Below are positions 1 through 64,000 of a stretch of DNA of 64,000 nucleotides, in pieces. The notes below the pieces were generated by a model. That model searched no databases. It was not told the origin of the DNA and saw nothing but the letters and a program-made list of their open reading frames with translations. Numbering within the stretch: the first letter of the stretch is position 1; each line of letters begins with the position of its first letter. The translations under genes and the position numbers were made by a program. The stretch comes from Ricordea florida (Eukaryota; Cnidaria; Anthozoa; Corallimorpharia; Ricordeidae): NCBI GenBank assembly GCA_949710005.1, contig OX453286.1, forward strand, positions 251,001 through 315,000, read 5' to 3'.

Positions 1-3000
1 AACCATTGAGCTTCTTTTAATACTGCAATCCTAGCATCGGTTCTTGCTTTGTATTGAGGCGTGTTAGGATCAGACGGAAATCCTCCCGCCACGGTTATAA
101 TAGCGCAGATGGCCCAAGATACCGCGATAGCAAGAATAATCTGTGAGGTGTTAATGCAGATGTATAAAAGTGAATGTCTGTCAGAGGGTACAAAAAAGGA
201 AAGCACATTTTGAAAATGATTGGACATTTGAATTCAAAGTAGTGTAACTGTCCACTCACAGGAAACAGCCTGAACATTGGGTAATGGCCCATATAACGAC
301 CTCCTCTTGACCGTTTGAACCCGGGAAATGGAATCTTGATGTTAGTTAGATATTGTGAAAATATCGCAATCAGAGCGATGGTCCTAAAATTATACAACAA
401 AGAATGTCAAAAAGTTGCGATGTTTCTGTGTTTTAATTAGTAATAACAGGGTAATGGGCTCCTGGTAATAATCTTTTAATCACTGGACGCTTGCCAGTGC
501 TTTTGAATAAAGGATCAAGTCCTACGCTGTGACTGCTGCCCATGCACAGGGAAATACTCAACATAATAGAAATGGGTACCGCTTTTATGCGTACGTTTAT
601 TTTATTCTACACTACCCTTGTAACGTTGGATTCTACGGATGAACAATGACAAATAAATGCCCTTAAGATCCACTTACATCATTGAAACTCCCCAGTGGTT
701 ACCTGTGGCAATAAATAAAAAAACAAGCAAGTCAATAATTTGCACTTCTTTATAATTAATTGGTAATTCCACGATTGGAACTCAACTCCACTTCATTTGT
801 TAAAGTACTCTCACTCTACTCTTTTGCTAACATGAGGCCTTATACATACAATTGAAGAACGGAAATTAATCCATCTTACAGCTACTTACCAGCATGTTCC
901 GCTGCCACGTGGAAAAGCGCCACGCCCACCAAAGTAATTGTTGGTGCAATTGTCACGGGTCCAATAAAACGAAGTAGAAATCCGACAAGACCGGTGAAAC
1001 CAAAAAATATTTGAAACAGTGACGATACCATGATGGCACCTTGGACCTAAGAAGAGCAATACAACTGATATGAAGCTTATTTCAGTGTTGTCCATGCCAT
1101 AAACAGTACAACGTTCTAACACAAGAAATTGGGATTATCACTTGCTTTGACGAAGGGCTAACGCTCGTAGCGTCAGCACCCTTTTTTACCTTACGGTGGC
1201 TTTACGGTGGTATAACTTACTTTAATACAACGTTCTAACAGACGAGAGGCGGGGTCTGGCCATCAGCAAGTTTGCATGATTTGTGTGAAAAATACCTGAA
1301 CAATTTAGGGAAACGGTTGGTTAACAACAATTTCAGTCAGTTTTCTACCACACGTGTAACTACTTGATTGGTACCAAGTTTGAGTAGGCTAGCAGAGTCC
1401 TCGGAAGCTGCTTTCCGTATCACAGTTTAACAAAAGGGAATGATAATTAACTCAGTTATTACTCACCTCTCTCATACGAGGTTTCCAGATGTCATCACCT
1501 GTTGTAGTGGAATTCTTGGTTGAATTTGAACTTCCTATATGCGAGCAATGACTTAAATCACTGATATTGCTTCATTGCAATACGGTAGCATCAAGTGTTT
1601 ACAACCTTGGTACATGAATTGTCGTATGTTAAATCTGGCATGCCACTAAGGGCCTGTCCATCTGGAGGAGAGTCAAGTCGGCTTGGTGATTTTTGTGTGG
1701 ATTACACGAATAGTGTGGCTATTGTAGCCTAAAATGAATTTCACGTCAAAATTGTTCCAAACTAGTTTTATTTGTTGTTCCTTTGTTTCAGATTATTGGA
1801 GGATTATTGAAATTGATCTGAAACAAAGGAAAAACAAATCAAACTAGTTTGTAGCCATTTTGACCTGAAATTCATTTTAACCTACAGCATAGCCACATTG
1901 TGGCATGATCGGATTTATTTATTTGCGCCTGTCACGTGGTCTAGTAAGCCATTCGTGAACACATTACGGACCTATTTTTGATTTAAGTTTATATGAGTAA
2001 ATTGTAGTGGCTGCCAACGGGACTTGCATTGGCTATTGAGCCAGTGTCATTTTGTCGATAAATTGAGGCAACGCGACAGAATGAAAACACATTAGCCACT
2101 TTATCACAGGTTAGTTTGCATCTTCTAGCAGCTTTTCGGGATAACGAATAAAGAATTGTCGGGCAAAAGGTGATGAGTAAGGGGAAAAAACAGTCTGTTA
2201 ACTTCTCTCTGCATTCACACGCCTCAAGTCAACTTGCTTTCAGTCCACGCGCTCCGTAATAAGCGAGTGTATAATGACAAATATAACAATGACAAATTTT
2301 ATTGGTTTTGCAAAACATTCCTCCTGTCCGTTTATTCTCTTACAGAGACACGAACCCTTAGAAGTCTTAATATAACAAACCTCCAAGGTCCGAAGGACAC
2401 GCCCACTGAGGAAGGGACAAAATAGCAAATGTGGGAGCTAGAAAGGCAAACGTTCCTCCTTGAACTACAGGCAACCTGAAGTATGAAACACTGGTATAAA
2501 CCTCACTAAGTCGGTACAGTAACTAATCCTTAAACCACCATTAGTATTCTGCAGTTGGCAAAAACCGAATCTCACAATAAACTTTCAATGAATTTTTGCG
2601 AACTATTTTCTGTGCCGTCTTTTGGCGGTAATAGCGTTAGTGAAAAGAGGAGTATAAGGACGTACCGAACTCCAAATATGGACTGCAGGAGTGTCACAAG
2701 TCCAGAACAAAACATGATAGTACCCAGGACCTCGCTTATTGCTAGGATGTTATTGCCGAAACACATCGGCCCGCTAAGAATGAAGGGAATGGATAATGTA
2801 CCTCCTATCATCGTTAAGTAATGCTGAGAAGAAAAGGCAAATTAAATGTCAAATTCTTAGAACTGCTCGTTATCCCCAAATACGACTACAAAATGAGTCC
2901 CTACCGGTAGGGGTAAGATCACGTGACTAGACAAAACTATTCAGCGTGAGGCCTGGTTAGTCAGTTTTAATTGAACAGGCTCAGGTTGTAAGCCGATACG

Positions 3001-3689
3001 AACAAGGGGGTGGGGGGGAGGGGGAGGTAATAAACTATTCAGCGTGGGGCATGGTTAGTCAGTTTTAATTGAACAGGCTCAGGTTGTAAGCCGACACGAA
3101 CAAGGGGGGAGGGGTAGGGGATAAACAGAACATTTCTTTGTAAGATGAGTTCCAGTTGTTTTACGATGTGTCTTTTTTACCTGAAATCCCAATAAAACAG
3201 AAATATACCAGGGTGGATTGTCATCTATTCGGTACGACAGACCAAGTGGCCTTTTCTTTTCATTCTTGGTCATCTGATCCGCTGATTCCAGCTCAACCTG
3301 TTCAGAAATTTAAAACTATTAGTGAAAAATTAGAATATTAATCCATGCACATGTCAAAACAATTAAAATTCCATATTTTGTAAGTGTATAGCTTCTAAAA
3401 AGCATTTGTTTTATGAACTTGCATGAAGAATCTAATTGAGAGACCAGCTAATGGGCCTAGTACACAAACTTAAGTTTGGCAGTACTTAACTAAAGCTGAA
3501 CGCTTAGCCCTGGTTGACCTGGTTCAGTCGCGTTAAACTGCTCAGGCTAGGAATTGTGATTCCATGGGGAGTGAGATACATTTTTATCACACTGTGCATG
3601 TATATGATGACAGAAGCAGTGTCGTGAACGCGTAAACTAAAGCTATACCTTGTCGTGTTTTCACTTACCTTGCAAAGTCCGTTCTCCAT
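1..3689 (-). CDS. SLC23-family nucleobase/ascorbate transporter, 3' end missing
   Basis: Multi-pass plasma-membrane transporter of the NAT/SLC23 family, which moves ascorbate or nucleobases, usually with sodium. Exons read on the minus strand: 3669-3689, 3181-3297, 2666-2823, 2381-2475, 1467-1534, 890-1046, 678-702, 260-383 and 1-140 (runs off the window). All phases join. Recognisable family stretches: NPPWYISVLLGFQ just before the first membrane segment, HYLTMIGGTLSIPF, GTIMFCSGLVTLLQSIFGVR, LPVVQGGTFAFLAPTFA, then VQGAIMVSSLF and FIGPVTIAPTI, and RYMGHYPMFRLFP. The loop exon 1467-1534 holds NxS/T sites typical of the extracellular loop. The start used gives MENGLCK; the frame stays open upstream in the same exon, so a longer N-terminus is possible. 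The exon at 678-702 is only 25 nt. The family call is firm; SLC23A1, A2 or another paralogue cannot be told apart, so no symbol is given. Confidence 0.93.
1714..1897. repeat. Palindromic MITE-like element in an SLC23 intron
   Basis: The two halves are near-perfect inverted copies of each other. The left arm begins TGTGGCTATTGTAGCC and the right arm ends CTACAGCATAGCCACA, with AACTAGTTT and CCTTTGTTTCAGAT mirrored towards the centre near 1795-1815. No coding capacity is seen. It looks like a non-autonomous foldback/MITE copy in the intron between the exons ending at 2381 and starting at 1534. Confidence 0.75.
2935..3110. repeat. Two tandem copies of a 97-bp segment
   Basis: The segment beginning AAACTATTCAGCGTG occurs at 2935 and again at 3032, followed each time by GGTTAGTCAGTTTTAATTG and a G-rich run. 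The copies differ at a few bases. It lies in the SLC23 intron between exons 3181-3297 and 2666-2823, close to the first of these. Confidence 0.8.
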
Positions 3690-6665
3690 TGTGATTTCAT
3701 TCAACGTTTCTACCACAGAGAAAGGATATTTATTAATCGAATCACCGCGGAGAAAAGCTTTGTAAAAGGCCGCGCCAAGCTCCACTATCACTTGATTTGT
3801 TGTTGGTGTACATGTTGTGGTTCAATTTTACCCTTGGTTCAAAGTTGGTTTTCTTTTGTTTTGATTACGGTAATTTGATGATAATGAGTTGAAACAACGA
3901 AAAATAAAATTTGATCCAAGAATAAAATTGAACCACGACATATATGTGTTACGAGTGAGGCATTAAAAAAGTTTACTTTTCCACTTGTGAAATTAGATCT
4001 CCGCCTTCCAACTGGACCGCCCAGACCAGTTATGCCCTGCGAGTGAATTAAAGGGCTCTTGTGAGCAAACTCGTGAATAGAATGTGTTTGATGTTAATCG
4101 CATGCACATGTTATACTCCGCAGACTGACTGATTCAGATAAAATTGGCAATCTATCCGTTCATCGCTTTAATTTCGAGACTCTCAATATCCCCTTTTTCA
4201 GGTTACTATTTTATCTACTATTCTCGTCCGCGTCTCGTCAGCTGTGAATACTTTTTACCGATCTTCACTGTGATAAGGCAAGAACGCCTTTCTACTACAC
4301 CCTAAAACCTATCAAAATATGCGAAATATGCAAAAAATGTTTACAGGAATCGATCGGCCGACCGAGCGAAATTCCCTCCAAGCACTATAACTCGCTGATA
4401 GCTTTAGATATTCACGAGTTAAAAATGGGGAGTTCTAAAAACCCTGCACACAACTGCAATAAAACCCAATACGAATAACCAGGAACCCACCTTGATGGCT
4501 CCTGGAATATCTATCAGAAAAAAGAGCAGCAAAGTCAGTGTTGGGCAATAACCCAAAACAACGAAACACACCTAACTCACCGTATGCCCTGCAACTTAGG
4601 AATCAATAGGTTTCCGTTTAAGCGAAATGTTTTAAAAGATGTACTGGACCCTAAACTCTGGACTCTGGACTCCCAACTCAGTCTTCTCCAACATCACCGA
4701 TCCCACAGATATTTCGTATCTTGTATTTTTCACAAAATTCACAAAAGTACAGGAAATAAAAACAGGAATTATATTATTGAGAAGAATGCGAGATGTTCCT
4801 AAATAACACGTGCTTACATGACGGGCATATCTCAATAATCTCAAGCAAATACGCAATGAAATAACGCCGCTTTCGAACGTTTTGTGTCCAAGGGAGCGGT
4901 GTTATTGAATGATGGCGTGTGAACGTGATAGCAGTACACAAACCTGTACTGTGATACATGAGAGAACTTTAGATTCAAGTCCAAATACACGTTTTTTCCA
5001 GTCTGACAGTGAGCGCGCACCAAATTAAAACACGTGTAATTTTGGCGGGAAATGCATACGTCAAAACCTACGTCTTTCCACTACGCGATACTTGTTTCAC
5101 AGCGGGTGATTCACTCTACCTTTTGAGGTCAAGTAAACGTCATGAACTTGAACGTTCACATAAATAACATGACATGTAATAATAATACGAATCTCCAGAA
5201 CTGCTCATTACAGTGCGTAGCATTTTGGGAAAAATACAGTAAAACTATTACCACCAGCCTCAGTTTGTGTTCAGTGAAAATGAAGTCAGGAGAGAAGTGA
5301 AGAGTAGAGAAATAAGTAGACACCATGAGAAAAGCACTGCAACTACAATACGGGAACTTGAAGCATCCATTACTGTGTAGCGCAATGGGTGAATGCCACT
5401 GGTACCTGGTCCAGAGTACAAAGTCTACCACAAAGTAAACAATAGTAATACTAATTTCTAGTACAGAGGACAAAAAACTTTGTACACACGAAACTTTGTA
5501 GTAGACACTTGGGAGCTCAGGAAAACCGGTGACACTTTCCACTATTGTTGTAAAGTTCAGTTTTGTTGTAAAGACGAGAGTTGTTATGACTTTCAGCAAA
5601 GGTGAAAACGCACTGTTTCTCTCGTTGTTAGAAGTGTAATATGGTAAAACAGACTGTTTTTGCGAGATTGCGAGACCTTTTAGAGCAAAAATAAGACAAC
5701 GAACTATGTAAGGTGCTGAAATCTCCAAAAATTACGAATTGTAAATTCCTTATCCTGTGAGTAGTTCTCTAGGTAGACCAAAGACACGAACAGGCCGTGA
5801 ATGAAAATCAGGAAAATTCCTTCACAGTATTGAGAGAGTAGGAAAAAAACTGGATGGTGGTTTAGGCAAAAAAACAGAACTGTAAATACTTGCTCCACTT
5901 AAATTTGCTAATTAGCGGAATTTTTTTTTCAAGTACTATCCAGGCATAGGCAGCAAAAACCAAGCGAGACCAAGAATGTTTTTTATTAAACTGTTTTTAG
6001 GCATATCGCTAATTAATTGGAGTTCCATCTGTGCACAATGCAATGTTGTTTGAGTAATAAAACAACCAGTGAGCAATTCTTCGCGTGACTCATTCCATAT
6101 TAAAGTCGCATATGGTAAGAATTGATGAAAAGCACCTTTGAACATACCTATATGAAAAAATGCGCTACATAAATTTATCATCATTGTCATGTGGTCGATG
6201 CCTGACTCTATAAACTGCGTACAGGATCACACGACAGAAAATTAAAAAATCGTATAGTCTGCATGTGACTTCTACTTCACATTAACTTCCACTTCCTGCC
6301 TGAATAAAACTCCTAGTGTGACTCAGTTGATATTGAAGCTGCATGCCAAATCAGTCTATAATCCAAATATAGCCTGCATGTGACTTCTACTGAACGTTTC
6401 CTACCATTTTCTATCAGCGAACCACAAAACTCCTCGCATGACGCATTTCACATTAAAGCCGTATATGGGCCATGTATGACTCTCTGATCCAAGTCTAGGA
6501 TCACGTGTATAGTCTGCTCACAACGGTTGCCGGCTGCTGCTGCTGCTGCTACTACACGTCGGTTCTATAGAAGGGTTTGTGGCTCTGCAAATTCAAACTC
6601 CGAGAAGGACCTAAAGACATTCCTTGGGCATTCTTGAAGATTCCACTTGATCGCAGTTATCCTGT
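3690..6665. other. Intergenic region between the SLC23 gene and USB1
   Basis: No convincing exon was found on either strand. It holds one inverted-repeat element (3813-3940) and, at about 6056-6540, diverged duplications of a segment containing GCATGTGACTTCTAC (two clear copies near 6260 and 6372) with related CATTAAAG/CATATGG pieces. A 190-codon open frame on the minus strand (5156-5728) has no recognisable domain or splice context and is not called as a gene. Since both flanking genes are on the minus strand, this interval contains the USB1 3' UTR and the upstream region of the SLC23 gene. Confidence 0.6.
3813..3940. repeat. Inverted-repeat MITE, family also at 29571-29658
   Basis: Left end TGTTGTGGTTCAATTTTA, right end TAAAATTGAACCACGACA: terminal inverted repeats of about 18 bp, with an inner mirrored pair (CTTGGTTCAAA / TTTGATCCAAG). 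A shorter relative with ends GTTGTAGTTCAAT and ACTGAACTACAAC sits in a METTL3 intron, so this is a mobile family rather than a chance hairpin. Confidence 0.75.
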
Positions 6666-9600
6666 TCACTTGCACTGTGATGTGCCATTCAATGGGAACA
6701 CAAACAGTTTATTTCCTATTTTACAGTGTACTTCATTGACTAGTACAGTAAGTGACCTCATAACAGCCTTGTCAAACACATACGCATCAAAAGCATCCTA
6801 TGGAAACAATTTCAGATGTTTCTGTCAATGCAATTTGTTGAGTTCTTCCACGATGCTGGGGTTGGCTGTGGGATGGATGGGGTGGGTGGGGGTATCTTGA
6901 ACTGCACTGTTGCTAACAGTCATTGTAACGTAGTTTTGGGAAAGCGCGCGCTGTGATTGGCTAATACGCACGATCCATTTGCCCATGGGTTGCATGGTGA
7001 CGTCATATTGTGAAGTTGTGAAGTCTTACAAAAGAAATGGTAAACGCAGCAGTTGTGCAGAAATCGCGTTATGGACGCACTTGGGAGGTTGGCTAAGCAC
7101 TCAAGAAACTTAAGATGCTCTCGGCAGCGCCTCGAGCGTCTCTTACGCTTCTTTCGTGCTTAGCAACCTCCCGCGTGCGTCCATAACTCGATAGTTGCAC
7201 GCTGCAGGTTTACCTTTTTCTTCATGATGAAACTGAAGTGTGAGACAGGAACCCATCACGTAGACTCCTGGTATGAACGCAATATTGATGATATCACGCA
7301 TATCCAGGCCTTTTGATTGAACAAAACGCTGTGCAATAGCATTATATCAAAACACAGGCAGCATATATACACCTGAAGTTTTTCTTGTGTAGCTTCAGTT
7401 GTATGTTGACTTGCATCACCAAGAAACCATGCTACACTCATATGGAAGGATGGATTCTAAAGGTGCAGTACAAATGACTGTTAGTAGATTGGATATACGG
7501 TAACTCAAATTTATGTATTTGGTTTCCAAAGGGGTACAACAATAAAGTCATTTATTTGTACAAACTGAAGTCTGATGAAATAATAGCATAAAAGAAGGCC
7601 CTGAAACTGTTCATCTACCTAAAAGATTATATATTACTATTACCTTGTAAAATGCTGGCAGCGAAAAACCATCAAATATTCTATCTACCACATCAACAAT
7701 CTGTTGGAGCTGATAAAAGACGATAAAGCTTAATTTGTGCAAGAGGCCACTAACATTCTGACACTTAGTTATACAGCATTAAGATAAATGTGCAATTGTA
7801 CCAAAGAAAAATTTAAAAGAAACCCAACACACAAGAGGAATGATTATATTAATGTACCTTGCTTTGCTCTGACATGACTTTCAAGGCAACAAATGATCTG
7901 TAACATAACCAAACCATGATAATCAATGGTTTTCATAACCTGGGAATAAACAACATGTACCCAGTGGCAAAGTTTCTCAAGCAAAATTCAATACGAATTT
8001 ATTATCACCTTGTTTTTTCATCATTGGAATACACCTCTGGACAATGCAGAACCGTTGAAAACCTTAAGTGATAAGAATGTGCAGAATTATCACCATAGAG
8101 GAATAATGCAATTCATTAAGCTCAACTGATAAAGATGAACTGATTTTTAAATGCTTAAAAACAGAACATAGTACCACTGACCTTTGGTTATTTCAGGTAG
8201 CCAGTCCCCTTTTTCTTTTACAGATAACTTAACTAAATGTCTATATGTAACTATGTGGGAAATTAAAATAAAGCGTGTTGTTGTTGTTATTGCTGACAGT
8301 GTTTAATAGTAAATACAACAATAGTCATCACAACAATAATGGTAATAAAAAGATAGTAATAGACTATGACAATGACAGTGATAATGACAATGACCACCAT
8401 TATGATAATAATAACAGAATTAATTACTGTTAATAGTATTGTTATCAATCTTAGAACAAAAAGGGTGCCAATGAAAACAAAGTACATGACTGAGAACATT
8501 ACATGTCCGAAAGCCAGTACAACCATTACCTGCGAAATGAAGACAATCCATCCTTAAGCTGCTCTACAATTGGATCAATCCAATAGTGCCTTACTGGTAC
8601 AGTTCTGGAAACACTTACATGGAACTCATCAGACGGCAATGAATAGACATTGCATGTTGATAAACTCTTTACCAAAGATGAAACAAGGCCTTCAAATGGT
8701 GTACTGCCTTTGACTGAAATATATAACCACTGTTTTCAAATAATTTTTTAAATGAGATGTTGATACCTTTTATAAATACCTAATAATTATAGAAAAACCA
8801 ATTATGAACAACAATCCTGCCTTATATTTCACAGTACCGACTACAAACTATGCTTTCAGTCATATTGTGTGCTGTAGCTGAAACCTCTATGATATAATCA
8901 AAGTAGGACTATGGTAAACTCGTGGATATGTTTACAAAACAGAGAAAAAAGAAATAATTTTAAAATTAACAAGGTGTTTTTCAGAGTTGTGATTGAATGA
9001 ACTTGAAGATAATTTTAATAATCTATAATCACAACATAAAAGTGAGCAGGGAGCTGAATAGCTTTTTGAAATAAACATACAGTGAGTACATGACGCCAAT
9101 CATTTGACTACACTAGGCATCAGTTACAAGGCATACAGTTGTTAAAAAAATTTGATAACTTAACATAAGGGTACAGGATTAAATGGCACCAAAACCAAAT
9201 GTAGTTCTGGTATCCTGCTGCTCACTGTCTGTGTGTTCAAAGTTTCTAACACATGTAACAGGGTCCTTCTGAATAAGGTCTGAATTTTGTTGCCATGACA
9301 TTGTCAATTTTATCATCATTATAGTTTTTGTTGTCTACAAGTCTATTCAGTGTTTTCAACAGAAATATCCACCTTGATTCTGCAGCTGATAATGAACAAA
9401 ACCATGTAGGATTGCCCAGCTGACAAATCATACCAAACAAGTCTTTCTTGCATTTTTGCAAAGTATGTTAGTTTGGCTCATATAAGTTCTCACTCAAGTG
9501 CTCATTTCGCTCTACGAGTTCTCATCAAAGCTTGCTACATTAGCAAGAGATTTTCTCATCTTCAAATCACTTTCGAGCCAACTGAAATTCATATACCGCT

Positions 9601-12600
9601 TGTAATCTTGGGGGCGGTCAATGTCGGGAGAGCGAATAGTTATCATCTGGTCACGTTTAGCGCCTGGCCGAGTCAAAGGCTCATAAAATTCAGTCTCCAA
9701 GTTGGCCATTGTCCTAACTGGAAACATTTTAACTCCTTTTGATTTTAGTAAGACCGCTAATGAGGCCCTGTTAGTGAGGTTCTTTATGTCGCGCGTCTGA
9801 GTTTCAAACCTTTTCACGTCGCAATTTCGGAAGGTCGAAGGTCGCTGTCGTAATTTCCTGTGAGGGGCTTGTCATTCGTCATCATTTCAGCTCCTTCATG
9901 TTGCAGTTTCAAGGCCATGTCGCTTGTCGGAATTTACCCCTAACAGGGCCTCGCTAATCGTCCTGTTAAGCTACAAAATCATTACAAACTCTGGCACCGG
10001 TACGATACGCTTTCAGCGTGAACTTTGATCAGTAGACTTGGTGACGACAATTGTCGTCTTCATATCGGTGCTCCCGAGTTCTATCCGACTAATTACGAAG
10101 AGTGTCTACACTGGAGTGAGTGAGTGAGTGAGTGACAATTTGCATATCGGAGTCCCCAGTCCCCACAAAAACTCGCAAATACGCTTCGCGTATCCACGAG
10201 TTAAAAACAATAACTTTCTTGAGCAAGCAGAAGTAAAAGGTCAGTAAAAGCAACAGATTAATTTTGCCTAGTCAACTGTCAATAAACATTACAATGTACT
10301 TGTTTACAGCTTTAGGATAATTAACCATCAGTAACAGTTCTTAACGAGATTATGTTGCCTAACTTACATGGTACAAAAACATGCATTGCCCAATTCCCAG
10401 GAAAATGTGAAAATGTCCTTATTCTACCATCATGTTTGGTTGGAACATCAGTAGTCACATCTACAAGTACAAAACCAAACAAACAATAATGCTCAGGACC
10501 AATGTTGACAAAAAGAACCACTATAAATAAGACTAAATGCACCATCAGCCGCATGTACTGGAATTTACCCTATATGATAGGTATCATGCTCCCGGTAACA
10601 TTAGTTTGGCCTGGTTAGCTCAGTTGGTAGAGCACCGGACTATCCTACAGGAGGTCGTTGGTTCGAGCCTCTGCCACACCATCACTCAGGGTCTTTAATT
10701 ACTGAGTAGAAAATGCTGCCTTTGCAATGACATCTGTAAATGTTTAGACTTTCTAGTGTTCTTGGATAAGGATGATAAACCATAGGTCCCATCTCACAAC
10801 CCTTGTTCATAATACTTCATGTGTCGTTAAAAAAAACCCACACACTTTTTGCGAAGAGTAGGGAACGTAGATCCCAGTGTTAGGTCTGGCCCTTGTAAAT
10901 GTAATTTTGTGTGTCTTTCATAGTGGCTTTGTTGTGGCACATTTGATTATATACATATAGAATTTGAAATCTTATAAACTGTAAATTCATTCAATTCATT
11001 CATGAGACCAAAAGAAATACCATGGACTTTATTTCTGTATCACTCCATACTTCATTATCAGGGCTTGAAATTGCGACCGATACAGGCGCATTTGCGACTA
11101 AACTTTTCATGATTGCGACTAAAATTTCTCAACCGGTCGCAAATTAGCGACCAGTTTGTAGCTAGTCGGTCAGCCACATATTAGCAATAAGTAACTATTT
11201 AACTTCGAAGTTAATAAATGAATATCATATTTAAGAGTCTTGTATCTTATTTGTAACTGACAATTTGAATATTTATCGACCCAGGCTTTCAACTAAAACA
11301 AACATGGCAGCAGGTTTTCGTAGAACATGGCGACTGACAACAGGAAACGCTGCGTTATGAATATTGTGAAACTATTCGGTCTTTCACGGGAAGATAAACT
11401 TTCCCCTATATTATCATACAATATTATAGAAATTAGTTTTGTAGTGCATAAATATCAGAGGAACAAGACTAAAAGAATGGTTGAAATTCGTCATGTTCGC
11501 AGATCGTGGAGAAAAAGTAATGTATTTTAACTTGTCCATTTAGAGTAGTTCGGTTTTGTTTGTACGTGATTTAGCTGATGAATGAGCATGTCTGGAGCAA
11601 TTATGCTTCTTTCATCCTGTGTCAGTGGACAGTTACATTTCTTTGTTCGGAAACAAAACGATTCACGATTCACCCTCATTGCTTCAATAGCGCTTACATT
11701 GAAGCTGTTGGAGTAATAAAATCACAGTGTAAATTTAAAATGACAATTCTATTAATAATATTAATTGGTAACTCATTAAACTCGTGTATTATATTAACCT
11801 TGTTTCGAGTAGCTGTATTTAATTTTTTTTTGCAACTAAAATTTTCTATTTTGCGACTAAATTTTTGGAACTAGTCGCAAATTTGTGACTTATTATTGAT
11901 TATGCATACTGCAACCAAACAGTTTTCTTCTTGGTAGGCAACAAACATGAGCATGAGCTCTGACATGAGCTCTCACCAAAATGATTCAGCCACAGCATCT
12001 ATGCACAGTGAAGTATGGGGTGATACAGAAATGTTTCCTGCCATATTATTTTGTTCCAGTTATGGTGTCCAAAATGAGTCTGTTCTCTCGAGGATCACGT
12101 ATACATGACCAATCACAGCGTTTGTATCATAGCATATCATATAGTTAAAAATATTGACCAATCAGGAGACTGGAAAATTATACATATATATATTACCCTA
12201 TTTTATGGGTACAACAATTTTACTTGCCTTCTGGAAACATTTCAAGGAGTCCTTTAGGCAGTGGCAGAATTTCTCTGACAGGAAATAGAAAGAAAAATCA
12301 GTCTCCATCCGTGGAGTGCTAACTGTGCATGCCAAACCACAACACGTCAACAATGTCGTGGTTTGGTGTTCTGCTGACATCAGAAAGAAAATGTACTGCT
12401 TGACGGTTGAAAACACAGGAAAGCATGTTAACATTTTTGACAGTTTGATCAAACTATGTGATAATCATTAAATTCTAACCGTTTATCTACTCCCGCGTAA
12501 TATCTTTCATCATTTGCCTTGTGTCTGCTATTTCCTGCGGTATAACGTGTTTTATCACCATTCAGATCTTTCACCAAAGAGGCAGGTGTTTCACTAGCTG

Positions 12601-12655
12601 AATCATCAGATTCATCTGAGCCATAAGACGAAAGCAGTTGTGATAAACCACTCAT
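6666..12655 (-). CDS. USB1: USB1, U6 snRNA 3'-end phosphodiesterase (complete, 9 exons, 291 aa)
   Basis: Nuclear 3'-5' exonuclease of the 2H phosphoesterase superfamily that trims the oligo-U tail of U6 snRNA. Exons on the minus strand: 12480-12655, 12228-12274, 10368-10460, 8530-8713, 8009-8062, 7858-7897, 7644-7709, 7373-7456, 6666-6797; phases join to one 291-residue frame (human USB1 is about 265). Both catalytic HxS motifs are present: FHVSVS in exon 4 and FHMSVAW in exon 8. Other family landmarks are TKHDGRIRTFSHFPGNWAMH (exon 3), VYSNDEKTRSFVALKV (exons 5-6) and CKIGNKLFVFPL at the C-terminus. The N-terminus MSGLSQLLSSYGSDESD has the usual acidic Ser-rich low-complexity start. Intron 2 uses a GC donor (AAG|GCAAGT). 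Introns carry a SINE, several MITEs and the repeat at 11059-11890; USB1 is separated from the SLC23 gene by about 3 kb. Confidence 0.96.
6931..7222. repeat. Inverted-repeat MITE family copy (second copy near 45.4-45.6 kb)
   Basis: Contains mirrored segments: AAATGGTAAACGCAGCAG, then TATGGACGCACTTGGGAGGTT, against AACCTCCCGCGTGCGTCCATA further right. The same modules (GGTAAACGTGCAGCG, GTGCGTCCATAACTCGAT, TAGCCAATCA next to CGCGCG) recur in the VPS4-like gene at about 45385-45640. The left flank contains GCGCGCTGTGATTGGCTAAT. It lies in the last intron of USB1. Confidence 0.75.
9756..9958. repeat. TIR element of about 200 bp in USB1 intron 3
   Basis: Left terminus GCTAATGAGGCCCTGTTAG, right terminus CTAACAGGGCCTCGCTAAT: inverted repeats of 19 bp with one or two mismatches. 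The interior contains repeated GTCGC..GTCG pieces and no frame. Consistent with a MITE. Confidence 0.7.
10114..10135. repeat. (GTGA)n microsatellite
   Basis: About five units of GAGT/GTGA directly in a row, in USB1 intron 3. Confidence 0.8.
10607..10960 (+). repeat. tRNA-derived SINE
   Basis: The head is tRNA-like with an intact A box (TTAGCTCAGTTGG, about 10615-10627) and B box (GGTTCGAGCC, about 10660-10669). It does not fold as a working tRNA: the anticodon stem has mismatches, the T stem is not complementary and the acceptor strands pair poorly. An unrelated body follows (CTCAGGGTCTTTAATTACTG onwards). This is the layout of a tRNA-derived SINE with an internal pol III promoter. The right boundary is approximate. 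It lies in USB1 intron 2 upstream of exon 3. Confidence 0.65.
11059..11890. repeat. Interspersed repeat with clustered GCGACTAAA-type motifs
   Basis: Both ends of this stretch carry repeated copies of GCGACTAAA(A/C)TTT and GTCGCAAATT (11092-11150 and 11838-11888); the interior is AT-rich with no recognisable protein. The bounded pattern inside USB1 intron 2 suggests one inserted element, but I found no clear target duplication, so the ends are approximate. Confidence 0.45.
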
Positions 12656-13923
12656 TATAGACAGACCTCATTGCAGTGACCATTGCAGTTAAAGAGAGCC
12701 GCCATTTTATGTAACCCATAGAAACTGGTACCGAATCTTGGTTTGATGGGGTAGGGTGGCGGGACTGTAGGGGCAAGATAGCTGGGATATGACTTGTGTT
12801 TGCTATTCAAAAATTCTGAATCCAAGCAATATCGTCTGATTCCCTTTATTTGCCTCTCCAGTACATAAGTATGGATATCAATTTACAAAGAAGTTGAAAG
12901 TTTATGGACAATCCATACAAACGAAAAATGAGATATTCCAGTTTAAGTTCATACAGCTGTAGCACTGAGTTACTTAATATTCAATGTTTTTGAATAAAGA
13001 ATACTGCGGAAGGTAACTCTTAAGAAGAATACAAGTTAATTCCGTCATTGCGTAAGATAAAACCAGTTGATAATGCAGGCGTCCCTTCCATTTCATTTCC
13101 TAGAAAGAGAGGAAAACAGAAAAAAAAGGGCCTGTTAGACTCTCGAACGAAAAAGCCACGTTTTGCAAATAGCAGTGCCCATGCGTGAACCAGCGTCATT
13201 TTATCGGAAAAGACATCACGGCAGTCTTCATCTGTGAGACGGTCTTACTAGAATGATCAGGACTCTACTATATCAGCCAGTCAGAAGAAGAAGACAAGGA
13301 AACCCTTCACGAAACTGCCTTACATAGCATCACAGTCTAGCTCCTTCACGTGACCAATACAGGGGTGTCCGTCTCGGACAGAAGATTTACAGAGGGGCTG
13401 TTTACCTGGCCCCAGTTGTTCAAAGCCCGGATAACTTTATCAGGTGGATAAATCAAACTATCAAGCTTTTAAAATATACTCAGACTTTAACATTTGTCGA
13501 GGTTTGTGTTCATTCCCATACTTAGGTATACATACAATATGTCTATTATTGATTTGATATAAAAATGGGAGGACCTTTCAAGGATTGAAACAGCTGGATT
13601 ATGACCTATCCACTGGGTAAAGTTATCCAGGCTTTAAACAACTGGGTGCTGGGAATTTGTCTCGTAATAAGAGGAGTGATTTGGTTGTATATTCAAAGAG
13701 AGTGTGTAAACCTGTAAACGGTCTGTATGTTTTGTCTACAAAAAAGCTAGCTGAAATCGTTTCGAATCGCAAGGCCTTTGCAGACGTTACTTGTGCCGTT
13801 GCAATCAAATTGTTTGTCTCGAGACGGTCTCATAAAAAGAATTCTTCACCAAACCAGGCACCTTGAAATTATAGTAGGTGGCATATCTATGTTTTCAATT
13901 TTTTTTGTTTCTTTTTATTCAGA
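12656..13923. other. Intergenic region upstream of USB1
   Basis: No exon was recognised. It contains the USB1 promoter side and the 3' flank of the coiled-coil gene. The only structured feature is the MITE at 13411-13646. Confidence 0.6.
13411..13646. repeat. MITE with CCCAGTTGTT ends
   Basis: Left end CCCAGTTGTTCAAAGCCCGG followed by ATAACTTTATC; the right end is its inverted copy, ending TTTAAACAACTGGG. The mirrored region spans about 45 bp per side with a unique centre. Confidence 0.8.
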
Positions 13924-15350
13924 TTAGGTGGACATTAAACTAAAGACATACCGTTTTGTCAAACTACTACGTCTTCTACTAGTCCACCGTGAAATCTTGA
14001 AGCTTCTTTTTTCCCACCAATGCTTGCTTCTCTCTTCTTCATTCTTCTTGCCCCCTACCTCTTGTGCTGCGGTGGTTTTTGTTTCCTCCGGCAGGACTTT
14101 CTCGCTACCTGGGCATGAGGAGTTACTGTCCACAAGTTCAATGGAAGAGCCACTGTTTTTTGCGGCTGTATTAACCTGAATGTTTGTACTGATGCATTCC
14201 TCTTCGTCCTCAAATATTTGCCCCTCTTCTCCAAGCAGTAAAATATTACACAGCAGCTCTTTACGGTTCTGCAGACCACCAACATCTTGCAGAACTGTTT
14301 TAAGCTTTCGAAGCCTCTGAAGGAATTCTTCTGGTTCTAGTTGTAGAACTTCCGCTAGCTCATGGATATCTTGCTGCAGTGGGAGGAGTTTCTTCTCAAG
14401 AGACGCCATTTCAACTTCCATCTTTAGAAACTCCTCATAAAACCTTTTGAAATTTGTAGTCACATGGGCGGTCTCGTTAATACTTTCTTCTAAGCGATTT
14501 TGTGCTTGGGCAAGCTTGCGTCTTCCATGTTCAATTGCATGTTGAAGTCCTGATTTCTCGCTCTTAAAACTCTCTGTAGCTTTCTCCATAGCTACCTCCA
14601 GCTCTTCTTTCTCTCTCTTGGCGTCATCTCTCGCTTCCTTCAAAGTTTGGTACAAATTGCCTCGCTCCAGGTCAAATTGTCGCGTGCGATTTTCAATTTG
14701 CCTACGCAGTTTACGAACTTGTTCTTCTTTGAGCGACAGCTGTTCCCTGCTCGTTGTCAAGTTCCTCTCCGATGTTTTTAACTTCCTGGTGAGAAACTGT
14801 TCCCTTTCGAAAAGAACCCTGGCATGAAAACGAAGCTTTACAAGCATCTGGAAGGAGAAAAAGAGAGGTTTAAACCAACTGTCCAATAGTCTGGTCAATC
14901 GCAACGTAGGCACGCAGTCCAACAAACTAATCAAAGACCAAAGCAAATATATGTAGTTTTCACTAAGCATTGGTTTTACTTCTGATTGGTTGAAAGATCT
15001 AATGAAGCAATATAAAACCGCAAAAGCAGTCGAGACCAACAAAGCACTCGTATGCTCTGCTGTGTACTCTCAGATAGGTAACAAAGCCCTCGTATGCTCT
15101 GCTGTGTACTCTCAGATAGGTAACAAAGCACTCGTATGCTCTGCTGTGTACTCTCAGATAGGTTACCAACCTCCTTCATATCATTAGCATCAGGTTCAAC
15201 ATTTCTGGAATCACCGTTCATTAATGCTGTCAGCCATATTGGCTCCCCGGGATATCCGTGTAGATACTCCAAAAATGGCTTCTCTGCAGCAACTTTCTGA
15301 ATATTAACGCTTTCAGCTCCTGTCTTACAGCAGTCTCGTGAACGGCTCAT
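13924..15350 (-). CDS. Unrecognised coiled-coil protein, 2 exons, 367 aa
   Basis: I do not recognise this gene. Exon 1 (15171-15350) starts MSRSRDCCKTGAESV and ends at a GAG|GTTGGT donor; exon 2 (13924-14847) follows a strong polypyrimidine acceptor (CTCCTTCCAG) in the same phase. Exon 2 encodes about 170 residues rich in Lys, Glu, Arg and Leu with heptad spacing (for example EEQVRKLRRQIENRTRQF), so a long coiled coil is likely, then an acidic Ser-rich linker and a basic tail with RRRSSLTKR. No signal peptide or membrane segment is seen. The donor abuts a 3 x 42-bp tandem repeat that also reads open in frame; retaining it would end the protein shortly after. Role and localisation are unknown. 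Confidence 0.7.
15038..15163. repeat. Three tandem copies of a 42-bp unit at an exon boundary
   Basis: Units at 15038-15079, 15080-15121 and 15122-15163, nearly identical (core CTCGTATGCTCTGCTGTG). The array begins one base beyond the proposed donor of the coiled-coil gene. The 42-bp period preserves the minus-strand frame (14 codons, LSESTQQSIRVLCY). Confidence 0.95.
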
Positions 15351-16055
15351 TTTACGCATACGGCAAAATATCCTTTTCTTTTTGTCTCTGACAAAAGTGA
15401 TTACAAAAATAGCAATCTCGGCTGACGTAATAAACTGTAATTACGTAATAAACTGTAAACTGTAATTAGCTGCGCGTGCGCGTGCGCAAACCATGATTTG
15501 TGATTAGCGCTGAAATTGGTGTAGTTTGTTACTCAGGTCTTCTCCGTGTTCCGTGGCATTTCACGTAGAATTTCAAGCAAACCATATAACATTTGCTGTC
15601 ACAAAAAGAACGCAAAACAAACAAAAAAAATACCAACTTCTCGAAGCCAGGAAAAAGGTTACGAAACAGACAAGAAGCCACCAGCAACTATACACTGACT
15701 TTGTTTGTAAATTAACTTTATTTGTGTGGTTGCTTAGGTGGATGTTAAAGCACTGCTTCTTGGAACAACGTTTGTATTGGTGAAGAAAAATTCAGTCGTC
15801 CTAAACAATGAGTTCAGCAGACCAACAGACACGCTGCACTGCTCTGCACCGATATGCACTGTATTGTAACGCACCGTACTGTACTGCTCTCAGTACCCTG
15901 CACTTCTCAAACCTTCTTAGCACTGCTCAACACTGCACTTGACTGTACTGCGTCGTGCTAAACTGTTTTGTCAGCCCACAAGGAACTTCGCATAATGTAC
16001 AGGAAGGGCGCCGTAAGAGGAGTAAAGTGTTACAACAGTCCAGTTATTGAGCACG
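15351..16055. other. Gap between the coiled-coil gene start and the METTL3 stop
   Basis: No gene seen. It must include the METTL3 3' UTR; a minus-strand AATAAA lies at 15718-15723, about 330 bp past the stop codon, and could be its poly(A) signal. Near 15420-15485 there is a duplicated TACGTAATAAACTGTAA followed by an alternating GCGCGTGCGCGTGCGC tract. Confidence 0.5.
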
Positions 16056-19000
16056 TTATGATTTGCTGGTTGGCGGCTTTAAAACGTTTCCATCTGGGTA
16101 GCGTTTTTTAAAACGTGCAACAACGTCCGGATCTAACAGCCGAACGCCGTCCAGTTGGTTTCCAAGGGTTATCCTACAGAAACAACAAGAAAAAAATATC
16201 CATTAATAAACGGGGTTTTTAGTAATGCAAGACAGTAATATTTACGCTGAAATGCCATATATGTTGTCACATAAATTTAGCAAATATTTCTACCGCCATT
16301 TCCGCTGACAATACGCGTCTTTTAGTTAGAAAAGAGTACAAGAGTTTCCATGCCATCTACCCCGATATTTTCAGTTAAAACGTGTTTTCCAAGTAAGGAT
16401 GAAGCAAGAGGGACCCGTTCTCACAAATGCCAAAAATGGCATAATAATGGTATCTTAAGTTTCTGCAGCAGAAATTCAACAATTTACTTCTTGCAATATA
16501 TTGTCTTCTGCAGATAACACGCGCCTATGGAGCTTTCTTACCAGTTAGGTTGAACATTATGCTGTCTGCCAAACAGTTCTGTTGAAGAATGAACGATAGA
16601 TTAGTTATCTTCAGAGGGGTGGAGTGGGTGGGGGATTATCATCACTGTCCAGGTTAAATTGAAGTGAACGGGGAGGGGAGGGTAGGAATGTAAGATGATA
16701 AGTTAGGAGAGGGGGGAGGCAATCAGTCACTCCTGCAGCCAAATACTGTCCCACCCATCCCTCTCCCCTGCCAGGCTTGGGTTCGCGTTCGTGTGTGACG
16801 TAACTTCAAGAACATTCAAACAACATAACGACCGGCGAAAACAATACTCGGGCTTATGTTGTTACCTATTTTTCTTGTTCCTGGGGCTAGCCGTTCAATG
16901 ACGCCATATATTTCGTCTGGTTTGTGGCTTGTTTGTCTGACCTGCGAGTCAAAACAAGGAATTGAAATGATCCGATTACTCTTATAATCATAACTATAAC
17001 AAAATTCTCAAATTTGATTGGCTATCAACTGCCCTGATTTCAGCCTTTATTACACCCATTTTGAAATCACCGGTGATTCCTGCAATTTGATTGGCTCATA
17101 GCAGTGTGATTTATTCATAAATTGCACCATTTTTTGCTCTAAATCGCATCATTTTTAAAAAGTTACTTTTCTTCAAAAACCCGGTCTTCCAGAAGTGGAA
17201 AAATAAATAAGTAGTATTGACAAAAAACTGTGATTTCAAAATGAGTGTAATAAAGTGGTAATTGAACTTCGTGTCGTGCAATTTTGGTCTGAAATCATAC
17301 TTGTGATTTCATATCGAACTCGCGCTATGCGCTCGTTCGATATTTGAAATCACGCGTATGATTTCCATTATTAATAGGACAGTTAAATAGGACAGTACGC
17401 GTCATGTTTAAGTAATTGGACAGTATGCGCCATTACGCGCGCGCTTAAATGGTTTTTTTCACGGCTAACAAAAAAAATCTTGGAATTTCATGTATTTTGA
17501 TATTAAAAAAAGAAGTTTATATGTCACAAATTTTGTTAAAGTTATGATTAATTGGTAATAAGACTTTGTGATTAAACAAATCAAACTCCCGCTACGCGGT
17601 CGTCCGACTTTGTTAATCACTCGTATGATTACAGACCGAATTGGACTCCACTCAGTCCTATTACCATTACTAATTGTGTCAATAACAAAATGCTATAATA
17701 CGACTGGTTGTTAACAGCCTTTATTTATGGCTTGATTGGCTGTTTCAGGTCCAAACTATCCGATTTGACCTGTCCGACTTCAAACATTTGTAATCGGACA
17801 GTTAAAGCAGCCAATAAAACCTGAGCACTTCATTCCATTAGCAAATGAACTTTAACCACCTAGCCCATCCTAGCCAATCAAAATCAAAGAAAATTTCTTC
17901 AGTGAGCAGGTTTACAGGTGTAGCCTGTCCATGTTTGTTTTCTGATTGAAAACAAACATGGACGAAATTAAAGGTCCCTCGCCCGACTAATCCCTGAATT
18001 GTACCCCACCTGGTCCTATTACCATTAAGTATAGTCCTAGCGCTCTTACAGCACTGAAAATAGCAAATTAAGGAAGGTTGTTTAATCGTCACCGGAAAGG
18101 TATAATAACACAATTTCCATGAAATCGAAATTTTCAAAGTCCGGCAGAGAAATTCTACATGCGAGACCCCCAATTTGAATGAAGGTTACAAGACTGTTGA
18201 TGAACCAAGTTCAAGAAACAAACCTCAGCCACTAGCACATCACAATCAAGCCCTCGATTGAAGTTCTTGCATTCTCCCTTCACTCCAACCTGAAAAGCAA
18301 AAGAATGCAGCTGTATCATAAATACATGTTCTTATGTTCAAAACGTGAAACGTTCGGTCATTAGTCTTTCACTGCTCAGTTAACCACAAACAGCAAAAAT
18401 TGAACATGGTGGAGTGCGCTATCGATAAAATATAATTAATCTTCCCCATACTGACCACAAAATGTCTATGTATATGGAACCTTCTTCAGTTAAACCAAGG
18501 TCTATTGCATTAAGTTATAGGTTTGCAGTTTACTTGAAATGGTCATGTATGTAAGTAATCTTGATGTGTCCTGAGATTTCCCTACCAGGCAGTGCTCCTT
18601 TCCGTGGTTAAGCCAATGACCAGTTCGTCCAGTCCTTATAAGGCGTTGCAGTTGGTTCGTTTTTACCCATATCAACTCGTCACACCGCGCATATCTGTGT
18701 ACCAAACAGCACAGCTCAGCTAACCATACTGAAAACGTTACATTTCTAGTATTAGGGAATCGTCCTAATATTAGGGAGCTTTTAAGCTCGTCTAGTATTA
18801 GGGAGTCGTCCGAATGCTGGGGAGCTTTTAAGCTCGTCTAGTATTAGGGAGTCGTCCAAGTATTAGGGAGCTTTTAAGCTCGTCTAGTACTAGGGAGTCG
18901 TCCTAGTATTAGGGAGCTTTTAAGCTCGTCTAGTATTAGGGAGTCGTCCTAGTATTAGGGAGCTTTTAAGCTCGTCTAGTATTAGGGAGTCGTCCAAGTA

Positions 19001-22000
19001 TTAGGGAGCTTTTAAGCTCGTCTAGTATTAGGGAGTCGTCCAAGTATTAGGGAGCTTTTAAGCTCGTCTAGTATTAGGGAGTCGTCCAAGTATTAGGGAG
19101 CTTTTAAGCTCGTCTAGTATTAGGGAGTCGTCCAAGTATTAGGGAGCTTTTAAGCTCGTCTAGTATTAGGGAGTCATCCTAGTATTAGGGAGCTTTTAAG
19201 CTCGTCTAGTATTAGGGAGTCGTCCAAGTATTAGGGAGCTTTTAAGCTCGTCTAGTATTAGGGAGTCGTCCGAATGCTGGGGAGCTTTTAAGCTTGTCTA
19301 GTATTAGGGAGTCGTCCTAGTATTAGGGAGCTTTTAAGCTCGTCTAGTATTAGGGAGTCGTCCAAGTATTAGGGAGCTTTTAAGCTCGTCTAGTATTAGG
19401 GAGTCGTCCAAGTATTAGGGAGCTTTTAAGCTCGTCTAGTATTAGGGAGTCGTCCAAGTATTAGGGAGCTTTTAAGCTCGTCTAGTATTAGGGAGTCGTC
19501 CTAGTATTAGGGAGCTTTTAAGCTCGTCTAGTATTAGGGAGTCGTCCGAATGCTGGGGAGCTTTTAAGCTCGTCTAGTATTAGGGAGTCGTCCTAGTATT
19601 AGGGAGCTTTTAAGCTCGTCTAGTATTAGGGAGTCGTCCAAGTATTAGGGAGCTTTTAAGCTCGTCTAGTATTAGGGAGTCGTCCTAGTATTAGGGAGCT
19701 TTTAAGCTAGTCTAGTATTAGTGAGTCGTCCCAATGTTGGGGAGATTTTAAACTCGTCTAGTATTGGGGAGTCATCCAAGTACTAGGGAGCTTTAAGCTC
19801 GTCTAGTATTGGGGAGTCATCCAAGTATTAGGGAGCTTTTAAGCTCGTCTAGTATTAGGGAGTCGTCCTAGCATTAGGGAGCTTTTAAGCTCGTCTAGTA
19901 TTAGGGAGTCATCCAAGTATTAGGGAGCTTTTAAGCTCGTCTAGTATTAGGGAGTCATCCAAGTATTAGGGAGGTTTTAAGCTCGTCTAGTATTAGGGAG
20001 TCATCCAAGTATTAGGGAGCTTTTAAGCTCGTCTAGTATTAGGGAGTCGTCCTAGTATTAGGGAGCTTTTAAGCTCGTCTAGTATTAGGGAGTCGTCCTA
20101 GTATTAGGGAGCTTTTAAGCTGGTCTAGTATTAGGGAGTCGTCCAAGTATTAGGGAGCTTTTAAGCTCGTCTAGTATTAGGGAGTCGTCCAAGTATTAGG
20201 GAGCTTTTAAGCTCGTCTAGTATTAGGGAGTCGTCCAAGTATTAGGGAGCTTTTAAGCTCGTCTAGTATTAGGGAGTCGTCCAAGTATTAGGGAGCTTTT
20301 AAGCTCGTCTAGTATTAGGGAGTCGTCCAAGTATTAGGGAGCTTTTAAGCTCGTCTAGTATTAGGGAGTCGTCCAAGTATTAGGGAGCTTTTAAGCTCGT
20401 CTAGTATTAGGGAGTCGTCCTAGTATTTGGGAGCTTTTAAGCTCGTCTAGTATTAGGGAGTCGTCCAAGTATTAGGGAGCTTTTAAGCTCGTCTAGTATT
20501 AGGGAGTCGTCCAAGTATTAGGGAGCTTTTAAGCTCGTCTAGTATTAGGGAGTCGTCCAAGTATTAGGGAGCTTTTAAGCTCGTCTAGTATTAGGGAGTC
20601 GTCCTAGTATTAGGGAGCTTTTAAGCTAGTCTAGTATTAGTGAGTCGTCCCAATGTTGGGGAGATTTTAAACTCGTCTAGTATTGGGGAGTCATCCAAGT
20701 ACTAGGGAGCTTTAAGCTCGTCTAGTATTGGGGAGTCATCCAAGTATTAGGGAGCTTTTAAGCTCGTCTAGTATTAGGGAGTCGTCCTAGCATTAGGGAG
20801 CTTTTAAGCTCGTCTAGTATTAGGGAGTCATCCAAGTATTAGGGAGCTTTTAAGCTCGTCTAGTATTAGGGAGTCATCCAAGTATTAGGGAGCTTTTAAG
20901 CTCGTCTAGTATTAGGGAGTCATCCAAGTATTAGGGAGCTTTTAAGCTCGTCTAGTATTAGGGAGTCGTCCTAGTATTAGGGAGCTTTTAAGCTCGTCTA
21001 GTATTAGGGAGTCGTCCTAGTATTAGGGAGCTTTTAAGCTCGTCTAGTATTAGGGAGTCGTCCAAGTATTAGGGAGCTTTTAAGCTCGTCTAGTATTAGG
21101 GAGTCGTCCAAGTATTAGGGAGCTTTTAAGCTCGTCTAGTATTAGGGAGTCGTCCAAGTATTAGGGAGCTTTTAAGCTCGTCTAGTATTAGGGAGTCGTC
21201 CAAGTATTAGGGAGCTTTTAAGCTCGTCTAGTATTAGGGAGTCGTCCAAGTATTAGGGAGCTTTTAAGCTCGTCTAGTATTAGGGAGTCGTCCAAGTATT
21301 AGGGAGCTTTTAAGCTCGTCTAGTATTAGGGAGTCGTCCTAGTATTTGGGAGCTTTTAAGCTCGTCTAGTATTAGGGAGTCGTCCAAGTATTAGGGAGCT
21401 TTTAAGCTCGTCTAGTATTAGGGAGTCGTCCAAGTATTAGGGAGCTTTTAAGCTCGTCTAGTATTAGGGAGTCGTCCAAGTATTAGGGAGCTTTTAAGCT
21501 CGTCTAGTATTAGGGAGTCGTCCAAGTATTAGGGAGCTTTTAAGCTCGTCTAGTATTAGTGAGTCGTCCAAGTATTAGGGAGCTTTAAGCTCGTCTAGTA
21601 TTAGGGAGTCGTCCTAGTATTAGGGAGCTTTTAAGCTCGTCTAGTATTAGTGAGTCGTCCAAGTATTAGGGAGCTCTAAGCTTTTAAGCTAGTCGTCGTT
21701 TTTGCTTAAAAGCAAGAACGACGACGACGCCGAGGACGGCACGTTTTTAAAAAATGGATTTGTTTTTCTCCTGTACCAATGGAGGCTGGCTTGTTTCATT
21801 TTCTTTCCATAATTTTTCAAACCGCCGATTTTTCCAACTTAACCCGTTTACAGTTCATTACAAATTTTTCTTGGCAATTTTGTCGTTCTGCACTCGCGTC
21901 TTCCAGAAAACCTGAGAAACGGTCATTTCTCGTTGCTGTTTTGCAGAGGAAGGCAAAGAAATCTACCAGACTGAATCTGCACGTGCAGTTTCATTGTTTC

Positions 22001-25000
22001 ATTCATCAACGCTATTGTTTGGTGCCGTTGTAGTCGACGTCGCCGTCCTGTTTTGCTTAAGGTCCCTATTCACTCTTAGCGGGGACGAGCACGCAAAGCC
22101 GCGCTTGAAATCAAACAACACGCACCCTTATGGAAATTACTATGAAGACAACTGTTTGGAGGTTTAGAATTTAACCGAAGAACGAAGACAAATCATACAG
22201 ATATGTGTGAAACACACACTTAAAAGACACACTTAAACGGCGTGGGATTAGTTACAAGTCAAACACACGCAAATGAACGCAGCTGTAACGCAGAAACTAC
22301 AACAGTGCTACTGTCGGCCGCCCATCCGTTTACCAGCAATCAGTCGGTCAAGGATTCACAGAAGTCGCGCTTTGGCTGAATACAGACTGTGCTTTTCTTT
22401 TAGTGTACGAAGATTATTAATCAAAAGAACGTATTACCGGGACCGGTTTTCATCAAATTCACTCAAATTCAAAATAGAAAAGGACAGCACTCACCCCCAC
22501 AGCTTCAGACATTCGCGCCCCAATTCCATGGCACTGAAAATAAAACAAACCTACAGCTTCAGTACACCGAGAGTCACTCAGCCATCAGTCATAATGTACA
22601 ATGAGAACATTACAGTTCTTTTAGTGTGTACTCTGTGTGTGAGAGTTCGATACGATCGTAAAAATACACAAACAAGCCCTAAAAAGTGGACACTCGCCAT
22701 TTGCGGTACGGCTACCAGTTTAATTAGAGTGAGAGACAGAGTGAGAGCACCTTTATAGCTGATTTTTGCACGTTCTGCAGTAAAAATCAAAAGCCAGCTA
22801 AGAAAAAAACCACGCATGTTATATCATGTATGTACATCACGGGCAGGATCATGGAACTAAAATGTAGTGCGTATTTGATCAACGTTGACACTTAAATTAA
22901 TGGCGGCCATAAAGTGATGAACACTCACCCCCCCCCCCCCCCCCCCCTCTACATATTTATTGTTATTCTGTGCAAACAGAGAAACGTACCGTCCTGTGAC
23001 CCACAGGAAAATATATCCTTCGTCCTGCAGAGAAGGAACATCCAGTTTCCTCATCTCATCATCAGACATTGTACCATAAGGCAACTGAACAAAAGGAACA
23101 CATACATTGTTGAAATGTTCTGGGGTTTTTGGTCTAAGTTCTTAGGTGGAGTTCGATCGTCTGGGTGTACTAGTTCTGAAAAGAACTGTTCAGTGATAAC
23201 GCTGACTGACGTTTTGACAACCTGAGCGGAAGTCAACATCAGAATTATTGAATGAGTTCCGTGCCGTCAGGTGGTGGTATTTATGTCTCTGGGTACCGCA
23301 TACCATATGAGCCAGCACTTATGGGATTGACCGCTGGATGCCCGCTAGGATTGTGGGGGTAGGTACTTCATATATGATTCCTATAGTGTACCGATATATA
23401 GATTCATGTACTGCACTCTTTAGTACTTGCGTACTTGAGTGTCTTGGTTTACTTCAGTAACTTGGCGTACTTGAGGTACTTTGCTTACTTCAGTAACTTG
23501 GCGTACTTGAGGTACTTTGCCTACTTCAGTACCTTGGCGTGCTTGAGGTACTTTGCTTCCTTCAGTAACTTGGCGTGCTTGAGGTACTTTCCCTACTTCA
23601 GTAACTTGGCGTACTTGAGATACTTTGCCTACTTCAGTAACTTGGCGTACTTGAGGTACTTTGCCTACTTCAATAACTTGGCGTACTTGAGTGTCTTGGC
23701 CTACTTCATTAACTTGCCGTACGTGAGGTACTTTGTCTACTTCAATAACTTGGCGTTCCTGAGGTACTTTCCTTACTTCAGTAACTTGGCGTACTTGAGG
23801 TACTTTGCCTACTTCAGTAACTTGGCGTACTGGAGTGTCTTGGCCTACTTCATTAACTTGGCGTGCTTGAGGTACTTTACCTACTTCAATAACTTGGCGT
23901 ACTTGAGGTACTTTGCCTACTTCATTAACTTGCCGTACTTGAGGTACTTTGTCTACTTTAATAACTTGGCGTTCCTGAGGTACTTTGCTTACTTTAGTAA
24001 CTTGGCGTACTTGAGGTACTTTGCCTACTTAGGTAACTTCGCGTGCATGCCTGAGGTACTTTGCCTACTTCAGTAACTTGGCGTGCTTGATGTACTTTGC
24101 TTCCTTCAGTAACTTGGCGTGCTTGAGGTACTTTGCCTACTTCAGTGACTTTGCGTGCTTAAGTGTATTGTTCTACTTCAGTAACATGGCGTACTTGAGG
24201 TACTTTGCTTACTTCAGTAACTTGGCGTGTTTGAGTGTCTTGCCAAGTTAGTGAAGTAGGCCAAGACACTCAAGTACGCCAAGTAACTAAAGTAGGCCAA
24301 GACACTCAAGCACGCCAAGGTACTGAAGTAAGCAAAGTACCTCAAGCACGCCAAGTTACTGCATAAAGTAAGCCAAGACACTCAAGTAGGGCAAGTTTCT
24401 GAAGTAAGCCAAGACACTCAAGTACGCCAAGTTACTGAAGTAGGCAAAGTACCTCAAGCACGCCAAATTACTGAAGTAAGCCAAGACACTCAAGTACGGC
24501 AAGTTACTGAAGCAGGCAAAGTACCTCAAGCACGCCAAGGTACTGAAGTAGGCAAAGTACCTCAAGCACGCCAAGTTACTGAAGTAGGCAAAGTACCTCA
24601 AGTACGGCAAGTTACTGAAGTAGGCCAATACACTTAAGCACGCAAAGTCACTGAAGTAGGCAAAGTACCTCAAGCACGCCAAGTTACTGAAGGAAGCAAA
24701 GTACATCAAGCACGCCAAGTTACTGAAGTAGGCAAAGTACCTCAAGCACGCCAAGTTACTGAAGTAAGCCAAGACACTCAAGTACGGCAAGTTACTGAAG
24801 CAGGCAAAGTACCTCAAGCACGCCAAGTTACTGAAGTAGGCAAAGTACCTCAAGCACGCCAAGTTACTGAAGTAGGCAAAGTACCTCAAGTACGGCAAGT
24901 TACTGAAGTAGGCAAAGTACCTCAAGCACGCCAAGTTACTGAAGTAGGCCAAGACACTCAAGTACGCCAAGTTACTGAAGGAAGCAAAGTACCTCAAGTA

Positions 25001-28000
25001 CGCCAAGTTACTAAAGTGGGCAAAGTACCTCAAGTACGTCAAGTTACTGAAGTAAGGAAAGTACCTCAAGCACGCCAAGTTACTGAAGTAGGCCAAGACA
25101 CTCAAGTACGCCAAGTTACTGAAGTAAGCAAAGTACCTCAAGTACACCAAGTTACTGAAGTAGGCAAAGTACCTCAAGTACGCCAAGTTACTGAAGTAGG
25201 CAAAGTACCTCAAGCACGCCAAGTTACTGAAGGACGCAAAGTACCTCAAGCACGCTAAGTTACTGAAGGAGGCAAAGTACCTCAAGCACGCCAAGTTACT
25301 GAAGGACGCAAAGTACCTCAAGCACGCTAAGTTACTGAAGGAGGCAAAGTACCTCAAGCACGCCAAGGTACTGAAGTAGGCAAATTACCTCAAGTACGCC
25401 AAGTTACTAAAGTAGGCAAAGTACCTCAAGTACGTCAAGTTACTGAAGTAAGGAAAGTACCTCAAGCACGCCAAGTTACTGAAGTAGGCCAAGACACTCA
25501 AGTACGCCAAGTTACTGAAGTAAGCAAAGTACCTCAAGTACGCCAAGTTACTGAAGTAGGCAAAGTACCTCAAGTACGCCAAGTTACTGAAGTAGGCAAA
25601 ATACCTCAAGCACGCCAAGTTACTGAAGGACGCAAAGTACCTCAAGCACGCTAAGTTACTGAAGGAGGCAAAGTACCTCAAGCACGCCAAGTTACTGAAG
25701 GACGCAAAGTACCTCAAGCACGCTAAGTTACTGAAGGAGGCAAAGTACCTCAAGCACGCCAAGGTACTGAAGTAGGCAAATTACCTCAAGTACGCCAAGT
25801 TACTAAAGTAAGCAAAGTACCTAAAGCACGCCAAGGTACTGAAGTAGGCAAAGTACCTCAAGCACGCCAAGTTACTGAAGTAGGCCAAGACACTCAAGTA
25901 CGCCAAGTTACTGAAGTAAGCAAAGTACCTCAAGAACGCCAAGTTACTGTAGTAGGCAAAGTACCTCAAGTACGCCAAGTTACTGAAGTAGGCAAAGTAC
26001 CTCAAGTACGCCAAGTTACTGAAGGAGGCAAAGTACCTCAAGCACGCCAAGGTACTGAAGTAGGCAAAGTACCTCAAGTACGCCAAGTTACTGAAGTAAG
26101 CAAAGTACCTAAGGCACGCCAAGGTACTGAAGTAGGCAAAGTACCTCAAGTACGCCAAGTTACTGAAGTAGGCAAAGTACCTCAGGAACGCCAAGTTATT
26201 GAAGGAGACAAAGTACCTCAAGGACTGCAAGTTAATGAAGTAGGCCAAGACACTCAAGTACACCAAGTTATTGAAGTAGGTAAAGTACCTCAAGTACGTC
26301 AAGTTACTGAAGTAGGCCAAGACACTCAAGTACGCCAAGTTACTGAAGTAAGCAAAGTACCTCAAGTACGCCAAGTTACTTAAGTAGGCAAAGTACCTCA
26401 AGCACGCCAAGTTACTGAAGTAGGAAAAGTACCTCAAGTACGCCAAGTTACTGAAGTAGGCCAAGACACTCAAGTACGCCAAGTTACTGAAGTAAGCAAA
26501 GTACCTCAAGCACGCCAAGTTACTGAAGTAGGCCAAGACACTCAAGTACGCCAAGTTACTGAAGTAAGCAAAGTACCTCAAGCACGCCAAGTTACTGAAG
26601 TAGGCAAAGTACCTCAAGTACGCCAAGTTACTGAAGTAGGGAAAGTATCTCAAGTACGCCAAGTTACTGAAGTAGGCAAAGTACCTCAAGCACGCCAAGT
26701 TACTGAAGTAGGCAAAGTACCTCAAGCACGCCAAGTTACTGAAGGAAGCAAAGTACCTCAAGCACGCCAAGGTACTGAAGTAGGCAAAGTACCTCAAGTA
26801 CGCCAAGTTACTGAAGTAAGCAAAGTACCTTAAGTAAGCCAAGTTACTGAAGTAAGCCAAGACACTCAAGTACGCAAGTACTAAGGAGTGCAGCATATGA
26901 ATCTATATATCGGTACACTATAGGAATCATATATGAAGTACCTACCCTTGTGGGCCGCTTGACCGCTAAGCTTGCAGACTGCTTAACTCGTGGACCGCTA
27001 GACTTGTGGATCGCTTAACCGCTAAGCTTCTGAACTGCTTGACCGCTAAGCTTACAGAGGGGGGTGAATAGGAAAACGGATCGACGGATTTTGACAATAT
27101 TCTGGCCCGGATTTCGGATTCAGAGCATATTTTTCAACGGATTTGCGGATCCTTCAATAACGGATCGACGGATTTGGTCATTAAATTACAACGGATCGAC
27201 GGATTCGGTCATTAAATTATGACGGATCAGCGGATTTGCATACCCCTATTCACCCCACTCCTTATAACCGCTTGACCGATAAGCTTGTGGACCGCTAAAC
27301 TGCTAAGCTCGTGGTAGTTAACCTAGTTAAATTACATTTAACCAAACTTAACTATCACTTCAAAATACTGTAACTTGAGAGCAACAAGATAAGTAGCATA
27401 CCTCCATGTGAATATCCCAAGGAGGATCTGCCATCACAACAGAAAACTTGCCAAGTACACTCATGTCAAAGTATCTCATATCACACTGGATCCACTACAG
27501 CAAGGAAATGCATGGAAACAGCTACTACACTGTAACACTGATTAACTATAATGCATCACTGTTGCTAAAATTCTGTACAATTTGCAACTTTAAAGAAAAA
27601 AACAACAACAAATACTGTGAACTGGGATATCTGAAAAACCCTTCAATATAGTCAATTTCCTTTAAGTCATTTTTGTCATTCAGATACATGCAGGAAAGGC
27701 GATATATATATATTTATTATATAGACACGAGTGTTTTACTGGAAAATATACCACTCGTAAAATTCATAAAAACTACATCCGGGACCTGAGTGGTTTATTT
27801 TCCATAATCTCACACGTGAGTTTATCAATGACGTAATTTCGGTAATTTCCCTCCGAAATTTGTGTCGATGTCTTTTTGTCTATATAATAAAAAGAACATT
27901 ACACGGCGGCTTGAAGATATGAATTTTATTTTCTCGTGGCAAAAACAATATTTTACTTGCTGCACTCGTTCGTAAAATATTGTTTTGCCACTCGAAAATA

Positions 28001-28039
28001 AAATTCATATCTTCGCGCCACCGTGTAATATCCTCCATA

Positions 28040-28092
<53 letters not shown>

Positions 28093-31000
28093 TCTGCCTG
28101 ATGAGTGCGTAAGCACGAAACTCAGAGTTGCAGGGAATCATGTGTGTTTTCATTTAGTAACCCAATTCTATATAGTTATATATATATATCTGAACCAATG
28201 CATAATTCTTAACGTTGCCATGAGACAATTTGGGGTCAATACATACCTGAGGTGGGTACAGGATAACCCGATTGTCTTCTTCTGCAGTCTTTGTTAATGA
28301 TGACTGTAAGAAAATGGTAAATCAACATTTTTCTAATTTATCAACCATTTATCAATTTATATCAAACCCACCCCTATGTTTGTGAGAATAAATAACCAGT
28401 TTGTTATTTGATCATATTTGTCAAATAGCTCAGGGAAATACAGTGTAGTTTCACAGTTGAAATTTCTGAAAAATCTTTCACAGGGCTGAAATTGTTACAA
28501 TGGAAAGATAGCTTTGGCAGTGTTGTGAGGCTGTACTCTATTTATGTTGCTTCTATAGCCAATTAAAAAAAAATTGCCATTTCATTGATAACAGCAGGAT
28601 CTGAATTTTGTGAGCCATTTTGGAAATTTTAGTTGTATGTTTAACTATAATTGCATCTTTTTCATTTCTTCTTTGAAGCTTCAACTGTAAATACCTTCAA
28701 AAAAGTCCAAACCTTTTCTTCTTTTTTCTTTTCTTTTCCTTTTTCTTCTTTGTTCATTTCGACATCACTGTAATCAACTTCATAATGTACATACTAGAAG
28801 GGAACAAATCCAAATAACAAAATTAACAGTTTATTTGACAAGGATAGAACATAACTACCCTAGACTAGACTAGACTAGACTAGAGGAGAGAGAAATCACT
28901 GCATACTTTTACAACATAACTGAGATTTAGTTTCATATGCTAGATCACACATGGTGCACTCATTTCTTGGAATATTGTAAATAGAAGAAACTGCAAATGA
29001 AAATACCGTATTCATATGTCAAAGTAAAATATACGTCTAAAAATTAGTAACTTTTCCATGGCAGAGTTTCCTGACAGTACATAAAAGTGTAATAAATAAC
29101 AGTTTCATTGGAATGATTCAGTATAAATATGCCACGTCTCTCACCTTGCATGTATCCATGTGAAAGCAAGTGTTGAGAAATGAGCAGTCTCCTAAAGATT
29201 CTAAAACAAAGCAAAATATCACATTCTTATTACTCTGTCTATTGTTAGTGTTTCAAGAAAATATTTTGATCTTGTACCAAATTCTCTAGTAAGACTAACA
29301 TACAAGGAACTGTATGATACCCACTTACAGTGGGTGTGAAATAGTCCCAAGAAAACAACATACAGAAAATACATGCAGTACTCCTTCTCAAATGTACTCA
29401 CTCAGAGTTGATATTATGCTTACCATCTGTATGCTTTTGGATAATTTTCCTGAAGTGTACCTATTACAAGGGGTGCAACAAAATTGATACCAATGTTATG
29501 AAAACAACAAAATAAAAATACATGTAATGATTATACAAAAAATGTTTTTTTTGTTCCTTAATATATATATGTTGTAGTTCAATTTTTTCAATTGTTTTCT
29601 GGTATAAGTAAACAAAGGAAAGTAAAATTTGAACCAAGGATAAAACTGAACTACAACATACATATATATTGCCTTTCCTTCATGTATCTGAATGTCAAAA
29701 ATGACTTTAAGGAAATTGACTATATTGAAGGGTTTTTCAGATATCTCAGTTCACAGTATTTGTTGTTGTTGTTTTTTCTTTGAAGAGCAAATTGTACAGA
29801 ATTTTAGCAACAGCGATGCATTATAGTTAATCAGCGTTATAGTGTAATAGCTATAGGGAAAAAGGTCCGTATGGAGGTCTACAGCGAGAGTGCTAAGAAG
29901 GTGCTGGGAAAGAAGAGGAGAGTGAAGAGTGACTGGATCAGTGGAAAGACCTACAAGATGTTTGAAGAGAGATGAGGGTTATAGGCAAAGATAGGATGTA
30001 CATGGTCTGCCCGCATGAAGGAGATAGCCGCTGCTGCATATGCAGTGAAAGACAAGGAGGAAATTACTACAATGGGGAAAAATCTGGCCTGTGATCCATA
30101 TCGCAAAAAGCTGGACCGGTCAAATGCACTTGATTAGCCAATCAAATTGGAAAATTTAGGACTCCAGCCTGCTCAGATGCTTGAGAAAAAAATAATTGAT
30201 GGTAATAGACTAAACATTTTCACTTAAGTAATAATGTTTTTGTGAAAAATGAAACAACTGCATAAAGCTGCTTACTTTTCTACAAGGCTGACCATGAGGT
30301 TTGTTCTTACGACAGTCTTCTCTTGTTCCATGATCACAAAACTCATGAACAAATGCTCCTCCTTGGGACTTGAATTTTTCAACAGTGGATTGCTCCTGAA
30401 ATATGTTTGATTTTTAGAAAACTTGAGTAAAAGTTACCATAGTTAAAATTTAAAATTCTAAAGGCATGCAAAACTTACAGTTCTTGTCATGAGAACTTTA
30501 CCTTGTGGGATGGAACATTAAGTAAGTCCAATATTTCTTCTCCAACTTTCTTGTTCTGTAAAATAACAATTTAAAATATTATTCAGATGGCCATAAAACA
30601 ATTTGAAAAAATTCTTACACCCAATGCTACAGTGTTGTAAGGTCTCATTTAATATCAATGAAGACACCCAAAATATGTATTACTCATTCTACACATTATT
30701 AAAAATGGTTTACAGACCAATCCTAGCCACCCTCAATTCTGAAATGGAATGATCTATTTCATATACTCCCTCATCGTACTTACTTCCATTTCTTTCATTG
30801 TTGGCATAGACAAAAGACTCTGAAAGAGTAAACATTCATGTCTGAATTAAAACAACAAATTGCCTCAAGTACCAGCCTGCAGTTAAAAGAGGACTGTTGA
30901 AAACATCTTAAATTGGAAACCTTACCAATGGTGTAGCTAGTACATACATTAATAGGGAATATCTTTTTGAGTATTGTGAAAAATTTGTTGGATCATAGAG

Positions 31001-34000
31001 AATAGCTGATTCAAAATAGTTTTGTTGTGCTACTGTACCGCAATATCATCAACTGACTCATTCCTTGGTTTACTTTGAACAAGAGTCGTAGAATCATCAG
31101 GATTGATAGAATCACTGTGAAGGAACAGACAATCAACACAACAGATAGTTGAAGATCAGAAGATATATTAGATGTAGCAAAGCATACTGTAAAAAAAAGT
31201 CAAGAGTTGGAACAAACAAGGAAATAATAACTATTTAATTAGAATATTATTATTTTAATAATAATATTATATACTATCATTGGATGTTAATGAATAAAAT
31301 AATGAAAAGGACAAAATAGACAATGGCTGCACTCGCACACCTTTCTCGCTTCCTTTTCCTTGAAGCCGAATTATCACCTACAGTTGAAATTGATTTTAAA
31401 GTGTGTTGGTGTCACAAATACAAAATGAAAGAAATTCAAACATTAAGCAACAACCTGACATCACAGTCATTACCTTTTGAACTGAGTTCTCTATGGACAG
31501 CATCAAGCTTTGAAACAAGATTAATAGTATTATCAATAGTTAATTCATGAAAAGTGCAGCTACTGTAATGACCTTTATTTGAATGTCAACTGTATCTAGC
31601 ACTGACGTACTAATTGGGGACACTGTAAATCACGAGTGAATCAAATCATATTAAATTAAATCAGATCAAATCAGATGTTGGTTTTTGTGGAGAGGGGAAA
31701 ACTGGAGTGCCTAGAGAAAAACCTCTCAGAGCAGAGTAGAGAACCAATAAACTTACCCCACATATGATGCCAGGGCCGGGAGTCGAACCCAGATCACATT
31801 GGTGGAAGGCGAGTGCTCTCACCACCCAGCGCCAACCCTGCTCCCACTGTCTGTACAACATGCACATGTACACAAAATGTATAATAATACTAGCTTTTAT
31901 TATTAAAGAGAAATGATACCTTCAGATGATCTTTGGAAGTGATAATAATACAAGGTCTTCCATCTGGTGATGTGCCATGCTTAATGCTAAAATAACAGAA
32001 AGGAGACAAATGATTGAAACTGGAAATTACTCAAGGGACAGTAGAAATTGCAAAAGAGAAAATGTTAATTTCCTCCTTGTTTCAAGGTACTCAAGCACAG
32101 CAGTTTCAATCATGGAAACAGCATTTTACATATATTATGTATTTATCCCATAAGATCTGCATGGAAAATCCAACTGTACAACTGTTTAAAAAGAATGAGA
32201 ACTAAGGTTCTAATAAGAATAATTTTAGGTTGGAGTACATGTACTTAACTGATGTCTACCTGTGACTCAATGGTACACACAAACATATAGATATACAGTG
32301 AAAAATGATGCTTTGCTTTTCTATTAGCATGAACATGTTTTGGAAACACCACATTTATGAAAATTAAAAAAGTAATAGAATTTACATAACCATTGATTCT
32401 GTTCTTCAATAGACCGAATGCATAAATGGCAGCCAAAAAATTATTCTTTTGTCTATGTGCTAATTAGACTCACTAGCATCGTTTGCATGGACAAAATTCA
32501 AAAGAAATGTTGCTTGAGAGCGAGGTTAGTGACTTTAATTAGCATATAAACAAAAGAATACATTTTTGGCCACTATTTATGCATTTGGTCTATTATAGCA
32601 ACCTAGTACTTTCATCCCAAACTACTGAGAAAGCTGACCTTATAAAGTCCTGAATGGCAAATTTCTGGAGCAAACTTTCCAATGCATCATGGGATACAGG
32701 ACATTCACTCTAATTAGTCAACAATGAACAGAAATTTACCACAGTTCATTCAGTTTGACAGAAAATACAGAAGGAAATGTGTAAGACAAGAACAGAGCAA
32801 ATAAATTTACATTATTGATTAAAATGACACAGTAAAAACACTTTTACAAATCCCAATCACTATGTGACTAGAGGTAGTAAGGGTTATTGTTAGGATTAGA
32901 TTATCATATGAAAACAACTAGAAAACATTTGTTGCCACTCACTGTCCATTGTATAAAAGTTTAAACACCAAAGGCAGGATCAAATTATACAGGTAATTTA
33001 CTTTACCTTACATGAAAGATCACTTGTGAGTTGCACAGAATCCACTGGGATGGTAAGTGATGAGGTACACAAACACTTTAGCAGTTTGTGCTCAAGAAGA
33101 GGGTCTACTTTTACTATTACATCTTGCTGTTTCTTTGTCACAGTGGACTCTTCAGCTGAAGAGACAATGGTGCTTTCTGGAGGTGGTGTGGAGGAACCTT
33201 TTTTAACAGCACAAATCATAAACCTTCACTTGATTAGATAAGGGGTCATAGACAGGATTTCATCCATTTCATAGGTAAATGCCTTTAATAACACTAATTC
33301 TTGTTACTGAATGACAAGGAAACTAAACAAGAGCAATGTGGGATGACAGAGTAGTAACCAGGCCTCTATCTTAGTAGCTGGGCAAATTATCATATTATAC
33401 CGTATTGATCAAGTCAAACAAATAACCATGCATCGAGTAAGAATCACAAGTTAATTTACACATCACGAAATCCCATTTTGTGTTACAGAAATTAAAATTA
33501 TACCTGATAATGGATTGATATAAATAAAGCCACGAAGGCGACATTTTTCTTCCCAAGGTCAGATTGATTTTCTGACAGGCTATACTGACTAACTCACTGT
33601 CTGACTGTCTGACTGACTGTCTGACTGTCTGACTGGCCCGGTTTGTTCCAAGCAGGGTTACAGTGCGACCACTCAAACCAAGGCCACCCAAACAAATTTT
33701 CATACAAATTATCCAATCACAATCCAGTATCTAAACAATAGAATCTCTACAAATGTTTTTATAATTCTCTTAAAATGTATATAATTTGCTCTAACTGTAC
33801 AAAAGATATCAAAATTGAATACGAATCATCTTAGTAGGTAGAGACTCGCCTCAAATCTGCTGTTCAGCATCAAAAACAGACATTCAAAATTTGTATGAAA
33901 ATTTATTTGGGTGGCCTTGGTTCGAGTGGTCGCACTGTAAGATAACCCAGGGTTAGTGCAAAATTTAAATGCAGATACGAGAGCTTAAAAGCACATTCAG

Positions 34001-34817
34001 TATAATTCTTTTTGAATACAATTTGATGACTGTATGCTCTAAAATAAATAGAGAAAATTATCGGAGATAACGCTTTTTTACCAAGAGGAAAAGAAATCCA
34101 GGTTAAAGTTTAACCCGGGCTTAGAGCTAACTGGCCTTCAAACAACCAGCCCCTGACTGTCTGACTGATTGACAGCTTGATTGACTTGAAAATTGACTCA
34201 CTTAGTGATTGAGGTGGTAGATTGAATGAATCAAAGTGGAAAAAATATACGTTTCTAACTACTTTACAGAGGCTGGAACAAAATTATATACAAGATCTGG
34301 ATAATGGTAGGGTTGGGGGAAGGGGCTTAGGTGACATCGTCAAAGTATGGTAAGGGTATGTTAAAGTCACAAGTATGCGCATTAAGAGAAAATTTCGACT
34401 GCCGGACACCGAGTATTTTGAAAATTCTGTCCGGCTGCCGGACATATAGACACAGCGAAAAAAAAAATAGAAAAAGCTCTATTGACGGACCTCAAACCTC
34501 TTTGACCTCTATTTTGTGGCAGCAGCAGGGTCTTATCACTTCTACCACTGACGCCTTAGTGCGCATACTTGTGGCTTTAACACCCTTATTACACTTTGAC
34601 ATGTTAAAGGTTTACCTTCCGTACTTGATATTTATCAACTGTGCACGTGACTTTGTAAAATCTAATCCTTAACCTCGTTTACACCTTGCAATTTACCTGA
34701 TAAATCGCCATCCTGTACACCTACTCCTTGGCGTTCCTTTCTTCGTCGCTGGAGCCGTTCACGAAGGCTTTCTTGGCGACGCTTATGTTCCTGAATATCC
34801 GACCAAGTGTCAGACAT
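16056..34817 (-). CDS. METTL3: METTL3, catalytic subunit of the m6A mRNA methyltransferase (complete, 22 exons, 559 aa)
   Basis: Transfers methyl groups from SAM to adenosine N6 in nuclear mRNA, working with METTL14. Exons: 34697-34817, 33007-33197, 32639-32709, 31920-31986, 31474-31507, 31341-31377, 31039-31114, 30784-30819, 30502-30555, 30276-30395, 29424-29460, 29145-29191, 28695-28793, 28247-28303, 27402-27494, 22990-23084, 22495-22533, 18586-18694, 18224-18289, 16866-16941, 16542-16578, 16056-16173. They join to 559 residues (human 580). N-terminus [20 protein letters not shown] matches the family; exon 6 holds a basic SRKRKRE nuclear-localisation-like run; exons 10-13 hold the paired CCCH fingers ([29 protein letters not shown]); exon 15 holds the catalytic [10 protein letters not shown]; later exons give [25 protein letters not shown] and [20 protein letters not shown]. 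The 3' end of exon 13 could instead be 28713 (GTTTGG donor). Two multi-kilobase arrays inflate the introns after exons 15 and 17. Confidence 0.97.
17927..17963. repeat. Perfect 16-bp hairpin
   Basis: GTCCATGTTTGTTTTC, a 5-base loop, and its exact reverse complement. It sits in the METTL3 intron between exons 19 and 20 amid AT-rich interspersed sequence; probably the core of a decayed inverted-repeat element. Confidence 0.7.
18745..21690. repeat. 46-bp minisatellite, about 64 copies, in METTL3 intron 17
   Basis: The unit reads TAGTATTAGGGAGTCGTCC then AAGTATTAGGGAGC and TTTTAAGCTCGTC. Each unit contains the small hairpin GAGCTT-TT-AAGCTC. Common variants are GTCGTCC(T/A)AGTATT, GTCATCC and CGAATGCTGGGG. 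A rare variant block (CCCAATGTTGGGGAGATTTT) occurs at 19730 and again at 20649, and the neighbouring variant order is repeated too, giving a higher-order repeat of 919 bp (about 20 units). The array fills most of the 3.8-kb intron. Confidence 0.97.
21706..22060. repeat. TIR element next to the 46-bp array
   Basis: Left arm TTAAAAGCAAGAACGACGAC followed by GACGCCGAGGACGGCAC; the right arm is an imperfect inverted copy ending GTCCTGTTTTGCTTAA. The roughly 355-bp span in METTL3 intron 17 has no coding capacity; MITE-like. Confidence 0.6.
22928..22947. repeat. Poly(C) tract of 20
   Basis: Uninterrupted run of C in METTL3 intron 16, about 45 bp from the donor of exon 16. On the transcribed strand it is a G run. 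Confidence 0.9.
23100..23245 (-). repeat. Fragment of an interspersed repeat (MLTSAQVV family)
   Basis: Contains CAACCTGAGCGGAAGTCA preceded by GAAAAGAACTGTTC. The same modules occur twice in opposite orientation at 41440-41600. Translated on the minus strand the ends read [14 protein letters not shown] here and MTSAQVV(E) there, so the family keeps a short coding-like end. The boundaries are not determined and no enzymatic domain is visible. Confidence 0.5.
23357..26947. mobile_element. Foldback-type element built of 36-bp tandem repeats in METTL3 intron 15
   Basis: The outer termini are inverted repeats of about 90 bp: GGGTAGGTACTTCATATATG on the left, the same read from the complementary strand on the right, continuing through CTATAGTGTACCGATATATA with a few mismatches. 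Inside, a 36-bp unit (CTTGGCGTACTTGAGG, TACTTTGCCTACTTCAGTAA) is tandemly repeated: about 22 copies in plus orientation (to about 24243), then about 73 copies inverted. TTGTGG(G) directly borders both outer ends and looks like a target-site duplication. The layout resembles foldback transposons, whose long TIRs are tandem arrays. No transposase is present. Open frames of up to 371 codons ([12 protein letters not shown] repeats) come from the period of 36 and are not taken as genes. Confidence 0.85.
26950..27320. repeat. GACCGCTAAGCTTGTGGA-type minisatellite flanking the foldback element
   Basis: Degenerate tandem units of about 20 bp with TTGACCGCTAAGCTTGTGG. Short traces (GACCGCTGGATGCCCGCTAG) lie just left of the foldback element, suggesting that element landed inside this minisatellite. 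The array is interrupted by the small element at 27061-27256. Confidence 0.7.
27061..27256. repeat. Small TIR element with ACGGATCGACGGATT repeats
   Basis: Terminal inverted repeats GGGGTGAATAGG / CCTATTCACCCC bracket four or more copies of ACGGAT(C/T) motifs, two of them in a direct repeat containing GGTCATTAAATTA. It splits the surrounding GACCGCT minisatellite. Confidence 0.65.
27898..28029. repeat. Palindromic MITE in METTL3 intron 14
   Basis: ATTACACGGCGGCTTGAAG and GAATTTTATTTTCTCG on the left are mirrored on the right, ending CGCGCCACCGTGTAAT, around a centre near 27965. An (AT)n run (28042-28088) follows. Confidence 0.8.
28042..28088. repeat. (AT)n microsatellite
   Basis: Alternating AT dinucleotides over nearly 50 bp in METTL3 intron 14. 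Confidence 0.95.
29571..29658. repeat. Second copy of the GTTGTAGTTCAAT inverted-repeat family
   Basis: Ends GTTGTAGTTCAAT and ACTGAACTACAAC, relative of the element at 3813-3940. In METTL3 intron 10. Confidence 0.75.
29855..30135 (+). pseudogene. Remnant of a non-LTR retrotransposon (LINE) endonuclease region
   Basis: One frame reads [20 protein letters not shown] and, after a frame change, [19 protein letters not shown]. This resembles the stretch after the endonuclease domain of LINE open frames, which commonly has a vlG..r..k..Wis..t motif. It is short, frameshifted, has stops and lies antisense to METTL3 in an intron; a dead fragment. The family is not assigned. Confidence 0.5.
31665..31856 (-). 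repeat. tRNA-derived SINE on the minus strand
   Basis: On the minus strand it starts GGGTTGGCGCTGGGTGGTGA, with AGAGCACTCGCC and then a B box (GGGTTCGACTCCCGG), followed by a body ending in TTTTCCCCTCTCC and a tail of TCTGATTTGATCTGATTT repeats. The tRNA-like head, unrelated body and simple-repeat tail define a SINE; the head and body match what I know as a widespread coral SINE type (recall, not checked). It lies in METTL3 intron 4. Confidence 0.75.
32410..32592. repeat. Palindromic MITE in METTL3 intron 3
   Basis: TAGACCGAATGCATAAATGG on the left is mirrored by CTATTTATGCATTTGGTCTA on the right, with TTCTTTTGTCTATGTGCTAAT / ATTAGCATATAAACAAAAGAA inside; arms of about 65 bp, centre near 32500. 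Confidence 0.8.
33586..33640. repeat. (CTGACTGT)n simple repeat
   Basis: Tandem TGACTGTC units in METTL3 intron 1, immediately left of the MITE at 33658; a shorter related run lies at 34151-34195. Confidence 0.85.
33658..33940. repeat. TIR element with about 50-bp inverted ends, METTL3 intron 1
   Basis: TTACAGTGCGACCACTCAAA plus CCAAGGCCACCCAAAC on the left; the inverted copy on the right ends GTGGTCGCACTGTAA. The interior is AT-rich and non-coding. Confidence 0.85.
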
Positions 34818-34938
34818 TCTGCTGTCGAATTTGCAGTCCTCTTTTCCTTGTATTTGACCCTTGCATAACTTTTGCTTTGGAACCGAGCGTGGGGTTGTTT
34901 GTCATGCAGCCGAGCCTTCCCCTTCAAAGATTGCCATA
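34818..34938. promoter_or_regulatory. Putative bidirectional promoter between METTL3 and RIC8
   Basis: Only 121 bp separate the two divergent start codons, so both 5' UTRs and core promoter elements must fit here or overlap the first exons. No TATA box is evident. The RIC8 frame is open back to an ATG at 34861 within this interval, so the RIC8 transcript may start very near METTL3 exon 1. Confidence 0.6.
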
Positions 34939-37900
34939 ATGGAGGGTTACATCAAACTCGTCGAAAGTTGCAATTCTCAAAATGAGATCAAGGTAGTGGC
35001 GGAACTAAAGAATTTCGTTTATGAAAACGAAAAGACTTTCTCTTTTCGCCATCTCGAACCTTCGAACAGGAGAAAATTTATTGATGCCCTGCTCACGAAA
35101 TTGTCGGCGGGTAACTGTGGTTCGGAATTAAAGACCCAAGCTCTGTCAGCCCTACGGATACTAAGCCGTGACAAAGATGTTTTGGGAGTACTTACTTCAG
35201 AAAGGTCTATATTTACTGTACTGTTCCTTGCAGAACTCAGCACTGAAGGTTTTTCAACAGGCAAGGACGATAGCACAAGTTCTAAGGAAGATGAACACAA
35301 CAAAAACAACTCTTTAGATAACATTTCGGGGAAGGCAAGTGTTGTGATAGAAGCTTTGAAATGCTTGTGTAATGTGGTATTTCATAGCAAAACAGCTCGG
35401 CAACACTGCTTCAAACACAAAGCTATTGAGGCAATTATAGCGAGAGTGAAGAGGTGGTTTGATAACACGGGATTGGTGACAGACGTCAAGTATTTTGATT
35501 TGAGGTTTCTGTTCTTGTTAACCGCCCTGGAGAACTTCGCTAGGGACGAAGTAGTTGCGCACAACGGCTTTTGCGTTTTGACCCATGCATTAGACAGTTG
35601 TATACCCGGGAAAGAAGAAAGAAAAATATGTCATGAAGCTAAAGTCACTGATGGCTGTGGGCAGTTGACAGGATCAAAGCTTCAAGCACTGAGTTTGCTA
35701 GAAAGGTACAGTGCGGTTTATCCTTCTATTTGCCTCGCGCGTCTGAAAAGTAGCTTGCTGTGAATATTGCCTGTGAATGAATGTTTTTAATCTCATTTGC
35801 ACTTCTTTTATTATACTGATCATACGGAGTTCTGCTTGTGTCTTTATATTAAACCGTGAAGTTAGTTGAAAGTAGGAAATAATAATTTTTTAAAAAAGAA
35901 CCAAAATTCAAGAATGTAGATTGCACGAGGGCGCTGCGAAGACTATTTACCTATACACCTCGTTTAATCATATTAACGTTCTTGAATATAGAATAATATA
36001 AAGACGGTCTAGAGGAAAGGCCTTGTTTTCTTACTGAACGCGTTAGAAAAACCTAAATCGCTTTTACTGAAACAAATTAAAAATGTAACATCAAACTAGA
36101 TATTTAATGCTTTTCCTAGAACGTGAGATCGAGGGATCAGGATGGCTTAGTAAGATTCTCTCAATGTGTGAGGGGTTAGTGAATTTATGTAAATCATTTT
36201 GATACCTGAATTATTGTAACATTCTACCATAATTTGTTACAATAGTGAGTGAACAGTGAACATGATTTCATATGTACACTAGTAATTCCATATTTAAATA
36301 TGATATTACTTTGTAGGTGACAGGTGTACTCAGATTAACTCCAAAACAGCTGAGACAGGGAAAAACATTTGACTGAAGCTTTGATTTTTGCTTGGCCTTA
36401 ATATTTTTCTTACCAAAAATGGTTTGTTTTGTAGGAGTTTTATTGAAGAAAATCCACAATCGTACTCTATGACAGAGGATGAAATTCGTCTTTCCGCAGA
36501 GATCCTGAAGACCATGTTCAACATCAGCCTAAGGCTTTCAGATACAGATGACTCAGACACCATAGAGCACTGCGAAAGGATTGTATTTATTATTCGTTCA
36601 ATGTTTGTGCACATCAAAGGACTGGCTGATTGCCCTCAAAACCTTCCAACTCATGCGATGAACATGGCTAGTAACATGCCCAAAAGTTGTCTCAAACATC
36701 TTTATTGGTCAATCCCTCCAAATGTTTCAAGGAAGCTTGCAAAGGAGTATGAGAGTAGGCCTTCATCAAGGAGATTTAAAATACACTTTGAGGTACACTG
36801 TACATGTTATACATATATTCCACATGATCATGTCAATAAGATCATGCACTTGACATTGCGTATGCCTAAAACAATTGATTCTTTAAGGCAGTTTAGATTT
36901 TACTTGAAGCTCTTCTGTGCAAATCAGTGAAAACCATGTGTTGTAAAACAGTATTCCAACACATTCGAGCTCAACCTCGTTCCCAGGGTCTCTCTTCTCT
37001 CGCTCTTGGGGGCGGGGAGAGAGAGACCCTGGCAACGAGGTTGATTTGAGCTCAGTGTAAACATGGTGTTACTCTATATGCATTACTGACCAAGGGTGAG
37101 ATTAAGATGACTGCATATTAGTCATGTTCTCCTTTGCATTTCCAATCAGAAGTTGAGGTGAAGGATTCGCATCATCTTGCCCCCTTACAGAACTAGCCAT
37201 AATTATAATATCACAGAATATTACAGTATCATATGATAATTAATGAAGCTAGTTTGGAAATACAAAATCTTAGATGCTTAAAATTGTACAACACTAAAAC
37301 AGGAGCTCATATGATAGTGTGACAATCATGTCTGTTGGTCTTTCAGAACTACAACATGTTGTCAGTTCAGCACATGTTGATCGTTCTTGATGACTGTCTG
37401 AGAAGCACAGGACCTCCCCCCAAGGATCATTTGGTTTCAGCTTTAAGTACTTTTTGTCAGTTGGCACGTGGTAACAGATTGATAAGGAAGTACCTGAGGC
37501 AGGAAGTGCTACCACCGCTTGGTAGAGTGGGAACCACACGACCTGAGGAGGGGAACTTAATTAGAAACAGGCTTGTCAGGTTGATGACATCTCCTCTGGA
37601 GGACATCAAGGTAGAACTGTGCTATTAAGCCATTTGACTGTACATCTTATCATCCCTGGTATTTGTGAGTGTTAGCTAGCTCCCTCTGATTACTTTACAA
37701 ATCAAACTGTTTTTACTACTAGTATAAGGCTTTCCAAGAATCCATACTCATTAACATGTTACAGTAGTCTTGTTTTTTCATCAGTTTTTCTTGTGTACTG
37801 CATGCCCTTAGGAAGTGTCAATGTCTGTAGTTGGTGGCTGTTTAACAAAATTAAATATTTTACTTTGTAGGAGTTGGTGTCAGATTTTCTGTTTGTTCTC

Positions 37901-38699
37901 TGTAAAGAGAATGTGAATCGGTTGGTAAAGTACACTGGGTATGGAAATGCTGCAGGTCTGCTGGCGTCTCGTGGACTCATGGGGGGAGGGCAGGGCCATG
38001 AGTGTGAGTATTCATCTGATGAAGATGATTCAGAAACTGAGGAATATGCCATGGATAAATCACAGATTGATCCTATGATTGGTGAGTTAGCAAGCCACTG
38101 CAGCTATCCTGTTATCATTAATTTTAAGCTTCTGTTGGAGTGGTTATAGCATGTAAGTTGCAATAAATCAAACCATTCTTTTCCTAATATTTATCTACTC
38201 AGTAGCTCAAGTACACACTGATTATTGACTTTGTTGACTTTATTTGCTACTAGTCTAAAGGTACTCTCTACTATAGCATAGATGTAGGTTGGCTTTCTTG
38301 TCTGTTTGCTTGGTGTATTTGATGCAATAAATATTTTGTTATTTAACCCTAGGTGCCATCCCTGTTGATGATGGCAAACCCAATCCTCTTGATGAAATGA
38401 CAGAGGAAGAGAAGGAAGAGGAAGCTGAGAAACTGGCAAAACTAATTCGTGATCTCAACAGGAAGGGTATAATAAAAACTGCACAGGTGGGACCTGATGG
38501 TAGACCTCAAAAAATACCAGAGCTGTCAAACCTACAGGACAAAAACGAACCAGAGTCAAGTGAGAGCATTCAAAAAGATGAAGATGAAAAACCACAAGAA
38601 AGCATTTGTTCAATGCAATCAACACAAACAGAATCAGAAGATGTAGAGCCACAGATTAAAAGACCAGAAACAGAAGGAGAACGAACTGTAGAGAACTAG
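34939..38699 (+). CDS. RIC8: RIC8 (synembryn), G-alpha chaperone and exchange factor (complete, 5 exons, 648 aa)
   Basis: Cytosolic armadillo-like helical protein that folds G-alpha subunits and promotes their nucleotide exchange. Exons 34939-35705, 36435-36792, 37347-37610, 37871-38081 and 38353-38699 join in phase. Family landmarks: [43 protein letters not shown] (exon 1), [12 protein letters not shown] (exon 2), [17 protein letters not shown] (exon 3), FLFVLCKEN and [19 protein letters not shown] (exon 4), [20 protein letters not shown] (exon 5). An acidic serine-rich stretch ([14 protein letters not shown]) matches the segment phosphorylated by CK2 in vertebrate RIC8A. It is about 110 residues longer than human RIC8A, mainly from a hydrophilic insert in exon 1 and an acidic tail. 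An in-frame ATG 26 codons upstream is possible. RIC8A and RIC8B split in vertebrates, so the plain name is used. Confidence 0.95.
36970..37044. repeat. Palindromic CTCAACCTCGTTCCCAGGG element in RIC8 intron 2
   Basis: Left arm CTCAACCTCGTTCCCAGGGT then CTCTC; right arm mirrored, ending CTGGCAACGAGGTTGA, with slight divergence and a G-rich centre. Same family as the perfect copy at 50266-50336. Confidence 0.85.
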
Positions 38700-40393
38700 G
38701 ATGATTTATGTAAAATAGCAAGTCATTGTGTTGATTGAATTGTGGATATGATTCCAGCACTGATACAGAAAAAGGCAGATCTCTAAGCAAAAGATCATGC
38801 ACCTGTTTGCCAACTAGTTCTGAACGTATTTAGCATAAAGCATCTTAAAGTCTTAGGTAATCCCCATTACATTAGACCATGTTTCATTGCAGTGAGATCT
38901 TATTACAAATAATGGAAGAGGGGTCTTTGTTAGCCTGACACACCACTTGAACATATCAAGCCTCTACTGCTCTAAGGCAGTTTCAACTTTCAGTGGAAGA
39001 GAAGTTGTGGTGGAGTATACGGTTATCAAACTGAAAGATGAATGCCTGTAAATGATGAGCTTGTACTAGATAAACAAACAGTGTATCAAATGCTAATGCT
39101 GACAAGAGAATGCTGCCAATGTGCATAGGTTGGTGCAGGTGTAAATAAAATGAAACTAGAGGTTGTGCTATTGCTACCAGGATAAAGTGTTGGTGCAAAG
39201 GCAGACATGATGGAAAATACAAAATGTCACTGAGACACTTGTGGAATTACTGTGTGGCCTTAAACCCTCTCTAACTGTCTTAAGATCTGGCCAGGAGTAT
39301 TCTCATTTTCATAACCTGGCACTAGTGAATTCCACAGATATGCTATGGAAAAAATTCATTTTGATCCATCTTGAACGTTCGAAAAGTATATTAAAAGGCT
39401 TTTGGTGAGTAATTAAGGCGTGTGAGATCAGTATTTGTAGACAAAAGCTTGTCTTCTCTATTTTATCATTTGCTGGTGACTCAATCAAGAGTGCCCTATC
39501 TCACTCCCCCTCCACCACCTTAACCATCACCACAAAAAAGATTTGATATTAAATAGTGCAAAATATAACTGAGCCAATAAAAATCTTAATGAACTGATAT
39601 TTTGTTGCATTAATGTCAGAAGGATCCACCAGAAGACAATGAAACTACCATGATACACAAAACATCAGATAAATCAATCTTGCAGAAATGTTTGATATTT
39701 AGTGAAAAACTTTCTGTAACTGTTGTTAGTTTTATACATGCAAACATTTCAACGCGCTGATTGGCTGAGTACACGTCAATTAATCCCAAACAGTGCAGAA
39801 AGTTGAAATTAAGGGTAGAAATTTGAAATAAAATTTTTGCATGTATATTATGAACATGTATGAACAAGTCATCAAATGATTTCAAGTGCAATTTTATGTA
39901 AATAAGCACTCTGTGAATTTTTCAAAAACAACAAATTGCACTTGCCCCACAGGCTCGTGCAATTTTTTAGTGCTTTGAAAAAATTTTCTAGTGTTCATTT
40001 ATTCCAATTTGCACTCGAAACCATTTGATTACCAATGCAAATGTAACGGTTGAAAGGAACCCAAAGAGACTGGGTAATTGGTCCCAAGCCCTTGTTTCTG
40101 ATGCTGGGGATTGGTTCCGAGGCTCGGTCGATTCATCATCACTCCCTTTATGCACGGTTCTCATTTAGAATTATATTCTTTCCATTAGTCCTTTTTTGAA
40201 CTGACATGGACAGATTAGTTTATTACGAAGGTAGGGAAAGACCAATTTAATTATTATTGAATTACGTAGAGGTAGCATCACGGAAAATTTGTAAGCATGT
40301 GTTAAACTTTATTTAAAAATCCCAGATTAACCATCATCTGTTTTGCTCTATCTTTTTTAATGCGTGTCTTGTTTCTTACTTTCCATGAACTAT
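38700..40393. other. Intergenic region between RIC8 and the VPS4-like gene
   Basis: No exon recognised. AATAAA at 39144-39149 may be the RIC8 poly(A) signal, about 450 bp past the stop. An imperfect inverted repeat spans 39867-40032 (TCAAATGATTTCAAGTGCAA mirrored by TTGCACTCGAAACCATTTGA), with GTGCAATTTTT motifs inside. The right end contains the promoter side of the next gene. Confidence 0.55.
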
Positions 40394-43300
40394 ATGACAG
40401 AAGCCGCCACGTGGTACGTTCTTTCGATGTTTGTCTGCATCTTTATGTTCTCTGTAAGTTCCTTAACGAAGCTCTGTAAAAATATTGTTTGCCTATTTTG
40501 CTAAAGGCTTGAAGAAGTCGTGGTGGAATGCCAAAAAACAGGCAATGTTGATCTGAGCTTACTTATCAGAAACTGCGAGAAGTGCACTAAGTGTGTTCAC
40601 ATGCTTCTTACTACAGAGGAGGATTCTTTAAAACTGGTCAGTATCATTAAGTTTAAAACTGCCAGGAATACTTTAACAAACTGTACACTTCCATATCTAG
40701 TACATACGAGTAGCAGGCGATATGACTTGGTGGCGTTTCAAACTATTGTAAAGTTTTTGAACTGTTAGTCACTTTTCTGAGGTTTATATGTGAACTCAGT
40801 ATTAGACCATTTTCTTCTTTCAAAGCAGTCAGTACCATTTTTCCAAGAAGATATTCAAGCTTCCACCATGCACAGCTGATAATGTAACATATTAGGCCAA
40901 GACTGGTCACATGACTGATAATTGATGAACTTGTTCATTTGATTGTTTCCTTTTCAGGATGCACTCTCTCAACTGTCTGTTTCACTGAATGGTTATCTTG
41001 AGATTCTTCTCAAGAAGAAGCATCAGCTAGATGGTGGAAAAACTGATGAAATCCGTAAGAAGATAATAATATTGCACAATTGTACATTGTTTTTTGGTGT
41101 AATGCAATAGGGCTCTGTTTTGACACTTGACATTTATAATTTTTTTACTGATTCGATGTCACCAATGTTCTCATCACTTTTTTCTTATAGAGAAAGATTT
41201 TGTAACCAGTATGGATAACCAGTGCAAAAGGCATGTATCTATAGATTAATACAAAGAACCTACAAATAAACTTAATGTATTTGTTTTATGAGTTCACTTC
41301 GATCTGACTGGATTAACTACCACAGAGCACAAGCTTGATATGAAATTTTGTTTGATTATGCGAATTAATGGAATTAATTACATATTGATACTGTAAATGG
41401 TTTGAGCCCAGGAGTCTCAGTAGTTGTTGTTGAGTATGATCGAGCTGGTGTAAGAAGTTTTGAAAAGAACTGTTGTTGAAGACGTTGTTTGACTCTTCAA
41501 CAACCTGAGCGGAAGTCATCATCAGGGTCAAGTGACACTAATGATGACCTCCGCTCAGGTTGCCGAAACGTCAGATAACGTTATCAACAGCAGATTTTTT
41601 TCTTTATTCAAAACAACTTACACCCGGACGATCAAACTCAGCAATCCACACATTACTTATTATTATCCTTCAGACGAAAGATTGCTATTGAAGATACAAT
41701 TGTTCAAAAAGGAAATGTAAAGTTTGCAGATGTGGTGGGACTAATGGATGCCAAACAGGCATTGAAGGAAGCCATTATTATGCCAATACAGTTTCCACAT
41801 CTTTTTACAGGTGATATTTAACAGTGTTTATAAGAAATCAGCTAACAAATGAACAGGTTATTTTCTGATGAACGAAAACAAAAATGATGCATCAACTAAC
41901 CATTTTTTTTTTATAGAAAGATCTAAATAAAGTCAAATGCCCGTTTTATTTTTTAACTAGGAGGTCGTCAGCCTTGGAAGAGGATTCTAATCTATGGCCC
42001 ACCAGGAACAGGTATTCTGTATGTGTATCAGTATGTCTGTATGTGTGTCTGTATGTATGTCCCTATATTTATAAGAATTGGTGATTGTGCTGCAAAGGAA
42101 TAGTTCTGATGGGTTTCTCCGAGTTTTTCTCACCTCCAAATTCTAATTCAAATTCACTTTTAACATTCTTAGACGATTGGTATTGGCTATGATTACACTA
42201 GCTGATGAGATATGTTTCTTTGAGTTCTGCTTTGGTTCATTGATTTTATTGCACATGTTGTGATTAGCTAAAGCAATTACTTTGGTATAATTAAGACTGT
42301 CAATTGATAGCTGCTCTATATGCAAATAGGGAAAACAAGATTGGCTCAAGCTGTGGCATCAGAGATTAACTCCACATTTTACAGTGTTTCCAGTTCAGAC
42401 TTGGTTTCGAGCTGGGTGGGAGAAAGTGAAAAGTAAGTCATGAACCTGGTTAAGTGAATTTGCGAGATAAGTTTTTTAATCATTATTCATTCAAAATGTT
42501 TCTCCGATTATATACCAGGGCATTTCAATGATTTCATCACAACCTATACGCTAAAATAGAACCTCTATTGCTATTGGCTATATCGTTCTATGACGTGTCA
42601 TGGCCATAGTTATCACGGAGGTCTTACCCACCTCGCTGCATTCACCAAGTGTCCAAACATCCATGCTATTATCCCACAATTGACGTCAGTTGACGCTAAT
42701 TGCAGTATAATAGGATTAATTTTTGGACACTTGACGTCACGGAACTTGCAAATCTAAGAAAGCAGGAAAGAGGCAGGCAAAAAGGTTTTCAACTTTAAAT
42801 GAGGAAGATATCAGTAAGTTGCTAGGAGAAAAGGACAGCCGTGGGTTTTAACATGAAGAAGTATTTTGAATTAATAATAAAACAGTTATTGGATTCGGCT
42901 TCTGTATGCGATATGAAGAATTATGCAGATCTCATAGAATAACACCCTCCTCGATCTGCATAGTTCTGCATAGTGACATTCAGCCCGATCAACCAATAAT
43001 TGTTAACTGTCAAATACAAGTAAGAAACAACAGAAATGTCAAAATACTTTTAGTTTGGATTTATAGGGGAATTGTAAATACAATTTCTGCTCCATTTAAG
43101 CGATTAGTTTGAGTGTTTTGATCTGACGTAACTTCACTGTCCAGCGCCACGGAGCGAGTTTGACTAAGCGCTCTAGATCTTTTTGAGTTACCCACTGACC
43201 GGTGCCTGAGCTGCTGGAGTTGCAACAACTTAAATGCTGACGCCACACGAAAATGTTTCTGCCTGTTTTCCTTCTCGCTGACTGGGTTTTATTATTCATC

Positions 43301-45907
43301 AGGCTGATTAAAGAACTTTTCTACAGTGCAAGAAATCAGCAAGGTCGCTCAGTAAGTAATACTTTTAAAAGTTTTTTTATCAGGCCTTATGTACAAAACA
43401 ATCCTTCCTTACGATTACGGCAACGATAAAGACGGAAAAAAGGGACGTTTCCCTTGTCGCAATTGTAACAATGCTTGAGTCCAATACCTGCACGGAACGT
43501 GCTTTGAGTTCAGTGAAACGTATCAAACAACTATCTTTTGATTCTGGTTTCCTGTTGTATTTCATAGGTTATATTCATTGATGAAATCGACAGCATCTGT
43601 AGAAAGAGAAGTTGGCGCGAGGAAGAGTACACCAGGAGAATAAAGACAGAACTGCTAAAGCAGGTTCAGTAGGTTAAAGTCAGAAGAAAAACTCCTTTAT
43701 TATTTTTAAAACATTTCAAGACCACGCTGCATGATTAGCTAAAGTTCTACTTTCACTGTAGATGGAAGGCGCCAACAACAATTCCTCAGCGGAGCACTTC
43801 ATTCTGTTATGTGCAACCAACTGTCCTTGGGAACTGGACAGCGCTTTCCTGAGGAGATTTCAAAAACGAATTTACATTCCTCTTCCAGATCGGTGAGGGA
43901 AAGTTATTCTTTAATTTAAAAACAATTAAAAGGGTTTCATTACGTTTCAAAATGGCGGGTTGCAGCGACCAACTTTAAGAGAGAACAACACAGTTTTCAG
44001 TACTTATTGGGCGTGAAAATGTTATCAAAACCGTTTGGCCTGTGTAGTGGACTAGAAATCCGATTTCTTTGGCGCAAGATTTGGCACCACATCCATCAAC
44101 AAACGTGTGGGAGAAAGCCACTTAAACATTTAACTAAACATTGAAGGTGGTCGCTGTTGCTCTCGTCAGATCAAAATGTATATAGTAATTTATTTTAAGT
44201 TAAAATGAGCCTTTTTATTTTGTTGTATGTTTTAAATTTTATAAAAGAGTGACATTTAAAATATTATCAATAATACAACTTATATTTCACCAGTGAAGCA
44301 CGGATGGCGTTGATTAACATGCACTTATCGACCACTCCTGCACTGCTAACTTCGGAGGACTGGTGTTTACTAAGCGACAAAACAGAAGGTTATTCTGGTA
44401 GCGACCTGGCCAACTGCACCTCAGATGCCATGTTTGAACCAATCCGGGAACTGGAGAAAGCACGATTTTGGAAATTAAACAAAGGTATAAGTTTTGAATT
44501 AGACTGATGAATTGTACATCAGGCTGTTGAAGCATATCAATATTGGCCAGCGCTTTTGATGTGTGGAGTCCCTTTGGCTTACATGTCACTGCCATGTTTA
44601 ACACCGTTACCCACTCTAAATTTGACTCGTCGCAAACTTTTACCTGAACGCGCAAACATTCATTTAGCTTAAGTAGTAGGGAAATCCCGATCTCAGCGCA
44701 TGATTAAATCCCGGTAAAATCATTTTTAAATTATCTTAAGACCGACATCCACCCAATCCAGGCTCAGGCTCAAAATCTAATAAACAGACAAATCCGATAA
44801 AATCAGATAAAATTCGACAAAATCCGACAAATTCGCTGCTAAATGAGACAAAATCAGACCGGACAAAAATCCAACAAAATCAAGCGTAATCATACCGAGC
44901 AAAACCAATCCGACAAAAATCAAAGAAATTAGACAAAAATAAAAAAAATCCAACCGAACCAGATAATCCAACTAGCAAAATTCTTAGCAAAACTCTTAGC
45001 AAAGAAGCAACTCCGGTCTGATTTTGTCTCATTTTGTCGCGATTTTGTCAGATTTTGTCTCATTTTGTCGGATTTTATTTGATTTTGTCGGATTTGTCTG
45101 TCTATTAGATTTTGAGCCTGGATTGGGTGGATGTCGGTCTTGGGATAATTTAAAAATGATTTTACCGGGATTTAATCATGCGCTGAGATCGGCATTTCCC
45201 TACTACTGTGTAACACATTAAAAGTCTTATGTACCAGCTACTGTAGTGGTTTTTCTAGTGTCATTATACACGTTGTATCATGATTATTTTCAGATTTCTT
45301 TTACACTCCCTGTGCTGAATCCGACCGGCCTTCTACTCAGTCATGTTTAAACGATCTTCCTCCAGACAAGGTATCTGCAATGAACAAATGGTAAACGTGC
45401 AGCGGGAGGTTGCTAAGCACGAAAGCAGCGTAAGAGATGTCATTTCTAGCGTCTTGAGTGCTAAGCAGACTCCCAAGTGCGTCCATAACTCGATGGCTGC
45501 ACAGCTGCTGCGTTTACCATTTCTTTTATAACATAAGAATTCGCAACTTCACAATCTGATATCAGCATGCAACCCATGTCAAAAGGTTCGCGCGTATTAG
45601 CCAATCATATCGCGCGCTTTCCGAAAGCTATGTTATAATTCACTTTCAATAATAATGACCGATGTGTAATATAAGTTATACATCTGTGAAGGACATAAAG
45701 AAGTACTGCTGGAATAATTATCCGGTATCATTATCATTACTATATAATTATTCTGTAATATTTTACTGTGGATTTCGTTATGTCTTACAGGTTCAGCCTC
45801 GACCGGTCGCTATTAAGGATTTCCTAAAAGTGGTGTCACGGAATATCCGCACAGTAACAAGAGAGGATACAGAGAAATTTGAGCAGTTCTCGTTCAACGC
45901 AAGATGA
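40394..45907 (+). CDS. VPS4-like AAA ATPase (complete, 13 exons, 412 aa)
   Basis: Member of the VPS4/meiotic clade of AAA ATPases, whose best-known member disassembles ESCRT-III filaments. Exons: 40394-40413, 40507-40636, 40958-41054, 41191-41230, 41674-41810, 41961-42011, 42330-42432, 43303-43351, 43568-43663, 43762-43892, 44294-44484, 45294-45370, 45791-45907; phases join to 412 residues. Motifs: [18 protein letters not shown], Walker A GPPGTGKT (split across exons 6-7), [15 protein letters not shown], Walker [28 protein letters not shown] with the arginine finger, and TEGYSGSDL. The N-terminal 75 residues are helical and MIT-like but much diverged from VPS4, and the C-terminal helix ([20 protein letters not shown]) is VPS4-like with a shortened beta region. 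Intron 4 uses a GC donor (AAAAG|GCATGT). It may be a divergent paralogue, so no symbol is given. Confidence 0.88.
41313..41600. repeat. Inverted pair of the MTSAQVV repeat family in the VPS4-like gene
   Basis: CAACCTGAGCGGAAGTCATC near 41500 is mirrored by GATGACCTCCGCTCAGGTTG near 41545, so two copies face away from a short centre (41521-41540). The outer parts differ. Each arm codes [10 protein letters not shown](V/A)E outward. It fills intron 4, the GC-AG intron. Confidence 0.6.
42647..42732. repeat. Short TIR element
   Basis: AAGTGTCCAAA / TTTTGGACACTT ends enclose mirrored TGCTATTATCC.. and ..GTATAATAGGA segments around TTGACGTCAGTTGACG. In intron 7 of the VPS4-like gene. Confidence 0.6.
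44673..45206. repeat. 534-bp MITE with long TIRs and an internal (GACAAAATCC)n-like core
   Basis: The terminal inverted repeats are over 100 bp: GTAGTAGGGAAATCCCGATC and CGCATGATTAAATCCCGG on the left, mirrored on the right and ending in GGCATTTCCCTACTAC. The inner part is a degenerate repeat of (T)CCGACAAAATC on the left and GATTTTGTCGGATTT on the right, so even the core folds back. Located in intron 11 of the VPS4-like gene. Confidence 0.85.
45385..45640. repeat. Second copy of the MITE family seen at 6931-7222
   Basis: Shares GGTAAACGTGCAGCG, GGAGGTTGCTAAGCACG, AAGTGCGTCCATAACTCGAT and the flank TAGCCAATCATATCGCGCGC with the copy in USB1. In the last intron of the VPS4-like gene. Confidence 0.7.
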
Positions 45908-47828
45908 CGATAGAACTGATTAAAACGTATTTGCGTTAACTTGCGTCTTACTGGGGATATCTTTGCGAGAAACGTAAGGATTGCAATGAAAATGTAAAAA
46001 GCGTGGGACAATAGTTCTCTAAAACATAAGAGAGTGAGAATTCAGAAAGAAAGACGCATGTCCCTAACGGACTTATTACAAAAGACTGAATGCCTCGTGT
46101 GCGCCCAGAAACTCAGCGACTTTGAACAAAAGCAGTGACATATAATTTCGCATTTAACTCAGGACATCCTTTGTGCTCTTCGGGGTTCAAAACTTGAAAT
46201 CATGAATTTGACAAAACGTGAGTCAGCCATTAAAGTTCGCGCCTCTACCAAAATCACCCCGCGCGTGGTGATTGTTGCAGCACGTGACGTAAGTAACCTT
46301 GACCAATCAGAACACCCATCTGAATCTTTAAACTTTAATCACCAGAGCAAATACGCGAATGTACTGGTGCTGCTAGAATATATAACGAGACACAATGCGG
46401 CATTTAAATGACAGATAGATACCTCATGTATCCCCTATTATATGAGATCAAATTAATTGTAACTTACCATCTTCCTTCTCTACAACATGGTCCTGTTTAC
46501 AAACAACAACGAAATCAATTCTTGTCGTGCAAACTAGTTCCAATTTCTTACTATCGTGGGTTTAGAGAAATAATAAAACAATTATTCCACTCAATCTCAT
46601 CATACATGAGCTAATAGCTAACTGTGCGCTACGTTAAATACCCGTGTACCCATGTATACCCTTGGATACCCCTGTGTAAATCAGTATACTTTCGTATACC
46701 CATGGATACCCCTGTGTACCCCAGTGTACCCATGTATATCTATAACTGATACATGAAGTACCTATTAAATGACTGATTTTACTGGTAGCGCTGACCACTT
46801 AGTGTTGACGAACGACAAGAAGCAAGTTTGGGTTCGTTTGGTTTTGGAACGGTCACTGGAAGGAGTTAAGGGTTTCCTTTAAGGGTACGATTTTGCAACG
46901 TGTAAAATCAGGTTGATTTAGTTTTTTCTTCTCGAAAAGTCTTATTTTTACAATAATGATCTTTAGTTTTAAGTTCAAATGGCTCCACTCGATCAATGTT
47001 GAATGTGAATCGTCTGAAGGACATCCACAAGTTTTAATACATATTTACTGTTTGTGGCACGTGTATTTGGTCGTGATTATCCTAAAGAAACTCATTTTAA
47101 GCGGTGTAAAACAACTGTTAGTCCTTGGTTTGTTTCATGTCTAGATTTACAACTGTAACGTAACATGAGTACATGCATGTCATCTAACTATTAACTTGCA
47201 GAATTAGGGGCTGTTTATATGGAGAAAAGTTGTCCCGGGTAGGAGGGTCACCCTCCCAGCCAAGTCAACTTTACCGAGCGTTCATATGAGAAAAGTTGAC
47301 CCCTTTGCCCGGGTTAAGAGCTGGCCTTTGATCATCAGAAGACTGGGGAGAGTCCAAAATAGTTTGTGCTCGCATGATTCGCAGCCATCGTTTGCCGAAC
47401 CTTCTCATATAATTTCACTTTGTCAGTGTTGTAGTCAGCAATCAATAATCAAGTCCACCAGAGCAGGGCTTCAAGACCACTTCTTTGCCGAGACAGATGA
47501 GCTGGACGGTGTTGACTCGTCAACTATCACGCGATAGAAATCTCGAGCTCATATTCTAATTGTTTAATAGAAGAACAGGGAAAGTAAGAATTAGACCATA
47601 ATAACTGCACTAATGCACAATAATCATCGTCATTAACCAGGCTGTATTTTAGAGCATGATGCACTTAAATTCTCATTTGTACAATTTAGGTTTGGGAATT
47701 ACTCTTGTTATATTAAAAGCATTTGTTCTGTGTGTACTGTAACTGTTATTTTAAGAAACTTACTGTCAGTTAAATCAGTATCCCTATTTATGTGGTATGT
47801 TGTTTTTACTGTCTGTTTAGTAAGTACA
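45908..47828. other. Intergenic region before CNOT10
   Basis: No gene recognised. It contains a degenerate tandem tract (46640-46740) built of GTATACCCATGGATACCCCT-like units, and a likely MITE fragment around 47206-47345 (GAGAAAAGTTG(T/A)CCC repeated with CCCGGGT on either side). The region just upstream of 47829 holds the CNOT10 promoter or a 5' UTR intron: TTTAG lies just before the start codon. Confidence 0.5.
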
Positions 47829-50800
47829 ATGTCCGATGTATCAGCTGATATTTCTGATGCAAACCAGCTGGAATCTGTACCAAGAGTTGGCGTCACTGAT
47901 GCGCAGCGGGAACTTGCTAATAATGCTCATGTTGAATTTGAGAGCAAGCAGTATGACAGGTAGAAACTTAATAGTGTTTCATGCATTTTCCATGTCTTGA
48001 ATCTCACTTCCAGCCTTTAGTAATAATTATTGGCAGTGTGCATTGGGAGTATTAATGCCCTTCTCTTACAATCTGGGTGATTTTAGAAATGCAACTTTCC
48101 TTGATTTGACCTAACATCAAGTTCCCAAAACTTACCCAAAGGGAAGTTGATGAGACACACTAATGAGAATTACTTCTTAGATCTTGGGAGTGAAAGGGTT
48201 TAAACATTTTGTAGTTAGTTTATTATCAGAGTTGTTTAATGAATTCAGATAAATTAATTCCTTTTTTGCATGGTAATTTTCCAGGTGTTTGATGGCCTTA
48301 AACGCACTTCTTGAACTGAGAAAAAGTGACCCAAAAGTTCAACACAACAGAGCGGTAGCACAATTCTACCAGTCTAACTGTACAAAGACAGAGGAATGTG
48401 GCAGGAATCTCTTTCAAATTAGAAGACAGGCAAGTATTTACTTTGTGATAAAAAGAGCTTTGGATCAAAAGGGTTTGATGCTAGGGAAAAGTTCAGATGG
48501 TGTAACAAAAGTACTTGTATGCAACATGCAAATCTTTTCCTTGTTTTCTTACTCTCTGTAAGATTTGTCTGATACAAAAGGGCAATTAGATTTAATGTAT
48601 ATGTGGTGAGAATTTTTGTTTATCTAATACGGAATGTTTAACGTTTGATTTTAGATTGAGAGAGAGTCCGGAGAAACAGGGGAAGATTTTGATGATGTTG
48701 AGACAGCACATCTACTATACAATGAATCTGTGATTTACTTTCATGTAAGTTTTTAAGTGGAGTAGTTTCTCTTTGTTTCAGACATTTGCATAAAGTTCTA
48801 TCAACAATATGTTTATTGGTTATCCTGAGGGAGATTGTCCAAACTAAAATCTTTGATTTTCATTGTCAAAACTGCAATTAAAGCAAGTTACCCAGTTTGA
48901 TTCTGGATCATTTGTGTCTTATTTCCAGTTGCAGCAATACACTAAAGCATTAGGTATTCTTGAGCGGTTATTCAAGACTGTGGAACCTCTTGGTATGTAC
49001 ATGTGCAGTCAAGTATTATTATCTATGGCATAGGTGTGTGCCCTTCTATAAGACAGTCAGTTCACAGATTCAACATTCACTAGTCAGGCCTTCTGATATG
49101 AAGCGATGGTGCGATTTCGCACAATCGACCTCAAATCGCATCCGATCGCACAATTCACGAAAAATCGCATAATTCAAAAAATAACGCACAACGTTCATAA
49201 AATAAAGCATGATTTCTTTGGAATTTCTGCAAAAATACGCCATTCTTGAGATGATTTACCTTGAAAAAAGCCTAACAAGAATCTTTCACCTTCGATTTCG
49301 TATTCATTCGAAGCTAAAGCGTTAATTTGAATGTCAAGGACCTGGTACGAGTCTCATTCTTAAAGAGTCGCCTATTGGTGTAACACAAACACGCCCCTTG
49401 TTCAGATTAGCCAATCTGAATGGCTGTAATTTCCGGCCGTTTACCCGCACGGCAGACTACCCCCACGGGTGATTTTTGCCAAAAGGAAAAAGGGAATCGT
49501 CAGAACACGCACTTGCAGATAACCCGCACACAAAAACAAAAGAAAGTTATGCAAAATAGTTAGAGAACTCACAAAATTTGAAGCGATGGAGCGCTTTGAA
49601 AATTGCTCTGAGCCTTTCAGGCATTTTTAATTGAACTCGTATTTCTCGTAATTGAGTCGTGGAAACACTTAAATAATACATGTTTTTAAAACTTATTGAG
49701 TCAGTTAGCCTTCTATAATTATTAGAATCGAAGAAAACTTTATTCCTCTTTTTTGCTTAACAAAATACTTTTCAGCGTGCTATTAGCAAGTTTTCAGAAC
49801 CACTGAAAACTATTGAGAATTGAACAAGCTTGTAAAATTCGGTTCGCAATTTCCTCAAGAAACAATATCCCGGAATCTTCCGGGTCTTAGAAATTGCTTG
49901 AAACAGGATGCGTCGAGTATTTTGGTATTATTTCTATCCTTGCAGGAGCCCATTACCCTGATCCTGGGCTCCTGATCCTTGTCAGCATTTTGTTTACATG
50001 CTTGCCGACAATTATATTTTTATCGTCTTGAACTCATTATGCGGCGCCAAGAATTGAACTGATCACTAAGACATTTATTTATCTCAAGTTCTACTTGGTC
50101 TAAAAAATCACTTGAAACGGGAATATACTCCACAACGTAAGGCAGTGCTAGCTAGGAATATTTCGCTGATGCGTTGAGTATTCTTACATTATTTTTTTAT
50201 CACAGACAATGTTAGGTTTGCACTGCACGTGTGCCGACAGATGTCAGCATCGTGTTTCAGTTTAGCTCAACCTCGTTCCCAGGGTCCTCTCCTACTCGGG
50301 GACCGAGTAGGAGAGGACCCTGGGAACGAGGTTGAGTTTAGCTTTGTGTTTTACACAATAAAATTGTTTCATATAAAGCAGAAACGCATTCAAAATGTCT
50401 TAAGAGCAGCAAAAAAGTGTTTTTCTTATCCTGAAACCTTATAAAACAAGCTTAAAATTGCTCAGAAAAAAATCGCATAATCTTCATTATTTATCGCATA
50501 ATTGGCCTCTTTAATCGCATAATCTGCCCTGCAGATTTCGCACAATTTGCATTTTTTTATCGCACCCTATCAGAAGGCCTGACTAGTCTGTTTCCATTAT
50601 TTGGATACATCTTTTTAAAACATTATCATTATAAAATGCTTCCTAGAAAGTCAGTTTGGTCACATATAATGTTAAAATATTGTTAATGTTTGAAGAAAAG
50701 GGAATGCCTGGTTGCAATATGGCTTCTTATCTCTATCCATGTTACTACATGTATTAGGCAATGAAAATCTTGTCTTTTTGGCTCTGTTTTAAGCGTGTCA

Positions 50801-53800
50801 TTTGGTTAGGTGTTAATATTGTTATTTTCTTTTTAGAGGAGACCCTGGGCTGCAAAATTTGTTTCCTGTTGAGTGAGATTTACCTGACACTCTACAAGGT
50901 AATGGTTTGAATAATATTATACCTCTTACTAACAGTTTGAGTTTGAGGTCTGTACTGTAAGTTACGGACCAAGCTTTTTCCGCTTGGATTTATGGCCCAA
51001 CCACTAAGCCCGTGGGCCATAAATCCGAGAGGAATAAAAGAGGATCTGTAACTAATAGTACAGACCAAGAAAATGACGTTTGTAAGATATTTATTATATC
51101 TCTGGAGACGTTTTGGCAACCAAAACAAACTTTTGAAATTTAGCTGGCTGTACGGTGAAGTACAGCCCGCTAAATTGAACAATCACAGCGCATGTACTAA
51201 CTGAGAGATTTTATAATACATAATACAAATAATACGGGTTCGAATACCGTTCAGGCCTGACTTTTTTTTTTTTCAGGCTTTAATTTCACAGCTGCTTAAG
51301 TTGTGTACATAACTGCAATGATCAATTAATGTCGTAACATAATAATACATTGTAACACTTCTGAAATGCTTCTTTTTCAACTGTCCATAAATGATATCTC
51401 CAACCAAACTTTTGCTTTATCACTTCCTTTTAATATAATTATGACCTTAAGAAGACCTTTTCAAAACTTGTTTGTTAAGGGTAACGTAAAAAAAAAAACA
51501 ATGTAATGGACTACAGTGTCTGAATGTCAGTCTTAAATTGTTATTGTAAGTAGACATTACACAATAAACTGTGATTAATTTTTTGTGATGCCTTTTATAA
51601 TAGAGTGCTTTATCTCTTCACCTGTGCATTCAATACAGTATTTACTTTCTCTTGTTGTTTTTTTCTTTGTTTTAGGCTGACAAAGCCCACAATGTCTTGG
51701 TCATGTTAGAAAACTTGGTGTTTGGGTCGTCAAAACCACCAGAGGTAAGTAAAATTGTGACTGCTTTGGAAATGTACATGAACAGTAATTGTTAATGCTA
51801 ATTAAATAATGATAATAAGACAAGTTTCATGTCTGATTATGGTAGACTTCTTTGTACTTGTATTTTCAGTCAAAAATTAAATCTTGATGTTGACAGATAA
51901 TACAAGGTGGATTGCAGGCTCAGCTTGGATCTGCAAGTCAAAGCACCTCTCAGACCACCCCCCAGCCTACAAAGGAAGTTGATGAATCTTTAAAACTGCA
52001 TATTCACCTGGTAACTATTACATGTAATCTGCAATTGAGAAACTGTACATATTATGGCTAAATTACTTTCTCTAGAATGATTGTTCAATCAATATTTTTC
52101 TATCACTGTCCAATCAAAAGAATTATATACTTTTCACCTGGATTTTGTTCTTTTACATGTATCTCTGATAATGTTGGTTGTAGCAGACAGTGGAGTTAAG
52201 TGAAAATTATTGTTACTGTTAAATTACATTTCTCATGTTTGTTTCTCTACAGCATAAAGCTCGACTGAATATTTTGCTTAAATCAATGAAAGCCTGTAAA
52301 AGGGAAGTAAAGACAGTACTCAACACCAATAATATGGTATGCTGATTTGTTTAAGTTTTGCAGTAGTATTACAAGACTTTATGCTTCTATGATTGTCCTT
52401 CCTAGATGGCTTATCAACTGTGGTAGCCTTAACTTCACAATACTGTTTACTTTGGATAGGACAACTAAGCAATAGACAAGGAGAGATGAAAACAACAAGT
52501 TAATGTTTTACTGTTACTGTATTTTTATTCTTTCCTTCCAGACAGCAGAAGGCCTCTTCCTTAAGAGCAACTTTGAGTACCTTCGTCAAAACTTTCGCAA
52601 GTCCATTAAGCTACTGAACAGTGCACCTAAACCAAACAACATCATGGAGAGAGGGGAGTCTGTGAGCACAATGTACTACAACAATTTGGGTTGTATTCAC
52701 TTTCAGATGCACAAGTACAACTTAGCTGCATTCTACTTCAGACGAGCTTTAGAGGAAAACAACAGGGCTTTATCTTTGCTTCCACCTGTGGATAAAAGTG
52801 GGTGATTTTTTCATTTATATTGCTATGTACTCTGTCAGCAGACATGGGAGTGTAGTTGTTAGTTTGTCAGACTAACCATACGTTATGTTAGTTTGTCAGA
52901 CTACCTATATATGTCTTCATACTACCATAATCTTCTGCCAAGTACCTTTTGTAACTTGTTCTCTAGTAGTAACCAGGTCCATCACTATGAAACTTGACAA
53001 GCCTCTCTGTATAGACTTGATTTTTGTTTTTGAGGACTTAAAATATGGAATTTGTTGTCTTTTTCACTCATTAGCTCTCCTTCCATATCTGTTTCTTTTT
53101 TTAAAAAAAAATTTGAAAGATTATTACATTTTTATTGATCGCCAATCTGTTGCTTAATTTTCTCTGATTATGCACTCATTCATGAATTTAGCTGTTTAGC
53201 TGAAGGAAGCCTAAAAGCTCACAGCTTTGTTAGGCTTCCTTGTCACATTATCTTTTTACATAATTAATTTGTTCTGATGTATTTGATTTGTGAGTAGCTA
53301 AAAAATAAATGAAAAAAAAAATAAACGAAATACTAAAAGTAACTGTACATACATTCATAGCCTCCTAACACTGCCACTGTACTCTATTCTGTTAACATAT
53401 TTTTACCTTTTACCAGATTCACCAGTGTCCAGTCGTCCACTGGTTACACTTGGTGTTAATCGTCGGCATGAAATTCTCTACAACTTGGGAATCCAGTTGC
53501 TGTTTTCTGGTCGACCAGTTGTGGCATTTGACTGTCTTGTTGAGGCTGTTCAGATATACCACACTAATCCACGTCTCTGGTTGAGGCTTGCTGAGTGCTG
53601 TATTGTCAATTTCCAGCTGGTAAGTAACAGAGGAGTGCTGTTTATTCTTTGTCTCTGTCAATAGTTGTTATTGATAAATACCCTTTAAGAACAGTGTGAG
53701 ATACATAACAATTATTCCATGAGCCTGCATTGGATATGAGACGGTAAATAGCAAACAAGGTGTGTAGCGTCCAATTGGCTATCGCCATCTCATATCTAAC

Positions 53801-56800
53801 AAGAGATAATCGAGTAATTGTTTTATTAAATTTTATTGAATCCTAGACATTTTGAAAAAAAGACTTTGCCAGATTTTTAAGCTTAGCGCATCATATATGA
53901 GTTCATAAGCGAGATTGAGCGAACCAATCAGACGGCTAGAAATGCAATATTCTAGGTTAAAAGTTTAGTAATCCGTTGTGATCCTCATACAAATTTTACA
54001 GCAACAGTGAGGGGAATGTAGTAGCTTGATATCACAGCTCAATACCTGAGATCATTCTTATTTCAAGGTCTTCATTAGTCATATTATTAAGGGGAACTAC
54101 ATCTGTTAATCTGACCACAACAGGGTTAAGAATGGCATTCACCTCAACAGGTGAATTGTGTACTCCTTGGTGATTAAACTCAACAAACGACTACACCAAC
54201 TTCTTGTTTTAAGTCATCTACAGTGCTCTTTTAAAGGTCTTGCTCATTATGTTTCAGAGATATTTCACTGACACTTGATCAGTCGTACTTAGTTTATTGT
54301 TGACAAGACTGAACTGTACAATGATAATGTAGTGATTAGTTACTTATCAATCTGTGACGTAACGTAAGTGATTGATAGATCATAGATGTTCATGACACCC
54401 TCCCGAGCCAGCAATAAAGTGTTATTTTAGTACAGTTACACGGTATTAAATATCAGTTTAGAGTTTCTGATATCAAGTATATTTTAAAAAAGGCTTAATG
54501 TTCAAAGTTCAGAAAGTTCTTTGATTCTTTTAGTAGCTTCTTGTGCTGCAGCTCGTGGTGGTCGTGTTGTTCTTGGGAAGTTCTCCTCATCGTTTTTTTC
54601 TTGTGGTAAGTCTTTAAGTTCAACTTCCTCCTGTGACACTTCAATAGGGTAAAGCTTTTCAATTGGCCTGGAAATGTGATTCCCTTTTGCTGTCCTTAAA
54701 GTTACAGAGCGCACGTAACCATCCTTTACTTTGTGTAGTTGTGTAATGATTCCGAGTTTCCACTGATTTCGTGGTGTTTGGCCGATTGTGTTTGATGGCC
54801 ATTCTTGTGGCGGTCTTAACAGCCAGGATGGTCCTTGATTCCAGTATTCTTGTTTGGAGATGAAGGCTTTGGCGTCTAATCCTCTAGTGATGATATCTGC
54901 AGGGTTTGATGTGGTTGGACAGAATCTCCATGTACTGGGTGAAGTGATATCGGTAATCAGCTGTACCCGGTGTCTGATAAATTGCTGTCGTAGAGGTTTA
55001 GTGCTGGATATCCAAGATAGTGTTATTTGGGAGTCACTCCACAAAACTGTTTGAAATGGCTGGAAGTTTTGTAATACAGCTTTGGATAGGTATTTTGATA
55101 GTTGTGCTCCAAGCAGTGCTGCGAGTAATTCTAACCGTGGCATTGTTTGCGGTTTCACAGGTGCTACTTTGCTTTTTGACATTAGGAACGTGCATTTTGT
55201 TCCTTCTGGTGTGCTGTATCTTAGATAGGCTACTGCTCTGTATGCTATCATACTGCTGTCACAGAACACGTGCAGTTGAACGTCGTTAATGACACTTTTG
55301 AAGTAATCGGTCTAGGTAGCACAAGGGAGGACAGGTTTTTAAGTTCATGTAGCCATTTAGTCCAGTTTTCCTTGTGATTTGCCAGAATATCGTCATCCCA
55401 TGCAGTGTTGGTTTTCCCGGCACAATTTCTGCATCATTATCTTTGCTTTTGCCGTCACTGGTTCCACGAATCCTAAGGGATCAAACAGTTTGGAGGATAG
55501 GCTAAATACGGATCGTTTAGTGAATTTTTCTGTGTTGCTGATTTCTTCGCATAGCTTTGCTAATGAAAGTGAGAATGTATCTGTTTCAGCGTTCCAGACT
55601 AGTCCTAAAACTTTGATTGTCAATGCTGCATTGACTCCGTCGGATCGTGCTTGATCGTTTAATATGGTAGAGTTGCTTGTCCATTGACGTAAGTTCATGC
55701 TTGCTCTTTTGAAATAGTGTCTTGATGATCTGTAGTATTCTAGAGCTTCGGGTTCGGTGTCTGTTCCGCTTAAGACGTTGTCCATATATATCGACTTTTG
55801 TAGGTCTGTTGATACCCAGTAATGTTGTTTGGCAAGATGGTGTTGAATTGTGGCGTTTAGCAAATAAGGAGATGGTGCGGCTCCAAAAAGTACACGACAA
55901 AATCTGTAGGTGACTATATTGTCTGGATCATACGCGGATTTGTTGACATCTTTAAGCCAAAGAAATCTTGTCGCGTCTCTGTCTTCAATGTTGAGTTCAA
56001 TCTGGAGAAATGCCTTTTCAATATCTGCCGTGAATGCTATATTGTGTTTTCTAAAGTTTAATAACATGGTTTCCAACTGTTGCATCATATTTGGGCCGGT
56101 ATGAAGACAGTCGTTTAGGCTCAATGCCATTTTTGAAGTCTTTGCTGATGCGTCATAGACGATTCTCATTGATGTGGTGGAGCTCTCTTTAAAGACTGGA
56201 AAATGTGGTATGTAGTGCATGACGCCTCGATGTGTGTTTGGATCATGGACAAGTTCTATGAATCCATGTTTGTGTTGGTTGAGAAGTTGTTTATTGTATT
56301 TGTGGAGGAGTTCTGGATCCTTTTTCTGTAGGGTATGTAGAAGGCTGTTTAAGCGTTTTTTTGCCACTGTAAAATTTGTTGGTATGTTCTGTTTGATGTC
56401 CTTCCATGGGAGTCTTACATTGTATCTGTTTGTGTCTTGATTGAATATGATGGTATCTTGAAAGTGTTCCTGGACTCCTGTTGCATCGTCTTCACCGAAT
56501 TCTTCAGGAACTTTGCTTACTTCCCAGAATTTCTTGAGCGTTTCGTTTAAATTGTCGTCTTCTGTTGGCCCTGGATTTATGATTTGACATACTGTACTGA
56601 ACGTTTTATCCTGTATCATCTTGGGTGTTGGTCCTGAAAGGAGCCATCCAAATTTGCTTTCTATAGCCATCCATCGTTCGTCGTTTGATTTCTTCGTGTT
56701 TCCTATTATGACTTGAGCGTAGTGGTCATTTCCTATGAGAATGTCTACGTTGTGATCATTTTGTTCTTCCACTGGATCAGCAACGTTGAGGGCTTTAAAT

Positions 56801-59800
56801 TCGAGAGGAATTTCAGTGAGTTGTACGTTGTTTGACAGTGGTGGGCAGATAATCGGCGTGACTAAGGCCATTATCTTGATGTGCTCGTTTACCGCGTTTA
56901 AGGTAAATGTTACGACCTCATACGTCTTTGTAGTACTTTCAGTCGTTCCAAATGTGGTTATGTCCAGTGTCTCATTCAGGATGGGTTTTAGTTGTAGCTT
57001 ATTCCTCAAGTCTTGTGTAATAAATGTTTTCTGTGATCCTGTGTCGATGAGGATGCGTGCTTGACGTCGTGTAGTTGGTCCGCTTGCTGTGACGATAGCA
57101 GTTTGTAGAAGTGCGTTTGTGCGAGTAGTAGTCGCTAAGGTTGTTGATGCGGGCCTAACGTCTTTGCTGTTTTGTAGTGAGCTTTCCTGTCGTTCGGCCG
57201 GTTTTTTGTTCGAATCTTGACTTGTTTCGCTTGGTTCGCAAATTGAGGTGTGGTGTTTTAGTCCGCAATTAAGGCATCTTCCTCTTGAGCGGCATTGGTA
57301 TTTTGTGTGGCCCGAGCGGAGGCAATTTAAACATCTCGTTTTTTGACTAAGTATCGTTTTTCTCTGTTTTGTTGTTTTCACTATATGGCAGTTGTTGTGG
57401 CGGTGTTTACCGTCACAGTATATGCATGGTTTTAAATCAGGTTTGTTGTGCATGTAGGGAGGTTTTTGCGGAGGTGGTGATTTGCGCTGGGAATATGTTA
57501 GTAAAGCGCCGGCAGTAGGTACGAAAATGTCGTCTGTAGTAGACACTGATGGATTGGTATCATGAGATAATTGGCTGTTTTCTCTTGTTTCCAGTTCTTG
57601 GCAAATCGCTCTCCGCAGACCATTAAGTGAGCTATATGCTGTAGGGTTAGCCCTGAAAATTATGCATCGTAAATCTTCTGGCAATTTTGTAAGGAGTATC
57701 GGAATTAACAGGCTTCCATAGCAGTCTGTCTGTACTCCCAATGTTTCTAAAGCGCGAATGTTGCTTTCGCAGTCATCATAAAACTTTCGCAGTTGTTGAA
57801 CATCCATTGAAGGGGTATTGAGTTTTGACAGTGATTCCATGTGCGCGTTAATTAAAACTTGTTTTCTTCCAAATCGTTCTTGTAGCATTCCAATTGCTTT
57901 ATCTTAGTTTTGTGACGTGATTGGTACTCCCGAAATCGCGCGCGCTGCGCCTCCAGTTATCATGCTTTTTAGATTAATTAGATTAATTTATTATTTATTA
58001 ATTATTTATTATTTATTAATTTATTATTTATTTATTAATTTATTATTTCATCTTGTTGATGCTGTGTAGATCGGGATTGTTGTGTACTGCATTATTAAAG
58101 CTATCCCAAAATGTTCACCATTCCAAGGGGTTGCCGTCAAATGGTTGGATTTGCAATTTTAGATAATTCATCTTGTTGATGCTGTGTAGATCGGGATTGT
58201 TGTGTACTGCATTATTAAAGCTATCCCAAAATGTTAACCATTCCAAGGGGTTGCCGTCAAATGGTTGGATTTGCAATTTTAGATAATTCATCTTGTTGAT
58301 GCTGTGTAGATCGGGATTGTTGTGTATTGCATTATTAAAGCTATCCCAAAATGTTAACCATTCCAAGGGGTTGCCGTCAAATGGTTGGATTTGCAATTTT
58401 AGATAATTCATCTTGTTGATGCTGTGTAGATCGGGATTGTTGTGTACTGCATTATTAAAGCTATCCCAAAATGTTCACCATTCCAAGGGGTTGCCTTCAA
58501 ATGGTTGGATTTGCAATTTTAGATAATTCATCTTGTTGATGCTGTGTAGATCGGGATTGTTGTGTACTGCATTATTAAAGCTATCCCAAAATGTTCACCA
58601 TTCCAAGGGGTTGCCGTCAAATGGTTGGATTTGCAATTTTAGATAATTCATCTTGTTGATGCTGTGTAGATCGGGATTGTTGTGTACTGCATTATTAAAG
58701 CTATCCCAAAATGTTCACCATTCCAAGGGGTTGCCGTCAAATGGTTGGATTTGCAATTTTAGATAATTCATCTTGTTGATGCTGTGTAGATCGGGATTGT
58801 TGTGTACTGCATTATTAAAGCTATCCCAAAATGTTAACCATTCCAAGGGGTTGCCATCAAATGGTTGGATTTGCAATTTTAGATAATTCATCTTGTTGAT
58901 GCTGTGTAGATCGGGATTGTTGTGTACTGCATTATTAAAGCTATCCCAAAATGTTCACCATTCCAAGGGGTTGCCGTCAAATGGTTGGATTTGCAATTTT
59001 AGATAATTCATCTTGTTGATGCTGTGTAGATCGGGATTGTTGTGTACTGCATTATTAAAGCTATCCCAAAATGTTAACCATTCCAAGGGGTTGCCGTCAA
59101 ATGGTTGGATTTGCAATTTTAGATAATTCATCTTGTTGATGCTGTGTAGATCGGGATTGTTGTGTACTGCATTATTAAAGCTATCCCAAAATGTTAACCA
59201 TTCCAAGGGGTTGCCGTCAAATGGTTGGATTTGCAATTTTAGATAATTCATCTTGTTGATGCTGTGTAGATCGGGATTGTTGTGTACTGCATTATTAAAG
59301 CTATCCCAAAATGTTAACCATTCCAAGGGGTTGCCGTCAAATGGTTGGATTTGCAATTTTAGATAATTCATCTTGTTGATGCTGTGTAGATCGGGATTGT
59401 TGTGTACTGCATTATTAAAGCTATCCCAAAATGTTAACCATTCCAAGGGGTTGCCGTCAAATGGTTGGATTTGCAATTTTAGATAATTCATCTTGTTGAT
59501 GCTGTGTAGATCGGGATTGTTGTGTACTGCATTATTAAAGCTATCCCAAAATGTTCACCATTCCAAGGGGTTGCCGTCAAATGGTTGGATTTGCAATTTT
59601 AGATAATTCATCTTGTTGATGCTGTGTAGATCGGGATTGTTGTGTACTGCATTATTAAAGCTATCCCAAAATGTTAACCATTCCAAGGGGTTGCCGTCAA
59701 ATGGTTGGATTTGCAATTTCGGGAGATTAATGTGAGCTCTAAATGTTGGTTTGCTCTCTTCTATATTTGTGTAATGGAGCGGACTCACCGGTAGTTGTCT

Positions 59801-62800
59801 TCCTGCAATAAATTCTGTAATCTGGAGCTTCCAGTACAAGATGTTATCTTGAAATGTCAGCGCCTCATCTGTTTCGTGTATGACTTCTTCTTCTTTGTCT
59901 AGGGCGTTTATGATCTTGTTATCCATGAGTGATATTTCGTCTAAGCGTCTGGTGAGTCGCTCGGTGATGGCTTTGAGCTCAGTCATGTTCGGCATGTGTG
60001 TGTGTGTGCCATGAGTCGTTCGGCGCGCTTGATATCTTGCGTGCAGTGTCCTTTGTAGGACCCTCTGACGGCCTTGTTGTGTGCTAGTTCAGCTTTTGAC
60101 ATGCTTAGTCGGGTCTCGGCACCAGTTTCAGAGATATTTCACTGACACTTGATCAGTCGTACTTAGTTTATTGTTGACAAGACTGAACTGTACAATGATA
60201 ATGTAGTGATTAGTTACTTATCAATCTGTGACGTAACGTAAGTGATTGATAGATCATAGATGTTCATGACATTATGCTCTTGCAGTCTGATGATTTCCGG
60301 CAGCAGTTTATTAAGAAGAGTGATGTGGTTCAAGCTGTCGTAGGGTCTGGGCCACATCGGAAGATTGTTTTTACTCTTCAGGCTGACAAGCAGTGCAGCA
60401 CAGGGTTAGTTGTACATAAGGACTACAGTGTAATGTATGTTAGGTTGGGTAATCTAGGTTCTACCTTCATAAGATTTACGACATTCTTGTGAGTACCAGT
60501 GGTGCAGCTGTAGAGTACCAGTACTGGTACTTGCTTTGGATATCGTGTCCTTTACCATTTTTTTTCTTCCTATAATGCTGCAGAAATAAGCCATCCAGGT
60601 GTTTTTATGTAAAGTGTACATGTGCCTTTATCTTGGAGGTCCAACATGGTGCCATGGTTTCTTTGTTGTAGGGAAAGTAAAGGCCAGTCAGCTGCGATGC
60701 CAGCATGTACACTAGCATTTGCTTCCCTGTGTCTCCAGAATGCATTGTTGTTGCTGAAGAGTGGTGAGACAGCTCCAATCCATGAACCTGAAAGTGTACC
60801 AGAGAACCTCCTTGTAAGAGACGAGGATCCATATGGGCAGGAGATGGATGCTTCAATGTATGTGGAGGAATTCTTAGAAATGCTACTGTAAATTAATCTT
60901 CATTGGCAAGCAGTATCTTGGTGAACTCAACCTGTTAAAGTTGCAAAATTTTAAGGGGGCTTGCATTTATCTGTGTTACCACAAGCATAACTTTTTAAGC
61001 AGCAATCAAAATTGATTGCTCTTTCAAGGTTTTGTGTGAGAAGTTTTGTTTGCTAAGTCTGTTATCACACTCATATTTTTTTTCTCTGTTTCTCTCAAGT
61101 GAAAGTGGTGCTTTAAGTAGATCATCCTCAATTCAGAGTGAGACAAGCATCCCATCTCCTCCTGGGTCGCCTGTGAAACTGCGTGAACTTCCACACCTTC
61201 GGTAGGATTTAAGTGTTTGCCTTTGATCGGTATGAATGGGAGGATTGTGGGTTCTTATTGTATATTCTGATGAAGGGCAACCACCTTCATCTTTATCAGC
61301 CTTCAGTGATATTGTTTGATACCTCTTTTTTGTTCTGATTTAATGTGCTGTTTATATACTTTGGTCTCTTTCCAGGTGTACTATTCTGGCATGCAGTGCG
61401 TATGTGTCTCTTGGATTAGGAGACAATGTGATGGCTCTATCACATGCTCAAAAGCTTCTCTCTCAGCCAAACCTTTTTGGGGCACTCAAGTAAGTTCTAA
61501 TCACAAAGATCCCTGAATAAATAGCAACAATTTCTTGTGTGTGCACTAAATGGAAGTTATGGATCTGTTTTAGGTTCCTTGGCCATTTGTATGCAGCAGA
61601 AGCACTAGTCAAACTGAATCGCCTTCCCGAGGCCATAATGCATTTGTCTCCGGAAAATATCACAAGTATAAGTAACACTCCTCCCAACATTTCTGCCACA
61701 GACCCCTCTTCAGGTAAACAATGAAATTTATCCCACCTATGGAAACATGACAAGTGCAGGCAACATTTCTTACTTCAACTAGTCTCCTCCGCAGCCGTTA
61801 TTAGGATCGTCACGCAACGCTCCCCCCCCCTCCCACTAGTTAGTTAGTTAGATAGAGGGGGAGAAGCGTTGCGTGACGATCCTAATAACGGCTGCTGAGG
61901 AGACTACACTTCAACAAATTGAATTTATTATTAACATCGTATTCCTCCCTTAGCGGGATTCAGTGAGCGAATGGACAGAGAAAAGGAGTCATTAAAACCT
62001 CATGGTAAGACAGTTGTTGATCATGTTTTTAAGTAGAATAACGCTTTACTCAAAAACCGGTTTCTGAATGTAAAGATGAAAAAGTGTAGGATCCGGAGAA
62101 AACCTATTTATAAGGTTCCCCTCGGACTCCACAGTCATCTCGGAATCCAGCCTTTCACATAGATGTCATTGTGGGACTCGACAGACTGCCATCATATATT
62201 TAGGGCAGGCCACACTAATTACAGGACCAAAAAAAAGTAATGCATTTTGTAACAGTTAGTGTCTCCTGGAGTTCATTATTTCTACGTGAGGAAAATCGGT
62301 GTTAGAATTTGCTTTTCCCCTGTTGACTACCCCATGTATAGCTCCCCTTTTTTCACGTTTTTTGTTCGTTTTATTATGTCTTTGCGTTTTATATCCAGCT
62401 TGTGGAAAGATGAGTTTCCCTCAGTCAGTGAATGAAGCAAGAGCCACGTTCTTAGTGAATCTTGCTGGAACATACTGTTTGAGGAGCGAGTATGACAAAG
62501 CGCGCAAGTGCATTCAGCAGGTAAAGTCTCCTTTTTACAAACTTTAAATTTCATGACGTTTTATTTTTGTCCCGTGACGTAAATTATCGTTGTATGTCAG
62601 TTTGTTTTCACGCGGACTGATGTATTTCCTCCTTCTTAAGGCGTGTTCGTTAGGCTACTCAAAGGCTCTATCAGCACGAGTGGTATTGCTTGCTGTGTAT
62701 GTGGAGCTTCAGTGCGGTGAGTATGTATAGCAGTTTTTTGTACTTTATAAGCAATACTTTTTTAAGTGCCATGCATTACTGCAATCCTGCTATTTATTAA

Positions 62801-63860
62801 TAATAATAATAATAATCGATATTTAAACAGGGTGACCCCTTCAGTCGCAGGACTGGTATCAACGGGGGCCCTGTATAACGTAATAAAAATAGCATGTATA
62901 AATAATATATATCTATAAAAAAGCTAACTACTTTAAAAGATACGCTAAAGTGTATTAAAAATTAAAAAGCTTAAAAAGGTAATAGCGTTCTCATAGAAAT
63001 TGGATATCGAATTGAAAATTTTCTAAAAATAACCTAAGAAAAAGAATCGGAGATAGCCTTGAAACGCTCCTTAGGTGGCAAAATCTTTATGTTCGTTGGA
63101 AGGCTATTAAATGTGCATGCACCATGATAATAAAAAGACTTTTTTGCTACTGTTTAAACTCTTGCTAGGTTTTTTTCCCGTAAAATCCCACGTGGTCTAG
63201 TGGTTAGGATCCGGCGCTCTCACCGCCGTGGCCCGGGTTCGATTCCCGGACATTGTTTTGTTTTTCGTATATTTGCAAAAATGGATAATTAGCCGAAAAA
63301 TACAATACTTCTTTCTCTGCCAATGTGAAGGAGAACTAAAACCAATAGTGGTTAAAATCCGCTCTTGTTACTGACGACATATAATTATTTTCTCAGTTAG
63401 GTCCTGATTGCTTTATTGGGCTGTGTGCATCTGTAGTGATTTGCCAGTGTAATTTGTTGATTCGCCGACAGTTATTTGACACTCTCTCTATGGCAGCAAT
63501 TGCATATGATCTTCTTAGTATGTATATTCTAACGCAGTTACATTTTTTTGTGATAGACTCCTGAAATGGGCGCACGTGGCACTCTGTATTAACATTCTTC
63601 GCGGTGTATTCTTTGGTACTTGTGCTTGTGTTCCTAAGTTGTGACACAAGGCCAACAACTTTGGAACACAAGCGCAAGTGGAAAAGGAGACACCGAGAAG
63701 AATGTTAATACAGTTACACTTTGTTTTAAGTAAATTGCTTTTCGTTACAGGTAATACTGCGAGCGCTCTACATACAATCAAGAAGCATCAAGTACTTCCA
63801 GTTAATAAAGGCTTCAAGACCACCAAGAAAGCACGTGCAGCTGATATATGGAAGACATAA
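47829..63860 (+). CDS. CNOT10: CNOT10, CCR4-NOT complex subunit 10 (complete, 19 exons, 745 aa)
   Basis: TPR-like scaffold protein of the CCR4-NOT deadenylase complex; it pairs with CNOT11 on the CNOT1 N-terminus. Exons: 47829-47959, 48285-48429, 48655-48744, 48929-48992, 50837-50898, 51676-51744, 51897-52010, 52253-52336, 52542-52797, 53417-53619, 60286-60404, 60672-60857, 61100-61201, 61376-61489, 61574-61713, 61954-62004, 62399-62520, 62641-62716, 63751-63860. They join to 745 residues, nearly the human length (744). Diagnostic stretches: [97 protein letters not shown] and [12 protein letters not shown]. Intron 2 uses a GC donor (CAG|GCAAGT). Intron 10 holds an antisense BEL/Pao retrotransposon and intron 4 a 1.5-kb TIR element; the reading frame is untouched. 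Confidence 0.97.
49079..50587. mobile_element. 1.5-kb non-autonomous TIR element in CNOT10 intron 4
   Basis: Ends ACTAGTCAGGCCTTCTGATA and its exact reverse complement. Just inside both ends are clusters of (A/T)TCGCATAAT and TTTCGCACAAT motifs, pointing in opposite directions. The interior is AT-rich with no transposase frame. A perfect palindrome (50266-50336) is nested inside, so this copy is the older insertion. Confidence 0.8.
50266..50336. repeat. Perfect palindromic element with TTTAG target duplication
   Basis: A 34-bp arm (CTCAACCTCGTTCCCAGGGT then CCTCTCCTACTCGG), a 3-base centre, and an exact inverted copy. TTTAG lies directly on both sides (50261-50265 and 50337-50341). Same family as 36970-37044; the perfect arms imply recent movement. 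Confidence 0.9.
53707..53822. repeat. Imperfect inverted repeat in CNOT10 intron 10
   Basis: AACAATTATTCC near the left and GAGTAATTGTT at the right, with GGATATGAGA / TCTCATATC mirrored inside. A decayed palindromic element. Confidence 0.5.
54252..54397 (-). repeat. 3' LTR of the BEL/Pao element
   Basis: 146 bp, base-for-base identical to 60126-60271. Outer edge flanked by TTATG. Confidence 0.93.
54502..55269 (-). pseudogene. BEL/Pao pol, RNase H-like region joined to post-integrase domain
   Basis: 255 codons. The first part matches the Pao RNase H/peptidase A17-type region ([42 protein letters not shown]). It then runs straight from PQEWP into [20 protein letters not shown] and the [10 protein letters not shown] end, the domain normally found after integrase. 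Several hundred integrase residues are missing, and the frame is disconnected from the upstream reverse-transcriptase frame by a stop and shift at about 55270-55395. So pol is broken twice here. Confidence 0.88.
55393..57888 (-). CDS. BEL/Pao gag-pol: zinc knuckles, protease, reverse transcriptase (831 codons)
   Basis: Retrotransposon polyprotein fragment. From the N-terminus: end of the gag domain (DUF1759-like, [13 protein letters not shown]), CxxC-type zinc knuckles around residues 150-215 ([27 protein letters not shown]), aspartic protease [12 protein letters not shown] near residue 285, and reverse transcriptase from about residue 590 ([28 protein letters not shown]). The catalytic box reads YMDN rather than YxDD, a form I recall in this superfamily but have not checked. 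Upstream, in-frame TAA at 57904-57906 separates it from the rest of gag. Open throughout otherwise. Confidence 0.9.
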   Translation of the reverse strand: MLQERFGRKQVLINAHMESLSKLNTPSMDVQQLRKFYDDCESNIRALETLGVQTDCYGSLLIPILLTKLPEDLRCIIFRANPTAYSSLNGLRRAICQELETRENSQLSHDTNPSVSTTDDIFVPTAGALLTYSQRKSPPPQKPPYMHNKPDLKPCIYCDGKHRHNNCHIVKTTKQRKTILSQKTRCLNCLRSGHTKYQCRSRGRCLNCGLKHHTSICEPSETSQDSNKKPAERQESSLQNSKDVRPASTTLATTTRTNALLQTAIVTASGPTTRRQARILIDTGSQKTFITQDLRNKLQLKPILNETLDITTFGTTESTTKTYEVVTFTLNAVNEHIKIMALVTPIICPPLSNNVQLTEIPLEFKALNVADPVEEQNDHNVDILIGNDHYAQVIIGNTKKSNDERWMAIESKFGWLLSGPTPKMIQDKTFSTVCQIINPGPTEDDNLNETLKKFWEVSKVPEEFGEDDATGVQEHFQDTIIFNQDTNRYNVRLPWKDIKQNIPTNFTVAKKRLNSLLHTLQKKDPELLHKYNKQLLNQHKHGFIELVHDPNTHRGVMHYIPHFPVFKESSTTSMRIVYDASAKTSKMALSLNDCLHTGPNMMQQLETMLLNFRKHNIAFTADIEKAFLQIELNIEDRDATRFLWLKDVNKSAYDPDNIVTYRFCRVLFGAAPSPYLLNATIQHHLAKQHYWVSTDLQKSIYMDNVLSGTDTEPEALEYYRSSRHYFKRASMNLRQWTSNSTILNDQARSDGVNAALTIKVLGLVWNAETDTFSLSLAKLCEEISNTEKFTKRSVFSLSSKLFDPLGFVEPVTAKAKIMMQKLCRENQHCMG
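57965..58047. repeat. AT-rich (TTAATTTATTATTTA)n tract inside gag
   Basis: Low-complexity run of TTA/TTTA units between the tandem gag array and the remainder of gag. It contributes stops and separates the two gag halves. Confidence 0.85.
58048..59720 (-). repeat. 14 tandem 120-bp copies of a gag motif
   Basis: Each copy encodes 40 residues including [22 protein letters not shown] and [10 protein letters not shown], the start of the DUF1759-like gag domain. Only a few bases differ between units. Eight units have Leu (TTA) after NPLEW; six (stops near 58113, 58473, 58593, 58713, 58953, 59553) have TGA. The period is a multiple of three, so the frame is kept apart from those stops. Confidence 0.95.
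59555..59995 (-). pseudogene. BEL/Pao gag N-terminus, running into the tandem array
   Basis: Starts [20 protein letters not shown], a helical leader typical of BEL/Pao gag, and enters the first array unit at [17 protein letters not shown]. It reads through one complete unit and stops at the TGA of the second. It starts about 130 bp inside the 5' LTR. Confidence 0.8.
60126..60271 (-). repeat. 5' LTR of the BEL/Pao element
   Basis: 146 bp, identical to 54252-54397; TTATG follows its outer edge at 60272-60276, just 9 bp before CNOT10 exon 11. Confidence 0.93.
61781..61905. repeat. Palindromic MITE in CNOT10 intron 15
   Basis: AGTCTCCTCCGCAGCCGTTA and TTAGGATCGTCACGCAACGC on the left, mirrored almost exactly on the right up to GCTGCTGAGGAGACT. 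The centre is CCCCCCC then (TTAG)n. Confidence 0.9.
62800..63160. repeat. AT-rich interspersed sequence with an (AAT)n microsatellite
   Basis: Starts with (TAA)n at about 62798-62816, then AT-rich sequence with no splice-compatible frame in CNOT10 intron 18. Part may be a retroelement remnant, but no domain could be read with confidence. Confidence 0.35.
63186..63257 (+). pseudogene. tRNA-Glu(CTC)-like sequence with a broken acceptor stem
   Basis: D arm (TGGTCTAGTGGTTAGGA), anticodon arm CGGCG-CTCTCAC-CGCCG with anticodon CTC, and T arm CCGGG-TTCGATT-CCCGG are all intact. But the 5' acceptor strand TCCCACG is not complementary to the bases after the T arm (ACATTGT). So either a tRNA-Glu pseudogene or a tRNA-derived SINE head. 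Located in CNOT10 intron 18 on the sense strand. Confidence 0.7.
63584..63713. repeat. Palindromic MITE in CNOT10 intron 18
   Basis: CTGTATTAACATTCTTCGCG on the left mirrored by GAGAAGAATGTTAATACAG on the right, with CTTGTGCTTGTGTTCC / GGAACACAAGCGCAAG inside. It ends only about 40 bp before the last exon. Confidence 0.85.
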
Positions 63861-64000
63861 TCTAATTATTGTATTAGGTGCTAGATAAAGCCTGGCTAGC
63901 CAACGTTATCCTCAGTAGCTCACAATATTCTAGTGAGCGCTAGTATAGGTAACGCTTAACTTTGGTCAGACTTTTCTGGCTCTTCTTTTCTGACTTCCGC

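Follow-up and report, generated by a model that had tools for sequence, protein, structure and literature searches.

Foldback transposons have been described mainly from flies, plants, and nematodes. The present family comes from a genome regarded as cnidarian-like in the first-pass annotation. In the TU foldback elements of sea urchins, the arms contain tandem units of approximately 15 bp and the target-site duplication (TSD) is 8 bp long, while Galileo, a P superfamily foldback element of Drosophila, features a 7-bp TSD and a large internal domain. Galileo differs from the family presented here in its P-type transposase. Long, internally repetitive terminal inverted repeats (TIRs) are common to both, and the tandem repeats of Galileo hold binding sites for the THAP domain of its transposase, the most proximal one being located approximately 70 bp from the end (PMC3688188). 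By analogy, the arrays of the present family may also bind transposase.

Tetris and DAIBAM of Drosophila (D. virilis) are likewise non-autonomous foldback elements that combine terminal repeat domains with tandem repeats in their interior; similar to the family studied here, they generate TSDs of 8–10 bp and no autonomous copy was found (PMC4079207). However, the Tetris repeats are approximately 220 bp long and also form free satellite arrays (PMC4079207), whereas the units analyzed here measure 18 or 36 bp, and, of their 154 places, the 100 that were listed included no free array. Moreover, a target motif at a fixed distance, as found in this study, is not described for Tetris in the available excerpt of that report. 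Tm1 of root-knot nematodes, a Mutator/Phantom foldback element, also possesses composite TIRs, in which the number of short tandem units (mostly 14 bp) varies, as well as unequal arms, a TSD of similar size, and the end motif CCTACCC (PMC3169594). It is distinguished by its 9-bp TSD, asymmetric end motifs, one to nine units per TIR, and transposase-bearing copies (PMC3169594), and its unit sequence appeared unrelated by eye. The Mutator-related Rehavkus elements resemble the family in the minisatellite preceding the 3′ TIR and in their TIRs of 26–400 bp, but feature a 9-bp TSD, a one-sided minisatellite, and a transposase with a PHD finger; their hosts in the table of that report are exclusively arthropods and annelids (PMC6446971). 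CMITEs of Acropora corals are non-autonomous cnidarian elements that can also form tandem arrays; they differ in their TTAA TSD (piggyBac), length of approximately 100 bp, and unrelated termini (PMC2872659).

The structure found in the window, i.e., the whole 64-kb stretch of DNA analyzed, most probably belongs to a family of non-autonomous cut-and-paste DNA transposons of the foldback type, of which it represents a single copy (probability of roughly 0.93, judged from the sequence). The members of this family consist almost entirely of two opposed arrays. Its best reading is a foldback family with a target-site preference, known in kind and new as a variant.

Structure of the Element in the METTL3 Intron

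The element proper (GGTAGG...CCTACC) extends from position 23358 to 26946 (Table 1). TRF analysis of the window revealed two opposed 36-bp arrays with 22.7 copies (85% matches) and 73.2 copies (88% matches), in agreement with the arms of about 22 and 73 units noted in the first-pass annotation. An inverted repeat between 23357–24049 and 26255–26947 was 91% complementary, the similarity of the two TIRs running on into the arrays, and the 20-base terminus occurred twice in the window (23357, plus strand; 26947, minus strand), as compared to a mean of 0 in 100 shuffled sequences. Long inverted repeats with opposed internal tandem repeats, as present here, characterize foldback (FB-type) TIR transposons. 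The TIRs, initially described as near-identical over about 90 bp, proved to be real; their non-repetitive part measures 76 bp. TTGTGG(G) borders the element on both sides as proposed, but the duplication comprises 8 bp, sometimes 9 bp, instead of 6–7 bp. The terminus had been read as GGGTAGG; its first G belongs to the target.

Table 1. Positions of the element copy, its target site, and the neighboring METTL3 segments in the window.
Feature	Position	Strand	Remarks
Open segment with METTL3 exon part (next after 27363..27494), ends FLWVTGR	22860..23141	-	Translation matched to PDB METTL3 chains
Left TSD copy, 8 bp, ATTGTGGG	23350..23357	.	7/8 identical to right copy; 8 bp is the main length in the family (30 elements)
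Left TIR, 76 bp, begins GGTAGGTACTTCATATATG	23358..23433	+	73/76 identical to right TIR; in the majority of 14 copies, units begin near position 77 counted from the end
Left arm, ~22 36-bp units, each a dimer of a diverged 18-mer	23434..24235	+	TRF row 23418-24235; 20 units scored
Junction, array orientation flips, essentially without spacer	24236..24241	.	Left array stops at 24235; opposed array begins at 24242
Right arm, ~73 units of 36 bp, opposite orientation	24242..26870	-	TRF row 24242-26879; 72 units scored
Right TIR, 76 bp, ends CCTACC	26871..26946	-	Terminus match and comparison with left TIR
Right TSD copy, 8 bp, CTTGTGGG	26947..26954	.	7/8 identical to left copy
Target-motif position, CCGCTA (TAGCGG toward element), 8 bp outside TSD	26963..26968	-	Variant of GTCAGCGG, right side only
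Open segment with METTL3 exon part	27363..27494	-	Translation matched to PDB METTL3 chains

The assignment of the site to METTL3 was corroborated: the two flanking minus-strand segments, translated and joined to 44 amino acids, matched PDB METTL3 chains (best 2.5e-22). The element is located between these two exon parts and, hence, in an intron.

Opposed arrays of one unit can also result from an inversion, and TTGTGG recurs in the flank at 27004 and 27285, making one copy alone weak evidence for a mobile element. The structure might accordingly be an ordinary intronic minisatellite that was inverted once, its TIRs and short flanking repeat having arisen by chance or as a by-product of the inversion. 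The genome-wide data presented below render this explanation highly improbable.

Dispersed Copies and Target-Site Duplications

The first-pass annotation had proposed that the whole structure is one mobile element, which should be recognizable by its termini and by different target duplications at other loci. In the source genome (537.8 Mb), 22 exact matches to the 20-base terminus were found (reversed control: 0). Allowing up to three mismatches, 237 matches were obtained; as the control yielded 48, about one in five of them may be due to chance. With a gapped terminus pattern (33–35 bases), 78 ends were identified on 15 contigs (reversed control: 0), representing both subfamilies described below together with a small number of third-type ends. 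The refuting outcome named in the first-pass annotation, termini confined to this one locus, was thus not observed. The family termini take the form GGTAGGTAC...GTACCTACC, and such dispersed copies with common termini are in line with a foldback TIR transposon. The exact 36-bp unit was recorded at 154 places; by eye, each of the 100 listed places was located no more than approximately 3.6 kb from a TIR end.

Target-site duplications, as expected for the insertion of a foldback TIR transposon, were evaluated for 30 pairs of ends, omitting both copies at L009 as well as unpaired ends (e.g., L015); L048 and L018, separated by 43.5 kb containing further elements, were assumed to be a pair. A perfect 8-bp TSD was present in 12 of the 30 pairs and one with at least 7/8 identity in 17, whereas mismatched pairs yielded 1 and 3 out of 870, respectively. 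Three further elements featured a 9-bp TSD (8/9 or better), and ten showed no clear 8- or 9-bp duplication, one of them (L056) having a 6/6 repeat. At two loci (the inner copy of L009, and L011), the flank repeats were inverted instead of direct. As anticipated, the loci carry differing 8-bp TSDs.

Furthermore, empty sites were identified. The joined flanks of one target with a single TSD copy (41 bp) were found at 206 places (14 exact) and those of a second target (41 bp) at 196 places (67 exact), each with up to three mismatches and a reversed control of 0. Both sets of these paralogous empty sites are host repeats. Since the termini recur at other loci, the short TSDs differ, and empty sites exist, the structure is interpreted as one mobile element whose arms are arrays. 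An inverted minisatellite, in contrast, would account neither for the many loci with TIRs, opposed arrays, and different 8-bp TSDs nor for the empty sites, which refute it for the family, and the lack of a free array among the 100 listed unit places also speaks against it.

Target Motif at a Fixed Distance

An association was found between insertions of the foldback family and a GTCAGCGG-like motif situated approximately 8 bp beyond the duplication, either on one side of it or on both. With elements sharing one target repeat counted as separate entries, the motif was present approximately 16 bp from the insertion on either side in 21 of 30 elements, compared to 1 of 30 in a control window; in the remaining nine, the regular expression applied did not detect it at the expected place. 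CAGCGG occurred at 18 places within 30 nt of a terminus, 17 of them at a spacing of 15–18 nt, or 15 of 16 distinct places without two duplicates. For the flank logo, 80 ends were reduced to 73 by dropping seven spurious, duplicate, or other-family ends, and to 68 by collapsing flanks with at least 70% identity. In 21 of these 68 ends, CAGCG started at positions −24 to −21 (shuffled mean 0.24, maximum 3 in 2000 runs), and, with the flanks collapsed in this way, 21 of all 26 CAGCG occurrences fell into 4 of 36 positions (p = 3e-16). In the window copy, the TSD is identical at 7/8 positions and the motif is present as a variant.

It is tentatively proposed, at odds somewhat below even, that the transposase selects its target through an approximately 8-bp address, GTCAGCGG, located about 8 bp outside its 8-bp cut and read from one side, the 18/36-bp arrays representing multi-site landing platforms of freely variable length. 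Alternatively, the motif may be a bystander belonging, for instance, to host regulatory elements or other repeats, whose open chromatin attracts insertions, and not be read by the transposition machinery. Several targets are indeed high-copy repeats, and some flanks look promoter-like, carrying GCCATTTTGG, a putative YY1-like sequence. However, the tight spacing, with 17 of 18 exact motifs at 15–18 nt and 21 of 26 CAGCG in 4 of 36 positions, makes a bystander rather unlikely, as does the observation that three separate elements (L013, L023, and L046/L047), representing both subfamilies, hit the same nucleotide of one repeat, where L063 was probably inserted as well. If the address is indeed read, insertion by a eukaryotic cut-and-paste transposon would be sequence-addressed from one side. 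An off-site motif read by the transposase would be unusual among eukaryotic DNA transposons; such a readable address could help to identify the transposase and to investigate how targets are chosen.

Search for the Transposase

The linked transposase that the initial annotation suggested looking for was not encountered: none was recognized inside the element copies read, and none of the Merlin and Mutator-like (MULE) domain matches compared with the termini was convincingly linked to them. The terminal 5′-GG and the 8- or 9-bp TSD correspond to published hallmarks of Merlin transposons, for which internal tandem repeats have also been reported (PMC8101967), and at least 150 Merlin-domain matches were obtained in the genome. 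A transposase of the Merlin type (IS1595 class) is possible on these grounds, if short of an even chance, but none of the 146 matches compared (of at least 150; DDE_Tnp_IS1595) was located inside an element bounded by the 116 termini, an incomplete list that includes five GGTAGTTACTTCATATATC-type ends. Up to 20 kb inward of termini, two Merlin matches were observed (0.63 expected); the nearest matches were approximately 15 kb from two 270-bp copies on contig C11, which look like duplicates of one locus.

A MULE transposase, as in several other foldback elements, is a slightly less probable candidate. MULE TSDs range from 8 to 11 bp, which includes the length found here, and a Spectre-clade element with 8-bp TSDs and 74-bp TIRs is known (PMC6446971); however, most of the MULE groups considered have 9 bp or more, as compared to mostly 8 bp in the present family. 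The MULE foldback element Tm1, with its mostly 14-bp units and CCTACCC end motif, also favors this assignment (PMC3169594). Among the 47 of 48 MULE matches compared with the 116 termini, one (contig C13) was located 6.3 kb inward of an end of subfamily B, but this end lacked a partner at up to three mismatches of the B pattern, a 200-bp sample between domain and end contained no array unit, and approximately 0.2 coincidences of this kind would arise at random within 20 kb. The C13 locus was consequently rejected as a partner.

A Polinton-like gene set was detected between two family termini on contig C15 (17 kb), and another one in L018 near a family end, the left end of the latter stretch not being found. 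The probability that a Polinton serves as autonomous partner, with the arrays as its TIRs, is practically negligible, because the C15 stretch terminates in AGAGAGAGG ends of its own and shows a 5-bp direct repeat (CTTGG) inside the array, into which it was thus inserted; the array termini do not belong to it. A BEL-like retroelement in L016, labeled by impression, was also regarded as an insertion into an array. Array-less termini of the third type were dismissed as autonomous elements, since five ORFs analyzed from a 3-kb stretch on contig C14 (L074) showed no Pfam match at or above a curated cut-off. Ends of the GGTAGTTACTTCATATATC type (L057 and L058) appear to belong to a different repeat family and were excluded from the flank logo. 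No match to the element was found in phage collections, three exact 18-mer matches in IMG/VR having unrelated surroundings.

Subfamilies and Turnover of the Arms

A sister subfamily (B) shares the outer 18 bases with the 36-bp subfamily, and three of its copies (3.7, 6.1, and 10 kb) are built in the same way from 18-bp units. Each 36-bp unit consists of two diverged 18-mers (13/18 identical), which goes together with the GTAC-TTGAG-GTAC symmetry noted earlier, and is probably a dimer of an older 18-bp unit that the sister subfamily still uses. As the two subfamilies represent different array stages, the origin of higher-order tandem repeats in a transposon becomes directly testable.

In 14 copies, the nearest relative of a unit resided in the same arm 3.9 times as often as expected, compared to 1.44 times for the other arm and 0.81 times for other elements. 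In the proposed mechanism, a transposase encoded elsewhere would recognize the 76-bp TIR, perhaps aided by the repeated 18/36-bp sites of the arms, as suggested by Galileo, and might read the GTCAGCGG-like motif beside the target; insertion leaves the observed 8-bp, sometimes 9-bp, duplication. Judging from the unit relationships, each arm would subsequently lengthen or shorten through slippage or unequal exchange that is largely restricted to the arm itself, so that arms of unequal length would result. Array copies introduce hairpin-forming sequence into their targets, in the window into an intron of the m6A writer gene METTL3, and an 801-nt part of this copy, folded as RNA, reached z = −31 relative to 20 shuffled sequences.

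Structure of the METTL3 Element

The element in the window lies between two exons of METTL3 (minus strand), as deduced from translations of the flanking segments; the joined stretch of 44 amino acids gave matches to METTL3 chains in the PDB (2.5e-22 at best), confirming the location proposed by the first-pass annotation. The opposed 36-bp arrays closed by near-identical terminal inverted repeats (TIRs), described in the same annotation, were likewise recovered: the unit occurs in two arrays of opposite orientation (22.7 and 73.2 copies), practically without a spacer, and TIRs of 76 bp each, 73/76 identical, are located outside the arrays. The span originally given was right overall, each end being off by one base. 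A flanking target duplication is also present, its length being 8 bp instead of the 6–7 bp assumed before, and matches at 7/8 positions in this copy (ATTGTGGG / CTTGTGGG).

A second long tandem array was observed between METTL3 exon segments, and no family TIR was seen in the stretches read on its flanks. Elsewhere in the window, a 120-bp repeat looks to be part of the gag region of a BEL/Pao-like retroelement.

Coordinates of the features described
Feature	Location	Description
Element, corrected extent	window 23358-26946	GGTAGG...CCTACC; outside bases are target
Second tandem array	window 18745-21682	46-bp unit, 64 copies, 95% matches
In-frame repeat	window 58047-59719	120-bp unit (40 codons), 13.9 copies at 99%
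Family copy at palindrome centre	L009 3921-5491	~160-bp inverted-repeat flanks, no direct duplication
Right end of a family copy	L011 8440-8525	42-bp tandem duplication of the terminus, rearranged CCAAAAGG copies
Polinton-like element (label by impression) within the 36-bp array of a family member	L042/L052/L053, C15:23933159-23950259	5-bp direct repeat CTTGG; ends align 179/191, differences being gaps only
Third-type end	C9:6119257	
Third-type end	C13:11164775	
Third-type end	C14:3294925	
Third-type end	C4:1686987	
Third-type end	C12:1005140	
Third-type end	C12:22299021	
Third-type end	C1:23096404	

A Dispersed Family and Its Arrays

Searching the source genome (537.8 Mb, 48 contigs, the window being C15:251001-315000) for further loci with the same termini, as had been proposed, was successful: the 20-base terminus of the first-pass annotation matched exactly 22 times versus 0 for the reversed control, and 237 versus 48 times at three mismatches, while a gapped terminus pattern yielded 78 matches on 15 contigs versus 0. 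Among the three-mismatch matches listed, all four bases are seen at the first position of the 20-mer, which therefore lies outside the element, so that a search requiring G there is biased. Sixteen regions of 10 kb around exact matches outside the window were fetched, together with further ends and whole copies. Copies read whole mostly follow the plan TIR, array, opposed array, TIR. The shortest ones fetched, with 97 bp (L068), ~140 bp (L067), and ~270 bp (L049), are too short for real arrays, and the longest all-array copy reaches 10 kb (L051).

The latter belongs to a sister subfamily (B), for which 25 ends were found; it shares the outer 18 bases (GGTAGGTACTTCATATAT) with the window family and differs in the inner TIR. 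The 36-bp unit consists of two diverged 18-mers (13/18 identical), and the 18-bp units of subfamily B are 16/18 identical to one of these halves in the three copies read. The exact 36-mer occurs at 154 places, each of the 100 listed being within ~3.6 kb of a TIR end, as compared by eye. In 14 copies comprising 654 units, with 0 to 72 units per arm, the nearest relative of a unit was found in the same arm at 3.9 times expectation and in the element's opposite arm at 1.44 times; thus, judging from unit similarity, each arm seems to expand and contract mostly independently.

Target-Site Duplication and Empty Sites

Target duplications were also detected in other copies, for which the earlier annotation had recommended looking. 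Among 30 elements with both flanks, 8-bp direct repeats were perfect in 12 and matched at ≥7/8 positions in 17, compared to 1 and 3, respectively, of 870 mismatched flank pairs. A 9-bp duplication fits three further elements (≥8/9), and 10 of the 30 lack a clear 8- or 9-bp duplication by the thresholds used, one of them having 6/6. No length between 5 and 11 bp besides 8 (and 9) was prominent.

Several elements were inserted into high-copy repeats of the host. For the first target repeat, the two flanks joined through one copy of the duplication occur uninterrupted 206 times (14 exact), and for the second 196 times (67 exact), at ≤3 mismatches and with 0 in the reversed controls. These sequences are paralogous empty sites and, together with the dispersed termini and target duplications, support the earlier proposal that the whole structure is one mobile element.

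Target Motif at a Fixed Distance

Common to the flanks is a motif at a fixed distance from the terminus. CAGCGG was found ≤30 nt upstream of GGTAGGTACTTCATAT at 18 places genome-wide, with a spacing of 15–18 in 17 and of 6 in the remaining one; two of the 18 duplicate others, leaving 15 of 16 distinct places at spacing 15–18. In 68 collapsed flanks, CAGCG starts at -24 to -21 in 21 of 26 occurrences (p = 3e-16), compared to a mean of 0.24 and a maximum of 3 in 2000 runs with shuffled flanks. YAGYGR was present on either side of 21/30 elements versus 1/30 in the control window, elements in the same target repeat being counted separately. The motif is located ~8 bp outside the 8-bp duplication and is mostly one-sided.

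Elements of both subfamilies (L013, L023, and L046/L047) were inserted at the same nucleotide of the repeat with 206 empty copies, probably along with L063, and a second site is common to L011 and L040. Since some copies of the former repeat are listed as inverted pairs ~1.1 kb apart, it may be a transposon itself. The motif may be recognised by the transposition machinery, or it could instead be a bystander of chromatin.

Classification and Search for a Transposase

Judged by its sequence organization, the element is a foldback-type, non-autonomous TIR transposon, most likely with a foldback-like mechanism. A borrowed transposase would act on it, with a staggered cut at the target, and the array arms may carry repeated binding sites, by analogy with Galileo (PMC3688188).

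A linked transposase, the presence of which was to be checked according to the first-pass annotation, was not found inside the elements: the source genome contains no fewer than 150 matches to the Merlin domain and 48 to the MULE domain, and none of 146 and 47 of these, respectively, lay within an element when compared with 116 termini, which are fewer than those existing because only the listed part of the 237 three-mismatch matches was entered. Two Merlin matches are located ~15 kb from ends on C11 (0.63 expected within 20 kb inward), at a locus that looks duplicated. A single MULE match was located 6.3 kb inward from one end of subfamily B, where 0.20 would be expected; this end has no partner within 3 mismatches, and the array unit is absent from a 200-bp sample in between.

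Merlin and Mutator both fit as candidate superfamilies on sequence features. The GG tips and 8–9-bp duplications described for Merlin (PMC8101967) agree with the family; for Mutator, the duplication falls within its length range (PMC6446971) and foldback precedents are reported (PMC3169594, PMC6446971, PMC4079207). Among the titles, opening parts of abstracts and text passages of open-licence papers examined, neither these termini nor a foldback element with a target motif at fixed distance were found to be described.

Aberrant Copies and Nested Insertions

Inverted instead of direct flanks were detected at two loci, the inner copy of L009 (~160 bp) and L011 (~8 bp), as if repair had copied beyond the hairpin end. 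The right end of L011 looks like a scar from repair or from an excision that was aborted.

Seven ends, no two being near each other, belong to a third type with the terminus GTAGGTACTTCATATATGGTANATTNTTATGTACC (≤3 mismatches); the 3 kb read inward of the one on C14 (L074) contained no array. Besides the Polinton-like insertion on C15, another Polinton-like element was observed near an array (L018), and a BEL-like element, so labelled by impression, within one (L016). Integrase-core (rve) Pfam matches were obtained in both Polinton-like loci tried (L018 and L027).
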